Assembly: GCA_903828565.1 (NCBI GenBank)
Contig: CAIKMQ010000009.1
Location: 62,001 to 126,000, forward strand
Direction: 5' to 3'
Source of the DNA: an uncultured Leptolinea sp.
GTDB taxonomy: Bacteria > Chloroflexota > Anaerolineae > Anaerolineales > Anaerolineaceae
Length of the DNA: 64,000 nucleotides
The translations under genes were made by a program, and so were the position numbers. This document shows, in pieces, positions 1 to 64,000 of the stretch; position 1 is the stretch's first letter; every line of letters starts with the position of its first letter. Under the pieces are notes generated by a model, which was not told where the DNA came from, made no database searches, and worked only from the letters and a program-made list of their open reading frames with translations.

Positions 1-621
1 CACTAACTGCCAGAATTTCAATGAGTGTGACATGATGCGGGTATGACAGAGTTCATGGATAATTACATACTCCACAAGATCAGGGGGGAGAAGCAGTAAC
101 TTCATGTTCAGGTTGATGTTCCCCGCAGCCGTGCAGCTTCCCCAACGAGTTCGCTGGTCGCGGATGGCAAGCCCCTGATACGATAAACCTGTCTGACGGC
201 TTACACGATCTAGCCAGGCAGGCAAATATGCCTGCGCCTTTTTTTTGAGCCATGTTTTCAGAACCCGGATGACTGCCTGATGATCCTCCACCCTGCCGCG
301 GATTTCCAGCACAGCAGAACCTTCCTTTATAGACGTGCGATTTATCGCAACTGGAACGAGGACGATGCGCCAGGATTGCCCGAACGCAGGCATGTGCAGT
401 TTTTCAGGCAGATCCTTCTTGATCGGCAGTGGTAATTTACTTACCTTTTCCAGCGCATCCTGGATCCAATCCACCTTTTGGGACAGGATGGCCGGTAAAC
501 GGCGGATGTCATATCCGGCTGGCACAGTTACGACCAGGCCGGTTTCTCTTGTCACCCGCAGCGATACCTGCCTGGCACGGTTACTTACCTTGATCGTATA
601 TGCTGGCAGAGTTGGGGCCAT
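1..621 (-). CDS. YgjP/DUF45-type zinc metallopeptidase (partial, C-terminus beyond window)
   Basis: The minus frame is open from an ATG at 621 to the window edge, giving 207 codons without a stop. The translation has the DUF45/YgjP (M48-like) pattern: an N-terminal beta-rich part, then a conserved TRWGSC segment near residue 160, then the zinc-binding HELCH motif near residue 190. Family members are putative metal-dependent hydrolases of uncertain substrate. The gene starts 1 bp after the stop of the acyltransferase gene (TGA-T-ATG), so the two are probably translated together. The C-terminus, expected to bear the third zinc ligand, lies outside the window. Confidence 0.88.
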   Translation of the reverse strand, partial: MAPTLPAYTIKVSNRARQVSLRVTRETGLVVTVPAGYDIRRLPAILSQKVDWIQDALEKVSKLPLPIKKDLPEKLHMPAFGQSWRIVLVPVAINRTSIKEGSAVLEIRGRVEDHQAVIRVLKTWLKKKAQAYLPAWLDRVSRQTGLSYQGLAIRDQRTRWGSCTAAGNINLNMKLLLLPPDLVEYVIIHELCHTRIMSHSLKFWQLV

Positions 622-622
622 A

Positions 623-1660
623 TCACCCTTGCCTAGCCGGGGGAATCAGTTTTACGAGGTGAACATTGCGACTGATCGCGCCAAACTTGTATTTGTAATC
701 TTCACTGCCCCGCATGAAATCAAAATACTTCAGGCGCTTTTCATTTGCCCATTCAAGCAGGTGACCCAACAATACCCAGCCGGGAGAAAAATCATACTGC
801 TCGGGGTTCACCCCGGAATTATAGACAAACAACTGGTCGTCATACAGAAAAGAAAGGTAGGCAGCGGAACGTGTTCCATCGATCTCCAGAAAACTGAGAT
901 GAAGCGATCCATTTTGAAAGGCTGAACGGATCAGGCTGCGCATCTGAGCATCCATGGCCGGTGTCAGGAATGCTTTCTTTTTATCATCGAGTGACATCAG
1001 GTGAATGAAAGCGGAGATCTCATCTTCCAGAGCTGCTGCATGTTCCACGATGAACCAGCGGTGCATGTGCCCGCTATGCTCAAGACGGCGCATTTTACGG
1101 CGGATCTCATGACGTTGTTTCTTATCAATCCCAGCCAGATACAACTCAAAATCACCGGGCAATTCGATCCGCGGGGCTGGCTGCAAATGTTCGACGGAAT
1201 AATTCCAGCCCCTTTCAGTGGCAATGGACTCTAAACTGGTAATAGTCGGGGAAGTATCCAACAGGTTATAAAGGCGGACCTCATCCCAGGAGGTGTTTTG
1301 TTCAACAGCCAGGTGATCCAGTAGTTCAACCAGGAAAGTGCTGTGATTCTGCGGAGACACGATCAGATCCAGGTAATCCATGATCTCGAAACTACCGATA
1401 AACTGCAACACCCTGCGGCCATCCGCCATTTTTGTGATGAAGAAAGGCGCAACGCCCAGCAGCGTGGTGCCCTCCCGGGCTATATGAATAGCCAATTCCC
1501 CATCTGCCCATTCACCGCCGCCCAGGCCCTGCCACCAGGTGCGCAGCATCTCATGACGCAAAAATGGCGCGCTGATCACTCCGCGCGTCACCAGGTCATT
1601 CCACTCCACCTGCAAGGCATCCCAGCCTTCCAGGGTAACGATCTTTAGAAAGGTATACAT
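623..1660 (-). CDS. GNAT/FemAB-like N-acyltransferase (BcsL/CelD type)
   Basis: A 345-residue protein resembling the Acetyltransf_6 (BioF2-like) family, two GNAT folds in tandem. Visible marks are the middle GIDKKQRHEIRRKMRRLE segment and the late FDFMRGSEDYKYKFG segment, both typical of these FemAB-related acyltransferases, often linked to cell-surface or polysaccharide modification. The open frame extends to 1759, but I place the start at the ATG at 1660: AGGAG lies just upstream (1664-1668), and a TATAAT -10 (1697-1702) would lie inside the longer version. Acceptor substrate unknown. It overlaps nothing and leads into the downstream metallopeptidase gene. Confidence 0.8.
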   Translation of the reverse strand: MYTFLKIVTLEGWDALQVEWNDLVTRGVISAPFLRHEMLRTWWQGLGGGEWADGELAIHIAREGTTLLGVAPFFITKMADGRRVLQFIGSFEIMDYLDLIVSPQNHSTFLVELLDHLAVEQNTSWDEVRLYNLLDTSPTITSLESIATERGWNYSVEHLQPAPRIELPGDFELYLAGIDKKQRHEIRRKMRRLEHSGHMHRWFIVEHAAALEDEISAFIHLMSLDDKKKAFLTPAMDAQMRSLIRSAFQNGSLHLSFLEIDGTRSAAYLSFLYDDQLFVYNSGVNPEQYDFSPGWVLLGHLLEWANEKRLKYFDFMRGSEDYKYKFGAISRNVHLVKLIPPARQG

Positions 1661-1696
1661 GTTCTCCTGAAAATCCTCAGCGATGATACGATGTGC

Positions 1697-1702
1697 ATTA
1701 TA
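1697..1702 (-). promoter_or_regulatory. -10 box for the acyltransferase/metallopeptidase pair
   Basis: A perfect TATAAT lies on the minus strand about 37 bp upstream of the ATG at 1660. No good -35 is visible at 16-18 bp. It favours the shorter reading of the acyltransferase gene. Confidence 0.45.
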
Positions 1703-1802
1703 CCTTGCATCAGACAGCGCTACTGTGATGTCCTTCATTAGCTGGTAAAATACTTGCAACTATAGATTTCGTTATTATTCTCGCTATCCGGATATCAACC
1801 CT

Positions 1803-4283
1803 GTGTTCGATCTTAACCTCTACCCACTGTATATCAAAAATGGCACTGGCCAGCCAGCCCTGCCCGGTTTACGCTTCTTGAGTTCTCCGAAGAGTTCCAG
1901 CCGGATCCGATCTGGTGACCAGATTGTCTTGTTAGCCAGCCCGGCACCCGGGGCTGAGATGGGCGAAGACCGGCTGCAGGCTGCCATTGATGCCGGCTTG
2001 CGCGAATACTTCCAATCCACTGGCACAGTTACAAGCGGTATGAACAGCCTGGCTCTGGCGATGAACAATGCCATCCTTGACTTCAATATCAAAGAAGGCG
2101 GATCAAACCAGTCCCTTGCATCGCTCAATCTGGTTGTGCTGCATTTAGATCGTTTATATATTGGCCATGCCGGCCCAACTCACAGTTTTGTACTGAGCCC
2201 AACGGGGTCAAGACAATGCTTCGACCCGGAAAGCGGACCGGGGCTTGGCTTGAGCAGAAACGCAGTGCTGCGTTTCTTCCTCGGCGATATTGGCCAAGAT
2301 GAGTTCATTATCTTCTCACCAGACCCGCAAGCCACCTGGACGACTGCCAACCTGGGTGACCCACGCTCTCTTAGCCTGGAATTTCTCAAACGGCGCCTCT
2401 TGAATCAGCTGTCACCGGATGTACGTGCTTTGCTGATTCAGGTGCGCCCCGGTAATGGACGCCTGGTATTGCAGCAACCTCTATCCCAAAATAACAGCGC
2501 AGAAGCCTCTGTGAAATCTCCAACGGTTATTCAGCCGGAACCTGCTACGAATACTCCAGTAACAACGACTACTGCGCCGCGTGTACCGAACATGGCCAAC
2601 CCTGCGCGGAGCGGGAACCCAACTTCTGAAAGAAATGATGCCAGTAATACCGAGCCCGCTCCCCGGGAAGAAGCCACGCCTACGCCCGGGGCTGTACCGG
2701 TCAGACCACTGAATACAGCGCCCAGCCAAAGGCCGACCCCACGACAGAACGCCGGGGCAGCACAGCCGTCCGATGATGATGAATTATCTTACCGTGAGGC
2801 ATTGCAGGAGTTGGGTAGTGATGTCCGCCAGGTTTTCAACCGCTTGACGGGAAAAGGCCCTGGAAAGGCACCATCTGGTCCTCCCCACCCCGCATCTCAG
2901 ATCCGTTTCAAGGCACCCAAAGGTGGTCCGATCGGGGATATGGCTTCCGCATCCGGCTCGGTAATTGACGCTTCTGCCAATTTTGGAAAGCGGGTTATCC
3001 GGTCCATCGGCGGCTCTGTTTGGGGAGGATTGTTGAAAATCGGGAAGTACTTCTCACCCGGTGGTGGTTTCAAGCCGCCCGCTCTTCCCCCGGCAGCCAT
3101 GATCTTGATCTCTGTCGCCATCCCGCTGCTTGTCGTGGTCATTGCAGCGAGCATGTACATGAACCGTGGAAAAACCAGCCAGTATGATTTCTATCTGGAA
3201 CAAGCAAAAACTGCCGCCGCCCAGACGGCTACCATTTCCGACCCCACTGCCCAGAAAAATGCCTGGCAGAATGTGATTGACCTGCTGGACATGGCAGACC
3301 GCTACGGCAGTGGAGAGGAAGCGGATACTCTTCGAGCCCAGGCACTGAATGTCCTTGATGACCTTTCGGGGATCGCCCGGATCGAGTTTGAACCTGCCAT
3401 TGTAGATGGCTTGCCGGGGTCGGTAAATATCACGCGAATGCTTTCCTCAACCACCGAACTTTACCTGCTTGATTCAAATAGCGGACAGATCCTGCGCGCT
3501 GTGCTTACGGGTAAGGGATATGAACTGGATCCTACCTTCAACTGCGCACCTGGCCCGTTCGGATCTTATGTTGTGGATGCTTTTGTCGATTTTACCCTGC
3601 TGCCAAAAGGCAACAGCCTGAATGCCAATCTGGCAGCCGTGGATGGACGCGGCAACCTCGTCTATTGCACTGCCGGAGATATGGCCACATCCATGACTTT
3701 GATCTCGCCGGACACCGGTTGGGGAGAGATCAGTTCGATTACCTATGACAGCACCCGTCTCTACATCCTGGATGTTCAGAACAATTCTTTATATATATAC
3801 CAGGGTGGGGTTGGCTCATATATCAATAAACCTGAATCGTTCTTTGATCAATCCACGCCTGCCATGCAAAACGCAGCCGGTATGGCGATCAATGGCAATG
3901 ACCTGTACTTGCTTTATGAAGACGGGCATATGGCAATTTGTACTTACAGCCAGGTGTACGGCGCGGACACGAAATGCAAGGATCCATCCCCCTATGCGAT
4001 GAAGGTCAACGGCGATACGAAAAAGCCGGTGACAATGCCTGATTCCAACCTGACACAACTTCAGTACAGCCAACCACCCGATCCATCCATTTATATGCTG
4101 GATTCTGCCGGTCAATCACTGTACCATTTCTCGCTGCGCCTATCGCTGCAGAAAAAGTTGGCCATGCAGTCCGGAGATCCCTTCCGCCTGTCAGACAGCC
4201 CCGCCACTGCTTTCACAGTGAACCCGGGCAAGGTACTGTTCATTGCCTTTGGAAATAAAGTCTTTACCGGTGTGGAGCCTTAA
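1803..4283 (+). CDS. Membrane protein with degenerate PP2C-like domain and extracytoplasmic domain
   Basis: An 826-residue protein in three parts. Residues 1-215 follow the PP2C/PPM phosphatase fold (SLASLNLVVLHLDRLYIGHAG, then DEFIIFSPDP), but the metal-binding aspartates are missing: the usual GDSR is GHAG and the usual SDG is SPD. Residues about 225-340 are a Pro/Thr/Ala-rich linker. A single hydrophobic helix follows at about 431-452, then roughly 370 extracytoplasmic residues with repeated short beta-like segments, possibly a propeller. It starts with GTG and no clear Shine-Dalgarno. I infer a pseudophosphatase that senses or scaffolds across the membrane. Divergent from the acyltransferase and convergent with the loader ATPase gene. 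Confidence 0.7.
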   Translation: MFDLNLYPLYIKNGTGQPALPGLRFLSSPKSSSRIRSGDQIVLLASPAPGAEMGEDRLQAAIDAGLREYFQSTGTVTSGMNSLALAMNNAILDFNIKEGGSNQSLASLNLVVLHLDRLYIGHAGPTHSFVLSPTGSRQCFDPESGPGLGLSRNAVLRFFLGDIGQDEFIIFSPDPQATWTTANLGDPRSLSLEFLKRRLLNQLSPDVRALLIQVRPGNGRLVLQQPLSQNNSAEASVKSPTVIQPEPATNTPVTTTTAPRVPNMANPARSGNPTSERNDASNTEPAPREEATPTPGAVPVRPLNTAPSQRPTPRQNAGAAQPSDDDELSYREALQELGSDVRQVFNRLTGKGPGKAPSGPPHPASQIRFKAPKGGPIGDMASASGSVIDASANFGKRVIRSIGGSVWGGLLKIGKYFSPGGGFKPPALPPAAMILISVAIPLLVVVIAASMYMNRGKTSQYDFYLEQAKTAAAQTATISDPTAQKNAWQNVIDLLDMADRYGSGEEADTLRAQALNVLDDLSGIARIEFEPAIVDGLPGSVNITRMLSSTTELYLLDSNSGQILRAVLTGKGYELDPTFNCAPGPFGSYVVDAFVDFTLLPKGNSLNANLAAVDGRGNLVYCTAGDMATSMTLISPDTGWGEISSITYDSTRLYILDVQNNSLYIYQGGVGSYINKPESFFDQSTPAMQNAAGMAINGNDLYLLYEDGHMAICTYSQVYGADTKCKDPSPYAMKVNGDTKKPVTMPDSNLTQLQYSQPPDPSIYMLDSAGQSLYHFSLRLSLQKKLAMQSGDPFRLSDSPATAFTVNPGKVLFIAFGNKVFTGVEP

Positions 4284-4295
4284 CCCGGAAACCGG

Positions 4296-5729
4296 TTAGT
4301 AATCGAGATCACCTTCTTTTGAGCGGCCCGTGGATTTTCGCGGACCGCTTTTTGTTTCACCCATCCGATGATATGGGGGGACATCCAATTCTACGATACG
4401 GCATAATTTGCTGTCAGAGATGCGGGTTAACAATCTCTCGTCCAGCTTTTCCAGGGTAGAAGAAGTAGTAACGACGGTTGGCAGTTTCCCATAATAGCGG
4501 TAGTTGAAGAGCTGATAGAGTTTTTCTTTCACCCAGGGTGATGGATTTTGCCCGCCCAGATCATCCAGAATCAACATTGGTGAGGATTTGATCTCATCGA
4601 ACCGCTGATCGTAAGATTCCCGGCTTTCCGGGTGGAAAGTAGCCCGCAGGTGATCCATCAGATCCGGTACACTGATGAAAAGCGGCAGGATGCCGGCAGC
4701 CGCGCTGAAGTTGCCAATGGCCGCAGCCAGGTGGGTTTTACCGGTAGCGTATTTTCCTGTGAACACCAACCAGCCTTGCGGATCTGCCGCGTAGCGGCGG
4801 GCCTCCTCCAGCGCCTGCCGCAGAACAACCTGAGAGCCGGCGGGTAGTTTTTCTCCGGTACGTAAATCGAATGTTTCGAAGGTTCGCCCCAGATGAAGAC
4901 TTAGTGAGGATAATTCTGAATGCGCACCGATGGCTTTGGGATTGCGATAATCCGGGGCATTGATAAAGATACGCTGTACCAATTCCGGGTCCTGCAGGCG
5001 TGATTTGATTCGGTTCTCGATCGTTTCCAATGGCTGATTGGAAGTGATGACCAGGGGCAAGCGGTTGATGTAGCGATAATTCAGTATCTGAAAAAGTTTT
5101 TCCTGCGACCACGGTGTGGCATTCTCGGTCCCAAAATCATCCAGCACCAGCAGGCGGATATTACGTATCTCTTCAAACCTGGCTTCGTATGTCGTTTCAG
5201 GGTCGGCATAAGCAAAGCGCAGCCAATCCAACAAATCGGGTGCGGTGAGAAATAGCGTGGGTACGCCCAGAGAAACCGCCTGGTTGGCGATTGCCGCTGC
5301 CAGGTGTGTCTTGCCGCAGCCATACTTCCCGGTGATCAACAGCCAGCCATCCAGGTGACCGGCAAAACGCTGGCAGCTGTTATATGCCGCCTCCAGAGAG
5401 AGTGCTTCTCCCTGGTTCAAGGTCCCTTCTTTACCACGCGGGTTGAAGCTGTCAAAGGTGTACTGGCGCAAGTTATCCAGGTTGGCAAATTCATACAAGC
5501 GGCGGTGTGCAGCGCGGGTCAACTCTTCCCGACGACATTCGCAAATTTCTAATTTGCCGAAATTGGGATCATTAAGCAGCAGGTCTCTGCGGTAATACCC
5601 CACCCCATGACAGATCGGACAATCCGGATTTCCGGTTGTGATCAGATCAGGGCGTGCGTCCTCCATATCGCGCGGAGATTTGTTCATGCCAGCTGCCAGG
5701 TTACGGATCGTCTCATCAATTTTTGCCAT
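4296..5729 (-). CDS. DnaC/DnaI-like helicase loader with two tandem AAA+ domains
   Basis: A 477-residue protein built from two DnaC/IstB-type ATPase modules. The N-terminus has a four-Cys zinc motif (C37, C40, C63, C65) as in DnaI/DnaC-like loaders. Module 1 has Walker A GKYGCGKT (134-141) and Walker B LLVLDD (193-198). Module 2 has Walker A GKYATGKT (325-332) and Walker B MLILDD (385-390). Both modules repeat the order PDLLDWL/PDLMDHL and LFQILNYRY/LYQLFNYRY, so this is an internal duplication with both ATP sites apparently intact. Usual loaders carry one such domain in about 250-310 residues. The ATG at 5729 overlaps the DnaD-like gene by 14 bp, and an upstream extension to 5843 is unlikely. 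Expected role: loading DnaB at origins or forks. Confidence 0.85.
   Translation of the reverse strand: MAKIDETIRNLAAGMNKSPRDMEDARPDLITTGNPDCPICHGVGYYRRDLLLNDPNFGKLEICECRREELTRAAHRRLYEFANLDNLRQYTFDSFNPRGKEGTLNQGEALSLEAAYNSCQRFAGHLDGWLLITGKYGCGKTHLAAAIANQAVSLGVPTLFLTAPDLLDWLRFAYADPETTYEARFEEIRNIRLLVLDDFGTENATPWSQEKLFQILNYRYINRLPLVITSNQPLETIENRIKSRLQDPELVQRIFINAPDYRNPKAIGAHSELSSLSLHLGRTFETFDLRTGEKLPAGSQVVLRQALEEARRYAADPQGWLVFTGKYATGKTHLAAAIGNFSAAAGILPLFISVPDLMDHLRATFHPESRESYDQRFDEIKSSPMLILDDLGGQNPSPWVKEKLYQLFNYRYYGKLPTVVTTSSTLEKLDERLLTRISDSKLCRIVELDVPPYHRMGETKSGPRKSTGRSKEGDLDY
4322..4353 (+). terminator. Rho-independent terminator inside the 3' end of the convergent gene
   Basis: AGCGG-c-CCG (4322-4330) can pair with CGG-a-CCGCT (4341-4349), followed by TTTTT. 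It would end transcription of the plus-strand membrane gene while lying within the last codons of the minus-strand loader gene. Confidence 0.55.
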
Positions 5730-6369
5730 TCCGACCTCTTTCGTGCCAATTCTCCAGTATGCGCTGGATGTATGCCCAGCGCCGAACATTATTCTTGACT
5801 GCTTCCCGAATGGCTTCTGCCAGCCATTCCGCCGGGTATTCATCCAATGCGGATTTCAGCTGCTCTGCCAGGAGCGGTGTCAATAACCCGATATTTTCTT
5901 CATATAGTTTAAAAACTTCCGGCTGTGCCAGGTGTAACGGTGCTGATTGCAAGGATGCATCCAGAGGTGACCACTTGCCCTGGATAAAGGCTGACGCAGC
6001 TGCCTGTCCGCGGGTGGTATTGATTAGATAATAACTATCCTTCCCTCCCCGCGGGCTGATCTCGAGTAAGGCTTTGTGCTCTACAGCCAAGTCGAGGACA
6101 ATCTTCAGGGTGTTTGGTAATTCTTCTCGCGAAACATTCAACAGGGCAGCCAGCTGGCTGTCGGTTTCGAGATCTTTGAGAGAAAGGAAACGTACCTCTC
6201 CCTCCATTTGCTGCACCGCCCAGAGCGCATAAATGACGAGTTTGATCTCCCGCGGATCTTGCAGAATAGGAAGCAATTCGGTGACGAATGCTTCAGGCAC
6301 GGTCAGCATGCGGACCACACCGCTGGTGAAACCGCCAAATGGCTTCGGGCTCTGCGGTGACTCAGGCAT
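5716..6369 (-). CDS. DnaD-domain primosome protein
   Basis: A 217-residue protein. The first 130 residues look like a winged-helix region (SLKDLETDSQLAALLNVSR). Residues about 152-206 match the DnaB_2/DnaD C-terminal domain: YEENIGLLTPLLAEQL, then EAIREAVKNNVRRWAYIQRIL with the characteristic W-Y-I. In Bacillus, DnaD bridges DnaA or PriA to the helicase loader. The start codon shares one base with the stop of dnaB (TAATG), and the end overlaps the loader ATPase gene by 14 bp, so helicase, DnaD and loader are translationally coupled. Gene symbol left empty because the family is divergent. Confidence 0.85.
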   Translation of the reverse strand: MPESPQSPKPFGGFTSGVVRMLTVPEAFVTELLPILQDPREIKLVIYALWAVQQMEGEVRFLSLKDLETDSQLAALLNVSREELPNTLKIVLDLAVEHKALLEISPRGGKDSYYLINTTRGQAAASAFIQGKWSPLDASLQSAPLHLAQPEVFKLYEENIGLLTPLLAEQLKSALDEYPAEWLAEAIREAVKNNVRRWAYIQRILENWHERGRNGKN

Positions 6370-7736
6370 TATTGTTGATCCCTGGTGGATGCGTTATCGA
6401 AGCGAGCCAGATGGGGGAAGAAAATGACCTGAATGCCGTTATGTGTGGGGCCGTTTCGGTGCTTGGCGACGATGATCTCTGCCAGAGAGGATTGCTGGCT
6501 GCTTTTTTCAAGGGCATCCGGCCGGTGTATGAACATGACAATATCCGCGTCCTGCTCCAGGCTGCCGGATTCGCGCAGGTCTGAAAGCATCGGGCGTTTA
6601 TCGGAACGTTGTTCCACCGCGCGGGAAAGTTGAGCGGCTGCCAGCACCGGCACGTTGAGCTCTCTGGCCATCACTTTCAGGTAGCGTGAAATGCTGGATA
6701 CCTCTTGCACGCGGTTATCTGTGCGTGTATCACCCGTCATCAATTGCAGGTAATCCACGATGATCAGATCCAAGTTGTATTCCATGTGCAAACGCCGGCA
6801 CTTGGTACGCATTTGCAGCGGTGTGATCGCGGGGGTATCATCCAAAAAGATCGTACACTGTTCGAAATCCGTCAGGGCATTTGTGAAGCGGCTCCATTCA
6901 TCTTCCGAGAGCCTTCCCCGGCGGAATTTTTGCGATTCGATCCCGGTATATTGTGTGATGAATCGTTGTGCCAGCTGTTCTTTTGACATCTCCAGGGAGA
7001 AGATGGCGATATGTTTATGGTATTTCATGGCAGCGGTTCTTGCAGCCCCAATGAGGAAACCTGTCTTCCCCATACCCGGGCGGCCAGCAACGATGAGGAG
7101 ATCTGATTTCTGCAAACCACCCAGCAAGGTATCCAGGTCTTTTAATCCTGTCGGAACTCCAAAGAACTCTTCGCTCTGCTGTGCCAAATTGGTAACGTGG
7201 TCGTAGTAATCATTCATCACCGCTGTGAGCGGACGGGTATCCTGCTGGCCGTGGCGCTCGCTGATGGCAAAGATTCCCTTTTCGGCATCATCGATCACGA
7301 CCTTCAGCGGTTTTTCCTGATCCAACGCCAACTTGGCTACATCATTTGCCGCGGAGAGCAAACGCCGGCGTATGGCATACTCTTCCACGATATGGGCATA
7401 CGACACCGCGTTCAACGCACTGGGTACGCGAGAGGTAAGCATGGTCAGATAGGCGGGGCCGCCCAACTCCACCAGCTGGTTCTGAGCCGAGAGGTGCTCG
7501 GTCAGGGTGAGCATATCCACAGGTATCCGGTTTTCCACCAGACGGGCAATGGCATTCCAGACCCAACGGTTACGGTGGATGTAAAAATCTTCGCCATTGA
7601 TGAACTGCACGACCTCGTTGAAAACTTCCGGGTCGATCAGGATGGATCCCAGGAGTGATTCTTCCGCATCCCTATTATGGGGAATTGTTTGAATTTCGGA
7701 TGGATGCTCGTCGTTTGGGTCTGGTAGGTCTTGCAT
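6369..7736 (-). CDS. dnaB: Replicative DNA helicase DnaB
   Basis: A 455-residue hexameric 5'-3' helicase of the replication fork. Residues 18-120 form the N-terminal primase-interacting domain (NRDAEESLLGSIL). The RecA-like motor has Walker A GRPGMGKT (218-225), Walker B DLIIVDYLQLM, and the DnaB-type LRESGSLEQDADIVMFIHR near the end. Length matches the family. No intein is present. It is the second gene of the operon, 31 bp after the bifunctional nuclease gene, with GGGAG about 8 bp before the ATG. Confidence 0.97.
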   Translation of the reverse strand: MQDLPDPNDEHPSEIQTIPHNRDAEESLLGSILIDPEVFNEVVQFINGEDFYIHRNRWVWNAIARLVENRIPVDMLTLTEHLSAQNQLVELGGPAYLTMLTSRVPSALNAVSYAHIVEEYAIRRRLLSAANDVAKLALDQEKPLKVVIDDAEKGIFAISERHGQQDTRPLTAVMNDYYDHVTNLAQQSEEFFGVPTGLKDLDTLLGGLQKSDLLIVAGRPGMGKTGFLIGAARTAAMKYHKHIAIFSLEMSKEQLAQRFITQYTGIESQKFRRGRLSEDEWSRFTNALTDFEQCTIFLDDTPAITPLQMRTKCRRLHMEYNLDLIIVDYLQLMTGDTRTDNRVQEVSSISRYLKVMARELNVPVLAAAQLSRAVEQRSDKRPMLSDLRESGSLEQDADIVMFIHRPDALEKSSQQSSLAEIIVAKHRNGPTHNGIQVIFFPHLARFDNASTRDQQ

Positions 7737-7767
7737 GGCAGATACTCCCGGAAAAGGTTAACGGTAC

Positions 7768-8346
7768 TTATTTATCATCATCTCCGGGGGCTGCATCTTC
7801 CCCGGGTGTGGAGTTACCGAGATTGAGTTTATTGATGTAATCTTCAAAGAGCGACAACGACCCTGCTTCAGCCGCCGGGATATCCGCCTGTTCATCAGGG
7901 ATCTCCTCTGACGGCTCCCCAGCTGTGTAGATATCTGGATCCGGGCGAATACCAGCCTTTTCCAGAACTTCGGTATCCGCAAACATGGGGATGTGCGCGC
8001 GCAATGCCAGCGCGATGGCATCACTTGGGCGGGCATCCACTTCCACCGGGGTATCATTCACATCCGCACGGATACGGGCGTAGTAGACATCATTGCGCAG
8101 CGTGTGGATCTCGATCTGGACCAGAGAAGCATGCAGCTCGCGGAAGGTGGAGAGCAGGAGATCATGGGTGAGCGGACGGGCAACTTGGACCTCTTGCAGG
8201 GCAATTGTGATAGCTTCGGCTTCGTAAGGCCCGATCCAAATTGGCAGGTAGCGGTCCACTTCTTTACTGTAGAGCACTACCACCCGCTGTGAATTGGTCA
8301 GGGAGACCTTCAAGCTTTCAATTACAACTTCTACCAGTTTACCCAT
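7768..8346 (-). CDS. Bifunctional nuclease (BFN/DUF151) family protein
   Basis: A 192-residue protein. Residues 1-135 carry the BFN core: VVVLYSKEVDRYLPIWIGPYEAEAI, RPLTHDLL, and the DARPSDAIALALR motif. Characterised plant and bacterial relatives show DNase/RNase activity; the in vivo role in bacteria is unclear. The last 50 residues are acidic (EEIPDEQADIPAAEAG), close to the UvrB/UvrC-type tail seen in many relatives. Start at ATG 8346 with GGAGGAG upstream, rather than the longer frame from 8412. It heads the dnaB-dnaD-loader operon. Confidence 0.85.
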   Translation of the reverse strand: MGKLVEVVIESLKVSLTNSQRVVVLYSKEVDRYLPIWIGPYEAEAITIALQEVQVARPLTHDLLLSTFRELHASLVQIEIHTLRNDVYYARIRADVNDTPVEVDARPSDAIALALRAHIPMFADTEVLEKAGIRPDPDIYTAGEPSEEIPDEQADIPAAEAGSLSLFEDYINKLNLGNSTPGEDAAPGDDDK

Positions 8347-8379
8347 CCACTCCTCCAATATTTTTAAGGCAGAGAAACC

Positions 8380-8407
8380 ATTATATGTATCATTATAACA
8401 AAGGCAA
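8380..8407 (-). promoter_or_regulatory. Promoter of the bfn-dnaB operon
   Basis: On the minus strand TTGCCT (8402-8407) stands 16 bp before TATAAT (8380-8385). A second TATAAT at 8392-8397 has no matching -35. Confidence 0.5.
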
Positions 8408-8452
8408 GTCATTCTCCCCGGCTAGTGCAATTTTACTGAAAATGCTCAATGA

Positions 8453-8458
8453 TATAAT
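8453..8458 (+). promoter_or_regulatory. -10 box of the aminotransferase/kinase genes
   Basis: TATAAT lies 57 bp before the aminotransferase ATG. An imperfect -35 (ATTTTA or TTTACT) is 15-17 bp upstream. Confidence 0.4.
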
Positions 8459-8514
8459 AGCGCAGTACCGTTGTTTCTCATCCGTACCTGCACCCCAAAA
8501 CCCAGGAGGTTGTT

Positions 8515-9834
8515 ATGGAACCGTTGAACTTACCAGGCCCGAAAGCCCGTGCACTGGTGGAACGCGATCAAGCTGTGATTTCACCTTCTTACCCACGCGG
8601 GTATCCATTTGTTATGAGCCATGGTAAAGGCACCCAGGTTTGGGATGTAGACGACAACCGCTTTTTAGATTTTGCAGCCGGTATCGCGGTCACATCAACC
8701 GGTCACAGCCATCCGGCAGTCGTTAAAGCCATTCAGGAACAGGCTGCCAAGTTCATTCACATCTCTTCGGATTTTTACCATCAAAAATGGGTGGAACTGG
8801 CTGAGAAGTTAGATCAGATCGCACCTTTCAAAGAAGATGCCATTTCCTTCATGACGAACTCCGGTACCGAGAGCGTGGAAGCAGCCATCAAACTGGCACG
8901 CTACCACACTGAACGCACCGAATTCATTGGTTTCCTCGGCGGTTTCCACGGACGAACGATGGGCGCAGTCACCTTCACTGCAAGTAAATCTTCTTACCAT
9001 AAAGGCTTCTACCCAATGATGAGTGGGGTGGTCCACGCGCCGTTCCCGGACCCCTACCACCCAATCCTGCACAGCCATCACCAGGAGGATTATGGTGAGA
9101 CGGTTATTCGTTATATTGAAGATCAGATCATTGGCCGGATTGTCCCGGCTGATGATATCGCCGGCATCCTGGTGGAGCCCATTCAAGGAGAAGGCGGATA
9201 CATCATTCCTCCACCCGGCTTCTTCCCCGCCCTGCGCAAGTTATGTGACCGCCACGGTATTCTTTTGATTGCAGATGAAGTACAAGCTGGGATGGGCCGG
9301 ACAGGTAAATGGTGGTCCATTCAGAATTTCGGGGTGGAACCGGATATCATCTGCACCGCGAAAGGGATTGCTTCTGGCATGCCGTTGGGTGCGATGATCG
9401 CGCGAAAAAGCATTGTGGATTGGCCTCGCGGTTCTCACGGAAACACCTACGGCGGCAACCCGATCTCTTGCGCAGCCGCACTGGCCACCCTGGAACTGCT
9501 GGAAGATGGCATGATGGAAAACGCGCACAAGGTTGGGATCTCTGCCATGCGCCAACTGGAGGAAATCGCCTCCCGGCACCCATCTATTGGCCAGGTGCGC
9601 GGAATAGGCTTGATGATCGGAATCGAATTTGTAAAGGATCGCGAGACCCATGCTGCAGATGCGGCGATCCGGGATGCCGTGGTAGACCTGGCCTTTGAGC
9701 GCGGGCTCTTGCTGCTTGGTTGCGGCAAGAGCGTCATTCGCATCTCACCACCGCTTTGCATCACTGAAGAAGAACTGGGTGAAGGGCTGGCCATTTTGGA
9801 TGAGGCCATCCGCCTGGCGGAGGTTAACCGCTGA
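8515..9834 (+). CDS. Class III aminotransferase, acetylornithine/4-aminobutyrate type
   Basis: A 439-residue PLP-dependent fold-type I enzyme. It shows the substrate/PLP region FMTNSGTESVEAAIKLAR, the catalytic-aspartate segment LIADEVQAGMGRTG near residue 255, and the PLP lysine in TAKGIASGMPLGAM (K283). The N-terminus (LPGPKARALVERDQAVISPSY) matches the subgroup that includes archaeal ornithine and broad amino-acid aminotransferases and racemases, so the amino donor is uncertain. No arg or GABA genes are adjacent. AGGAGG precedes the ATG. A histidine kinase gene follows after 1 bp. Confidence 0.85.
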   Translation: MEPLNLPGPKARALVERDQAVISPSYPRGYPFVMSHGKGTQVWDVDDNRFLDFAAGIAVTSTGHSHPAVVKAIQEQAAKFIHISSDFYHQKWVELAEKLDQIAPFKEDAISFMTNSGTESVEAAIKLARYHTERTEFIGFLGGFHGRTMGAVTFTASKSSYHKGFYPMMSGVVHAPFPDPYHPILHSHHQEDYGETVIRYIEDQIIGRIVPADDIAGILVEPIQGEGGYIIPPPGFFPALRKLCDRHGILLIADEVQAGMGRTGKWWSIQNFGVEPDIICTAKGIASGMPLGAMIARKSIVDWPRGSHGNTYGGNPISCAAALATLELLEDGMMENAHKVGISAMRQLEEIASRHPSIGQVRGIGLMIGIEFVKDRETHAADAAIRDAVVDLAFERGLLLLGCGKSVIRISPPLCITEEELGEGLAILDEAIRLAEVNR

Positions 9835-9835
9835 G

Positions 9836-11389
9836 ATGCTGCCGGATTTTCGCGTTCGCCAGCGCGATTACCTGCTGGAGATTGCCCGGGCATTAACTGA
9901 AGAACTGGACCTGGACAAGCTCCTCAATCGCATTTTGGCTATCGCGCTTGAGATGCTTTCAGGCCAGGCCGGGCTGATTGCTCTGCGCGAAACAGGCGGC
10001 GGCTGGCGGGTATCTGCCGCGCATGGTGTGGCTGCTTCATTCATCCGGTTTCTGGAGCCATTTCTCAAACAAATCCCCGAGCAGGAAGACCCGGCCGCAT
10101 CTGAATTGCCTGCCATTAATCGCATTATCCGTGAGATCAGCACCCTGGCCAGTTTCGGGCTGATTACCGGTTTTGGGCTGCCGCTGGTTGCGCGTGGAAA
10201 TGTAATCGGCGTGATCTTCATCTTCCGCAGCTACCAGGGGCAGTTTTCAGGCAATGAACGCGCCTTGCTGAAAAGCTTTGCCGACCAGGCTGCGGTCGCA
10301 GTATCCAATGCGCAGTTGTACCGGATGGTGACAGAAGAAAAACATCGCATGGATCTCCTGCTGGACTCCGCAGCAGACGGCATGCTGGTACTTTCCCCCG
10401 CCCTGGGTATTCTGCGGGCCAACCCTTCTTTTCTGGCTCTGTCCCACCGCGAATTGAAAGATGTGATCGAAACCTCACATCAAACGATCATGCAATGGGC
10501 ACAATCCCCCACTGGCATGACGCTGGAAAAAGCCGTGGCAAATGGCTGGCCTCTCAGCCAGAAAGCTTACCTGTACGTGGAAGGTGACCTCATACGCCCG
10601 GAGCCTTACCCTCCCCTACCTGTCGGCATCACCTACGCGCCCCTGTTGAACGCGGAGGGCGGGTTACTGAACATCATTGCCACAGTGCGCGATATCACTC
10701 GTTTCAGGGAAGCCGATGAACTGAAAAGCACTTTCATCAGTATCATCAGCCATGAACTCAAGACCCCGGTCGCTCTCATCAAGGGATATGTATCTACTTT
10801 ACGGCGTAAGGATGCTGCCTGGGATCCCGATATCGTGGAGGACAGCCTGGCTGTGATCGAGGAGGAGACCGACCGACTGACCGGCCTGATCGAAGACCTG
10901 TTGGATTCGACCAGGCTGCAATCTGGCGGGTTATCCCTAAAACGGACGGATGTCTCGATCCCGGACCTGGCAGCGCACCTGGCGGACAGGTTCAGTAATC
11001 AATCACCTTCCCACCTGTTCACAAGCGACTTTCCAGCTGATTTTCCAATTATTCTGGCGGATGAGCAACGGCTGCGGCAGGTTTTAAGCAACTTGATCAC
11101 CAACGCCATTAAATATTCCACAGAAGGCGAAATTCGAGTATCTGGACGAATAAGGCCGCAGGAAGTCATCATCAGTGTCAGTGATGAAGGCCCGGGGATC
11201 AACACGCAAGACATTCCCCATGTGTTTGACCGCTTCTACCGTGGACCGGATGCCGCCAGAAATACCAAAGGCGCAGGCCTGGGGTTATATCTGGCGCGCT
11301 CCATTATCGAGGCTCATGGCGGCCGGATCTGGGTGGAAAAGCATCCAACCGCGCACGGAGCAACCATCAGTTTCTCTTTACCGAGCTGA
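9836..11389 (+). CDS. GAF-PAS sensor histidine kinase
   Basis: A 517-residue predicted cytoplasmic kinase with no membrane helix. Residues about 12-160 form a GAF domain (LDKLLNRILAIALEML), 165-280 a PAS-like domain (MDLLLDSAADGMLVLSPALGILRANPSF), then HisKA with the phosphoacceptor in SHELKTPVALIKGY (H306), and HATPase with NLITNAIKYS, SDEGPGI and GAGLGLYLAR. No response regulator is adjacent. The start is the ATG at 9836, one base after the aminotransferase stop; a longer frame from 9695 overlaps that gene and is not credible. Ligand unknown. Confidence 0.9.
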   Translation: MLPDFRVRQRDYLLEIARALTEELDLDKLLNRILAIALEMLSGQAGLIALRETGGGWRVSAAHGVAASFIRFLEPFLKQIPEQEDPAASELPAINRIIREISTLASFGLITGFGLPLVARGNVIGVIFIFRSYQGQFSGNERALLKSFADQAAVAVSNAQLYRMVTEEKHRMDLLLDSAADGMLVLSPALGILRANPSFLALSHRELKDVIETSHQTIMQWAQSPTGMTLEKAVANGWPLSQKAYLYVEGDLIRPEPYPPLPVGITYAPLLNAEGGLLNIIATVRDITRFREADELKSTFISIISHELKTPVALIKGYVSTLRRKDAAWDPDIVEDSLAVIEEETDRLTGLIEDLLDSTRLQSGGLSLKRTDVSIPDLAAHLADRFSNQSPSHLFTSDFPADFPIILADEQRLRQVLSNLITNAIKYSTEGEIRVSGRIRPQEVIISVSDEGPGINTQDIPHVFDRFYRGPDAARNTKGAGLGLYLARSIIEAHGGRIWVEKHPTAHGATISFSLPS

Positions 11390-11409
11390 CCCGCCTCACA
11401 CCGGGGTGG

Positions 11410-11415
11410 TATAAT
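11410..11415 (+). promoter_or_regulatory. -10 box for the CpXC gene
   Basis: TATAAT is 38 bp upstream of the ATG at 11454. A weak CTGACC lies 18 bp before it, overlapping the kinase stop. Confidence 0.4.
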
Positions 11416-11453
11416 TTTGACATTCCATTTACTAAATAGAAAAGAGAAGGACA

Positions 11454-12812
11454 ATGCCACCTACCCGCACATCCTGCCCGCGTTGCCGGCAGCCAGTTAC
11501 CGCCGAGATCACTCAGTTGTTCGATACAAATCAAGACCCACAGGCCAAACAAAAGATCTTATCCGGCCAGTACAACCTGGTGAACTGCCCTAGCTGCGGG
11601 TACCAGGGGAATCTGCCTTCTCCGCTGGTCTACCACGACCCTGACAAAGAGTTGCTATTGACCTTCTTCCCACCTGAATTGGGATTGCCCGTCAATGAGC
11701 AAGAAAAGCTGATTGGGCCATTGATCACTCAGGCGGTTAATAAATTGCCCGCTGAGAAACGAAAAGGTTACCTTTTACGCCCGCAGACCATGTTTACGAT
11801 GAAACTTTTGATCGAAAAAGTGCTGGAAGGCGAAGGGATCACCAAAGAAATGATCGAAAGGCAGGAAAAGCAGGTGGGGCTCATCCGGGAGATGATGACC
11901 ACATCCGATGAACTGCTGCCTTCTGTGATCACCCGGGAGCCAGACTTGATCGATGAGGGCTTTTTCAATCTTTTCAGCCATCTGATTGAATCTGCCGCGG
12001 GTGCCAGCGACAAAGCCAGCGTTGAAAAACTGGCTGCTATTGAGAAACACCTTCTGGAACATACCAGCATCGGCCGTGAGATGAAACAGCAGGCAGAGGA
12101 AGCCGAAGCCGCTGTCAAATCTTTGCAGGAAGCCAGTAAAGACGGATTGACACGCGAAAAACTGCTCGAGCTGGTTGTTACCGCTCCCGGTGATGCGCGC
12201 CTGGCTGCCATTGTCCGTATGACCCGTTCCGGATTGGATTACGCTTTCTTCCAGATGCTGACCGACCGCATTGTCGCATCCGCAGAGGATGAAAAGAACC
12301 GGCTGACAATTGTGCGTGAGAAGATTCTTGCCATGATCGAATCGATCGACCGGGAATTAGAAGCGCAGGCCAGCCAGATGGACCAGCTGCTGGAGAAGAT
12401 CCTCACATCCAATGACATTCCCCGGGTGATGGAGCAGATTCTGCCGGCGATCAATGAGATATTTGTGCAGGTATTACGCGCCAAGCTGGAAGCCGCACAG
12501 AAATCCAATGATCAGGGACGGTTGACAAAATTGAACCAGATCGTGGATGCCATTCAAAAAGCATCCGCACCACCAGCGGAATACGCCCTGGTGGAACAGC
12601 TGTTGGACGCGCCGGATGAAGCCGCGATGGAAAAGCTGCTCGATGCCCACCCGGAACTGGTGACTCCCGAACTGTGCCAGTTGATCCCGGGGTTGCTGAC
12701 ACAAGCCGAGGATCCGCAGCATCCGGAGGATCCACGAGTGATCGAAAAATTGCGCCAGATCAACCGCATACTGCTGAAACGTTCCATGCGGTCAGGTTTG
12801 ATGCAAGCCTGA
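11454..12812 (+). CDS. CpXC zinc-motif protein with coiled-coil body
   Basis: A 452-residue protein of unknown function. The N-terminal 60 residues match the CpXC domain: C8-x2-C11 and C45-x2-C48 in CPRC and CPSC, likely a zinc site, followed by LLLTFFPPE. Residues about 200-330 are strongly charged and predicted coiled coil (AIEKHLLEHTSIGREMKQQAEEAEAAVKS is one helix). The C-terminus is helical. It probably heads the three-gene run with the flavin reductase (17 bp gap) and AMMECR1 protein. Confidence 0.75.
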   Translation: MPPTRTSCPRCRQPVTAEITQLFDTNQDPQAKQKILSGQYNLVNCPSCGYQGNLPSPLVYHDPDKELLLTFFPPELGLPVNEQEKLIGPLITQAVNKLPAEKRKGYLLRPQTMFTMKLLIEKVLEGEGITKEMIERQEKQVGLIREMMTTSDELLPSVITREPDLIDEGFFNLFSHLIESAAGASDKASVEKLAAIEKHLLEHTSIGREMKQQAEEAEAAVKSLQEASKDGLTREKLLELVVTAPGDARLAAIVRMTRSGLDYAFFQMLTDRIVASAEDEKNRLTIVREKILAMIESIDRELEAQASQMDQLLEKILTSNDIPRVMEQILPAINEIFVQVLRAKLEAAQKSNDQGRLTKLNQIVDAIQKASAPPAEYALVEQLLDAPDEAAMEKLLDAHPELVTPELCQLIPGLLTQAEDPQHPEDPRVIEKLRQINRILLKRSMRSGLMQA

Positions 12813-12829
12813 TAAAACCGGAGGTGACC

Positions 12830-13318
12830 ATGTCTGTTGATGAAAAGACCTTTCGCGAAGCCATGCGATTCTGGACGACCGGTGTATCGATCGTCACCAC
12901 CTGGCTAGGTGGATTGCAACGCGGCCTGACTGTCAGCTCTTTCACATCGGTTTCAGTCGTTCCGCCGGTGGTGCTGGTTTCCATCAACCGTTTTTCGCGC
13001 TCTCACGAATTGATCCAACAGGCTGGTATATTCGCCGTGACCATTCTGGAAGAGAGCCAGCAAGCACTTTCTTTACGCTTTGCCGGGTTGGTGCCTGAGG
13101 AGGAAGATCGCTTCACCGGTGTGACCACCCATACCCTGGCTACCGGCTGCCCAATCTTTGAAGGCGGGATTGCTTGTTTCGATTGCCGCGTCATTCAGTC
13201 CGTTGATGTCGGTGACAATACAATCTTCTTCGGTGAAGTATTGGCAGCAGAGTATAACGAGAAGTTGCAGCCGTTGCTTTACTCCAACCGCACGTATCAC
13301 TCCCTGAAGGGCGAATGA
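12830..13318 (+). CDS. Flavin reductase-like FMN-binding protein
   Basis: A 162-residue protein of the flavin reductase family (HpaC/ActVB type). Visible signs are FREAMRFWTTGVSIVTT at the start, GLTVSSFTSVSVVPPVVLVSI for FMN binding, and a SFT/F-G-EV core. It would reduce FMN with NAD(P)H for a partner oxygenase or bind FMN. GGAGGTGACC before the ATG at 12830 decides the start against an upstream frame that overlaps the CpXC gene. The end overlaps the AMMECR1 gene by ATGA. Confidence 0.85.
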   Translation: MSVDEKTFREAMRFWTTGVSIVTTWLGGLQRGLTVSSFTSVSVVPPVVLVSINRFSRSHELIQQAGIFAVTILEESQQALSLRFAGLVPEEEDRFTGVTTHTLATGCPIFEGGIACFDCRVIQSVDVGDNTIFFGEVLAAEYNEKLQPLLYSNRTYHSLKGE

Positions 13319-13884
13319 CCTTGCCGCTGACTGATGCCGAAAAGGGCATTCTCTTATGCATCGCCCGTGAGTCCCTGGCCGCTGCAGTGGAAGGATCTAC
13401 ACTTCCACGATTGGAACTGAACGCACTCCCGGAAGCTTTACGTGCCGAAGGCGCCTCTTTTGTCACACTTACCGTTGGTGGAGCGCTGCGAGGCTGCATC
13501 GGCACCTTGGAGGCATATCAACCGCTTGCATTGGATGTGGAGCTGCGTGCCGCAGAAGCCGCTTTGGAAGACCCGCGCTTTTCCCCGGTCTTGCCGGCGG
13601 AGTTACCTCACATCCAGATTGAAGTGTCCCGACTGACTTACCCGGTGCCACTGGCATATCAAACCCCGGATGAGCTTATAACCGCGCTGCGACCGGGGAT
13701 CGATGGTGTCGTACTGCGCGACGGCCTGCATCGCGCGACTTTTTTACCACAGGTCTGGGCCCAATTGCCTGAACCCGGCCAGTTTTTGGATCAGTTATGT
13801 TATAAGATGGGCGCCCAACCAGCACTCTGGCGGGAAGGACATCCGCAGGTGTTGACCTACCAGGTGGAAGAATTCCATGAATAA
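13315..13884 (+). CDS. AMMECR1-domain protein (AmmeMemoRadiSam protein A type)
   Basis: A 189-residue protein with the whole AMMECR1 fold: FVTLTVGGALRGCIGTLEAYQPLALDV contains the near-invariant LRGCIG. Relatives often lie beside MEMO-like and radical-SAM genes, but neither is present here; the partners are CpXC and flavin reductase genes. Function of the family is unresolved. Starts at ATG 13315 in a 4-bp overlap with the flavin reductase stop, so the two are coupled. Confidence 0.9.
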   Translation: MTLPLTDAEKGILLCIARESLAAAVEGSTLPRLELNALPEALRAEGASFVTLTVGGALRGCIGTLEAYQPLALDVELRAAEAALEDPRFSPVLPAELPHIQIEVSRLTYPVPLAYQTPDELITALRPGIDGVVLRDGLHRATFLPQVWAQLPEPGQFLDQLCYKMGAQPALWREGHPQVLTYQVEEFHE

Positions 13885-13887
13885 TGC

Positions 13888-13919
13888 AAAGAGGCTCCGG
13901 AATCCGGAGCCTCTTTTTC
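13888..13919 (+). terminator. Strong rho-independent terminator
   Basis: GAGGCTCCGG and CCGGAGCCTC (13891-13913) form a perfect 10-bp stem with an AAT loop, followed by TTTTTC. It ends the CpXC-flavin reductase-AMMECR1 operon. Confidence 0.9.
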
Positions 13920-13932
13920 TACGAGTGAATGT

Positions 13933-14658
13933 TTAGAGGATTTCTTCGGTGGCCAAGTTATGAGCCTGCCCGTAGAAATGAGCGGTGCCAAGCATGACAT
14001 AAACCATAGATACAGCCATGCCAAATAATGCACCCACCAAGAGTGCAATTGCACCAATGGATGTCAGGATAGAACTAGCGATACCACCGACTATACCCAA
14101 CAGGAGAACACCCAGGAACGAAAGGATATAAGGCGCGGGTTTTTTGAAGACGGCCTTGAATACTTCTTTGAACTGAATGGCTTCTTGAATATTCGTATTC
14201 TTAGCGAAGCGGGCATAGATCTCCGGTGTAATTATGGCCAGAATGATGCCGTAGATCATCATGAACAGTGCTACGCATCCGATCAATACGAAGGTGACGA
14301 TCGCGCCAGCGCTAGAAGCAAGGTCATTGCCGTTATATGCCAGTACTCCGGTGCTTATGGCAACAATAGCTAGAATGACTGATAATATGATGGCGGGGAT
14401 GGAATAGAAGAGATTCACGACCCAGAATTTCAAACCATCCATGAACTGACGGCCGATATCCAGGGTTGGGATGGTGGGGGTCTCTTTGTTCATCACCTGC
14501 CGGACGACATCCAGTGTGATACCGATGAATACGATGTACATGAAGATTGTTCCCAGTATCGGGACCAGGTTGGCGAAACCCAGCAACCCCAGCATGGCCA
14601 ATTTCTTCAGCCAATCCGGGTCATCAAAGATAAAAGTAAAAGGTTTTCCGAAATCCAT
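13933..14658 (-). CDS. DUF4013 family membrane protein
   Basis: A 241-residue integral membrane protein with about five to six hydrophobic segments, starting FIFDDPDWLKKLAMLGLLGF as in DUF4013 proteins. No enzymatic motif is visible. A strong site, AAGGAG 6 bp before the ATG at 14658, decides the start. It lies 96 bp downstream of the c-di-AMP receptor-like pair and may be cotranscribed. Confidence 0.75.
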   Translation of the reverse strand: MDFGKPFTFIFDDPDWLKKLAMLGLLGFANLVPILGTIFMYIVFIGITLDVVRQVMNKETPTIPTLDIGRQFMDGLKFWVVNLFYSIPAIILSVILAIVAISTGVLAYNGNDLASSAGAIVTFVLIGCVALFMMIYGIILAIITPEIYARFAKNTNIQEAIQFKEVFKAVFKKPAPYILSFLGVLLLGIVGGIASSILTSIGAIALLVGALFGMAVSMVYVMLGTAHFYGQAHNLATEEIL

Positions 14659-14754
14659 ATTAATCTCCTTGGTTTGAGCAGGCGACACCCGAACAGCAGG
14701 TGCCTTCACTTGATATTACGGATTGCAGGCCTAGCAGTTGCAAGCTCAGTAGTT

Positions 14755-15021
14755 TTAGAACTGAACATGCCTGGCAACGTTGAGAACAAAGATCGTTGCG
14801 CGCTTCTGGCTGGAATCTGATTGGATGGAGCAGGTATCCCTTATGAGCTGTAAAGCCTGGTCTACCTGATCATCCGCGACACCAGTTAATAACGTGGATG
14901 AACCCCGCCGGAGAAAGCCACCGGTCGAGGCGATGAGGGTCACCCTGAAATTCATACTGGTGAGCGCGCGGGAGACGGGTTCGGTGTCGTGATCCTGTAC
15001 GATGGCAATGATCATCTTCAT
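14755..15021 (-). CDS. c-di-AMP receptor-like PII-type protein (DarA/PstA family), copy 2
   Basis: An 88-residue protein of the DUF970 family whose characterised member is the c-di-AMP binding trimeric PII-like protein DarA/PstA. The nucleotide site pattern IASTGGFLRRGSSTLLTGV is clear, as is the MIIAIVQDHDTE start. It is shorter than the usual 109 residues. It follows copy 1 with only 2 bp between stop and ATG. Binding of c-di-AMP is inferred from the family; no diadenylate cyclase is in the window. Confidence 0.85.
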   Translation of the reverse strand: MKMIIAIVQDHDTEPVSRALTSMNFRVTLIASTGGFLRRGSSTLLTGVADDQVDQALQLIRDTCSIQSDSSQKRATIFVLNVARHVQF

Positions 15022-15023
15022 GG

Positions 15024-15362
15024 TTAGATCTCCTCAAAATGCTCTACTTCCAGGGAAAAGATGGCGGCGCCGCCAATGGTCACAGGGGTTGGGGCTGGCA
15101 GCGGCAGAGGTGCGCTTTCAAGGGGGATGGAGATATACTCCACCCGTTGCCGGCAATTCTTTCGCAACAGCTGAATTGCCTGCTCTTCAGCAGTGAGTGG
15201 AATACCTGCGATCAGAGTAGCATTTCGGCGGCCAAGAAATCCACCCATGCTTGGGAGGCGGATCACCTGCGCGCCAAAGCCTTCCAGCGCTTCAGAGGCA
15301 ATATCCGCATCCTGTGCCTGAACAATAGCGATCAGCATTTTATACTGTGTATCGGCTGCCAT
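15024..15362 (-). CDS. c-di-AMP receptor-like PII-type protein (DarA/PstA family), copy 1
   Basis: A 112-residue paralogue of the next gene: MLIAIVQAQDADIASEAL and LPSMGGFLGRRNATLIAGI match the DarA nucleotide loop. It has a longer T-loop region rich in Pro (PLPLPAPTP) that the second copy lacks, so the two could form different or mixed trimers. AAGGAG precedes the ATG. A good promoter lies upstream (15425-15452). Confidence 0.87.
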   Translation of the reverse strand: MAADTQYKMLIAIVQAQDADIASEALEGFGAQVIRLPSMGGFLGRRNATLIAGIPLTAEEQAIQLLRKNCRQRVEYISIPLESAPLPLPAPTPVTIGGAAIFSLEVEHFEEI

Positions 15363-15424
15363 GATGCTCCTTTCTGAAATTTTTATACACTTGTTCAGAA
15401 GATCTTCAGGAGATCTTTAATTTT

Positions 15425-15452
15425 ATTATATCCAGGGACGGGATAAATGCAA
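15425..15452 (-). promoter_or_regulatory. Promoter of the c-di-AMP receptor-like pair
   Basis: On the minus strand TTGCAT (15447-15452) stands 16 bp before TATAAT (15425-15430), 63 bp upstream of the first ATG. Confidence 0.65.
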
Positions 15453-15513
15453 TTATCTGTATCACTCTGGTCGTTCGTGTACAGCTGTCCGCAGCACCAT
15501 AGGGTGTATGCTA

Positions 15514-15521
15514 CAATGTGC
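15514..15521 (+). promoter_or_regulatory. Possible extended -10 for the penicillin-binding protein gene
   Basis: A TGCTACAAT-like extended -10 sits about 20 bp before the ATG at 15538, with no clear -35. Position is approximate to a few bases. Confidence 0.35.
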
Positions 15522-15537
15522 AAAGGATGGAGGTTTC

Positions 15538-18500
15538 ATGACAGACGACAAGGCAAAAGAAGACCCGCAGAAGGAGGATGCAGCCAGGCGGTTCAAACGT
15601 ATCTCTGAAAGCACGCCTGATCAGGAGTTCCCGCCATCCAGTAAAATCTCTGACCCAAACAGCGGTGAGATAACAAATCTGGCTGCCTGGTTATCCCGCG
15701 AGGGGGACGAGCCGGTGGAAGATGACACCCCCACCCATCCGATGAATGGTGCTGATGAACCGAACCCTGGCGGGTTTGATAGCACAAAATCCGGCCATCC
15801 AGTTATATTCGGCGCAGTTCCCCCCGCGGCACGGGACCGAAGATCCACCATACGACCGACAACTATGCCAAAACGCCCCCGGCGAACCAGCCGCGCAATA
15901 TTGCCCCCCATCTCTGCCTCCTGCCTGTTCAAATTCCTGGCCGGATTATTCCTGATGGGAATCATAGGCGGTGTTTTTGGCGCCGGTTTCCTGTTCTTCC
16001 AATACACGCGGATCGCCAGTTCTCTGCCAGATATCAGCAATTTGCGCGAGCATGCCTCACAGTTCGAGTCCACGCGGATCTTGGACCGGGAAGGCAACCT
16101 GCTGTATGAATCATTAGATCCCAATGCCGGCCGGCGAACCTACATTACACTGGATAAGATCTCTCCATACCTCCTGGCAGCGACCATTGCCACAGAAGAT
16201 CAGGATTACTACAGCCACCCCGGATACGATATTTTTGCCATCGCACGGGCTTTCATCCAGAACTATACCAGCCAGGAGATCGTGTCTGGCGCATCTACCA
16301 TCACGCAACAGCTGGCGCGCAACCTGCTCTTTACACCGGAAGAAAGGGTGCAGCGCACTTTCGCCCGTAAATCACGGGAGATCGTGTTGGCTGCAGAGAT
16401 CACCCGGCGTTACTCCAAAGACGAGATACTGGAACTCTATTTAAACGAGAACTTTTACGGCAGCCTGGCATACGGCATCGAAGCAGCCTCCCAGACATAT
16501 TTCCATACCAGCGCCACCAACCTTACCCTTCCTCAGGCAGCTTTCCTTGCCGGCCTGCCGCAGGCTCCAGCAGTCTATGATATTCAGACGAATCGTGAAG
16601 CAACCCTTGGGCGTAATGATCAGGTGCTGAGCCTGATGCAGCAAATGAGCGCAGCCCGCGGATGCATCTATGTCAGCAATAGCCCGCAACGAATGTGTGT
16701 TTCACAATCGGACACGGAAGCAGCCCGCGCCTGGGTGGAGAGCTACAATTTTCCTCGGGTCTCGGTGGATATGCGCTTTCCGCACTGGGTATACTTCATC
16801 CAGGGGTTGCTGGAAGCCCGCTACGACCCACAAACCATCTATCGATCCGGCTTTACTGTGTATACCACCCTGGACCCGCAGCTACAGGAACTGGCAGAAG
16901 CCAGTGTAAAGTCCCAGGTAGACTCCCTTTCGGATCTGCATGTGACCGACGGCGCACTGGTGGCCATCCGACCCTCCACGGGAGAGATCCTGGCCATGGT
17001 GGGCTCCGCGGATTTCGATAACAATGAGATTGCCGGACAGATCAATATGGCTGTCAATCCGCGCCAACCGGGTTCATCCATCAAACCACTGACATATGTG
17101 GCAGCTTTTGAAAAAGGCTGGTCTCCTGCCACCCTAATTTGGGATGTGCCCAGCGATTTTCCACCTTCCGGCAGGAGCGATGATACCGCACCGGCTTATC
17201 AGCCGGTCAATTATGACGGCGAATTTCACGGGCCGGTAACGGTTCGCAGCGCATTGGCGAATTCATACAACATCCCCGCAGTGAAAGCCCTGCAATTTGT
17301 AGGGATCTATGATGACCCATCCACCCCACAGAAAGAGGGTTTAGTGGAATTTGCCCGCAGGCTGGGCATCAGCTCGCTGGAAGGCACGCAATACGGACTC
17401 GCGCTCACCCTAGGCGGTGGTGATGTCACCCTGCTGGAGATGACCCGCGCGTTCGGCGCTTTTGCTAATCGCGGTAACCTGCAGCCCAGTATTGCCATCC
17501 TCAAGATCACCGATTACCAGGGGCAGGTACTGTACGAACAGCAGGCGCAGGAAGGGAGCCAGGTGATCCGCGCTGAACACGCTTTTCTGATCAGTTCCAT
17601 CCTTTCGGACAACGACGCGCGGTCTTCCGCTTTTGGCTCAAATTCCGTTTTGAACCTGCCATTTACTGCCGCAGTCAAGACCGGTACTACCAACGACTAC
17701 CGAGACAATTGGACGATCGGATATACACCTGACCTGGTTACCGGTGTGTGGGTAGGAAATGCCGATTACACGCCGATGAACGGAAGCACCGGCCTGACCG
17801 GCGCAGCACCCATCTGGGCTGATTTCATGGTACCGGCCATCCAGGAATTGACAGGCAATAATCCCTCTCCTTTCACCGCACCTGATACCATCGTCCAGCG
17901 GAAGATCTGCGCCATATCCGGCACAGAACCTGCTGAAAAATGCCCTGTCACCCGAGAGGAATACTTTGCATCCGATCAGCTTCCGCTGCCAGAAACAGCA
18001 GATCTGTGGCAGGAAGTGGAAATTGATACCTGGACGGGGATGAAAAGCTCGATCTATTGCGATGATTTTTTGAAAAAAACGAAGACTATCCAGGTTGAGG
18101 ATGAAACCGCACGAAAATGGCTGACGGAAACCAAACAGGGGCGAAAGTGGGCAGAATCGATGGGGTTTTCAGATCCGCTGGTGTTTACTCCAACGAAAGC
18201 CTGCCAGTCAGACGCCCCCCAGCCGGAATTGCGCTTCCTCGGCTTATCTGATGGACAGCAGATCTCCTCACCTCAATTGGATATCGTCATTCAGGCTTTT
18301 TCCGCGAAGGATTTCAAGAATTTCAGCCTGGCTTACGGTACAGGGAAAAAACCAGCAGATTGGGTTACTCTTATACCCCCTGAGACGCAGCAGGTCACCT
18401 CGCCCTCATCGGTTTATGTTCTGGATCTTGCGGGGATGGATCCGGGTTGGCTGACCCTGCGCCTGCGGGTGGAGAATTCAAAAGGCGGTTATGCCGAATG

Positions 18501-18687
18501 GAAGATCTCAGTGGATATCCAGGTGCCAACACCGACTCCAACCCCCACCGCAACAGAAACGCCCACACCGACTGCTACCTGGACTCCACTGCCTACCGAT
18601 ACGGCTGTACCGACTGAGACCCCGTACCCAACAGAACTTCCTACTGAGATCCCGACTGAAGCACCTACTCCGATACCCACCCCGTAG
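15538..18687 (+). CDS. Class A penicillin-binding protein (transglycosylase/transpeptidase)
   Basis: A 1049-residue bifunctional peptidoglycan synthase. A disordered cytoplasmic tail (1-125) precedes one membrane helix (about 130-155). The GT51 domain (about 180-350) holds the catalytic glutamate in ATEDQDYYSHPG (E220). The transpeptidase has SSIK (S513), SYN (576-578) and KTGTTNDYRDNW (K714). A C-terminal domain and a low-complexity Pro/Thr tail (PTPTPTATETPTP, last 45 residues) follow, probably a wall-spanning spacer. Start at ATG 15538 with GGAGG upstream. Penicillin target by family knowledge. Confidence 0.95.
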   Translation: MTDDKAKEDPQKEDAARRFKRISESTPDQEFPPSSKISDPNSGEITNLAAWLSREGDEPVEDDTPTHPMNGADEPNPGGFDSTKSGHPVIFGAVPPAARDRRSTIRPTTMPKRPRRTSRAILPPISASCLFKFLAGLFLMGIIGGVFGAGFLFFQYTRIASSLPDISNLREHASQFESTRILDREGNLLYESLDPNAGRRTYITLDKISPYLLAATIATEDQDYYSHPGYDIFAIARAFIQNYTSQEIVSGASTITQQLARNLLFTPEERVQRTFARKSREIVLAAEITRRYSKDEILELYLNENFYGSLAYGIEAASQTYFHTSATNLTLPQAAFLAGLPQAPAVYDIQTNREATLGRNDQVLSLMQQMSAARGCIYVSNSPQRMCVSQSDTEAARAWVESYNFPRVSVDMRFPHWVYFIQGLLEARYDPQTIYRSGFTVYTTLDPQLQELAEASVKSQVDSLSDLHVTDGALVAIRPSTGEILAMVGSADFDNNEIAGQINMAVNPRQPGSSIKPLTYVAAFEKGWSPATLIWDVPSDFPPSGRSDDTAPAYQPVNYDGEFHGPVTVRSALANSYNIPAVKALQFVGIYDDPSTPQKEGLVEFARRLGISSLEGTQYGLALTLGGGDVTLLEMTRAFGAFANRGNLQPSIAILKITDYQGQVLYEQQAQEGSQVIRAEHAFLISSILSDNDARSSAFGSNSVLNLPFTAAVKTGTTNDYRDNWTIGYTPDLVTGVWVGNADYTPMNGSTGLTGAAPIWADFMVPAIQELTGNNPSPFTAPDTIVQRKICAISGTEPAEKCPVTREEYFASDQLPLPETADLWQEVEIDTWTGMKSSIYCDDFLKKTKTIQVEDETARKWLTETKQGRKWAESMGFSDPLVFTPTKACQSDAPQPELRFLGLSDGQQISSPQLDIVIQAFSAKDFKNFSLAYGTGKKPADWVTLIPPETQQVTSPSSVYVLDLAGMDPGWLTLRLRVENSKGGYAEWKISVDIQVPTPTPTPTATETPTPTATWTPLPTDTAVPTETPYPTELPTEIPTEAPTPIPTP

Positions 18688-18698
18688 GCGGTGAATCC

Positions 18699-20954
18699 TC
18701 AGAACAGAAACAACTGATCCGGGTTGATATCTGCCGGATCTGAATGGATCAGCTCTTCGAATTTCTCTTTTGAGGTGAAGGGATTATCCAGCAGCCTGCT
18801 GATCAGGCGGAACTTTACTATCAGCCAGTTTTCTGTCAGTAACTGACGCATACCGGGTAAATTTTTCTGTTTATAGGCTAATAAATCCAGACGGCTGGCA
18901 GGGAGCACAAGGATACGCTGTCCCTCTCCGCCTGGCAATCTAAGCAGCTGCCCGCAAAAAGCCGTATGACTTTGGATATGAAACTCATAGGCACATCTGC
19001 CGTTATTTTCCATCCATTTTATCGGGTCATCTCCTTCGACCAGGTAACCAAGTTGCACCCCCAGATCGCGAATCCTGGTGTGCAGCTTTATTACAACCTC
19101 GGAGCGATTTGAATTATTCTCTTTCTCTGTGATCTGCCAGGCACCGTCAGGCTTTCGGGCGGCATAACTTTTCAGTACAGCCTGGATATATTCAGCGCTG
19201 TCGACCCAGATAGCTGGTAGAGAACGCCTGAATAGACTGCTGATCTCATCAGCTGAAACCGATATTTGTTCATTCAACCGTTCAAGGATAAACAATTCCA
19301 GCGCATCGGAGAATGATGGGGTGTGATTTGTTGAATGAGCCAACCACCAGGCTCCGCTTTCCATCGTCTGGCCGCCGGATCCAAAATGCATGAACCGCAG
19401 TGGCGAAGAGATGCCCTGCTTGACGATACCCTGGCGGGAAAGGTCTTCCTGTTCGCTCAGAAGGCTCCCGTCCTGTTGAAGTTGGAGCAAGCCGGCGCAG
19501 GTCATCTCCAGGTAATCAGCTGGTTCTCCTTTGTATCTCAGGTAAGCCACAGCACCGCTGCCAATGTCGGCAGCTGTTGCCTGGCGCAGGTGAGAGCCCT
19601 CAGATGCCACCCAATGCAGCTGCGCCTGATGGCTTTGAACATCCAGGGCAAATCCATCCAACTTCCATCCGCCCTCTTGAAAAGCCGGCAACACAGCAGA
19701 GATCAGGGGTGGTTCCACCTCAGCGAGAAAACCGTATACACCTCCCGGTGGATCCAACTTCTGCCGTAACATTGTCGCCAACCCTGCCAAAGCGCGGGTA
19801 TGCCAACCCCAGTCGTAGCGGTCGCGGGAGATCATTTTCAGGAAAGCGGAACTTTCTTCACGCTCCAGAAGCCATGCAGACCAAGCTGAGCATAATTTCC
19901 AGAATGCCTGGTTCGGCCGGGGGATGACGCAGACCAGGCAATCCACATTTTTGTGTCCCGGGCTGGAAATGAGATCTCTGGCACGACCGGGGAAGAGGCA
20001 GATCTCACCCGGATCAGGATCAACCGGATGGTAGACCAATCTCACCCTTCCCGCGGGGTGGAACGGGTGGGTAACCGAATTCATCAGTTTCATCCAGAGA
20101 TTCTTTTCAATGTATTCACCAGGCACGGTCAACATACGCGGCCGCAACTGCGGGTCATCCACCGGCCAAAGGGCAGTTGCCTGGTCCAAAACTTCCAGAA
20201 GTAAACCACGCGGTACCTGCCTCCCTCTGGCAGGCAGATCCATTACTTTCAAACGGCCAATGATGGCGTGCAGAATGAACAAAGCGCGGGAATTATGAGC
20301 ATCTACCAGGTCCAGAGCATCCTGTTCCAGGCCCTGCCCGCAACTGGTGATACGTCCGACGGCCAATGTCCTGAAGGTTGGATTGCGTTCAATATTGTGT
20401 AGGATCGCATGATCCTGTTCATCACAATCCACCCACTGGTTTCCACAGAGCGGGCATGCGACCAGCACCTGCCGGGGAACGGTGCTGCCTCTGGTCCAAA
20501 GATATTCAGCGCCGTAGGCGGGTTTATTACATGATCTGCAGGTAGTCACATAAAAAGACTGGATAAAAGAAGCGAAAGTCGTTTCTCCACGCGCCGCACT
20601 TCCCAGCTGATCCAGCCAGCCTGCGGCTTCTGCGCGTGATGGTGTTTCGCAGGCACTTTCCAGCAGCCAGCGCAGAACCGGGTTGAACATACAGACGGTA
20701 ACAGCATATCCGGCTGCAGCCAGTTCATAGGCGATTTGTGGTGAAGAGCCAAATGGCTCCAGCAGGTGACTGCCAGGGCGAACTTTGGATCGGATCAGGT
20801 GGATGGCTGAACCGGGATGCACACTGGATACATAGCGTTCCAGTGGCCATACTTCTGCCATTTGGGTTCCATGGACAAAAGGTGCACACAATCCGGCAAA
20901 CCCGGGCAGCGGGCCTGAAAGCAGGCTTCCCGCGGCAGGGCTGCGGCTGGTCAC
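18699..20954 (-). CDS. Degenerate DNA methyltransferase-like protein
   Basis: A 751-residue protein resembling large DUF1156/adenine-type DNA methylases but with eroded catalytic motifs. The SAM-loop DPFAGSGT is replaced by LEPFGSSPQ (65-73), followed by the expected VCMFNPVLRWLL. Two CxxC pairs (139-142, 167-170) mirror the zinc insert of such enzymes. Where DPPY should stand, the chain reads VCVIPRPNQAFWKL with SAWSAWLL after it (341-363), keeping the surrounding pattern without the catalytic residues. It starts with GTG at 20954, overlapping no base of the preceding GH13 stop. I infer a non-catalytic DNA- or nucleotide-binding derivative; identification rests on motif layout only. Confidence 0.55.
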   Translation of the reverse strand: MTSRSPAAGSLLSGPLPGFAGLCAPFVHGTQMAEVWPLERYVSSVHPGSAIHLIRSKVRPGSHLLEPFGSSPQIAYELAAAGYAVTVCMFNPVLRWLLESACETPSRAEAAGWLDQLGSAARGETTFASFIQSFYVTTCRSCNKPAYGAEYLWTRGSTVPRQVLVACPLCGNQWVDCDEQDHAILHNIERNPTFRTLAVGRITSCGQGLEQDALDLVDAHNSRALFILHAIIGRLKVMDLPARGRQVPRGLLLEVLDQATALWPVDDPQLRPRMLTVPGEYIEKNLWMKLMNSVTHPFHPAGRVRLVYHPVDPDPGEICLFPGRARDLISSPGHKNVDCLVCVIPRPNQAFWKLCSAWSAWLLEREESSAFLKMISRDRYDWGWHTRALAGLATMLRQKLDPPGGVYGFLAEVEPPLISAVLPAFQEGGWKLDGFALDVQSHQAQLHWVASEGSHLRQATAADIGSGAVAYLRYKGEPADYLEMTCAGLLQLQQDGSLLSEQEDLSRQGIVKQGISSPLRFMHFGSGGQTMESGAWWLAHSTNHTPSFSDALELFILERLNEQISVSADEISSLFRRSLPAIWVDSAEYIQAVLKSYAARKPDGAWQITEKENNSNRSEVVIKLHTRIRDLGVQLGYLVEGDDPIKWMENNGRCAYEFHIQSHTAFCGQLLRLPGGEGQRILVLPASRLDLLAYKQKNLPGMRQLLTENWLIVKFRLISRLLDNPFTSKEKFEELIHSDPADINPDQLFLF

Positions 20955-20955
20955 A

Positions 20956-22560
20956 TCAATCCCCTCCGTGGAGAAGCAAAGCTACTCCCTGCCCGCCACG
21001 CAATTGGAGATGCCCGCTGCCATCCAGCTGTGCGGGCCAAGCAGGCATGGTATCTAAAAGAACGGAAACCGGTTCCCCCGCAGGTAACAGACAATTCCGC
21101 TTACTTCGCGAAAAATTGATGGCGATCAGAATACGTTCCTGCATATCAGCCCGGATGTAAGCCAGCAAACCAGCGGGGATCTCTTTGAGCATCTCCATGC
21201 TTCCGCGATGAAGGGCAGGGTGCTGTCGCCTGAGTTGCAGCATTTTTTTATAGAAATTCAACAGGGAATCGGCATTGGCCTGTTGGATTGCAACGTTGCG
21301 ATCGTGGAACCCGGGGTGAAGCTTCAACCAGGGGCGGGAGCGACTGAAACCCGCCTGAGCGGAGGTGTCCCATTGCATGGGAGAACGGCAGCCATCCCTT
21401 CCCTGATAGATCGGCCAGTAGAGTTTACCGGGTGGATCCATGATCTCGGAGCGCTTGAGGGCTATATCGCGCATGCCAATCTCTTCACCGTAATACAGGA
21501 ATGGTGTTCCGCGCAGTGTAAGCAATAAAAGTGCTGCAGTTTTTCCACGCAGATCTGCTTCATCAAAATGATAGCGTGAGGCCGAGCGGCGCGTATCATG
21601 ATTATTCAGAACATAATTCGGCCAGCCTTCTTTACCGTTCAGTCCTTCCCATTCCAGTATGGCAGACCGCATCTTCCCGGCATGCCACGGCTGGCCGGTG
21701 AAATTGAAATTAAAGGCAGCATGGGCTTTTGTATTGCCAATATAACGAATAGCTTTTTGGGGAGTTGCCAGGAAAGTTTCACCGACCATATACCGGTCTG
21801 GGTATGCATCCAGCAAAGCGCGGATCTCATTCAGCAGGGGGATCATTTCCGGTTGATCTGTATCATGGATATGGAATTGCCTGTCAAAAGCCCGCAACCC
21901 AAACCGTGCAGGGTTATCCTTTAGTTCTGCATCTTTGAAATAACCATTGAATACGTCCAACCTGAAACCATCTACCCCCCGTTCCAGCCAGAAACGAAAT
22001 ACTCCCAGCATAGCCTGACGCACTGCCGGGTGACGCCAGTTAACATCCGGCTGTTCAGGTAAAAACATGTGAAAGTAATATTCCCCGGTTTGGGGGTCGA
22101 ACTTCCATCCGCCACCGCCAAACACTGATTGCCAGTTATTGGGTGGTGATCCATCCGGTTTTGCCGGTCGCCAGAGGTACCAATCCCGGAAAGGATTATC
22201 ACGGCTGCTGCGGCTTTCTTTGAACCATGGATGCTGGTCAGAAGTATGGTTCAGAACAAGGTCCATGATAATGCGTACATCCCGCTGGTGTGCTTCTTTT
22301 ACAAGATTATCGAAATCCTTCAGAGTGCCGTAACGGGGATCTATGCCGGTGTAATCGCTAACATCATAGCCAAAATCCTTATCGGGGCTGGGATAGACCG
22401 GGGAAAGCCAGATAGCATCCACCCCCAGATCCTGCAGGTAAGCGAGCCTGGAACGGATTCCATTCAGGTCACCCATGCCATCCCCATTGCTATCGCTATA
22501 TGAACGCGGGTAAATCTGGTAGATCACCCCATCCCGCCACCACAACCATTTATCATGCAT
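20956..22560 (-). CDS. GH13 alpha-glucosidase (oligo-1,6-glucosidase type)
   Basis: A 534-residue cytoplasmic alpha-amylase-fold hydrolase. All four GH13 regions are visible: DLVLNHTSDQH, GFRLDVFN with nucleophile D202, VGETF with acid/base E261, and NNHDTRR with D322. The start WWRDGVIYQIYPRSYSDSNGDG is typical of oligo-1,6-glucosidase/alpha-glucosidase subgroups. It would cleave glucose from short alpha-glucosides. A TATAAT lies on the minus strand at 22587-22592. No sugar transporter is adjacent; the downstream gene is the methylase-like protein. Confidence 0.92.
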   Translation of the reverse strand: MHDKWLWWRDGVIYQIYPRSYSDSNGDGMGDLNGIRSRLAYLQDLGVDAIWLSPVYPSPDKDFGYDVSDYTGIDPRYGTLKDFDNLVKEAHQRDVRIIMDLVLNHTSDQHPWFKESRSSRDNPFRDWYLWRPAKPDGSPPNNWQSVFGGGGWKFDPQTGEYYFHMFLPEQPDVNWRHPAVRQAMLGVFRFWLERGVDGFRLDVFNGYFKDAELKDNPARFGLRAFDRQFHIHDTDQPEMIPLLNEIRALLDAYPDRYMVGETFLATPQKAIRYIGNTKAHAAFNFNFTGQPWHAGKMRSAILEWEGLNGKEGWPNYVLNNHDTRRSASRYHFDEADLRGKTAALLLLTLRGTPFLYYGEEIGMRDIALKRSEIMDPPGKLYWPIYQGRDGCRSPMQWDTSAQAGFSRSRPWLKLHPGFHDRNVAIQQANADSLLNFYKKMLQLRRQHPALHRGSMEMLKEIPAGLLAYIRADMQERILIAINFSRSKRNCLLPAGEPVSVLLDTMPAWPAQLDGSGHLQLRGGQGVALLLHGGD

Positions 22561-22586
22561 GGAAACCTCTTTTTGATCGTACCTTT

Positions 22587-22592
22587 ATTATA
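22587..22592 (-). promoter_or_regulatory. -10 box of the GH13 gene
   Basis: TATAAT on the minus strand, 26 bp upstream of the ATG at 22560; the -35 (TTCCTT at 17 bp) is poor. Confidence 0.4.
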
Positions 22593-22626
22593 TCCTCAGC
22601 AATCGGGCAAAGGAAAAGGCATTTTT

Positions 22627-22655
22627 TTGACTTTTCACCTCAAGTATGCTATTTT
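22627..22655 (+). promoter_or_regulatory. Promoter of the MBL hydrolase gene
   Basis: TTGACT (22627-22632), 17 bp spacer, TATTTT (22650-22655), with a TG just before the -10. It points to the ATG at 22684. Confidence 0.6.
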
Positions 22656-22683
22656 AATGGCATTCAAATATCAGGCAGGTGCC

Positions 22684-23541
22684 ATGCAAAGAGAACGTGT
22701 TTCAGAAAATGTTTACTGGTTTCAAAGTGATGTCTACGCGCAGGTAACTGCCGGCGTTGTGGCAGGTCCACAATGGGCGGTATTGATTGATACTCTTGCC
22801 CTACCGGATGAGACATTGCAGATGCGGGAATATATTGAACGCGAATTGAACGTCCCGGTACGTTATGTAATCAATACCCACCATCACGCGGATCACTGTT
22901 GGGGTAACAGTCTCTTCCCGGGATCCACCATTATCAGCCATGAATTGTGCCGTAAGCACCTGATGGAAGAAGGTGTTGCAGCTTTAGATCAAGCTAAAAA
23001 GAACAACCCCGGACTAAAGCAGATCAAGATCGTTCCCCCGCATATCACCTTTTCTTCCGGCTCGCTTTCTTTGCGTGTGGGAAAGAAGAATCTCATCCTC
23101 ACGCCGATGCCCGGTCACAGTGACGACGGAGTGACCGTCTTGGTAGAGGAGGATCGGATATTATTCGCGGGGGATACCTTCATGCCGCTTCCCTTTGTGA
23201 TCGGTGGCAATATTGACCAGCTGACGAATTCACTGAAAGAAATCGGTAAGATGGGTTTGGAGAATATCGTCCAGGGACATGGCGATATCATCTTGCGGGG
23301 CGAGATAGAGGATGCCTGCAAGGAAAACCTAAACTATCTGGCAGCCATCCGAAAGGCAGCCAAGGCTGCCTTAAAGAAGCGGGAACCTGAAGAATACCTG
23401 GCTGAAATGGACGTTGAAACCTGCGGCAAAAGCAGAGTCAACCTTGGTGGCCTGGCTGCGGACCTTCACCGCCGTAACGTGCTATATCTTTATCGTGTCT
23501 TCGCTGAACAGGAAAGCGGAGGGGAAGACAAGCCGCTTTAA
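22684..23541 (+). CDS. Metallo-beta-lactamase-fold hydrolase
   Basis: A 285-residue MBL-fold protein. The metal motif is THHHADH (65-71), then PGHSDDGVTV, FAGDTF and a late VQGHGD. These give the usual di-metal site ligands. The substrate cannot be told; the group includes diverse hydrolases. Start at ATG 22684, downstream of the promoter at 22627-22655; the longer frame from 22555 covers that promoter. Its last 4 bp overlap the convergent plsY-like gene. Confidence 0.85.
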   Translation: MQRERVSENVYWFQSDVYAQVTAGVVAGPQWAVLIDTLALPDETLQMREYIERELNVPVRYVINTHHHADHCWGNSLFPGSTIISHELCRKHLMEEGVAALDQAKKNNPGLKQIKIVPPHITFSSGSLSLRVGKKNLILTPMPGHSDDGVTVLVEEDRILFAGDTFMPLPFVIGGNIDQLTNSLKEIGKMGLENIVQGHGDIILRGEIEDACKENLNYLAAIRKAAKAALKKREPEEYLAEMDVETCGKSRVNLGGLAADLHRRNVLYLYRVFAEQESGGEDKPL

Positions 23542-24227
23542 TCTTTATTTTTCTCTTCTGATCTTTTTCTTCTGATCAGCGCACGCACGCCAACCAGGCG
23601 CTCGTTACCGCTGATCAGCCGTTTAATATTCGGACCCAGCGCGATGATCAACAAGATTTGAGCGATCACTGCGTAAACAACATAGGCCCAGGATTCCCCG
23701 TAAAGCAGGGTGCGCAAAAAGAAGATCACCAGTGCTATGAAGGCAATGGATAAAGTGGTGAGAGATGCGTACCCGATGCCAAGCAAGATTGTAATTGCGG
23801 CTGGAAGGATATAGATCAGGTTCGCAGGGAAAATGGCTACGGATGCGCCCAGGCAAGGCGCACCCCCGGCACCTCCACGCAAGCGATACTTACCAGGGGC
23901 CACTCTTTCCATCAGATAAACCGAATAATTATGCCCAATAATAACGAAGACACCGGCAGCGGCTTCGACCCAGGGACGAATGTCTTGCCCTTCGAACATG
24001 GTGCGTGCAACCAGTACAGCCAGCAACCCTTTTACAAAGTCCATAATGCCAGTAACTGCGCCTGCTCCGAAGCCGGCGGCCCTGCCGGCATTTGTGCCGC
24101 CTGTCCGCCCGCTTTCGATGGAACGAATATCATGCCCCTTGAGGATCTTCACAAAGATCAAGCCGAATGGAATTGATCCCATTAAGTACGCACACGCAAT
24201 AACAGTAATTAAACTTAAATAATCCAT
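23538..24227 (-). CDS. PlsY-family acyltransferase-like membrane protein, divergent motifs
   Basis: A 229-residue integral membrane protein with the PlsY layout (AYLMGSIPFGLIFVKILKG start, five or more helices). PlsY makes lysophosphatidic acid from glycerol-3-phosphate and acyl phosphate. The motifs deviate: GSGNIGATN is here ESGRTGGTN (39-46), and FKGGKG is RLRGGAGG with the lysine lost (117-122) and an insertion before it. So either a diverged substrate specificity or loss of activity is possible. Ends overlapping the MBL gene by 4 bp. Confidence 0.7.
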   Translation of the reverse strand: MDYLSLITVIACAYLMGSIPFGLIFVKILKGHDIRSIESGRTGGTNAGRAAGFGAGAVTGIMDFVKGLLAVLVARTMFEGQDIRPWVEAAAGVFVIIGHNYSVYLMERVAPGKYRLRGGAGGAPCLGASVAIFPANLIYILPAAITILLGIGYASLTTLSIAFIALVIFFLRTLLYGESWAYVVYAVIAQILLIIALGPNIKRLISGNERLVGVRALIRRKRSEEKNKD

Positions 24228-24260
24228 ATCCTTATCCTAACATGAATAACCCGTAAGTAG

Positions 24261-24668
24261 TCAATTCGTTTCAGAGAGCATTTTCCAGGTGACTTCCTTT
24301 GGAGGGTTGGCCGGTGAAGTCTGCCAGGCTGTTCCCTGCCAGTTTCCCGGCTCGCCTGAGAGGATGAACTTTACCACGCCAGGGTAGAAATCTTGCTGGA
24401 TATCCGTTTTCGAGAGTTCACCTTTGCCATTCGGGTGGCTGTGATAGATAGCCAGCAGCTCCTCCCCTCTGGTTTCGTAAAGATCCATTGCGCGCACCAT
24501 CTCACCCGGATTCATGAAGAAGAGGCGCTCGGAGTGCAGTTGGTTCGTGATTGGGTAATGACCGGTAACCCACCCCTCTTTCCCACTGAGCAGGCCACAG
24601 ACCTCATCCGGATAGTTCGTATCCGCTCTTTGGGTCATCTGATGCCAGATCTCTTGCGGGATAATCAA
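24261..24668 (-). CDS. JAMM/MPN+ family metallopeptidase
   Basis: A 135-residue JAB1/MPN+ protein. The zinc site is complete: E22 in YPDEVCGLLSG, and H76-S-H78 with S86 and D89 in HSHPNGKGELSKTD. Bacterial relatives cut isopeptide or C-terminal glycine bonds of sulfur-carrier or ubiquitin-like proteins, but no such partner lies nearby. The start is a TTG at 24668, chosen because the family's N-terminal IPxEIW strand follows it directly; the next ATG would cut this off. It begins 11 bp after the upstream membrane gene. Confidence 0.8.
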   Translation of the reverse strand: MIIPQEIWHQMTQRADTNYPDEVCGLLSGKEGWVTGHYPITNQLHSERLFFMNPGEMVRAMDLYETRGEELLAIYHSHPNGKGELSKTDIQQDFYPGVVKFILSGEPGNWQGTAWQTSPANPPKEVTWKMLSETN

Positions 24669-24679
24669 TTGATTGAACC

Positions 24680-25492
24680 TTAGCCAATGATCACTGCAAA
24701 GATGACGATCAGGCCGAAGATGATCCCAGGTTCCAACAGGTCACCGGGGACAAAGTGGCCGTGGATGAGATCTTCAGTCACCAGCAATAGGCCGTACATC
24801 AATCCGGCAAGGAGCAATCCAAATTGGAGGGGAGAAACGGGTAAGTAGTGCAGGCCGGTAGCGGTTTGAACCAACAACAGGCTGACACCAAATGACCAGC
24901 TGACATTCCAGCGGGCGCCCAGCCGGAGATGGTACACCCGCAGACACGCAAGCATCCCACCTATACCGATGGCAAATGCCACGATATACAGGCGCGCGCC
25001 GGAAAGACGAATGCTGATAGCCAGTAAGGTAAACAAAACCAGCGCAAGCACAGACAGCCCGACTGCCGCGGGGGTTGAACGCGGATCCCCTGCATCCACC
25101 GTGATATATTCGGCAATCAACACGCCGACCATCAATGCTCCACCGAAGAGAAAAACACCCCACCAGGCTGGCCCGGCTTCCACACTCCCCAGCGGGATGC
25201 CAATGACCCAGGCTGTCAGAGCCGGTAACAACCAATGCTGCATGCGGCTATCAGGAGAATATGCCGGGTGTTTCTCGATGATCCAATCCATTCCGGCTGC
25301 AGCCAGTACTGCAACTGTCACATACACGAGGTTGCGGAATTGAAAATCCACAGGTATATAGATAAATGGTAACTGGATTCCCAGGGGCCTAGTGGGAACG
25401 ACCAAGTACTGCGAGACAGCGTAGGCAAGTAAAATGATGCCTGTTACCAGGCTGAGTTGGTTCGCTTCCGGTAAACGATTCCGCGCGGGCAT
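24680..25492 (-). CDS. Uncharacterised polytopic membrane protein
   Basis: A 270-residue protein with about eight hydrophobic helices (for example LVTGIILLAYAVSQYLVV, LVYVTVAVLAAAGMDWII, FALGIIVIFAVI-like end). I do not recognise a family with certainty; it could be one of the Chloroflexota-restricted membrane families. It is followed by the JAMM peptidase gene and starts at an ATG placed 6 bp after a -10 box, so its mRNA may lack a leader. Confidence 0.65.
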   Translation of the reverse strand: MPARNRLPEANQLSLVTGIILLAYAVSQYLVVPTRPLGIQLPFIYIPVDFQFRNLVYVTVAVLAAAGMDWIIEKHPAYSPDSRMQHWLLPALTAWVIGIPLGSVEAGPAWWGVFLFGGALMVGVLIAEYITVDAGDPRSTPAAVGLSVLALVLFTLLAISIRLSGARLYIVAFAIGIGGMLACLRVYHLRLGARWNVSWSFGVSLLLVQTATGLHYLPVSPLQFGLLLAGLMYGLLLVTEDLIHGHFVPGDLLEPGIIFGLIVIFAVIIG

Positions 25493-25497
25493 GCGGC

Positions 25498-25530
25498 AAT
25501 TTTACCCCGGTTGCTGCTTATGGTAAAATT
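25498..25530. promoter_or_regulatory. Symmetric divergent promoter
   Basis: AATTTTACC (25498-25506) and GGTAAAATT (25522-25530) are perfect inverted repeats. On the plus strand TTTACC (25501-25506) and TAAAAT (25524-25529) are 17 bp apart; on the minus strand TTTACC (25522-25527) and TAAAAT (25499-25504) are also 17 bp apart. The -35 of each promoter overlaps the -10 of the other, so the two genes should compete for polymerase. Confidence 0.65.
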
Positions 25531-25539
25531 GAGTTTTGT

Positions 25540-28483
<2,944 letters not shown>

Positions 28484-28595
28484 TCACATATACTTCTATT
28501 TTTGCGAATTCGCTAGAATCTAAAGTGATCTCTTCCTGCCCGGGAGGAGGTCATTCTTTCTTCGTATTTGTCGAACAAAATTTGATGATCACAAT

Positions 28596-29264
28596 CTACC
28601 CGCGGTTCTCAAACTTGACCCCGAAGCCGCGGACGGTGGTAATGTATGCATGGTTGGAGTCCATATCAGTGAGGCGTTTGCGCAACCTGCGGACCAGTGC
28701 ATCGAACGCCTGATCCGAGACACCTGCCAGATCCTCCTGCCCCCACACCCCGGCAATCAACTCATCCCGGGCGATGACCTCACCTTCCCGGTCGTACAAC
28801 AGCTGCAACAGGCGAAACTGTGCCGCAGACAGCGGTGGCTGAACTTCCACCTGGCCGATCCACACGCGGCGCGCCCGGGCATCATAGAAGAGTCCGCGCC
28901 CGTGCGGCTTTTCAGGAACCGGCAGGCTGGCTGAATCCAGCGGAATGGTGGCTTCTGAGCTTAAATAGACAAAATACTGAAACAGTGCAATCTGCACGAT
29001 ATCCCCATCCTGCAGTTGGTGCGGTTCTTCAACTTTCAAACCATTGATAAAGGTGCCATTTTTTGAGCCCAGGTCGTTGACCACCGGTCCCTGGGTGGTA
29101 GGTGAAATACTGGCATGGAATCGGGAGATCTGCCTATCGGGGATGGAAATATCACAGCTGGCATCGCGGCCGATGACCAGGTTTTTGGATATTTGCCAAC
29201 GCTGTCCATTTAGCAAGCCGCCCTGACCGATCACCACAGGTATCTCTTCTCCCTTTTTGGCCAT
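28596..29264 (-). CDS. FHA domain fused to winged-helix DNA-binding domain
   Basis: A 222-residue regulator. The FHA domain (28-100) has GR (32-33), S47, H50 and the LGSKNGTFING loop, so phosphothreonine binding looks intact. Residues 125-222 form an OmpR-type winged helix (LSAAQFRLLQLLYDREGEV, VRRLRKRL, TVRGFGVKFE). It is divergent from a Ser/Thr kinase gene, the natural phosphorylating partner. GGGAGG precedes the ATG. Confidence 0.9.
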   Translation of the reverse strand: MAKKGEEIPVVIGQGGLLNGQRWQISKNLVIGRDASCDISIPDRQISRFHASISPTTQGPVVNDLGSKNGTFINGLKVEEPHQLQDGDIVQIALFQYFVYLSSEATIPLDSASLPVPEKPHGRGLFYDARARRVWIGQVEVQPPLSAAQFRLLQLLYDREGEVIARDELIAGVWGQEDLAGVSDQAFDALVRRLRKRLTDMDSNHAYITTVRGFGVKFENRG

Positions 29265-29303
29265 ACTTACAACCCTCCCTGAAAGTGGTGGAACTCACTA
29301 AGG

Positions 29304-29333
29304 TATAATAGTCTAAAATTTGGCAAATGACAA
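29304..29333 (-). promoter_or_regulatory. Divergent promoter of FHA regulator and kinase
   Basis: Minus strand: TTGTCA (29328-29333), 17 bp spacer, TATTAT (29305-29310). Plus strand: TATAAT at 29304-29309 covers the same bases, with CTGAAA too far (19 bp) for a good -35. The shared -10 region implies mutual regulation. Confidence 0.55.
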
Positions 29334-29396
29334 CTATGACAGTTCCCACATCTTCGATGCCCGCTATTCTTACCATACGCCACTTCCAGGAGGGGA

Positions 29397-30386
29397 ATGC
29401 CCTCCGCGCTTAAAACCGGCGAGGTCTTACGGGCACGTTACCGCATCCTGAAGATCATCGGCCAGGGTGGCATGGGTAGCATTTACCTGGCGGATGACAT
29501 CCGCCTCGAAGGCCGGCAGTGTGCAGTTAAGGAAGTGGAACATGACAAAACCTTGCCGGTAGAATTGGTCAGGCAGGCACGTGACCAGTTCCAGACAGAA
29601 GCTACGGTTCTAGCCCGGCTCGACCACCCCAATTTGCCGAAAGTTTCAGATTATTTTTCCAGCGGAGCGCGCGATTATATTGTGATGGATTATGTCCCCG
29701 GCAAGGACTTGCGCGCAATGATGCTGGAAGCCCGCCAAGCGGATACTTTTCTCCCTGAAAAAGATGTGTTGGATTGGGCCAGCCAGCTGGCGGATGCGCT
29801 GACCTACCTGCATACTCAACAGCCATCCATCCTGCATCGGGATATCAAACCCGGGAATTTGAAAGTCACACCGAGCAATTTGCTGAAATTGGTGGATTTT
29901 GGCCTGGTCAAACTGGCTGCGCCGGGTGAGATCACTATCACCATCCTGCAAGGCCGTGGGACGGCACTATACACGCCTCTGGAGCAGTACGGCGGAGATA
30001 GCGGGCATACGGATGCCCGATCTGATATTTATTCCTTTGGGGCGACTCTGTATCATTTGCTGACAAACCAACCGCCGGTGGATGCCCGCGAACGGTTCTT
30101 ACACCCCGAAGCTATGATTATGCCGCGGCAATTGAATCCGGCCATCAGTATGCGGGTGGAGCGTGCCATCTTATGGGCAATGGGCTTGCACCCGGACGAC
30201 CGCCCGCAAACCGTGGAAGACTTCCGCCAGGCATTGCTGGGAGATTTCATCCCCAGTACACGGACCCAGTTCATCCGCCCGGTAGTCAGCCTGCGGGCCT
30301 TTTTTGCCCGTCCACCAGAACGGACACTCTTCTTGATCACGCTGGTGCTATCCGCACTGACGCTATTATTCACCCTCTTTAAGTAG
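29397..30386 (+). CDS. PknB-like Ser/Thr protein kinase with C-terminal anchor
   Basis: A 329-residue Hanks-type kinase. The P-loop is IGQGGMGSIY (21-30), lysine K45, catalytic loop HRDIKPGN (147-154), DFG (167-169), and an activation segment GRGTALYTPLEQY. A juxtamembrane stretch leads to one helix (311-328) that ends the chain, so it lacks extracytoplasmic sensor (PASTA) domains. AGGAGG precedes ATG 29397. Paired divergently with the FHA regulator. Confidence 0.94.
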   Translation: MPSALKTGEVLRARYRILKIIGQGGMGSIYLADDIRLEGRQCAVKEVEHDKTLPVELVRQARDQFQTEATVLARLDHPNLPKVSDYFSSGARDYIVMDYVPGKDLRAMMLEARQADTFLPEKDVLDWASQLADALTYLHTQQPSILHRDIKPGNLKVTPSNLLKLVDFGLVKLAAPGEITITILQGRGTALYTPLEQYGGDSGHTDARSDIYSFGATLYHLLTNQPPVDARERFLHPEAMIMPRQLNPAISMRVERAILWAMGLHPDDRPQTVEDFRQALLGDFIPSTRTQFIRPVVSLRAFFARPPERTLFLITLVLSALTLLFTLFK

Positions 30387-30387
30387 A

Positions 30388-33171
30388 TCAGTTCCCTGGA
30401 TGTCCGCGTAAGGCATGCCACAATACCCCGGCTGCAAATCCCAACCCCACACATAAGATCACAATGACCAGCATGCCTGTGGTTCCTGTGAGGGCCAGCC
30501 AGGCGCGCGCACCGGGCAACCCGGTAACCAGGTAGGCGTAACTCGCCATACCGCCGATCGTGGCACATAACGCCCAGCGGATACCCCAACGGATGGAGTG
30601 CACTCTTCTTCCCAGGTTGTACACCAGTGCCGCGGTGACGACGGTCACAAAGAGCATGAGGAACCAGTCACCGAAACGCAACCCCTCACTGGATGCGTTC
30701 CCTTCAGCTGATGCATCACCCGGGACGGAGGGAGTATTGGCGAGGATCGGTGTCTCGCTGGGTACCGGCGTAGGCGCAACGGCTGTTATCCATGCCCCGC
30801 CACCTACCGGTATATCCAGCTGCAGCAAATTGGAAGTCAGGGCAGGCTCACTGACAGCTTTGACCTCGATGAAACCATTGGATGTAATCCGGTATACAGT
30901 ACGAGCCACGCCAGCGGTGGTCATGGCTTCCAATTGCTGCATGGCAGTATTATCGGTTCCGGTTCGAATGATGAACCGCACCAGGGTGCCATCCGGCACT
31001 GGATGCTGGTTATGATCGAGGATGACACCAGTACGCAGAGGGATTGTATCCCCCTGGCTAAAAACCTGTACGCCTGATGCGCTGTTTGTTAGTTGTACCG
31101 TTGGTGTGGCTGATACTTCTTCCGGGGTATCCTGATAAAGCTCTATCACCTGCGCAGGGTCCGGCTGCAGGGCTGTGATCAGGTCATACCCTACCCCGGG
31201 GATGGATACTGGCGATGCCCCGTGAGGAGTCACTTCCTGAAAAAGGATCCGTGCGGCCAGGTCCACAAACGGCTGAGAACGGGCATAGAGAGCGTAATAG
31301 GCTGTCACACCGGCTATGTCGGTGGCATCCAGGTAATACGGCGCGCCAAAGGCAAATACCACCACCTTCTTGTTTCTTAACAATTCTGGCTTCTGCGACA
31401 ATAACTGTCTGAATGCGGTGGATGCCGGCCGGGTTTCATCCAATCGGGACATACCCACCACCACCCAGGTTGCCTTCTTCAATTCATCTTCCAGCCCTTT
31501 TTCGCTACCCGGATTGGAGAGCATATTAGCCAGCTGCTCGAAAGAAAAACCATTTAACCGTTGCTGATTGATCAAGCCGGCACCTTGAGATCCATACAGG
31601 CGCAGGACTGAATCTCGCAATGTACCAGATGCCAGCGTGACTTGCTCTGGGCATGTGGAACACTGCTGGGTCTTGATACTATCCATCAGGAAGACGATAC
31701 GATCTTGATAACCCGGCGGATCCGGCAGGACTGCAGCCAGCTCACTGGCAGCAGGATTAATGAGGGAAGCTGCGGCTTGCGCAGTATCTTGAATGACCTG
31801 CTGCCTGGAAACCAGATCCACCCCTCCTTCGCCAGGTAGGATAGCCGCCAGGTTGAAGGTTGGGTACAGGCGATACTTTAAGGTCAGGATGCGCAGGACA
31901 GAAGCATCTACCCGCTGAGCAAAGGTAGGGTCTTCATCATATTTCTGCCTGAAATACTCCAGTGTTTTGATGGTGGAAGTATAAGAATCTGGGTCTCCAG
32001 CAGAAGTAATATCATCCACAAAAAGCAGGTCGTTGCCTGCCAGCAATGCATTACGGGCAGTTGTACGGGCATCGAAGACCTGCAAGGTCGGGTCGATGAA
32101 CTTACGAACAGCCGTGCTGCCCAGGTTCTCGCTGATGATCACTCCACCATCCTCCCGCCAGCTGGTGAACTCAGTCAATGCCAGTATCTGTGAGAGGGCG
32201 GTTGAATCGATGCTGACCGGGCGGGTGGTCACCCGGATATTCCCCTGAAATCCCTGGTAGCGGATATGGGAAACAAGCAATCCGTCTGCGATTGTCAGCG
32301 AGTCTGCCCCGGTGGTAACAGCAAAGAAAGGCGCTAGCTCGATCTGCTTGAGCGCATCCAATGTTTTACGGACTGTGGCTACTTCTTCATCCGAAGGGCG
32401 GTCTGAACCGCCACGGCCGGGGAAATGCTTGGCCATCACTGCAACCTGCCCATCTCCACCCTGATGGACACCGCGAATGAAGGCTTTTCCCATCTCACTC
32501 ACCCAGAAAGGGTCCCCGCCAAAGACACGGGTGCCAAGGTCATCGCCATTTTCCAGGCCCGGGGTCTCCAGTACATCCAGGGATGGGCCGATTAGCATGT
32601 TGAAACCTGCCTGCTGTAACCCCGCACCCAAGACAGAACCAGTACGTTCCGCCAGACTGGTATTCCAGGTAGCTCCCAATGCCATCTGATCCGGTAGTGT
32701 GCCAAGCCCATCCAGGATTTGTGAGTACGGGTAACCATCCCCCTCCTGAGAGATACCGACGAGTAACGGTATATAAGCCGGTTTGAAACCACTCTCATTC
32801 GCAGTTTGGGCGGAATCCCAGACGACCTGTTGCAGGCTGCCTGTCAACGCGCCGGCAACGTTTAGTGATCCGTCTGTATCGGTGAAATTATCATTTTCCC
32901 GCAGGAGCATGACGCCACCCACGTGGTATTCTGAAAGCAAAGAATGGATGGCGGTATTCTCGCCGACATCCAGCCCGTTAAATGTAACCACAAATAACTG
33001 ACCTACTTTTTCTGCCGGTGTCATCCGGGTCAGCATCTCCAATGCCCGCCGATGCGGCAGGTCCGTTGTGCTGGAAGGTGCTGCCAAAGCAGGCTGAACA
33101 CACGTCAACAAGAATGCGAAAACAACAAAGAGCGTGATCAGGCGATTAAGGGATGTGTATTTTTGATTCAT
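30388..33171 (-). CDS. GH3-like secreted protein lacking catalytic residues
   Basis: A 927-residue protein with a signal peptide (about 1-30) and a GH3/NagZ-like barrel: EKVGQLFVVTF, then KHFPGRGGSDRPSD (248-261) where active NagZ has KHFPGHGDT, and GVIISENLGS (343-352) where the nucleophile motif is SDDLxM. The catalytic His and nucleophile Asp are therefore absent. Later parts include a C-terminal beta domain (about 640-790) and three membrane helices at about 825-920. I infer a non-hydrolytic wall-binding or anchoring protein. Overlaps the dehydratase gene by 4 bp (ATGA). Confidence 0.75.
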   Translation of the reverse strand: MNQKYTSLNRLITLFVVFAFLLTCVQPALAAPSSTTDLPHRRALEMLTRMTPAEKVGQLFVVTFNGLDVGENTAIHSLLSEYHVGGVMLLRENDNFTDTDGSLNVAGALTGSLQQVVWDSAQTANESGFKPAYIPLLVGISQEGDGYPYSQILDGLGTLPDQMALGATWNTSLAERTGSVLGAGLQQAGFNMLIGPSLDVLETPGLENGDDLGTRVFGGDPFWVSEMGKAFIRGVHQGGDGQVAVMAKHFPGRGGSDRPSDEEVATVRKTLDALKQIELAPFFAVTTGADSLTIADGLLVSHIRYQGFQGNIRVTTRPVSIDSTALSQILALTEFTSWREDGGVIISENLGSTAVRKFIDPTLQVFDARTTARNALLAGNDLLFVDDITSAGDPDSYTSTIKTLEYFRQKYDEDPTFAQRVDASVLRILTLKYRLYPTFNLAAILPGEGGVDLVSRQQVIQDTAQAAASLINPAASELAAVLPDPPGYQDRIVFLMDSIKTQQCSTCPEQVTLASGTLRDSVLRLYGSQGAGLINQQRLNGFSFEQLANMLSNPGSEKGLEDELKKATWVVVGMSRLDETRPASTAFRQLLSQKPELLRNKKVVVFAFGAPYYLDATDIAGVTAYYALYARSQPFVDLAARILFQEVTPHGASPVSIPGVGYDLITALQPDPAQVIELYQDTPEEVSATPTVQLTNSASGVQVFSQGDTIPLRTGVILDHNQHPVPDGTLVRFIIRTGTDNTAMQQLEAMTTAGVARTVYRITSNGFIEVKAVSEPALTSNLLQLDIPVGGGAWITAVAPTPVPSETPILANTPSVPGDASAEGNASSEGLRFGDWFLMLFVTVVTAALVYNLGRRVHSIRWGIRWALCATIGGMASYAYLVTGLPGARAWLALTGTTGMLVIVILCVGLGFAAGVLWHALRGHPGN

Positions 33172-34112
33172 GCTGTGTTTGCCACAATTTCGGTGAAGAG
33201 CGGGGGGTGTATGTTCCCACCAGAAATGACAACAACTGTGGGCTCTGCATTAATTTTACCATCTAGCAGCGCTGCCAGTGCCACAGCGGCACTGCCTTCG
33301 ATCACTTCTCCATGCGCCTGCCAGGCATAGCGGATTGCCGCTTTGATGCCCTCCTCTGAGATCAGGACAATATCCTCCACCAGCCGGCGTACCAGGGGGA
33401 TGGTTATCGAGGCTACATCAACACGCCCTTCAAGGCCATCCGCCAAGCCGATGTCTTCAATGATATTCTCCTGGGGCAACCCGTGGAAAACCGCATGAAA
33501 AAAGGGGCTGCCAGCTGCCTGCGCGCCGATCAAATGGATTCCGGGGTGTGCATCCAGTATGGCCATGCCAATACCGGAAATCAATCCTCCCCCGCCGACC
33601 GGTACAACTACCTGCCGGTATTGGCTCAGATCGATCTGGTTTTCCAATTCCAATCCAATGGTTCCCTGTCCGCTGATCACCTGCTCATTATTGTACGGGG
33701 AGATAAATGGCATCCCAGCCTGGTGCGCAAAGAGTATCGCGGCTGCTTCAGCCTGTTCATACCCACCCGGAATGAAATGTAATTCGGCACCCAGTTTCTG
33801 GATGGCATCCACCTTTACCGTGGCTGCAGAATAGGGCAAAAACACATGGGCACGGCAATTTGCTCCGGCAGCTGCCAAAGCGATTCCCTGTCCGTGGTTA
33901 CCTGCACTGACAGCAACGATTCCGGCTTTCAGCTGTTGGGGTGAGAGGCTTCTGACCGCATTCAGCGCACCACGCGCTTTGAATGAACCAGTGACCTGGT
34001 GATTTTCCCATTTTATGATCGCCCCCAGCTTGCTATCCAAAGTCACCGGAGTAACGTGAAGATCTCCACGCATCCGGGCTGCTGCTGCCCGAATTCCGGC
34101 ATTGTCTACCAT
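33168..34112 (-). CDS. Threonine/serine dehydratase (PLP, fold type II)
   Basis: A 314-residue PLP enzyme. The PLP lysine is K45 in GSFKARGA; AGNHGQGIA and VPVGGGGLISGIG are cofactor loops; no C-terminal ACT regulatory domain, so it is the short catabolic or serine-racemase-like type rather than full IlvA. It would deaminate threonine or serine to 2-oxoacids. It is 4 bp after the GDPD gene and ends overlapping the GH3-like gene. Confidence 0.88.
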   Translation of the reverse strand: MVDNAGIRAAAARMRGDLHVTPVTLDSKLGAIIKWENHQVTGSFKARGALNAVRSLSPQQLKAGIVAVSAGNHGQGIALAAAGANCRAHVFLPYSAATVKVDAIQKLGAELHFIPGGYEQAEAAAILFAHQAGMPFISPYNNEQVISGQGTIGLELENQIDLSQYRQVVVPVGGGGLISGIGMAILDAHPGIHLIGAQAAGSPFFHAVFHGLPQENIIEDIGLADGLEGRVDVASITIPLVRRLVEDIVLISEEGIKAAIRYAWQAHGEVIEGSAAVALAALLDGKINAEPTVVVISGGNIHPPLFTEIVANTA

Positions 34113-34116
34113 AGGA

Positions 34117-34848
34117 TTAATGCAACGATGCGATCGCCAGGGCAGGATCGTCGGTCATGATCATATCCACGCCGATGCTCCGCAAGCGGGTCATCACCTG
34201 CGGATCGTTGATCGTCCAGGTATTCAGTGCCTTCCCCCGGGCATGTATTCGTTGAACCAGGGCAGGAGAAATATCCCGATAATATGGATGCAATGCGGTA
34301 AAAGCAGGCTGATTGGATTGGACATTCCTTGCCAGCCAGCCGGGTAACCCTGGTAAGGCCAGCAATCCGCAGGGAATTGCCGGGAGGAGTGATCTGGCAC
34401 GGAGCAGGTTGGCCGGACGGAAGGATGAGAACATGACCCGTGAAGTATCTTTCACTCCTGCCAGCACCTTTGCCACCGCATCCACCAGGCCATCGCCGGG
34501 TGTGCTGTAATTTGTCAATTCGATGTTTATACCGATCTTTCCCCCAAGCAGATCAAAAACCTCTGCCAGAAGCGGAAGTTTTTCACCGCGCCAGGCCTCG
34601 CCATACCAGGTTCCGGCATCCAGCTTACGCAGGTCGGAAAAACTCAGGTTTTTATAAGAACCTTTCCCGGTTGTGGTACGGTCGAGGGTTGGATCATGAA
34701 GGACGATGACCTTGCCATCCCGCGTGAGCTTGACATCCAACTCGACCCCATCTGCGCCGGCTTCGAGCGCTTTGGCGAAAGCCGCCAGGGTATTTTCGGG
34801 GGCATGCGCGGACGCACCGCGGTGGGCATAGATTGATACTGGTGTCAT
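34117..34848 (-). CDS. Glycerophosphodiester phosphodiesterase
   Basis: A 243-residue GDPD-family enzyme: AHRGASAHAPENTLAAF (8-24, catalytic H9-R10 and E17-N18), GADGVELDVKLTRDGKVIVLHDPTLDRTT with the metal E and D and second His. It hydrolyses glycerophosphodiesters to glycerol-3-phosphate and alcohol. No signal peptide, so cytoplasmic. Start at ATG 34848, nine bases after GGAG; the extension to 34917 covers the promoter palindrome. Confidence 0.92.
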   Translation of the reverse strand: MTPVSIYAHRGASAHAPENTLAAFAKALEAGADGVELDVKLTRDGKVIVLHDPTLDRTTTGKGSYKNLSFSDLRKLDAGTWYGEAWRGEKLPLLAEVFDLLGGKIGINIELTNYSTPGDGLVDAVAKVLAGVKDTSRVMFSSFRPANLLRARSLLPAIPCGLLALPGLPGWLARNVQSNQPAFTALHPYYRDISPALVQRIHARGKALNTWTINDPQVMTRLRSIGVDMIMTDDPALAIASLH

Positions 34849-34896
34849 AAGATTCATCTCCGATGGCGTGTGGTACTTACGGCAGGTGCATCTGTG

Positions 34897-34925
34897 ATTA
34901 TAGCATGCACCCTGCATGCTATAAT
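34897..34925. promoter_or_regulatory. Palindromic divergent promoter/operator
   Basis: ATTATAGCATGCA (34897-34909) and TGCATGCTATAAT (34913-34925) are perfect 13-bp arms around CCC. Each arm ends in TATAAT for the opposite strand: plus -10 at 34920-34925 for the glycosyltransferase, minus -10 at 34897-34902 for the GDPD operon. No good -35 exists, so an activator or operator role is plausible. Confidence 0.6.
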
Positions 34926-34931
34926 CGGTGC

Positions 34932-35615
34932 ATGGAAATCACTGTGATCATCCCTGTCTTTAATGAAGTTCAGACGATCGATGAGATCGTCCAGCGAGTA
35001 CTCTCCACCGGTTTGGTAAACGAACTACTGGTGGTGGATGACGGCTCAACTGACGGCACCCGTGAAAAGCTAACCCAGATTTCTAAGGATCCACGCATCA
35101 GAGTGATCTTGCACTCAAGGAACATGGGGAAGGGTGCCGCTGTAGTGACTGGCATTCAAGCCGCCACCAAAGATGTCATCATCATCCAGGACGCAGACCT
35201 TGAGTATGACCCGCGCGAATACCCGGCGTTGCTGCGCCCGATCCAGGAGAATAAGGCGGATATTGTGTACGGCTCGCGTTTTTTGGGTGGGGCACGCCGC
35301 CCAATTTTATACTGGAACATGGTCGCCAATAAGATTCTGACTTTCCTGACCAACATCCTCTATAACAATATTCTCAGTGATATGGAAACGGGTTATAAGG
35401 TCTTCAAACGTGAGCTGATCCAGCCGATTCCGCTGCACTCCCGCCGGTTTGACTTTGAGCCTGAATTTACTGCCAAAGTTTTGAAACGCCGCTTCCGTAT
35501 CTATGAAGTACCCATCGATTTCAATCCACGCGACTATTCACAAGGTAAGAAGATCAAGATGAAAGATGCCTTCGAAGCTGTCTGGGCATTACTGAAATAC
35601 AGGTTTGTTGATTAA
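34932..35615 (+). CDS. Family 2 glycosyltransferase (dolichol-phosphate mannosyltransferase-like)
   Basis: A 227-residue GT2 enzyme: ITVIIPVFNEVQTIDEIV start, VVDDGSTDGT, QDADLEYDP for the metal site, and a METGYKVFKRELI-like acceptor region. No membrane helices follow, as in DPM1 and polyprenyl-phosphate glycosyltransferases. The ATG at 34932 is 7 bp after TATAAT and has no Shine-Dalgarno, so translation may start on a leaderless mRNA. Confidence 0.9.
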   Translation: MEITVIIPVFNEVQTIDEIVQRVLSTGLVNELLVVDDGSTDGTREKLTQISKDPRIRVILHSRNMGKGAAVVTGIQAATKDVIIIQDADLEYDPREYPALLRPIQENKADIVYGSRFLGGARRPILYWNMVANKILTFLTNILYNNILSDMETGYKVFKRELIQPIPLHSRRFDFEPEFTAKVLKRRFRIYEVPIDFNPRDYSQGKKIKMKDAFEAVWALLKYRFVD

Positions 35616-35633
35616 CCCCACCAATATAAAGCG

Positions 35634-35662
35634 AAACCCCGCCGGCGGCGGGGTTTATTCTT
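35634..35662 (+). terminator. Hairpin between the glycosyltransferase and HNH genes
   Basis: AAACCCCGCC (35634-35643) pairs with GGCGGGGTTT (35647-35656) around GGC, then ATTCTTTT. It fits a terminator for the plus-strand gene and may also work from the minus side. Confidence 0.75.
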
Positions 35663-36131
35663 TTCTCTGGTTTCTATCCAAAACTGGCGGGATGACCACA
35701 TCATACTGCTGCAGCCAGGTAATATCCAGCTGCCATTCCTGGCCGCTGCGTATTTCGAAAACAGCAAAGGCTTCATCCAAATAACTGGTAAGAACCGCCC
35801 GAGACCAGCCGTTCACGCGCATCAGGTGATTCTCTGCCGCGCCGTCCCAGCCCATGCGGCGGGCAAGGGCCATATGCTTTGCGCGGTGACAGGCTTTGCA
35901 TAGAGATACCAACCCAATCAAAGATTGGACGAAGGTTTCGTCATCATACTGCCAGATCTCATGACATTCCAGCGGGTAACCATTACCGGTGGAGCCGCAG
36001 ATCTCGCAGCGGTACCCCGCTTTTTCTGCAGTGACCGCCCGCAGGTAATCCCAATCTCTTTTTTTGAGATTAGAGCGCAGGTTGGAAAAGAAACAACTCC
36101 GGGGGACAAGTTCGACCTGTAATTTGGTCAT
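35655..36131 (-). CDS. HNH endonuclease-domain protein
   Basis: A 158-residue protein with HNH fold: C42/C45 (CEICG), ECHEIW (C56-H57), and CKACHRAKH with C78, C81, H82 and H86. Such domains cut DNA; here there is no clear partner, and it is the last gene of the nusA operon, 33 bp after the thyX-like gene. Residues 90-158 are unlike known HNH proteins. A DNA-nicking or repair role is only inferred. Confidence 0.8.
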   Translation of the reverse strand: MTKLQVELVPRSCFFSNLRSNLKKRDWDYLRAVTAEKAGYRCEICGSTGNGYPLECHEIWQYDDETFVQSLIGLVSLCKACHRAKHMALARRMGWDGAAENHLMRVNGWSRAVLTSYLDEAFAVFEIRSGQEWQLDITWLQQYDVVIPPVLDRNQRKE

Positions 36132-36164
36132 GATTCCCCGCTGCTGATCAGAAGCTGTGATATT

Positions 36165-37583
36165 TCAGACTTGCGCAAAATATACCTCTTCCACGCTCTG
36201 CCAGGTCTCATCCGGGTGAACCGGCAGGTAGGCACCTAGCAGCGGGTGCACCCGGCGAACCTCTTCGGTGACGCGTTGCGCGACACGCCTGACCGAAAAA
36301 TGAGCATTCGGCGCGGAGCGTAATCCGCAGAAAGCGTAAGCCTCGCGGAAATTCATTGTCATCAGGACGCGGCGGTTAAAGCCGTTTGGAACTACATACC
36401 CGGCCGCAGGGCCGATTTGTGAGGATAGACGGTGATAGGCCTGCGCAGCCTGGTCCATTGCTTTTCGGTATGCATCCTCAATTCCTGCCTGGCGCAACAT
36501 GGCTGGTACGGCATATCCGTGTTCACAGGTAAGCGCCTGCGCAGATTGTGTCATCATGCGGTGACGCTTGACCTCGAAGTATGCACCTTGATCCATCACC
36601 AGGTCAAAGGTGTACGTTGTATGCTCCAATTCCCGTAATGGGACATCAAACTTCCGCAGGTCCTCGAAAAGAGTCTGGATCAAACGTGCCTTCTCGACAG
36701 CCGGCATGGCGGCAACCAGTCCGCGGACAGCATCAAAGGGAAGGGCAGAATACCTGAAGAGCGCGGCTGTTGCCACCAACTCTTCCCCCTCCGGCTGCCA
36801 AGCTATCAGCTGGCACCAATCCACCGGCGAGGTTTCTTCAATGGCAGGCAGCCAGTTTGCAAGTGCCCCTGGAAGCTGCTGCTGGTAGGGGACTTCATCC
36901 GCGTACTTGACCAGGGTGGGTATTTCAAGCGCGGCTGCTGTTTTCACCTGCCTGCCGATCTCTCTCACCTCTTCAAGCGGGTGTGAAAGCATCTTGCGGA
37001 TCATGCTTTCAAGCAGGCGCGCATTGGCGGTCATGCCTACATTCGCAAGCGCAGCCGCAGGCAGGTAGAAACGGGCAGCATCTACATATTGTGAGCGTAT
37101 GCGCCGCTCCCAGGCTTCCTCTGTTTCATCCGGGCGTTTTGGATTTGCGCCCAGGGCAATGGCTTTTAATGGCTGCAGGGCTTCTTCATATCCGGTGAAT
37201 AACGCCTGTACCGTTTGCTGATACTCCAAATCCAACCCAGCTTGCTTTACTTCCGCCGGGATATAGAACGCATCGGTACTCCACTTTTGGTAGCGGGTGG
37301 ATTTTTCTGTATAAGAAGCCAGCCGGTTGGATTCGATCACCTCAACCGCAAGGCGTGAGACATTCTCGAATGCCAGGTGAAGGACTGCATGTTCCGCAAC
37401 GGAAGAATGCCCGTAACCCACCACCCACTTCTCATGAAAACTTGCGCTTTTTTCATCCGAGAGTTCCCTGGCGATATCCATAAAAGATTCAGGGGATCTT
37501 GATGTCTTGGCGAAGGCTACCGCAATAGTTTCAGGGCTAAAATCCCGCGGATTGAGGAGGTAGATCTTGCGCTCCTGGTTCAC
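36165..37583 (-). CDS. thyX: Two-domain ThyX (FAD-dependent thymidylate synthase-like)
   Basis: A 472-residue protein made of two ThyX-like halves, about twice the usual 220-250 residues. Half 1 has GHSSVAEHA (58-66) and SNRLASYTEKSTRY (85-98), which keeps the S..E.S.RY part of the signature RHRxxSxNExSxRY but loses RH. Half 2 has RHRMMTQSAQALTC (340-353), which keeps RHR but loses the E.S.RY part. Both halves keep the later N-R-x-hydrophobic segments (MTANARLLES; MTMNFREAYAFCGLR). So one active site may combine both halves, or one is inactive. It overlaps ribF by 4 bp (ATGA), the source of its FAD. Confidence 0.85.
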   Translation of the reverse strand: MNQERKIYLLNPRDFSPETIAVAFAKTSRSPESFMDIARELSDEKSASFHEKWVVGYGHSSVAEHAVLHLAFENVSRLAVEVIESNRLASYTEKSTRYQKWSTDAFYIPAEVKQAGLDLEYQQTVQALFTGYEEALQPLKAIALGANPKRPDETEEAWERRIRSQYVDAARFYLPAAALANVGMTANARLLESMIRKMLSHPLEEVREIGRQVKTAAALEIPTLVKYADEVPYQQQLPGALANWLPAIEETSPVDWCQLIAWQPEGEELVATAALFRYSALPFDAVRGLVAAMPAVEKARLIQTLFEDLRKFDVPLRELEHTTYTFDLVMDQGAYFEVKRHRMMTQSAQALTCEHGYAVPAMLRQAGIEDAYRKAMDQAAQAYHRLSSQIGPAAGYVVPNGFNRRVLMTMNFREAYAFCGLRSAPNAHFSVRRVAQRVTEEVRRVHPLLGAYLPVHPDETWQSVEEVYFAQV

Positions 37584-38500
37584 TTTAAGACCTCCCGGGC
37601 TATCAAAACATCCCGCTGGATCTGTTCTACCAATTCACGAGCTGAAGAGAACCTTTGCTCTCCCCTTAAGAAAGCAACGAACTCGATCGCAATCAATTCA
37701 CCGTACAGCATCCGATCGAAATCCAATATATGCACTTCCAGATGCGGGGTGATCTGTGCTTGGTCGAAGGTCGGGCGTACGCCGATATTTGCAACTGCCA
37801 ACCGAGTCTCCTCCCCCAGTTTCACCCGGCAGGCGTAGACACCATTCCCTGGCAGTAAGCGTAATTTGGATGTAGCGATATTGGCAGTGGGGAATCCCAG
37901 GCCGCTGCCCCGGCCATCCCCATGCGAGACGATCCCTGAGACCGAATAGTGCCTGCCAAGGAACCGGCTTGCGTTCACCAGGTCAGACTGCCCGATGAAC
38001 TGCCTGATCTGGCTGGAAGAAACCACGAAACCATCCAGCATGACCGGCGGCACTACCTCCATCGAGTAACCAAGTGATTGGCTGAGCTTCTCGAGCATCA
38101 GCGTATCACCCGTGCGGCCGCGCCCGAGCGCAAAACCCTGACCCACCAGCAATTTATCCAGCTGAATCTGTTGGCAGACCAGGCTGAGGAAATATTCAGC
38201 GGTATAGGCTGCGACCGCCAAATTGAATTCAAGCGAGATGCAGGCATCCACGCCCTGGCTTTCGAGCAGGGTACGTTTTTCATCCTGCCCGGTGAGATAG
38301 AAGGGTTCGTTCTTGCCGCGCAGCACCACCGCCGGATGCGGATGGAATGTCATCACCACGGCTGCAGCCTGCTGGCTATGCGCTCCATTGATCAGCCTTT
38401 TAAGCAAAGATTGGTGCCCAATATGGACACCATCAAAGCTACCTATGGTTAACCAGGTCTTCCCCAGGTGGAGTTCGGAAAGGTTGGTGTAGTGCAGCAT
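37580..38500 (-). CDS. ribF: Bifunctional riboflavin kinase/FAD synthetase
   Basis: A 306-residue RibF. The adenylyltransferase half has TIGSFDGVHIGHQ (18-30) and FHPHP; the kinase half has GHGDGRGSGLGFPTANI-like sequence (about 199-212) and NIGVRPTF. It makes FMN and FAD from riboflavin and ATP. It lies 39 bp after truB, the usual bacterial order truB-ribF, and overlaps the thyX-like gene. Confidence 0.95.
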   Translation of the reverse strand: MLHYTNLSELHLGKTWLTIGSFDGVHIGHQSLLKRLINGAHSQQAAAVVMTFHPHPAVVLRGKNEPFYLTGQDEKRTLLESQGVDACISLEFNLAVAAYTAEYFLSLVCQQIQLDKLLVGQGFALGRGRTGDTLMLEKLSQSLGYSMEVVPPVMLDGFVVSSSQIRQFIGQSDLVNASRFLGRHYSVSGIVSHGDGRGSGLGFPTANIATSKLRLLPGNGVYACRVKLGEETRLAVANIGVRPTFDQAQITPHLEVHILDFDRMLYGELIAIEFVAFLRGEQRFSSARELVEQIQRDVLIAREVLK

Positions 38501-38539
38501 AGCCTAATTCTACCTGAGGGATCGGTTCAATATCTAGAT

Positions 38540-39448
38540 CTAGGAGAAGAAGACCTTCTTAGGCTGCCACTCCTGGGTTTCATCATTATGCTCCAGCAGT
38601 GCCACGAGCTCACCTTGTTGTGATACACCGCGTACCCAGCCTTTGGAACCAGGTTGAGAAGGGATCTTATTCCCATGTTTGATGATCTCGAGCTCATCCG
38701 CGTTCAACTCGATAGAAGGCCAATCTGAGAGAGCCTCTGCCGCAGGGATGAGGTACTGATACCAGTTACCAGCTTCAAAGGCATCGCGCAGTTTTCGCAG
38801 AGGTACCGCATCTCGCAGGGTGAAGCGGCCGCTCTTTGTGCGGCGCAGCCCGACAAGGTGCGCCCCGCATCCGAGTTCTTTTCCCAGGTCATTGGCCAGG
38901 GAACGAACGTACGTACCAGAGGAGCAGTACACGTCAATGACCGCTTCAGGGGGAGCCCATTCCAGCAGGTCGAGATTATAGACATTGATTATGCGCGGCG
39001 CAAGTTCCACTTCTTCCCCCTGGCGAGCCAAATCATAGGCTTTACGGCCATCCACTTTGACGGCGGAATACGGCGGCGGTATCTGTTCGATCTCACCAAT
39101 GAATTGCTTGAGCGTGGTCTCGAAAAGTGTTTCACTGATCTCTACGGGCTGGGAGGAGGTCACCTGGCCTTCTTCATCGTATGTATCGGTGGTCGCACCG
39201 AGGCGGATGATGGCTTGATAGCGCTTATCGGAGGCGGAAACGTATTCACTCAAGCGTACAGCTGGCCCGATCAAAATGACCAGCACGCCGGAAGCCCGCG
39301 GATCCAATGTGCCGGTATGGCCTGCCCGCTGGATATTGGTCCCCCGGCGGATAGCCTGGACGACATCGTGGGAAGTCATCCCGACAGGCTTATCCACAAC
39401 CAGCACACCCGAAATTGCATTTTGCATGTTCATCTGGTTATTGTTCAT
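38540..39448 (-). CDS. truB: tRNA pseudouridine(55) synthase
   Basis: A 302-residue TruB that makes pseudouridine 55 in the T-loop of tRNAs. VVDKPVGMTSHDVV (17-30), AGHTGTLDPRASG with catalytic D49, and IPPPYSAVKVDGRKAYD are visible. A C-terminal PUA-like part is present. ATG 39448 follows GGAG by 7 bp. Part of the nusA operon. Confidence 0.95.
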   Translation of the reverse strand: MNNNQMNMQNAISGVLVVDKPVGMTSHDVVQAIRRGTNIQRAGHTGTLDPRASGVLVILIGPAVRLSEYVSASDKRYQAIIRLGATTDTYDEEGQVTSSQPVEISETLFETTLKQFIGEIEQIPPPYSAVKVDGRKAYDLARQGEEVELAPRIINVYNLDLLEWAPPEAVIDVYCSSGTYVRSLANDLGKELGCGAHLVGLRRTKSGRFTLRDAVPLRKLRDAFEAGNWYQYLIPAAEALSDWPSIELNADELEIIKHGNKIPSQPGSKGWVRGVSQQGELVALLEHNDETQEWQPKKVFFS

Positions 39449-39463
39449 TTACATACTCCGCTT

Positions 39464-40438
39464 TTATGATTGTCCCGATCCTTGCCAAGAAACCCACATA
39501 TTATACGTGGTTTCCAGGACCTTTTCCTTAATATCCTGCATGGTTCCGGGGATATCCGCACCGGCAGCAGCAGGATGGCCGCCCCCGCCAAACCCCAGCG
39601 CCACCCGGGAAACATCCAACCCGGGGATGGAACGCCAGCTTACTTTAACTGTACCATTTTTTTGCTCAACGAATATCATCGCTATATCGAAATCATCAAT
39701 GGATGAGATTACATTGATCAAATCTGCGTCATCACTGCCGGGATAACTGCATGTGGCGCGGTCTGCAAGTGTCAATGTTGCCCACACCAACCGGTCCCGT
39801 TTTTGCAGAGAGGATAAGCCCTGCCCCCAGTACCGGGCGGCGGTAAAGGGACGGCGAAGCAGTGCGTGCGCGTATTGCTCGGGAAGGTCAGCACCTTTTT
39901 CCATCAGGTCTGCGGCTGTGCGCAATGTCTGGGGTTTCATATTGGACGTTCTGAAACCCAGAGTATCCGCGAGGATACCTGTGATAAGCGCATTGGCCAT
40001 GCCGGGAGTGATCTGCATGCCCCAGTGACCGAGATGCTCCGCCAGTATTTCGGACGTTGCCACTGCTTTGGGTTGGATATGATTGATCCTGCCAAAGCCG
40101 TCATTGGTCACATGATGATCGATATTGATGTCTGGTTTTCGGTAGCCATCCAGGGCTGCCCCGATGCGTCTCAGGTCCGAAGCATCGACACTGATCACCA
40201 GATCGAACTCACCTTGAGCTTTGTTGCGGACATCCGCAGCGCCTTCCAGGTGCTTGAAGCTACCGGGCACGCCGTCACACAGGACCATTTGTACCTGTTT
40301 TCCAAGAGTTTTTAACCCCAGCCCCATGGCAAGCAGCGCGCCTACCGCATCCCCATCCGGGCGGACATGGGAAACCACCAGGCAGCTTTTGGCTTTGCCG
40401 ATTTCTTCCCAGATGCGGGTATGGATATCACTCTCCAT
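39464..40438 (-). CDS. DHH/DHHA1 phosphoesterase (NrnA-like oligoribonuclease/pAp phosphatase)
   Basis: A 324-residue protein. SHVRPDGDAVGALLAMG, VDASD, NIDHHVTND (the DHH motif) and GFGGGGHPAAAGADIPG of the DHHA1 domain are visible. NrnA-type enzymes degrade nano-RNA and pAp; some cleave pGpG or c-di-AMP products. Start at ATG 40438, six bases from GGGGAAG; the longer frame runs through rbfA. It overlaps rbfA by 11 bp, an order common in Firmicutes-like operons. Confidence 0.9.
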   Translation of the reverse strand: MESDIHTRIWEEIGKAKSCLVVSHVRPDGDAVGALLAMGLGLKTLGKQVQMVLCDGVPGSFKHLEGAADVRNKAQGEFDLVISVDASDLRRIGAALDGYRKPDINIDHHVTNDGFGRINHIQPKAVATSEILAEHLGHWGMQITPGMANALITGILADTLGFRTSNMKPQTLRTAADLMEKGADLPEQYAHALLRRPFTAARYWGQGLSSLQKRDRLVWATLTLADRATCSYPGSDDADLINVISSIDDFDIAMIFVEQKNGTVKVSWRSIPGLDVSRVALGFGGGGHPAAAGADIPGTMQDIKEKVLETTYNMWVSWQGSGQS

Positions 40439-40808
40439 GAACATCTTCCCCTTTTTTCTTATCTTCATCCCGAATACTGGCCAGAAGCCGTTCGATATGG
40501 TCTGCATGTTCAGGGGTGGGGTCCCAATGGAAACGTAAGCGCGGGAATGTGCGCAAATCCACCTGGGCAGCCAGCTCATGACGCAGGAAACCCCTGGCAT
40601 GCTCGAAGCCAGCCAGGATCTCTTCAGAACGGTCAGCCCCTTCAACCGCAGAAACGAACACATCCGCGAAGGCTAATTCCCGGTCTACTTTGACTTCATT
40701 GATAAAAACACCTGCCAGCCGAGGATCATTAAGCTTGGTCAGCACCAGGGCTGCCAGCAACTCTTTGATCCTCTCAGCAATGCGTTCTAGACGTACAGTG
40801 GATGGCAT
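40428..40808 (-). CDS. rbfA: 30S ribosome-binding factor A
   Basis: A 126-residue RbfA, a KH-fold protein that acts in late 16S rRNA maturation. The start STVRLERIAERIKELLAALVL and AFADVFVSAVEG match the family. The ATG is 40808, two bases after the IF-2 stop; the GGAG overlaps the IF-2 stop codon region. The upstream extension to 40916 is a shadow. Confidence 0.92.
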   Translation of the reverse strand: MPSTVRLERIAERIKELLAALVLTKLNDPRLAGVFINEVKVDRELAFADVFVSAVEGADRSEEILAGFEHARGFLRHELAAQVDLRTFPRLRFHWDPTPEHADHIERLLASIRDEDKKKGEDVHGE

Positions 40809-40810
40809 TC

Positions 40811-42607
40811 TTACTCCAATAGCCCGCTTTTCAATTGGCCCACTTTTTCTACAGTATAGCTCACCAGGGTATCTCCCTGTTGGAATTCTGAAAAGTTCTT
40901 TAAGGCGATACCGCAATCAAAACCCTGCCGGACTTCTTTGACATCGTCTTTTTCATGTTTTAGTGAAGCGACTTCGCCTTCATGGACTACTTTACCGCCG
41001 CGCATAACACGCATCTTGGCATTCCGGCGTACTTCGCCAGTTGTCACACGGCAGCCGGCAATATTACCCAGTTTGCCAATGTTGAAAATGGCCATGACAT
41101 TCGCCTGCCCGATGATCTCTTCTTTGAACTCAGGAGCCAACATACCTTTCAGCGCTTTTTCAACATCCTCGAAGAGGCGGTAGATGATGGAATACAGCCG
41201 GATGGAAACGCCTTCGGTTTCTGCCAGTCGGCGGGCGGAAGTATCCGCAGTGACATTGAAGCCAATGACGATCGCGCCGGAGGCGGATGCCAGCAAAATG
41301 TCACTTTCGGTAATGTTGCCAGTGGTGGAGTGGAGGATGTTGATCTTGATTGGGCCTTTGTTCTGATCCTGGAGGGATGTAACGATCGGCTCGAGGGAAC
41401 CCTGCACGTCGGCTTTGATGATCAAATTCAGTTCGCGCGCCGCGCCATCCTTAATCTGCTTGAAAATATCTTCCAGTGTAGTTTTAGGGGCTTGATAGAC
41501 AACAGCCGAGGCGGCTTTACTGGCTTCCACCTGCGCGCGCGCGTCACGCTCTGTTGGCACGACCGTGAAGACATTGCCGGCGGATGGCACATCGTTGAGT
41601 CCCATGACGGAGACCGGGGTAGACGGGCCAGCTGAACGGATGGGTTTGCCCTTAAAATCGAACATGGCTTTGATCTTGCCGAAGGCAGTCCCAGCCACCA
41701 CGACATCCCCCATCTGGAGGGTACCGTTTTGTACCAGCAAAGTGGTGATTACGCCTTTGGCTTTATCCAGCTCGGCTTCGATTACTGAGCCCAGTTTTTG
41801 CCCGAGGGGATTGGCCATGATACTGGTTGACTCTGCCACCAGGGTGATCGCTTCAAGCAGATCATCAATACCAGTTTTCTGTTTAGCGGAAACCGGAATA
41901 ACCATGGTATTGCCGTCATAATCCTCAGGAACGAGGTCGATATCTGCCAGCTGCTTTTTCACGAAATCGGGATTGGCATCCGGCCGGTCGATCTTGTTCA
42001 TGGCGACAATGATGGGGACCTGGGCGGCTTTGGCGTGGGCTGCCGCTTCTTTGGTTTGCGGCATGACACCGTCATTGGCAGCAACCACCAGAATGACAAT
42101 ATCCGCACCCTGTGCCCCACGGGCGCGCATGGCGGTGAACGCGGCATGGCCGGGAGTATCCAGGAATGTGATCAGGTGGCCTTTGTGCTCCACTTGGTAT
42201 GCGCCAATATGCTGGGTAATGCCGCCAGCTTCACCACCAGCCACATCAGTATGGCGGATGGCATCCAGCAGGGTGGTTTTGCCGTGGTCTACGTGCCCGA
42301 GGATGGTAACTACTGGCGGCCGCTTGACGAGGTTCTTATGATCTTCCCTGTCAATGACCATCTTCCAGTCAGCCAGTTTTCCTTCTTCTTTCTTTTCTTC
42401 CTGCTCCAGCTCTTCCTGGGCAACTTCAAAACCCAACCCTGAAGCAACGATCGCCGCGGTGTCATAATCCACCAGCTGATTGATGTTGGCCATGACACCA
42501 TTGCTCATTAATTCTTTGATCACCTGTATGGGGCTGGCGTCTAGCTTGATTGCCAGGTCTCGAACTGTGATGCTGAATGGTAATTCAATGCTTTTTTTCT
42601 CGCCCAT
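40811..42607 (-). CDS. infB: Translation initiation factor IF-2
   Basis: A 598-residue IF-2 of short form. The N-domain has [18 protein letters not shown]; the G domain has [17 protein letters not shown] and NKIDRPD; C-terminal domains follow to [11 protein letters not shown]. It binds initiator tRNA and GTP on the 30S subunit. It lacks the long charged N-terminal extension of enteric IF-2. AAGGAGG stands before the ATG. Confidence 0.97.
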
Positions 42608-42711
42608 GTGGCACCTCCTTAATTCTACGTGCTCACTCGCTATGTTGATGCGCGGAACCCTTGCGGTTCTGCTTGAGCGAGAAATCTTCAGATGAAAACC
42701 CGGTTAAGCGT

Positions 42712-43029
42712 TCAGGGTCTCACCTGGTCTTCCTCGCTCGTGTCTGCTTCCGGCAAGCGCGAAGCATATTCTTTTAGTATGATCCTTTCCGCGTCTGTCA
42801 AATCCATCTTCAACGCGGCCCCCAGGCTGCCCTTGAGGGCTTTCTCCCAGCAGGAGCGATTATCGTGCAGGTACGCTCCTCTGCCGGATTTCTTCCCTGT
42901 CGGGTCGATCTTCACGCCATCCGGTGTGCGCACCAGGCGGATCAAACCGCGCTTGGCCCGCACCTCCCGACAGCCCACGCATGTGCGCTGCGGCACCCGC
43001 TTGGCTTTGTGGATGGCTACTCGCGTCAT
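42712..43029 (-). CDS. rnpM: YlxR/RnpM (DUF448) RNA-binding protein
   Basis: A 105-residue protein with RTCVGCREVRAKRGLIRLVR, SGRGAYL and a C-terminal helical part: the DUF448/YlxR fold, shown in Bacillus to modulate RNase P. It follows nusA as usual. I use ATG 43029, since the TTG three bases earlier is too near the GGTGG site. Confidence 0.9.
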   Translation of the reverse strand: MTRVAIHKAKRVPQRTCVGCREVRAKRGLIRLVRTPDGVKIDPTGKKSGRGAYLHDNRSCWEKALKGSLGAALKMDLTDAERIILKEYASRLPEADTSEEDQVRP

Positions 43030-43062
43030 CAATCCACCTGCCCGGGTCGCGGGAGGGATCGT

Positions 43063-44904
43063 TTACTCATCCCATTCACCCCAATCGCCGCCGCGTTTAT
43101 GTTTCTTTTTCACCGTGGTGGTATCGCTCTCGGGATCGTAGGTGATCTCTACAAATCTCTTTTTCTTCTTCTTACTGCCATCTTTCTTGGAGCCATCATC
43201 CTCTTCTTCATCCTCGCTGGTTGTTGCCACCAGCGCTTCAGGGTTCAACTCAAAGATGCGGTTGAGGTCCATCGGTTGTTCTTCTTCCTGTTCGGATGCC
43301 TGGGTTGGCGTCTGAGCAGGGTCGGTACCCTCGGTAGCTGGTTCCTGAGTCTCTAGGGACTGAGCAGAATCGGGGGCAGTCACAACTTCGGGTGTTACCG
43401 GTTCGGGTAGCAGTTTGGCTTTACGCAGAGCAGTTTCGATGGCTTCCATCATGCGCGGGCCGAAACCCTGCAAGCCTAGAATTGCGTCGGAGTCGAGTTT
43501 ATATTGTAGAACCAGGTCACCCTGGGTGATGTATCCGGCTTCCAACAGGGAGCTGGCGATGGCATCTTCCAACCCCAGGCCATCCAAACCCAGCTCAAAG
43601 GCGCGCGGCGGAATGCCGGAAAGGATCTGAGCACGCTGCAAGTCTTCGGGTTTTTGCTCTGCCTGGCGTTTGATGGCTGTCTTGCGTTCCACGCGATCTA
43701 CAAAGCGGGCAAGCTGATCGAACTCCTCCGGTGAGAGGGGACGGCCTTCCACTTTCTTTTGCAGGATGGCATCGATCAGTGGGATGTTCTCGGTTTCGGC
43801 TTCAAAGATGGGGCGGAAATCTACATTGCTGCGGATCTTATTCAAGGCATCACCAGCTGCCTCGGGCAGGCTCTTGATGTCAATGCGCCATCCGGTAAGC
43901 TTGGCTGCCAGGCGGGCGTTTTGCCCATCACGGCCTATTGCCAGACTGAGCTGGTCTTCAGGTACCACGACCGTAGCAGTTTTGTTGCTGCCGACTGCGT
44001 CATTGATGTAAACACCGTTCACGCGGGCCGGGCTGATTGCCTTGGAGATGTAGACGCCGGGGTCATTGTTCCATTCGATTACGTCGATCTTCTCATCGTG
44101 CAGTTCGCGGACAATCGCCTGGATACGGACACCGCGAATACCCACACAGGCACCGACCGGATCAATCCCCTGCTGGGTGGCTGCGACGGCTACTTTAGCC
44201 CGCTGGCCGGGTTCGCGCGCGATCGAGCGGATCTCCACGACACCGTGGTAGATCTCAGGGACTTCTGTTTCTAGCAGGCGGCGGAGGAAATTGCGGTGCG
44301 CCCGAGAAAGGATGATCTGCGGTCCGCGCGGATTTTCATTGACTTCGAGCAGCAGGGCACGTACCCGTTCACGCGGGCGGAAGTGTTCACCCGGTATAGA
44401 TTCTTTGCGTGTCAGCATGCCTTCCGCTTTCAGATCCATGCCAATGGTGACGCCCAGGGCGTTGGTCGCTTGAACGATGCCGCTGATGATCTCGCCTTTT
44501 TGTTTGTTGAAGAACTCGATCTGAGACATATGTTCCGCGTCGCGGATCTTTTGCTGGATGACCTGGCGGGCGGTCTGGGCGCCAATGCGGCCAAAATCCA
44601 CCACGGGGGCTTCGATCATCAATTCATCGCCCAGTTCGCAATCCGGGAAGAGAGCCCTGGCTTCTTCGAGGCTGACCTCGGTATTCGGCAGCTGAACCTC
44701 TTCCACCACCTCGCGGGCAGTGTAGATGGTCACCTTCCCGGTCTCGGGGTCTACTTTGGCTTCTACTTCCTGCTTTTTGGGGGCATTGACAGCACGCTTA
44801 TAAGCGGATTCCATCGCTTCTTTGAGCGCCTGCATGATGACATCCCGGGGGAGCTGTTTCTCCTCCAAGACTTCAATGAAAGCCAGCACAAATTCGTTCT
44901 TCAT
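43063..44904 (-). CDS. nusA: Transcription termination/antitermination factor NusA
   Basis: A 613-residue NusA. The N-terminal polymerase-binding domain ([20 protein letters not shown]), S1 domain, KH1 and KH2 ([51 protein letters not shown]) and a C-terminal helix-hairpin-helix region ([20 protein letters not shown]) are all present. The last 60 residues are an acidic then Lys-rich tail that is unusual. ATG 44904 is 11 bases from GGAG; the frame to 45018 covers the promoter. No rimP precedes it. Confidence 0.96.
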
Positions 44905-44947
44905 TCTTACTTTATCTCCACTCTGACGTACTTTGTTGTTAGATGCA

Positions 44948-44972
44948 GAAAAGTGGGGAGTACCCACTTTTC
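44948..44972 (-). promoter_or_regulatory. Leader hairpin of nusA
   Basis: GAAAAGTGGG and CCCACTTTTC are perfect 10-bp arms around a 5-base loop. It lies between the nusA promoter and the ATG. No U tract follows, so it is not a standard terminator. Confidence 0.55.
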
Positions 44973-45008
44973 GGTGAAAGCAATATCGGTGAACCGTGAA
45001 ACAACTAT

Positions 45009-45037
45009 ATTTTAGCATAACTACCGAAGGGAATCAA
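45009..45037 (-). promoter_or_regulatory. Promoter of the nusA operon
   Basis: Minus strand TTGATT (45032-45037), 17 bp spacer, TAAAAT (45009-45014). Transcription would start near 45002, giving a leader of about 98 nt. Confidence 0.7.
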
Positions 45038-45137
45038 GCGTTCAGCATTCGCTGGGAGAAATTTACATTATCTTCACAATTTTCTAATAATTCCTTCATA
45101 TCCTTCTGATAAGATGGGAGCAATAAGGAGAAATTCA

Positions 45138-45512
45138 ATGAACAAAACGCTCAAAACAATTCTTATCATTTTAGCTGTGCTCGCCGGCCTGGCGATCGTG
45201 GCCTTTTCCATGCCATTCCTGCACCACGGCGGGTTCCGCGGACACATGTCCATGCCTTTCTACGGCGGGTTTCCGATGTTCGGCGGCTTTATGGTGATCG
45301 GCCTGATCTTCGGCCTGTTCCGCTTCCTCATCCCGGTTGCGCTGATCGCCTGGTTTTTCTGGTGGCTGATGAATAAGGTCGCTGCCCGCAAAGCTGCCGA
45401 AGCTGTGAAGGCAGCCGCACCCGCCCCGGTGGTTGAGACACCCTGCAAGCACTGTGGAAAGACCGTACAGGCCGGCTGGGTGGCCTGCCCGCACTGCGGT
45501 AAAAAGCTCTAA
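45138..45512 (+). CDS. Small membrane protein with C-terminal zinc ribbon
   Basis: A 124-residue protein with two hydrophobic stretches (5-26 and about 50-78), a Gly/Phe/Met-rich loop with HHGGF, and a C-terminal CKHCGK...CPHCGKKL ribbon (C103, C106, C117, C120). I do not recognise a family. Start at ATG 45138 after AAGGAG. It ends at a strong terminator. Confidence 0.75.
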   Translation: MNKTLKTILIILAVLAGLAIVAFSMPFLHHGGFRGHMSMPFYGGFPMFGGFMVIGLIFGLFRFLIPVALIAWFFWWLMNKVAARKAAEAVKAAAPAPVVETPCKHCGKTVQAGWVACPHCGKKL

Positions 45513-45541
45513 AGCAAGCAGAAATTTCTCTCCTTCCTCCA

Positions 45542-45570
45542 GGAGCGCCGGTGACGGCGCTCCTTTTTTG
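45542..45570 (+). terminator. Terminator (copy 1 of a repeated hairpin)
   Basis: GGAGCGCCG and CGGCGCTCC around GTGA, then TTTTTTG. The same stem-loop recurs at 46715-46740. Confidence 0.9.
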
Positions 45571-45650
45571 TTTCAGCCAGGACATTGACAACGGGACAGA
45601 CCAACGAAGGTACACCGGCGGTTCAGCGCATAAAGTGGATATGACATCCC

Positions 45651-45679
45651 TTGACACAGATTCCCGGCAGATAGATAAT
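45651..45679 (+). promoter_or_regulatory. Promoter of the zinc-ribbon/YbjQ genes
   Basis: Consensus TTGACA (45651-45656), 17 bp spacer, GATAAT (45674-45679), 87 bp before the first ATG. Confidence 0.7.
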
Positions 45680-45765
45680 TGGTTAATCCTTTCTTCCAAT
45701 CGTGAAATCAGGATTTGAAGGATCGGCTCATGGGGGAGAAAAGAGGATTGGAGGAAATCACTAAG

Positions 45766-46026
45766 ATGAAACCGATGATTTGTGAGCGGTGCGGCGGGGT
45801 GGACTTCAAGGATGTGGATGGATACAGGATCTGTCAATATTGCAATACGAATTATCGAATCACACCTGAGGACCTTCCGGCGAAAACATCAACGATTGCA
45901 CTTCAGGATGATATACGGCTTCTTTTACAGAAATGCAAAGACGACCCGGCGAACGCGCGCAGATATGCCAGCCTGATTTTGGACATTGACCCAAGCAATT
46001 CTGAGGTAAAAAAATATCTGAAATAA
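45766..46026 (+). CDS. Small zinc-ribbon protein
   Basis: An 86-residue protein: C6-x2-C9 and C23-x2-C26 form a TFIIB-type ribbon (ICERCGG, ICQYCNT), followed by a helical tail (DDIRLLLQKCKDDPANARRYAS). Function unknown. I choose the ATG at 45766 because GGAGGA lies 10 bp upstream; earlier ATGs from 45715 are possible. It precedes the YbjQ-domain gene by 19 bp. Confidence 0.7.
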   Translation: MKPMICERCGGVDFKDVDGYRICQYCNTNYRITPEDLPAKTSTIALQDDIRLLLQKCKDDPANARRYASLILDIDPSNSEVKKYLK

Positions 46027-46045
46027 CTGAATAAGGAGGAAATTT

Positions 46046-46687
46046 ATGAAAACTAAGGATGTTGCCAAGCAATATGGTTTAGACCAGGATAGGTTTGAAA
46101 CATATCTCTTACAGTCAGAACACGTCTCTCATCTCATTGTTGGTATGGTACCCAACTCATTCGATCATGACGCGGATATAAACAAGATCGTTAAGGATTT
46201 TCTGGTTTGGGAAGAAGATACTCCGAATAGAGACCAAAGGAAAATCGTAGAGGCAGATCGGCAACGTCAGGAGAGACTCGAAGAGGGTTTTAAGCTGTCA
46301 GAAGCCGAGCAGGCAAAGCGAGCAGCCCTGGCCAGCATGCTCATCACATCCGGTTTCAATTTTGATGGATACACCATTACCAAATATTCAGGGTACATTT
46401 CTGGTGATGACGCGATTTCGGTGAATAGGGGATTGGCGATATTTGGTATGGGCACAAATATTAAAGACAAGTTGATGGAATCGTTGGTAATCATCCGGAG
46501 AAACGCCTTAAGAGAATTAAAAGAAGCCGCCTATGCCCTGGGGTGCAATGCCGTGATTGGTGTGGACTTCGATTATTTAACACTGGACCCACAAACCGCC
46601 AACCTTGGTGGAGGTACATCATACCAGCCATACATATTTGGGGTGACCGCGAATGGAAACGCCGTGATCATCGAGAAGAATAAATAA
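46046..46687 (+). CDS. YbjQ-domain protein with unique N-terminus
   Basis: A 213-residue protein. Residues about 95-213 match the YbjQ/DUF74 heavy-metal-binding-type domain: MLITSGFNFDGYTITKYSGYISGD, LKEAAYALGCNAVIGVDFDYLT and a VTANGNAVIIE end. YbjQ proteins form pentamers; function is not established. Residues 1-90, rich in charged residues, are not part of that domain. AGGAGG precedes the ATG. Confidence 0.75.
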   Translation: MKTKDVAKQYGLDQDRFETYLLQSEHVSHLIVGMVPNSFDHDADINKIVKDFLVWEEDTPNRDQRKIVEADRQRQERLEEGFKLSEAEQAKRAALASMLITSGFNFDGYTITKYSGYISGDDAISVNRGLAIFGMGTNIKDKLMESLVIIRRNALRELKEAAYALGCNAVIGVDFDYLTLDPQTANLGGGTSYQPYIFGVTANGNAVIIEKNK

Positions 46688-46714
46688 AGACCCAAGTCAT
46701 CACTAATTGATTCA

Positions 46715-46740
46715 GGAGCGCCGGTGACGGCGCTCCTTTT
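46715..46740 (+). terminator. Terminator (copy 2 of the repeated hairpin)
   Basis: Identical stem-loop to 45542-45563, followed by TTTT. It closes the YbjQ-domain gene. Confidence 0.85.
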
Positions 46741-46748
46741 ATATCCTC

Positions 46749-46777
46749 TTGAAAATGGGACACGCGGGATGTATACT
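46749..46777 (+). promoter_or_regulatory. Promoter of the 46864 gene
   Basis: TTGAAA (46749-46754), 17 bp spacer, TATACT (46772-46777). Confidence 0.65.
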
Positions 46778-46863
46778 GAAATTATCCAATTACCGCTTTC
46801 CCTGACGGCAGGAAAATCATTCATGAAACCATCCCTCCCTGCAAGCAAGTAAAGGAGGATTAT

Positions 46864-47220
46864 ATGAAACACGCGCTGTACACCCAGAAATGCCGGGACG
46901 CGGTCCACACGCTGATCTTCCGGCGCGGATCCCTGCGGACGGCACTGACGAAAGTCGCCGCGGAATGCTTCGCCACTTTCCCGCTGCAGCAGGTACCGTA
47001 CGGTGACGCAGCACCCTGCACGGCACTGATGGACACCCTGACCGACCATCACCAGCGGCTACCAGCTGACGTCATCGCCGGGATGGATGAAGAGCAGGTG
47101 CGGCAAGCCGCCCAATCCATACTGGATCTCTTCTACCAGCTTTCGTTGGATGAAGGCATGCAGTTGGTGGACACGCAGTGGAAGGCCACCTACCAGCGGC
47201 CATTGAAAGCCCATTATTAA
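46864..47220 (+). CDS. Hypothetical protein
   Basis: A 118-residue protein without a recognised domain, membrane helix or signal peptide. It looks mostly helical (DEEQVRQAAQSILDLFYQLSLDEGMQLVD). AAAGGAGG stands 7 bp before the ATG, and it has its own near-consensus promoter, so it appears to be a real single gene. No function proposed. Confidence 0.7.
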   Translation: MKHALYTQKCRDAVHTLIFRRGSLRTALTKVAAECFATFPLQQVPYGDAAPCTALMDTLTDHHQRLPADVIAGMDEEQVRQAAQSILDLFYQLSLDEGMQLVDTQWKATYQRPLKAHY

Positions 47221-47275
47221 TAAACTTGTAACAATTAAAAGCCTAGACAAAACGGTTCTACTGGATCAAGCCCGG

Positions 47276-47304
47276 TTGACTCTGGAATCTGCGTTCTGTA
47301 CAAT
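47276..47304 (+). promoter_or_regulatory. Promoter of the lipoprotein gene
   Basis: TTGACT (47276-47281), 17 bp spacer, TACAAT (47299-47304), 20 bp before the ATG. Confidence 0.7.
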
Positions 47305-47323
47305 GGACAAAAAAGGAGGCAGG

Positions 47324-47725
47324 ATGCGCAATACATTCAAACTGATGGTAGTACTACTGGTGGCTGGGTTGATTCTCTCAGCTTGCAGCTTCAACGCGAG
47401 CACCGCCAACATACCGGAAGCCTACATGGCGACCGATGACAGCGGCGCGAACCAAACCACGGTTTTCGCCCAGGATCAGGGCTTCTACGCCATTGTGGTG
47501 CTCAAGAACGCCCCGGATGACACGACTGTCAAAGCCGTGTGGACCGCGGTGGACGTGGCCGATACCGACCCGAACCTTTTGATCGATGAATTCAGCATCA
47601 CCACCGGTGATGCCACCATTCCCTTTAGCCTGGTCAATGACAACCTGTGGCCGATCGGCAGCTACAAGGTGGATATCTACCTGAATGACGAATTGAACCA
47701 GACTCTGGAATTTGAAGTTCAGTAA
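47324..47725 (+). CDS. Lipoprotein, beta-sandwich-like
   Basis: A 133-residue protein with a type II signal peptide: charged MRNTFK, a hydrophobic core, and lipobox LSAC (Cys21). The mature part is short and beta-rich (FYAIVVLKNAPDDTTVKAVW, SYKVDIYLND), like an extracellular beta domain. Function unknown. The ATG at 47324 follows AGGAGG; the longer frame to 47276 overlaps the promoter. Confidence 0.8.
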   Translation: MRNTFKLMVVLLVAGLILSACSFNASTANIPEAYMATDDSGANQTTVFAQDQGFYAIVVLKNAPDDTTVKAVWTAVDVADTDPNLLIDEFSITTGDATIPFSLVNDNLWPIGSYKVDIYLNDELNQTLEFEVQ

Positions 47726-47744
47726 TTTAGATCTCTCAATCAAG

Positions 47745-47770
47745 CAGGCTGCCAGATGGCAGCCTGTTTT
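47745..47770 (+). terminator. Terminator of the lipoprotein gene
   Basis: CAGGCTGCC and GGCAGCCTG around AGAT, followed by TTTT. Confidence 0.88.
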
Positions 47771-47804
47771 GCTTAACCGGGCTTGGCGATCACCGCCCGG
47801 CTGA

Positions 47805-47832
47805 TTGACATTTTCACCTTTACCGCTATAAT
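47805..47832 (+). promoter_or_regulatory. Consensus promoter of serS
   Basis: TTGACA (47805-47810), 16 bp spacer, TATAAT (47827-47832), the best match in the window. Confidence 0.85.
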
Positions 47833-47840
47833 TTCAAACA

Positions 47841-48090
47841 TAAGCTGAGCCTGGAATACAGGGTGATACTTCCGCTCCAGAGAGCCTGCGGACGGTGCAA
47901 GCAGGCAGCGGTTGACACCCAATCCAATCCAGCGTCAGGACTCTGACCAGTTTTCCACGGAAGGCTCCGGCCTGAAAAGGAAACGGGTACGCCCGTTAGC
48001 GCGTTTAAAGGTCCCGCCCCGGCGGGATAAAAGCAGGTGGCACCACGGGCAGCCCCTCGTCCTGCGGACGAATGGGCTGTTGTTTATTAA
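47841..48090 (+). promoter_or_regulatory. T-box leader controlling serS, specifier UCC
   Basis: A T-box riboswitch that senses uncharged tRNA-Ser. Stem I: CTGG (47851-47854) pairs with CCAG (47929-47932); GGGTG (47861-47865) with CACCC (47916-47920); CCGCT with AGCGG; AGAGAG bulge at 47879-47884 and the distal loop GGTGCAA. The 3' side of the specifier loop is AATCCAAT (47921-47928) with UCC at 47923-47925, a serine codon, followed by A. The T-box AGGTGGCACCACG is at 48035-48047. The terminator is CAGCCC (48050-48055) with GGGCTG (48074-48079), inner CGTCC/GGACG, then a U-rich run. Confidence 0.9.
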
Positions 48091-48105
48091 CCAGGAGGAG
48101 CAAAC

Positions 48106-49377
48106 ATGCTAGATATCAACCTTGTCCGCGAGAACCCTGAAGTGGTGCGGGAAGCCCTGCGCAAACGCCAGATGGACCCATCCCCGGTAGACGCGGTGCT
48201 GGAAGTGGACACCCGCCGGCGCGCCGCGCTGAGTGAGGTGGAAGCGTTGAAAGCGCAGCGCAACGCCACCTCGACTGAGATCAGCAAGATGAAGGACGCG
48301 GCTGCCCGGCAGGAAAAGATCGATGCCATGCGCGAACTGGGCGAACGGATTTCCCGGTTGGACCAGGCCTACAAGCAGATGGAAGCCGAACAGCTGGCAA
48401 TCGTCCAGATCATCCCGAACATTCCGCACGCGGATGTGCCGCTGGGCATGGATGACCACGACAACCCGGTCATACAGGTGTACGGCAAGCCGCGCGAGTT
48501 CGCCTTCACCCCCAAGCCGCACTGGGACCTCGGCCCGGATCTCGGCATCATCGATTTTGAGCAGGGGATCAAGCTGACCGGCTCGCGGTTCTATGTGTTG
48601 AGCGGGGCCGGCGCACGGCTGCAGCGTGCGCTCATCGCTTGGATGCTGGACCTGCATATCCGCCAGGGTTACACCGAGAAATACACCCCCTTCATGGTGA
48701 AGAGCGATGTCCTGCTGGCTTCCGGCCAGCTGCCGAAATTCAAAGACAACCTGTACCACGATGTGGAAGAGGATTACTGGATGGTGCCGACTGCCGAAGT
48801 TCCGCTTACCGGCATTCACATGGGTGATTTCATTGAAGAAGCCGCGTTGCCCTTCAATTACACGGCGTACACACCCTGCTTCCGGCGAGAGAAGATGAGC
48901 GCCGGCCGGGATGTGCGCGGCATCAAACGCGGGCACCAGTTTGACAAAGTAGAAATGTATAAATACTGCCGGCCTGAAGATTCCATGGCTGAATTGCAGA
49001 AAATGGTCCAGGATGCCGGGCAAACCTGCGCGGACCTTGGACTGCATTACCGTATGATCCAACAGTGTACGGGCGACCTGGGCTTCAACGGCATGATCGC
49101 ATATGACCTGGAAGTGTGGGCGCCAGGCTGCGGTGAGTGGCTGGAAGTCTCTTCGATTTCGAACGTAGGGGATTTTCAGGCCCGCCGCGCGAACATCAAA
49201 TACCGCCCGGCGGACGGCGGGAAACCGCGCTTTGTGCATACCCTCAACGGCTCAGGGTTGGGCCTGCCGCGCACCTTGATCGCGGTGCTGGAAACCTACC
49301 AGCAGAGCGACGGCTCCATCCAAATACCGGACGTGCTGAAACCCTGGATGGGCGGGATAGACCGCATTACCAAATAA
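48106..49377 (+). CDS. serS: Seryl-tRNA synthetase
   Basis: A 423-residue class II synthetase. The N-terminal coiled-coil arm that grips the long variable arm of tRNA-Ser spans about residues 30-105. Motif 2 reads PCFRREKMSAGRDVRGIKRGHQFDKVE and motif 3 GSGLGLPRTLIAVLETYQ. AGGAGG precedes the ATG. It is controlled by the T-box and shares one base (TAATG) with the next gene. Confidence 0.97.
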   Translation: MLDINLVRENPEVVREALRKRQMDPSPVDAVLEVDTRRRAALSEVEALKAQRNATSTEISKMKDAAARQEKIDAMRELGERISRLDQAYKQMEAEQLAIVQIIPNIPHADVPLGMDDHDNPVIQVYGKPREFAFTPKPHWDLGPDLGIIDFEQGIKLTGSRFYVLSGAGARLQRALIAWMLDLHIRQGYTEKYTPFMVKSDVLLASGQLPKFKDNLYHDVEEDYWMVPTAEVPLTGIHMGDFIEEAALPFNYTAYTPCFRREKMSAGRDVRGIKRGHQFDKVEMYKYCRPEDSMAELQKMVQDAGQTCADLGLHYRMIQQCTGDLGFNGMIAYDLEVWAPGCGEWLEVSSISNVGDFQARRANIKYRPADGGKPRFVHTLNGSGLGLPRTLIAVLETYQQSDGSIQIPDVLKPWMGGIDRITK

Positions 49378-49886
49378 TGGATCTGACGACAATTCTGCCG
49401 TACATTTTTCCGACCCTGGTGCTGCTGGTGATGCTGGCCGGTTGGATCGGGCTGATCATCCCCGTTTACCCCGGCCTGACCATCATCTGGCTAGCCGCGC
49501 TGGTTTTCGCCATCATCCAGGGCCTGCAATGGCCGGGCTGGCTGTTCTTCAGCCTCTTGACCCTGCTGATGATCGCCGGCAACCTGGCGGATAACATTCT
49601 GATCGGCGCGCGAGCCAAACAAACCGGGGCAGCCTGGAGTTCGATCCTGGTGGGCTACCTGGCCGGTCTGATCGGGACTTTTCTCATCCCGGCCGTCGGC
49701 GGAGTGCTGCTGACCATCCTCGGCGTATTTCTGATGGAGTGGCTGCGCCGTAAAGAGTGGCGGACCGCCTGGAAAGTCACCGTGGCCATGGTTTTTGGCA
49801 TTGGCTGGGCGGTGCTGGTGCGCCTGTTGATCGGCGGGATCATGATCGCGCTGTGGCTGGCCTGGTACGGATTGACCGCCGTCTGA
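49377..49886 (+). CDS. DUF456 family membrane protein
   Basis: A 169-residue integral membrane protein with about five helices and the DUF456 pattern: GLIIPVYPGLTIIW, ADNILIGARAKQTGAAWSS, GTFLIPAVGGVLLTILGVFLMEW. Function unknown. Its ATG overlaps the serS stop (TAATG), so the gene is coexpressed with serS under the T-box. Confidence 0.85.
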   Translation: MDLTTILPYIFPTLVLLVMLAGWIGLIIPVYPGLTIIWLAALVFAIIQGLQWPGWLFFSLLTLLMIAGNLADNILIGARAKQTGAAWSSILVGYLAGLIGTFLIPAVGGVLLTILGVFLMEWLRRKEWRTAWKVTVAMVFGIGWAVLVRLLIGGIMIALWLAWYGLTAV

Positions 49887-49960
49887 TGGCCCACGGAACG
49901 GCCGGCCCGCCCGATATTGTTGAGCCGGATGCGGCATAGGTAGAAACGATCGATAGAAAT

Positions 49961-49987
49961 CAGCCCCGGTACGCCGGGGCTGATTTT
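49961..49987 (+). terminator. Terminator of the serS operon
   Basis: CAGCCCCGG and CCGGGGCTG around TACG, followed by ATTTTTG. Confidence 0.9.
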
Positions 49988-50001
49988 TGTTTATTAACAA
50001 G

Positions 50002-50484
50002 TTAATCGTGTGCCAGGTAAGCTTCGAGCATCAGCAGGTTCTTTTCGCCAGCCTGCTTCACCACGCGCAGCAGCGCGTCTGTATGGCTGACCTCTTCCAG
50101 CTGTTCGCTGACAAACCAGCCCAGGAACTCGCGCGCCAGATGGTCATTCTGTTTGATCGCCAGGTCCATCAAGGCATTGACGCGGCGGGTCACTTCCCAC
50201 TCCCAATCCAGCGCGTACTGGATGGCTTCTTCCGCGCTGGCAAAGCCGGTTTTTCCGGCGGGGACAGCCGGTACCTTCAATTCACCGCCAGTTTCCATGA
50301 CATACTTCACAAATTTCAGGCCGTGCCCGCGCTCTTCTTCGGCCTGCTTCATAAACATCTTTGCCATGCCCTTCAATGCCCGCGCGTCAAAGAAGGCGGC
50401 CAATTGCAGGTACTGGCTGGCGGCTTCAAATTCATGCCCGATCTGCGCGTTGATCATTTCATTCAATTCTTTGCTAATCATCAT
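50002..50484 (-). CDS. Ferritin-like iron storage protein
   Basis: A 160-residue non-haem ferritin. The four-helix motifs are present: E18/E20 and Y25 in GHEFEAASQYLQ, QAEEERGHGLKF with E and H54, and LEEVSHTDALL later. It would oxidise and store Fe(II). The C-terminal fifth helix is present. The ATG at 50484 has AAAGGG upstream; TATAAT lies at 50517-50522 on the minus strand. Confidence 0.93.
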   Translation of the reverse strand: MMISKELNEMINAQIGHEFEAASQYLQLAAFFDARALKGMAKMFMKQAEEERGHGLKFVKYVMETGGELKVPAVPAGKTGFASAEEAIQYALDWEWEVTRRVNALMDLAIKQNDHLAREFLGWFVSEQLEEVSHTDALLRVVKQAGEKNLLMLEAYLAHD

Positions 50485-50516
50485 AGGATTACCCTTTCTG
50501 GGATTGATTTAAATTC

Positions 50517-50522
50517 ATTATA
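50517..50522 (-). promoter_or_regulatory. -10 box of the ferritin gene
   Basis: TATAAT on the minus strand, 33 bp upstream of the ATG; no good -35. An imperfect short tandem repeat (TATTTC units) lies just upstream at 50532-50545. Confidence 0.4.
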
Positions 50523-50609
50523 GCAAGCCTGTATTTCTATTTCTATTGCAGGGTTACACGCCCGGTTTGATGATATAAATAGAAATTAGAATATTCAGCG
50601 GAGAAGAAC

Positions 50610-51311
50610 ATGGTTTGCATGGATCTACCTCAACCAAATACCGGCACTCAAGCAGACTTCGGGCAGTTTGCCCGGCTTGAGAAAAAAGCCCGCCTGATGT
50701 TGAATGACCAATTTGAGTACGCCTGGAAGCAACGGGAATTGGCGCCGGAGAAACACGCGGCCGCTTTTTTGACAGCCTGGGAAGTGCTGTGCGCGACAGC
50801 CGAGGTCACCACAGGGCAGTTCAACCCGGCGGATTGGGTACCGGCCATCGGGCAGGACCCCGCCTGGGCACAAAAATTCAATGACCTGATAGATAACCCT
50901 AAATCCCTCACCCGCATGTATGTTAAACGGTTCGCGCAGTTATGGCCGATCTATGATGTGCAGGCTGGTATGCTTCAGGGAATATTGCAAGTGGAAGCCC
51001 CAACGCGTGCGGATGCTCAGGCGGTTTACTTCCGAGCTGGAATCCCGTGCGCGCCGACCTGCTGGCAGACACATTCACAAGAAACCCCATTGCCGGCACC
51101 GGATTGGCAGCACACCTTGCCCGCCTGGGAAGCAGTCCGCCGCAACTTATTTCAGGACCCGGCATGGCACAACACGGAGAACGACACGCGGATCATTTCA
51201 AATGCTTTCCTCTCCCTGATTTATTTCTTCAAAGAGAGCCATCTCTACTTTGAGAACCCCAGCCTCAGCCCGGATATCTTTGACCGGACCCAGGTGCTTT
51301 CCAGCTTATGA
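50610..51311 (+). CDS. Hypothetical protein upstream of ATL
   Basis: A 233-residue protein with no recognised domain. It is rich in Trp and aromatic residues (NPADWVPAIGQDPAWAQKF, FAQLWPIYD), mostly helical, with no signal peptide. It overlaps the alkyltransferase-like gene by 4 bp (ATGA), so it is translated with it. GGAG precedes the ATG at 50610. Function unknown. Confidence 0.7.
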   Translation: MVCMDLPQPNTGTQADFGQFARLEKKARLMLNDQFEYAWKQRELAPEKHAAAFLTAWEVLCATAEVTTGQFNPADWVPAIGQDPAWAQKFNDLIDNPKSLTRMYVKRFAQLWPIYDVQAGMLQGILQVEAPTRADAQAVYFRAGIPCAPTCWQTHSQETPLPAPDWQHTLPAWEAVRRNLFQDPAWHNTENDTRIISNAFLSLIYFFKESHLYFENPSLSPDIFDRTQVLSSL

Positions 51312-51628
51312 GCGAGACAGCCGATCATCCTTCTGTTTATTTACGCATTCAGGAGATTGTCAGGCAGATCCCTGCCGGCCGGGTCTGCACCTATGGACAG
51401 GTAGCCTACCTCGCCGGTGGATGTACCGCCCGTATGGTCGGATATGCCATGGCATCACTGCCCGAGGGATCTGACGTGCCATGGCAGCGGGTGATCAATG
51501 CCCGCGGACGGATCAGCCCGCATGGTTACGGCTACGGTTCGCTGCGGCAGAGACAGTTGCTGGAAGAGGAAGGGGTGCTCTTCTCCCGGGATGGCGTGAT
51601 CGACATGGGAATCTTCTCCTGGCCGTAA
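51308..51628 (+). CDS. Alkyltransferase-like protein (ATL), MGMT fold
   Basis: A 106-residue protein with the DNA-binding domain of O6-alkylguanine-DNA alkyltransferase: IPAGRVCTYGQVA, ARMVGYAM with the arginine finger R42, and PWQRVINARGRIS (58-70). The catalytic Cys of PCHR is replaced by Trp, the hallmark of ATL proteins, which bind O6-alkylguanine without repairing it and hand it to excision repair. Overlaps the preceding unknown gene by 4 bp. Confidence 0.92.
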   Translation: MSETADHPSVYLRIQEIVRQIPAGRVCTYGQVAYLAGGCTARMVGYAMASLPEGSDVPWQRVINARGRISPHGYGYGSLRQRQLLEEEGVLFSRDGVIDMGIFSWP

Positions 51629-51643
51629 CAGCGGCAGAAAAGA

Positions 51644-54600
51644 TCAGACATTCTTCCAAATACCCGGGGTGGGAGCCAGTTGTTTGATGATCGCGATCAG
51701 TTTATCCATTGGCAACGGCTTGGAAAGGTAATAATCGGCGCCGGCATCGCGGCACATTTCTTCATCGCCCGGCATAACCAGCGCAGTAAAAGCAACCACC
51801 GGAACTTGCCGCAACCATTCTGAATCGGATGAACGCAACAGGCGGATTGCCTGAATGCCATCCATGCCCGGCATCTGAATATCAGTTAGAATAATATCCA
51901 CAGAGAAACGCGTGGCTATATCCAGTAACTCATACCCATTACGGGCGGTCATGACATGGCAGCCGGCTGCGGATAAGACTGCAGAGACCGTATCCAGGTT
52001 GATCTCATTATCATCTACCAGGAGCACCTCGTGGTTTAGTTTTTCTCCGGCAGCCAGGTGGGGGGATAATGAAGGAGGCGCAGCCACCCGCGATAATTCC
52101 TTCTTCAATTCCTGCAGGGTGAAAGGTTTCACGAGGTATCCGGCGGCTCCCATGTGCAAGTAATTTTCGCGCGGTTTTTCGGCTGAACTAATAATGACAA
52201 CGATCCCGGCGGTTCGCGGATCATTTTTTAACTCGCGCAGCACTGCCGCACCATCCATGTCCGGCAGGTGCAGATCCAGCAGGATGGCATCGGGTTTGAA
52301 GCGGACGGCTTCATCCAGGATGCCTGCCCCCCAGCCGCGGATGACCGGTTCGATGCCCAGAGATTTCAACAATTCACTGATTTGCTGCTGATCGGTTTCA
52401 TCATCATCAATCAGCAGTACCCGGTTCATCGGATTAATGTTTCGATTCAAGCGGTGATGATCATCGATCAATGTCCCCTGCCAGCTGAAGGTGAGGGTGA
52501 ACCGGCTGCCCTTACCCTCTTCACTTTCCACGTGGACACTGCCGCCGTGCATTTCCATCAACCGGGCAACGAGCGAGAGTCCCAGCCCGGTACCAGTGTA
52601 TTCACGAGAGAGGCTGCTATCAAGCTGGATGAATGGCTTGAAGAGTTTCTGCATGTTATCCGTGTGGATGCCGATACCGGTATCCCATACCACGATCTGT
52701 AATTGACCATCCGCCACGCTGGCTTCCAGCCCGACTTTGCCGCCCTCAGGGGTGAACTTGACAGCATTGCTCAACAAGTTCACCAGGATTTGTTTCAGCC
52801 TGCGGGTATCGGCCATTAAAGCCGCATTGCGCGGTTCTGCCTGGTAGATCAACTCGATATGCTTTTTCTGGGCCATCGATTTGACCATTTGCAGGCTCGC
52901 CTGGCTGACCTCATGGATGGAGCAGATCTCATACTGCAGTTCCAGCCGGTCGGCACCGATTTTGGAAAGATCCAGAATATCATTGATCAATTCCAACAGG
53001 TGGCGCCCGGACTGTTGGATGTTCTGCACCGCGCTTAGTTGCTTTTCATTCAGATCCCCGTAGGTTTCCATTTGCAGTACTTCAGAGAGTCCCAGTATAC
53101 CCGTGAGGGGAGTGCGCAACTCATGGCTCATGCTGGCGAGAAATTCATCTTTCAGCTTGGATGCTTTTTCCAGTGAAGCATTCGCTGAACTTAACTGATC
53201 GCGGCTTTTTCGCAATGCTTTCTCAGAGGCAATGAGCGCGATTTCTGCTTGCTTTTTATCGGTAATATCTCGTATTACCGACTGGATCAGTACCACCTTC
53301 CCATCTGCATCATGCACCGGTGAGAGCAGGATCTCCATAATGATCTTCGCGCCATCCCGACGGATGAAGGTGCGTTCGTATGCCGGCACTAACTGGCCTT
53401 GCCGGATGGCGGCCAGTTTTTTCTGCGCGTCCTGGCGCTCTTCAGGTACTACGCTGAAATCAAACTCCCGCTTATCGCGCTCCAGGTATTCCGCTAGCGA
53501 ATACCCCAAGATCCGCAACCCCTGCGAGTTAGCACTGATTGCACGCCCGTGAGGGTTGAAGAGAAAAATACCATCACTGGAACTCTCAAATAAGCTGCGG
53601 TAAATGGCTTCTGATTCGAACAGTGATTGTTCGCTGCGATGAAGCGCTTCTACCACTTTCTGTCTTTCGGTCACATCCTGCACGGACGAACGCGTGGCGA
53701 TAATATGTCCGGCAGCATCACGCATGGCTGCACTATTGATCAAAACAAACAGCGGGGTGCCATCTGCGCGAATAAAGGTAAGTTCAGCATTTTTCACTTC
53801 ACCAGTTTGGAGGAATTCCGCGAATATAGCTTCGACTCTTTGTTTTTCGGCATCGGGTACCAGGTCAGAGATCTTCATCTTCCCCACAACTTCATCTTTG
53901 GTGTACCCCAGCCAATTAAGCTCGGTCTGGTTCATCATTCGAAAGACCAGGTCCAAACCCACAGAGTGGTATCCGATTGGCGCGTTGTTATACAGGTCTT
54001 CCACCTCTGCCGTGCGGTCCTTTACCTTTTCTTCCAGTTGCTGGTTGAAGGTCGTCAGACGGTGATTTAATTGACTGATATCCAGACCATCTAGAATCTG
54101 AATGATGAATGAAAATACTGCAATAATGCCGATCACGCCGATCAAAATTACCCGGTTATAATCTGCGCCGGTTGATTCAAGAACTACCCATAATAAGAAG
54201 GCAATGCTGATCAGACTGGCTGTGAAAAAGCGGTGGAACTCGGTGATATTCATCTGGCGGTAGCCAGAGTTCTCACTGCTCCGTTTCCAGTGCTGGATCA
54301 ATGCAGAGGATGCGAATAACACATAACTCCAGGCGTAGATCACATCCACCCAGTGACCATGGAGGAACCCGGTATCCAACTCCACAGAAACAAAGAACGC
54401 ATCTGCCAGAATGGTGGAGAGGCAGGCTGCCAGGAGCAGATAGATGGATGCTGATCGAACTCCCGGATGCGAGTGGGTGAGGATCAGGATGATTGCTGCA
54501 AGCAAAAAGAGATCAAAAGCCGGGTATGCCAGGGTAAACAGGTATTCCAGGCTGAGGCTCCGGTTAGCATCGTTTACGATGGGCCCGAGGATGAACTGCC

Positions 54601-55093
54601 AGAGGTAAAGACCCGCGGTTAGGGATATGATGATGATATCCAGAGTGACCTTTACCCGGTTTCTCCCACGGGGTAAATCGCCAGGGAAGCGCGCGACACC
54701 CATAAGGAATAAGGGGTAGAAAGCCAGATAGAAAAAATTGGCTATTGACGGGAAGGGGTGGATTTTCAACACCTCTTCCATGAAACCCCAGATTGAATCA
54801 CCCAGGGTATAGCAGAGCATGGCCATACCGATCAAAACCCAGGCTCTGCTTAACCGAGGATTTTTTATTTTCAGCTGCCAGGCTGAATAAAAGATCACGC
54901 CACTGGCTACGGCGTTATAAATGATCAGGAGTATATCCATCCACCAGGTAGACTTGAAACTACCAGCGGGATGGAGGGCAGCAATTACCGGGGTTACCAG
55001 TGAGATGAGGAGTAACGTGAAAACAATCAGCTCTGAATTGGTTAACTTTTCCGATCGAATGGTCGATGCGGTTTCCGCCTTGTTATGGTTCAT
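51644..55093 (-). CDS. Hybrid sensor histidine kinase with two receivers
   Basis: A 1149-residue membrane kinase. Residues 1-290 have about eight helices with no known sensor name. PAS domains at about 360-480 and 490-610 (GYHSVGLDLVFRMMNQTEL; SDGIFLFNPHGRAISANSQG) precede HisKA with MSHELRTPLTGILG, HATPase (NLLSNAVKFTPEGG, GTGLGLSLVARL), and two receivers near 885-1000 (DLHLPDMDG) and 1020-1140 (TDIQMPGMDG). Close to the 59488 kinase in PAS and HisKA sequence. Part of the signalling block. Confidence 0.93.
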   Translation of the reverse strand: MNHNKAETASTIRSEKLTNSELIVFTLLLISLVTPVIAALHPAGSFKSTWWMDILLIIYNAVASGVIFYSAWQLKIKNPRLSRAWVLIGMAMLCYTLGDSIWGFMEEVLKIHPFPSIANFFYLAFYPLFLMGVARFPGDLPRGRNRVKVTLDIIIISLTAGLYLWQFILGPIVNDANRSLSLEYLFTLAYPAFDLFLLAAIILILTHSHPGVRSASIYLLLAACLSTILADAFFVSVELDTGFLHGHWVDVIYAWSYVLFASSALIQHWKRSSENSGYRQMNITEFHRFFTASLISIAFLLWVVLESTGADYNRVILIGVIGIIAVFSFIIQILDGLDISQLNHRLTTFNQQLEEKVKDRTAEVEDLYNNAPIGYHSVGLDLVFRMMNQTELNWLGYTKDEVVGKMKISDLVPDAEKQRVEAIFAEFLQTGEVKNAELTFIRADGTPLFVLINSAAMRDAAGHIIATRSSVQDVTERQKVVEALHRSEQSLFESEAIYRSLFESSSDGIFLFNPHGRAISANSQGLRILGYSLAEYLERDKREFDFSVVPEERQDAQKKLAAIRQGQLVPAYERTFIRRDGAKIIMEILLSPVHDADGKVVLIQSVIRDITDKKQAEIALIASEKALRKSRDQLSSANASLEKASKLKDEFLASMSHELRTPLTGILGLSEVLQMETYGDLNEKQLSAVQNIQQSGRHLLELINDILDLSKIGADRLELQYEICSIHEVSQASLQMVKSMAQKKHIELIYQAEPRNAALMADTRRLKQILVNLLSNAVKFTPEGGKVGLEASVADGQLQIVVWDTGIGIHTDNMQKLFKPFIQLDSSLSREYTGTGLGLSLVARLMEMHGGSVHVESEEGKGSRFTLTFSWQGTLIDDHHRLNRNINPMNRVLLIDDDETDQQQISELLKSLGIEPVIRGWGAGILDEAVRFKPDAILLDLHLPDMDGAAVLRELKNDPRTAGIVVIISSAEKPRENYLHMGAAGYLVKPFTLQELKKELSRVAAPPSLSPHLAAGEKLNHEVLLVDDNEINLDTVSAVLSAAGCHVMTARNGYELLDIATRFSVDIILTDIQMPGMDGIQAIRLLRSSDSEWLRQVPVVAFTALVMPGDEEMCRDAGADYYLSKPLPMDKLIAIIKQLAPTPGIWKNV

Positions 55094-55132
55094 GTGCTTT
55101 TGACCTTCGGTATAGCACCCTTACTTTTGATT

Positions 55133-56134
55133 CTATCGGTGTAAATGGTTCCTGAACAATTCTACGATCCGCGGGTCAAAATGACTGCCGGAGGATGGCA
55201 GGATGACTGCCAGCGCTTCTTCCGGTGTCATGGCTTTGCGGTAAGGCCTGTCGGAGGTGAGCGCATCCCATACATCCACAATGGCAAACAGCCTGGCAGC
55301 CAGCGGAATGGCTTCGCCCTTCAAGTGGCGCGGATATCCGCTGCCGTCCCACTTTTCGTGGTGGCAGTAGGGGATATCCAACGCGGGCAGCAAGTACTCA
55401 ATACGTGAAAGCCATTCATAGGCATATTCCGGATGGCGCCGCATGACGACCCATTCATCATCCGTCAACGGCCCGGGCTTGTGTAAAATGGCGTCCGGGA
55501 TACCCAGCTTGCCTACATCGTGCAGCATGCAGCCGCGCCAGATGTGCTGCAAGTCTTCCCCGCCTATACCCATTTCACGGGCAAGCTGCATGGTAAGGGC
55601 ACAAACCCTTTCAGTATGGCCTTCTGTTTCTCTGTCCCGCAGGTCCAATGCGTTTGACCAACCCTGCAGGGTTTGGTCGTATGCGACCAGCAATTCCTTA
55701 TGCATCTTTTCGATCTGGGAACGCTGTTCCACAATGCGCCGGAAGCGGTTCAAGCGCAACACGCCCTGCAGGCGGGCAATCAGTTCCATGCCGTCGTAGG
55801 GTTTGGTAATAAAATCATCCGCGCCAGCACGAATACCGGTTATTTTAGAACTCCGATCATCCAGCGCAGTCACCATCAGGATGGGTATCTCTTTTAACTG
55901 TTCCAACTCGCGCAGTGCCTTGCAGACCTCGTACCCGGTCATCCCCGGCATCATCACATCCAGTAAAATGACATCCGGGACGATCTCTTTGGCTTTATCG
56001 ATACCGATTTGTCCATCCTCAGCAAAATGAAGTGTATACGGCTGCCCGAACAGCAGGGCTTCAATGGTCGTGCGGGCAATCGGTTCATCGTCAACGATCA
56101 GTATATTCGGCAAGTCCTGGTTCGGGTTCGTCAT
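55133..56134 (-). CDS. REC-HD-GYP response regulator, c-di-GMP phosphodiesterase
   Basis: A 333-residue response regulator. The receiver has DD (15-16), phosphoacceptor D59 in ILLDVMMPG and K111. The output domain has HD (205-206) in CMLHDVGKLG and the HHEKWDGSGYP motif (258-268), so c-di-GMP hydrolysis is likely. It lies 39 bp upstream of the 51644 kinase gene and is probably phosphorylated by one or more of the adjacent kinases. Confidence 0.94.
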   Translation of the reverse strand: MTNPNQDLPNILIVDDEPIARTTIEALLFGQPYTLHFAEDGQIGIDKAKEIVPDVILLDVMMPGMTGYEVCKALRELEQLKEIPILMVTALDDRSSKITGIRAGADDFITKPYDGMELIARLQGVLRLNRFRRIVEQRSQIEKMHKELLVAYDQTLQGWSNALDLRDRETEGHTERVCALTMQLAREMGIGGEDLQHIWRGCMLHDVGKLGIPDAILHKPGPLTDDEWVVMRRHPEYAYEWLSRIEYLLPALDIPYCHHEKWDGSGYPRHLKGEAIPLAARLFAIVDVWDALTSDRPYRKAMTPEEALAVILPSSGSHFDPRIVELFRNHLHR

Positions 56135-56156
56135 TGGTTTTCTCCGTGTTTAATCT

Positions 56157-56276
56157 TTATTTTAACCTGAGTTCTTCAATAATCTCCAGCATTTTACCAA
56201 GCGGTACAGGTTTACTAACATACCGGTTCGCGCCGGCAGCCAGGCAGATCTGCTCGTTCCCCGGATTAGGCAGCAT
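56157..56276 (-). pseudogene. Relic of a receiver (REC) domain C-terminus
   Basis: A 39-codon minus frame from ATG 56276 to a stop at 56157 reads LPNPGNEQICLAAGANRYVSK... then a final helix. It matches the end of a receiver domain (compare AMPGDKEMCLGAGANEYISKP in the 59488 kinase). A stop lies directly upstream in frame (TGA at 56280-56282), so no full domain exists. It shows past duplication and deletion. Confidence 0.7.
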
Positions 56277-56303
56277 GTTTCACAAGTGGATTCTGAATCC
56301 GGT

Positions 56304-59300
56304 TCAGTTTTTCTCATTCCCCTTATGATCCCGGATGACCCGGTTCAAGATCTCAGTCAGATTGTCCATCGGCACGGGCTTTCTGATATATTCATTTGCG
56401 CCAGCCAGCAGATACTTTTCCCGGTCGGCAGGCAGGCAATAAGCAGACATCATAATGACCGGTGTGCGAGCCAACTGCTCCTCCGGCAGGAAGCGGATCT
56501 GCGGTAACACAGTGATGCCATCTGATTCCGGCATGAACACATCGGTCACAACCGCATCCGGCCGCTCGCTGTGCAACAGTTCCACTAATTCCCGGCCGGT
56601 ACGACCGGTGATTACATTGAAACCGCGGGAGGTCAAAGCGCCAGCGTAGGTCTTCAGGATGATCTCCTGATCATCCACCAGCAAGATCGTGTGTTTCGCA
56701 TCTGCCAGAATTTTGGCCTCTGTTTCTTCATGTGCCATCATGGGCAGGCAGACAGTGAAGCGGCTGCCTTTTCCCGGTTCGCTTTCCACAGACACACTGC
56801 CACCCTGTACATCCACCAGCCTGGCAACCAGCGCCAGGCCGAGGCCGGTGCCGCTGAACTGCCGAGAAAGGCTGCTATCCAACTGCGTAAATGGCAGATA
56901 GAGCCTGGGCAGATCCTCCTTGCGGATGCCCACGCCATGATCCCAGACTGTGAAGCAGGCAATGCCTTGTTCTTCATCGACATTTACTTCCAAACCCAGC
57001 TCCCCACCCTCGGGCGTGAATTTAACAGCATTTGAAAACAGATCGCCGAGGAGTTGTTTAAAGCGGCGCCCATCCGCATGGATGCGAACATCGCTGGTGG
57101 TGGCAGAGAAAGAGGTCTTCTGCCCCCTGGCCACCGCCTGCGGCGTGATGGAACGCAATGCAGACATGGCAATTTCGAGCGCGTGGATGTCTTCCAACTC
57201 CAGATCCATTGAATTCGTCACCAGTTTGGAATAATCAATGATGTCATTCACCAGTTCCAGCAGGCGGTTCGCGCTTTCTTCGACCTTCTGCAGGGCATCC
57301 TGCTGCCTGTCATTCAACTCACCCAGGTTCTTCATCAATAAGACGCTGGTAAGGCCGAGTACTCCGGTCAACGGTGTGCGCAGCTCATGGCTCATGTTGG
57401 AAAGGAATTCATCCTTGGCGCGGGATACCAGCGCCAACTCCACATTCGCCTGGGAGAGTTCATCGCGGCTGCGCTGCAATACCTCTTCGATCTTCTTGCG
57501 TTCGCTGAAATCCACGATCGTGGCACGCGCGCCGCTATATTCACCGAGGTTATCAAACACCGCGTCTACATTGATCAGGGCTATAAATGTGCTGCCATCT
57601 TTCCGCACCAATTCATATTCTTCATCCCTTAATTGTCTTCGCTGAATTAACATGGGGAAGTCACGGATGAATCTTTCGCGGCCGGCCGGGGTTAACAGGT
57701 CTGTTACTTTCATGTTGCCGGTCACTTCTTCCGTGGTGTAACCCAGCCAGGTAAGAGCGGTGGCATTGATCTGGGTAATGATGCCTTCACGATCGAGCGA
57801 GTGATATCCCACCGGGGCGCTGTCATATAGATCCTGCAACTCGGCAGTCCGTACTTTGACCATCTCTTCCAATTCCAACGATAACTGGCGGTAACGCTCT
57901 TCACTGCGAGCAGTGGCATCCACCGCTGCCTGGCGTTCTGTGATATCCATCGAGAAAAGGATGAGGCCTTCAGCGGTTGGCTGGCAGCGTACTTCGAACA
58001 GGCGGGTGGAGCCATTCGGGTAGTCATACGAAAGATTCCCGATAGATACTTCACCCTTCTCCAGTGCCCGCTGAGCAAATTGGAAGACTTCCAATTCTTC
58101 CACCCCAGGCCAGGTTTCAGTTAAAGTTCGCCCCAATAGATCGGCTGTTGGCCGCTGATATTGTTGCTCGGCCGCCCGGTTGATATAGGTGTAGCGCATA
58201 TCCTTATCCAGCAGCTGTACCCCTTCCCACATGTTATCAATCAAACTACGGAAGCGGCTTTCACTCTCAATCAGGAGCTTTTGAGCCGCATGCTGCTCGG
58301 TAATATCGGTGGTGACCAGCAGCAGGCCATCCGGCAGCGGTTGTATGTTCCATTCATACCAACGTTCCTGCCCATCGGGGAAGGTGTACGAACTTTCTAT
58401 TCTCGCCGGTATCTTTTCCTGGTTGCATTTTAATTCCAGAAGATAGAAATCAGAGGTCTCGATACCCGGCCAACAGGAGGCAACCGTGCGGCCGAGCAAT
58501 TCTTCTTTATTACGCCTGCCTTGCTCCTCTGCTGCCTGGTTCAGGTAGACATAACGCATCTCGTTGTCCAGCAAGGTTATCCCGTCATTCATCGAAACCA
58601 TGACATGAGCTAAGCGGGCTTCGGTTGCCTTTAATTTTATCCCGCTGCGATTGCTCTCGATATACACACCCAGGCGCATCGCCAACGCGCGGAGCAAGTG
58701 CCACTCTTCAGGTAGAAAAGGATCTTCATCACCTGATGAGAATTCCCGGGTGTAGCCCACCTCAATGAAACCTACCACCTGTTCCTTAACTATCACATCC
58801 ACCCGCTGGGTACGGACGGGTTCCTGGAACCCTGCAGAGAAGTGATCCACACCATCCAGCTGCACTCTGGCGACAGCGGATTGGATGTACTGCCAACCGG
58901 CAGGCAAATTGTCTGCGAGAATCTGACAAATTTCGGCCTCTGTCAGCCCGTGGGATTCTGCCAGGCTGTTGAACGTGTACAGGGTGGTCAGTTCTTTCAG
59001 GCGTTCCTGCAACTGGCTATCCTTGTCCCGCTGTTCGGTCACGTCTAGAAATGTGGCATATACCTGGTAAGGTTTATCCTCCCCCGGGTGAAACTCCGGG
59101 ATGGCATCGATGCGGATCCAGTGATATTTCTCGTCCTGCGGGTGGAAGACCCCCATGATGACATTGTGAACCTGTTCTCCCGTTTTCAGCGCGAGCATGG
59201 CAGGGTGGGTATCACCGGGGAAATCACTGCCATCCTCATGGATCGCCTTCCAGCGCGAGTCCACCGAGGTGCGGCCCATCATCTGGTCCACGGTCAACCC

Positions 59301-59468
59301 GAGGATGCGTTCGGCAGCCGGGTTGCCATAGATGATCGCCCCCTGCGCATCCTGATAGACCACCCCCAGGCTCATGGTCTCGATCAACCGCGTGCCGGCG
59401 GGCAAAATATACGGAGCTGGTACCTGGTTATTCCCCTGTAAAGCGGTTTTTTGTTTAGCGGGCATCAT
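56304..59468 (-). CDS. PAS-rich hybrid histidine kinase with one receiver
   Basis: A 1054-residue soluble kinase: N-terminal PAS (TRLIETMSLGVVYQDAQGAIIYGNPAAERILG), a GAF-like part, three further PAS domains including GYHSLDREGIITQINAT, HisKA with MSHELRTPLTGVLGL, HATPase with NAVKFTPEGG and GTGLGLALVARL, then one receiver (DVFMPESDG). No signal peptide or membrane helix. It ends 28 bp before the relic fragment. AT 59468 the ATG is 19 bp after the next gene's stop. Confidence 0.93.
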   Translation of the reverse strand: MMPAKQKTALQGNNQVPAPYILPAGTRLIETMSLGVVYQDAQGAIIYGNPAAERILGLTVDQMMGRTSVDSRWKAIHEDGSDFPGDTHPAMLALKTGEQVHNVIMGVFHPQDEKYHWIRIDAIPEFHPGEDKPYQVYATFLDVTEQRDKDSQLQERLKELTTLYTFNSLAESHGLTEAEICQILADNLPAGWQYIQSAVARVQLDGVDHFSAGFQEPVRTQRVDVIVKEQVVGFIEVGYTREFSSGDEDPFLPEEWHLLRALAMRLGVYIESNRSGIKLKATEARLAHVMVSMNDGITLLDNEMRYVYLNQAAEEQGRRNKEELLGRTVASCWPGIETSDFYLLELKCNQEKIPARIESSYTFPDGQERWYEWNIQPLPDGLLLVTTDITEQHAAQKLLIESESRFRSLIDNMWEGVQLLDKDMRYTYINRAAEQQYQRPTADLLGRTLTETWPGVEELEVFQFAQRALEKGEVSIGNLSYDYPNGSTRLFEVRCQPTAEGLILFSMDITERQAAVDATARSEERYRQLSLELEEMVKVRTAELQDLYDSAPVGYHSLDREGIITQINATALTWLGYTTEEVTGNMKVTDLLTPAGRERFIRDFPMLIQRRQLRDEEYELVRKDGSTFIALINVDAVFDNLGEYSGARATIVDFSERKKIEEVLQRSRDELSQANVELALVSRAKDEFLSNMSHELRTPLTGVLGLTSVLLMKNLGELNDRQQDALQKVEESANRLLELVNDIIDYSKLVTNSMDLELEDIHALEIAMSALRSITPQAVARGQKTSFSATTSDVRIHADGRRFKQLLGDLFSNAVKFTPEGGELGLEVNVDEEQGIACFTVWDHGVGIRKEDLPRLYLPFTQLDSSLSRQFSGTGLGLALVARLVDVQGGSVSVESEPGKGSRFTVCLPMMAHEETEAKILADAKHTILLVDDQEIILKTYAGALTSRGFNVITGRTGRELVELLHSERPDAVVTDVFMPESDGITVLPQIRFLPEEQLARTPVIMMSAYCLPADREKYLLAGANEYIRKPVPMDNLTEILNRVIRDHKGNEKN

Positions 59469-59487
59469 TTCCTCCGGTTAGAGTCCA

Positions 59488-62400
59488 TCAGCTTTGCCTG
59501 GTTCGGGCTTCGGTTACAATCTCAGCGATCTGCGCAGCCAGGCGGTCCAACTTGATGGGTTTGCTGATGTACTCATTGGCACCTGCGCCAAGGCACATCT
59601 CTTTATCTCCCGGCATGGCCAGGGCGGTGATGGCTACGATGGGTAAATTTGCCATAGCCTGGTCGGGGAGTTTGCGGATCTCACGGATGGCTGTCAGGCC
59701 ATCCATCACCGGCATCTGCACATCGGTCAGGATGATATCCGGTTTGGCATCGGCGAGCATATCCAACAGCTGCCGGCCGTTCTTTACAGTCACCACCTGG
59801 TAGGAGCGTGTGCGCAGGAAATCTGCCAGGGTTTCGAGGATGACATCATTATCATCCGCCAGCATCACGCGGATGCTCCCCGGCGCCGCAGCTGCTCCGG
59901 CATCGGCGCCATGCACGGTTGCCAACTTCAGGATCTCTTCTTTGAGATTCTCAATACTAAAAGGTTTGACTAACGAAGCCGCAGCTCCCAATTTACTAAA
60001 TCGTCTCGGATCTTCTTCCACTGAGGCGATGATGATGGGGATGAAAGCCGTGCGTTTATCCTGCTTCAAATTTGCCAGCACCTCTTCACCGGGGATGTCC
60101 GGCAAGCCGATATCCAACAGGATGAGGTCCGGATGGTAAGAGACAGCGGCTTCCACCGCGCCCTTGCCCTGGCGCAGCGGAATGCCTTCCACGCCCAGGC
60201 GGCTTAAGTAATCCATGATCTGTTTCTGATGGATCTCAACGTCTTCAATGACGAGGGCGGTTTTAATGTTACGAATCTTTTCGACTTCACTGTACACCGG
60301 CTGAGTGGCTGAGCCCGGTTCCCAGGGCAGGGTGATGCTGAAGCGGCTGCCTGTGCCGTACTCGCTTTCCACGCTGACGCTGCCGCCGTGCATCTCCGCC
60401 AGGCGCGCCACGAGTGACAGGCCCAGGCCGGTACCGCTCTGGCTGCGGGTCAGGCTGCTATCCAGCTGAGTGAAGGGTTTAAAGAGCTTACCCAGGTCTT
60501 CTGGCTTGATGCCGGCGCCTTTATCCCAAACGGTTATCCGAACAAAGTGATCATCTTCCGAGCCGGTGACTTCCAACCCCAGCTGGCATTGCTGCGGGGT
60601 GAACTTGATGGCATTGCTCAGCAGGTTGACAACCATCTGCTTCAAGCGTCGCGCATCCGCCCTGAGGGTGGCCGCGGGCACATTGGTGGTGAAGTTCACC
60701 ACCTGGTGTTTCTGGTGTGCCATCCCCTTGGTAAGCTGCAAGCTGGCCTGGCAGATCTCTGAAACAGAGACCTGTTCCAATTGAAGCTCCAGCTTATCCG
60801 CTTCGATCTTGGAAAGGTCTAGAATATCGTTGATTAGTTCCAGCAGGTGGCGCCCGCTGCTTTCCACATTCGTTAACGCAAAGCGTTGTTTTTCATTGAG
60901 CTCACCGTAGGTTTCCATCTGTAAGGCTTCGGTGAGACCCAGGATACCCGTGAGCGGTGTACGCAGCTCATGGCTCATACTGGCCAGGAACTCATCTTTT
61001 AATCTTGAGGCCTTCGCCAGTGCCGTATTGGCGGCATTGAGGTCATCACGGCTCCTCTCCAGGGCATCCTGGGCTTTTTTTCGTTCAGTATTGTCGAAGA
61101 CCGTTGTCCGGCTTGAGAGGTATTTACCGTCTTCATCATAGATGGCAGTAGAATTCACCAGCACCGGCAAGTGAGTACCGTCTTTGCGCACAAAGGTGAT
61201 TTCCACGTCGCGCACCCAGCCGCGCTCCTTGAAGATCGGGTAGATCCCCAGAAAGTCTTGAAAACTCTCGGGAGTCATCAGATCGGTGGTCTTCATCTTG
61301 CCAATCATTTCTTCCCGGGTGTAGCCCAGCCAGGACAACTCGGTATCGTTGATCATGTGGTAATACCCATCCGGGTCCAGGGAGTGGTAGCCGGTTGGCG
61401 CATTGTTGTACAGGTCTTGAACTTCGGCTGTCCTCTCTTTGACCTTCTCTTCCAGCTCTTCGCTCAGCAGGCGGTATTTCTCTTCACTTTCAACCAGCGC
61501 CTGCTGCACGCGGATGGCCTCGGTAATATCACGGATAATCAGAACCACTTCCTGCTCATCCTGGTTGGCTACCGCGCGAGCTTCGTAGATTCTCTCTTCG
61601 TTCATCATCAACGAATAGGTATAAGTTACCGGCAGGCCGGTGGTAAAGGCGCGTTCGCTGGCGTCCTTGAACATCTTGACTACATCCGCCGGCATCACAT
61701 GATCGATCTTCTTACCCAGGAACTGCTCAGGGAGAATATAAAACTGCATGGTTGGCGGCAGATTAAAATCTATAAAGGTGCCATCCCGTTTGAGCCTGAA
61801 GAGCAGGTCCGGAATTGCTTCCACCAACGCACGATTCTGATGCTCGCTGACCTCCAGATCCTGCTCCGCTTTCTTTCTGCTGGTAATATCGCGGAAGTTG
61901 ATAACGATACCGCCAATCGCCGGATCAGCATTGAGGTTGCGGTAGGTACTTTCGATCCAGTGCCAACTCCCATCTCTGCCTTTGGAACGGTACTCGATGG
62001 TGATCACCTGGGACGGATCCCCGCGGACGATACCCAGTGTTTGCATGACCAACGGCAGATCGTCCGGATGCGTCAGTGCCACCGGGTTGAGCCGCGAGAC
62101 ATCCTCTTTTTCAAAGCCAAAGATCTCGCGGGCGGTCGGGCTAGCATAAATGAATGTCTTTTGCGGGCCGAGCACTACAATACCATCCGCCGCATTCGCG
62201 ATCAGGGCGGCATTGCGGTCCTGTTCCACTTTCAAGGCTTGTTCGGCTTTTTTCGCTTCGGTGATATTTCGGCCTGTTGAGACAAAATGGGTGATCTTGC
62301 CATCCGCATCGCGGATGGGTGAGATGGTTTTGATCTCGATAAAGAGCTCACCGTTCTTTTTAAGATTATAAAACTCTGCAATGAAGGTTTCACCTTTCAG

Positions 62401-64000
62401 GATGGTCTGCCAGAGGTCTTCATAAAACTTCTGATCGTGCTGGCCAGATTTTAATACCCGGGGGTTCTTTCCGCGGACCTCCGCCAGGGTATATCCAGTC
62501 GTCCGCTCAAAAGCCGGGTTGACATATTCGATATTGCCATCCAGGTCGGTAATGACCACCGCGTCCGCTGCCTGCGTCACCACATGGGATAACTGGCGGA
62601 TCTCCTGGGCTGCGAGGATCCTGTCGGTCACATCCACCACCGTTGCACTGACCACGTCCTGGTGCACGGATGCTGAAACTAACAGGTGTTTTTGCGCCCC
62701 GCGGCTATCCACCACGACAAGCTCTTCATTGATCAACTCTGTACCGGATTCCAGGTTTTTGATCGACTTTTCGAAAGAAGGTGAGCGCACCAGAGTAAAC
62801 AGCCCGTACTTCATCAGGTCGCCAACAGAACCAAAGCCCATGATCTGCGCCATGGAGAGATTTGCGTAGGACAAATGGCCATCGCGGGTAAAGCGCACAA
62901 TCCCTGTCAGGGCATGCTCTGACAGACCGCGGAACTCCGCTTCGGAGCGGGCTAATGCAGTTTCAGCTTTTTGGCGGCTGTGTGTGTAGGCCAGGAACAT
63001 CGAAGTCAGCAGCATACCGCCAAAGAATACCACCCACGCGGTGTATGCATGGTCCGTGAAGACATAAGCAGACCCAGGCTGAGCGATGAAAAGCCAGTTG
63101 CGGTTGCCAATCTTCAGCGTAGTAGACTGATAATTGCCGACCATCAATTCATCCGCGGCCGGGGCGTTCTCCAGGGTCATCTTTTTCTCCGGATCCGGTT
63201 CCGGGTAGCGTAATAAGAAGAACGGGCCGCTGGCATCTGTGATGTCATAAAAGTAGAAGACCAGGTTATGATTTTCCAGTTCACTCAGTGCGACCGATAC
63301 TAGATTCTCCAGATTGAATGCCCCGACTGCCACTCCCTGCAGGTTGGCCCGGCGTTCTTCCAGGGTAGCGGTGGGTTTGCCTTTCTGGTAGATGGGAACC
63401 ACCATGAGGATACCGGTAGCAGGTTTATTCTGCTGCAACAGGGTCAGCGGGCTGCTGAAAACCGCCTCACCGCTATCACGCGCCTGCTGGATCACCACCA
63501 GGCGTGCGGGGCTGGATGCATTGTCATACCCCAGCAAGGCGCGGTTCTGAGCAAATGGTTCAATGAATGTTACCGGATAGTATTCATCCCTTTGAGCGGC
63601 GGGGATGCTTTCGCCATCGTTCGTCTTTTCATAGATGTGGAATCCGTTAAAACCTTCTGCGCGGATAGATTCTTCGTAAGCCGTCCGTTCGTACCCTTTC
63701 ACCCGCGGCGCCCAGGTCAACCCGAGCGTGGTGGGGTATTCCTCCAGAAAGGGTTTTGTAAAATCGAAGAACTCATTGCGCTCCACGCTTTTGGAGGCAG
63801 CAAAGAGCGCACGGATAGCGATGATTGCCTGGGTATCATGGAAGTTCAGGGATTCTTCCAGGATAGCGGTGACTTCTGAAAAATCCTGGCGGACCGTTTC
63901 TCTTGAATGCAGGTGTTCCTCGTTCTGCAGGTACATAAAGACCAGCAGGGATAACCCCAACATGAAAGCGGCCAGCGGGAAGAAGATGGAAGAGCGGAAA
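59488..64000 (-). CDS. CHASE-domain hybrid histidine kinase (5' end beyond window)
   Basis: The frame is open to the window edge; an ATG at 63963 falls inside a membrane helix (FFPLAAFMLGLSLLVFMYLQ), so the true start is upstream. After that helix comes a CHASE-type extracellular domain (to about residue 300), a second helix near 325-345, PAS domains (about five), HisKA (MSHELRTPLTGILGLTEALQ), HATPase and two receivers (DIGLPDIPG; TDVQMPVMDG). More than 1500 residues. Ligand of the CHASE domain is unknown. Confidence 0.9.
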   Translation of the reverse strand, partial: FRSSIFFPLAAFMLGLSLLVFMYLQNEEHLHSRETVRQDFSEVTAILEESLNFHDTQAIIAIRALFAASKSVERNEFFDFTKPFLEEYPTTLGLTWAPRVKGYERTAYEESIRAEGFNGFHIYEKTNDGESIPAAQRDEYYPVTFIEPFAQNRALLGYDNASSPARLVVIQQARDSGEAVFSSPLTLLQQNKPATGILMVVPIYQKGKPTATLEERRANLQGVAVGAFNLENLVSVALSELENHNLVFYFYDITDASGPFFLLRYPEPDPEKKMTLENAPAADELMVGNYQSTTLKIGNRNWLFIAQPGSAYVFTDHAYTAWVVFFGGMLLTSMFLAYTHSRQKAETALARSEAEFRGLSEHALTGIVRFTRDGHLSYANLSMAQIMGFGSVGDLMKYGLFTLVRSPSFEKSIKNLESGTELINEELVVVDSRGAQKHLLVSASVHQDVVSATVVDVTDRILAAQEIRQLSHVVTQAADAVVITDLDGNIEYVNPAFERTTGYTLAEVRGKNPRVLKSGQHDQKFYEDLWQTILKGETFIAEFYNLKKNGELFIEIKTISPIRDADGKITHFVSTGRNITEAKKAEQALKVEQDRNAALIANAADGIVVLGPQKTFIYASPTAREIFGFEKEDVSRLNPVALTHPDDLPLVMQTLGIVRGDPSQVITIEYRSKGRDGSWHWIESTYRNLNADPAIGGIVINFRDITSRKKAEQDLEVSEHQNRALVEAIPDLLFRLKRDGTFIDFNLPPTMQFYILPEQFLGKKIDHVMPADVVKMFKDASERAFTTGLPVTYTYSLMMNEERIYEARAVANQDEQEVVLIIRDITEAIRVQQALVESEEKYRLLSEELEEKVKERTAEVQDLYNNAPTGYHSLDPDGYYHMINDTELSWLGYTREEMIGKMKTTDLMTPESFQDFLGIYPIFKERGWVRDVEITFVRKDGTHLPVLVNSTAIYDEDGKYLSSRTTVFDNTERKKAQDALERSRDDLNAANTALAKASRLKDEFLASMSHELRTPLTGILGLTEALQMETYGELNEKQRFALTNVESSGRHLLELINDILDLSKIEADKLELQLEQVSVSEICQASLQLTKGMAHQKHQVVNFTTNVPAATLRADARRLKQMVVNLLSNAIKFTPQQCQLGLEVTGSEDDHFVRITVWDKGAGIKPEDLGKLFKPFTQLDSSLTRSQSGTGLGLSLVARLAEMHGGSVSVESEYGTGSRFSITLPWEPGSATQPVYSEVEKIRNIKTALVIEDVEIHQKQIMDYLSRLGVEGIPLRQGKGAVEAAVSYHPDLILLDIGLPDIPGEEVLANLKQDKRTAFIPIIIASVEEDPRRFSKLGAAASLVKPFSIENLKEEILKLATVHGADAGAAAAPGSIRVMLADDNDVILETLADFLRTRSYQVVTVKNGRQLLDMLADAKPDIILTDVQMPVMDGLTAIREIRKLPDQAMANLPIVAITALAMPGDKEMCLGAGANEYISKPIKLDRLAAQIAEIVTEARTRQS

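Follow-up and report, generated by a model that had tools for sequence, protein, structure and literature searches.

Flavin-dependent thymidylate synthases and their shared active sites

In the homotetrameric flavin-dependent thymidylate synthases (ThyX) whose structures have been solved, each active site is built from three subunits: one contributes the RHR motif and R174, another the SxRY motif, and the remaining one GHxS/H53 (PMC6514825; PMC3498832; PMC11940539). For example, in one site of Mycobacterium tuberculosis ThyX, subunit A provides RHR and R199, subunit B provides S71 and R190, and subunit C provides R87, S105, R107 and Y108 (PMC6514825). In the PBCV-1 enzyme, one monomer gives Q75 and R182 and the other gives S88 (PMC3498832), and H53 is contributed by a third monomer (PMC11940539). 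A duplication of the ThyX domain in Chloroflexi was reported by Valas and Bourne (2009) and is called uncharacterised in the part of that paper dealing with it (PMC3224940). In the literature that was searched, this was the only mention of the duplication, and reciprocal loss of residues was nowhere described. Residues R78, H79, R80, R147, R174, H53, S55, S88, R90 and Y91 are numbered throughout as in Thermotoga maritima ThyX.

A two-domain ThyX downstream of ribF

The window (the whole stretch of 64,000 nucleotides that was analysed) contains an open reading frame at 36165-37583 (-) that starts with GTG and encodes 472 amino acids. Pfam Thy1 (PF02511) matches two stretches of this protein, with 183.3 bits against a gathering score of 24.8, and the double match together with an AlphaFold2 (AF2) model identifies the gene as a two-domain thyX. 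Half 1 (residues 1-245; 36849-37583, -) was delimited by alignment with T. maritima ThyX and relatives, and half 2 (residues 246-472; 36168-36848, -) by alignment and by a VIA-align fold match to 4kat. The halves share 18% identity across 203 aligned residues, and half 1 has the higher Thy1 score. Against TIGR02170, the NCBIfam equivalog model for thyX, the protein reaches 80.5 bits and so falls below the cut-off of 87.9.

The start of thyX overlaps by 4 bases the end of ribF (37580-38500, -; profile search), a gene of FAD supply encoding a bifunctional riboflavin kinase/FAD synthetase; infB-rbfA-nrnA-truB lie upstream, these names, other than ribF, having been assigned by reading the open reading frames. 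A ribF gene on the same strand precedes thyX in 38 of 80 orthologous loci. Directly downstream of thyX, 35655-36131 (-) encodes a small protein whose HNH match is weak and, at 18.1 bits, lies below the cut-off, and an HNH-like protein adjoins thyX in just one of the 80 loci (L033). Past both genes, at 35634-35656, there is a terminator-like stem of 10 pairs with a T-rich tail on both strands.

The full-chain AF2 model, built from 55 sequences, has a pLDDT of 89.4 and a pTM of 0.87, whereas half 1 modelled alone loses its strands and drops to 73.6 and 0.50. This difference suggests that half 1 relies on half 2 and that the halves pack together, in a mode that the models do not give. Half 2 superposes on T. 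maritima ThyX (4kat; VIA-align Z 18.1, rmsd 2.3 over 192 residues). In the PDB fold searches the strong matches were to single ThyX chains only, with VIA rows spanning half 2 (253-461), so that the ThyX fold is assigned to half 2 by structure match and to half 1 by sequence alone; PolB was found to share this fold. A BFVD search matched the ThyX of phage LMM01 over its full length, with an interdomain rmsd of 12-14 against viral two-domain models, which is no close agreement.

Active-site residues are divided between the halves

A sequence-only reading had proposed a two-domain ThyX with reciprocal loss of signature residues, and this description was borne out: neither domain by itself carries the full signature RHRxxSxNExSxRY, the parts of which are shared out over half 1, with SNRLASYTEKSTRY (residues 85-98; 37290-37331, -), and half 2, with RHRMMTQSAQALTC (residues 340-353; 36525-36566, -). 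In half 1, the alignment places S-x-R-Y, R147 (R171, in ARFYLP, residues 170-175; 37059-37076, -) and GHSSVAEH (residues 58-65; 37389-37412, -), which contains H53 (H59) and the serine of GHxS (S61) and, by comparison with published structures, corresponds to the H53/S71-type FAD and folate side that is the third subunit's share; R78 and H79 are gone. Half 2 carries RHR and, at R422 (36318-36320, -), the equivalent of R174, which serves dUMP activation, and has lost SxRY, R147, GHxS and H53. Once the halves are summed, every ThyX site residue is found, with R78, H79, R80 and R174 in half 2 and H53, S55, S88, R90, Y91 and R147 in half 1. The claim that each half keeps what the other lost thus holds for R78/H79 against SxRY but not for R80, which is present in both. 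The division also extends beyond what had been noted, R147, GHxS and H53 being confined to half 1 and R174 to half 2, but at position 174 half 1 has a K, with a one-residue deletion, rather than a plain loss.

The same division was followed through 65 dereplicated two-domain homologues, less than 70% identical, that are encoded in Chloroflexota, in phages and on plasmids from three further phyla. Chloroflexota halves were aligned with T. maritima ThyX (sequence checked against PDB 1kq4) and 20 single-domain ThyX, and the plasmid and phage copies were added. S88, R90, Y91 and R147 are each present in all 65 first halves, as is S or T at position 55; position 53 is H in 51 and D in 14. By contrast, R78 is missing from 64 first halves and H79 from 63, and RHR or RHN occurs in one first half versus all 65 second halves. 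The second halves invariably have R78, H79 and R174, with R80 in 63, and none has SxRY or R147, while H53 is found in one. R165, a subunit-B residue, is kept by most first and most second halves, and the position of M. tuberculosis R87 is R in just 36 of the 65 first halves. Single-domain ThyX retain nearly all the site residues compared, including R78/H79 in 20 of 21. Since the split is identical in 65 of 65 dereplicated proteins, it is not due to chance, and an alignment artefact was rejected on the same ground.

Decay of one half into a purely structural or regulatory domain, with the other alone building the active sites, might be read from the loss of most signature residues from half 2 and from its lower Thy1 score. 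Such decay is highly improbable, as half 1 lacks the R78 and H79 that nearly all single-domain enzymes have, and half 2, unlike a decayed domain, retains exactly R78, H79 and R174 in every sequence. The half 1 pocket is not stripped clean: position 174 is K or R in 59 of 65 first halves and R80 is present in 50, which simple decay fails to explain.

Two further features were seen in the alignment. A large group of first halves (L020-L032; for example L020) has D in place of H53 of GHxS (GYGDDSVAE), and T. maritima ThyX with the mutation H53D is present in the PDB (4kar, 4kas). Five very divergent two-domain ThyX (L133, L134, L135, L174 and L175), which the window protein barely matches, have the signature split alike, with FHHHPFYNSEQVSQRY or similar in half 1 and QRHR in half 2.

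Origin of the two halves

In a tree computed without the motif columns, all first halves form one clade (90/84) and all second halves another (99/95), so that a single ancient duplication fits the sequences. One genus appears intermediate (L136, L137, L172 and L173): three of its four genomes retain RHR...SGRY in half 1 and the remaining one has QHR there, and half 2 is already without SxRY. From these sequences, half 2 was apparently the first to degenerate, which left the RHR of half 1 free to vary.

Thymidylate supply in the genome and its relatives

The two-domain ThyX is the sole recognisable thymidylate synthase of its genome (2.22 Mb, 99.25% complete), in which a genome-wide search detected no second ThyX, no ThyA and no dihydrofolate reductase (DHFR). 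DHFR is expected to be absent alongside ThyX. A second canonical thyX or thyA, which the sequence-only reading had named as evidence against itself, was among the genes sought and was not there; a single-domain ThyX as partner in the same genome was rejected likewise. Within the same family, Thy1 matches occur in 37 of 40 genomes, nearly all of them as two halves of one protein. In the present count, the two-domain form is present in 68 of 201 genomes of the phylum, only three of which have a ThyA-type match, in each case weak and partial. Beyond the phylum, the 309-kb Tunturiibacter phage Tunturi_5 (L169) carries a two-domain ThyX that adjoins dCMP deaminase, a pair leading from dUMP to dTMP.

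These data bear on the suggestion that, through evolutionary drift, the protein now modifies uracil in some other flavin- or folate-dependent reaction, such as that of a UMP/dUMP methylase like PolB, and is not the thymidylate synthase. The identical fold of PolB, the sub-threshold equivalog score and the incomplete signature of both halves are compatible with such drift. It is nevertheless very improbable, because the summed halves retain all catalytic residues, DHFR is absent as ThyX predicts, one phage copy neighbours dCMP deaminase, and no other thymidylate synthase turned up in this 99%-complete genome or in most of the relatives with the two-domain form; the different flavin reaction that had been envisaged earlier is thus unsupported.

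The genome also encodes a thymidine kinase, so dTMP could come from salvage. Moreover, no ThyX match was obtained in two genomes of one genus of the same family (G176 and G215) or in one further relative (G202), all three of which have thymidine kinase; in G176, a single contig of 99% completeness, ThyA was searched for and is absent as well. These organisms may be thymidine auxotrophs that depend on salvage, or they may have an unknown synthase. That the window protein is itself a non-essential relic is extremely improbable, given its full-length reading frame, the invariant catalytic residues of relatives across the phylum and in phages, and its retention in 37 of the 40 family members. A pseudogene was rejected in view of the conservation across the phylum.

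A probable composite site centred on half 2

By alignment, the residues that clearly differ between the halves all fit half 2 as subunit A and half 1 as subunits B and C. As the split matches the published subunit roles, a dimer of fused chains should hold two complete and two dead sites. Two chains would assemble into the usual D2 four-domain shape of ThyX (H1, H2, H1', H2'), an arrangement that is self-consistent in that each half 2 would neighbour two first halves and the other half 2. Each working site would be centred on one half 2, where RHR would hold FAD and R174 would activate dUMP; one half 1 would bind dUMP and form the lid through SxRY and R147 (the latter assigned to this subunit by inference), and the other half 1 would supply GHxS/H53 for the FAD/folate side. 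Each dimer would then have two complete sites, with both half-1-centred positions dead.

The protein is thus very probably a functional flavin-dependent thymidylate synthase, derived from an ancient ThyX duplication and fusion, that would work as a two-chain D2 assembly with composite sites centred on half 2. Several observations weigh against this account: K/R174 and R80 persist in most first halves, R165 is common to most of both halves, the position of M. tuberculosis R87 varies in half 1, the thymidine kinase could supply dTMP, and the interdomain placement does not closely match viral two-domain models. The evidence best supports the earlier proposal of duplication and subfunctionalisation with one composite site for each pair, the kept residues being those that published structures place on different subunits. 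A bolder extension, in which this is an obligate, half-site pseudo-heterotetrameric ThyX of single origin that spread through bacteria and phages, and in which the dead half-1 pockets, with K/R174 and mostly R80, became a regulatory ligand site, is unlikely.

The family amounts to a natural experiment on an active site shared by three subunits, in which evolution has apparently separated the crystallographic subunit roles of ThyX, so that each role could be mutated alone within one gene. It also outlines a route from a symmetric homo-oligomer to an obligate asymmetric one, of which an intermediate genus survives. Because the residues are split between the halves, the textbook ThyX signature is missing from each of them and the equivalog model misses the window protein.

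Comparison with known systems

The duplicated ThyX of non-Dehalococcoides Chloroflexi, described as the sole thymidylate synthase there (PMC3224940), very likely belongs to the same family as the window protein. The relevant part of the Valas and Bourne account concerns the duplication alone, without residue-level analysis (PMC3224940). With the canonical enzymes (T. maritima TM0449, M. tuberculosis ThyX), the window protein shares the fold, the residues of the composite three-subunit site, the probable reaction and the absence of ThyA and DHFR. However, the canonical forms have one domain of 220-250 amino acids and four identical subunits with four sites, whereas here two domains are fused and the site residues are divided between them. 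Proteins annotated as 'FAD-dependent thymidylate synthase' on Bacillus and other plasmids and in the Microcystis phages LMM01/MaMV-DC have the same two-domain layout and reciprocal split; they differ in being only 25-33% identical to the window protein and in residing on mobile carriers.
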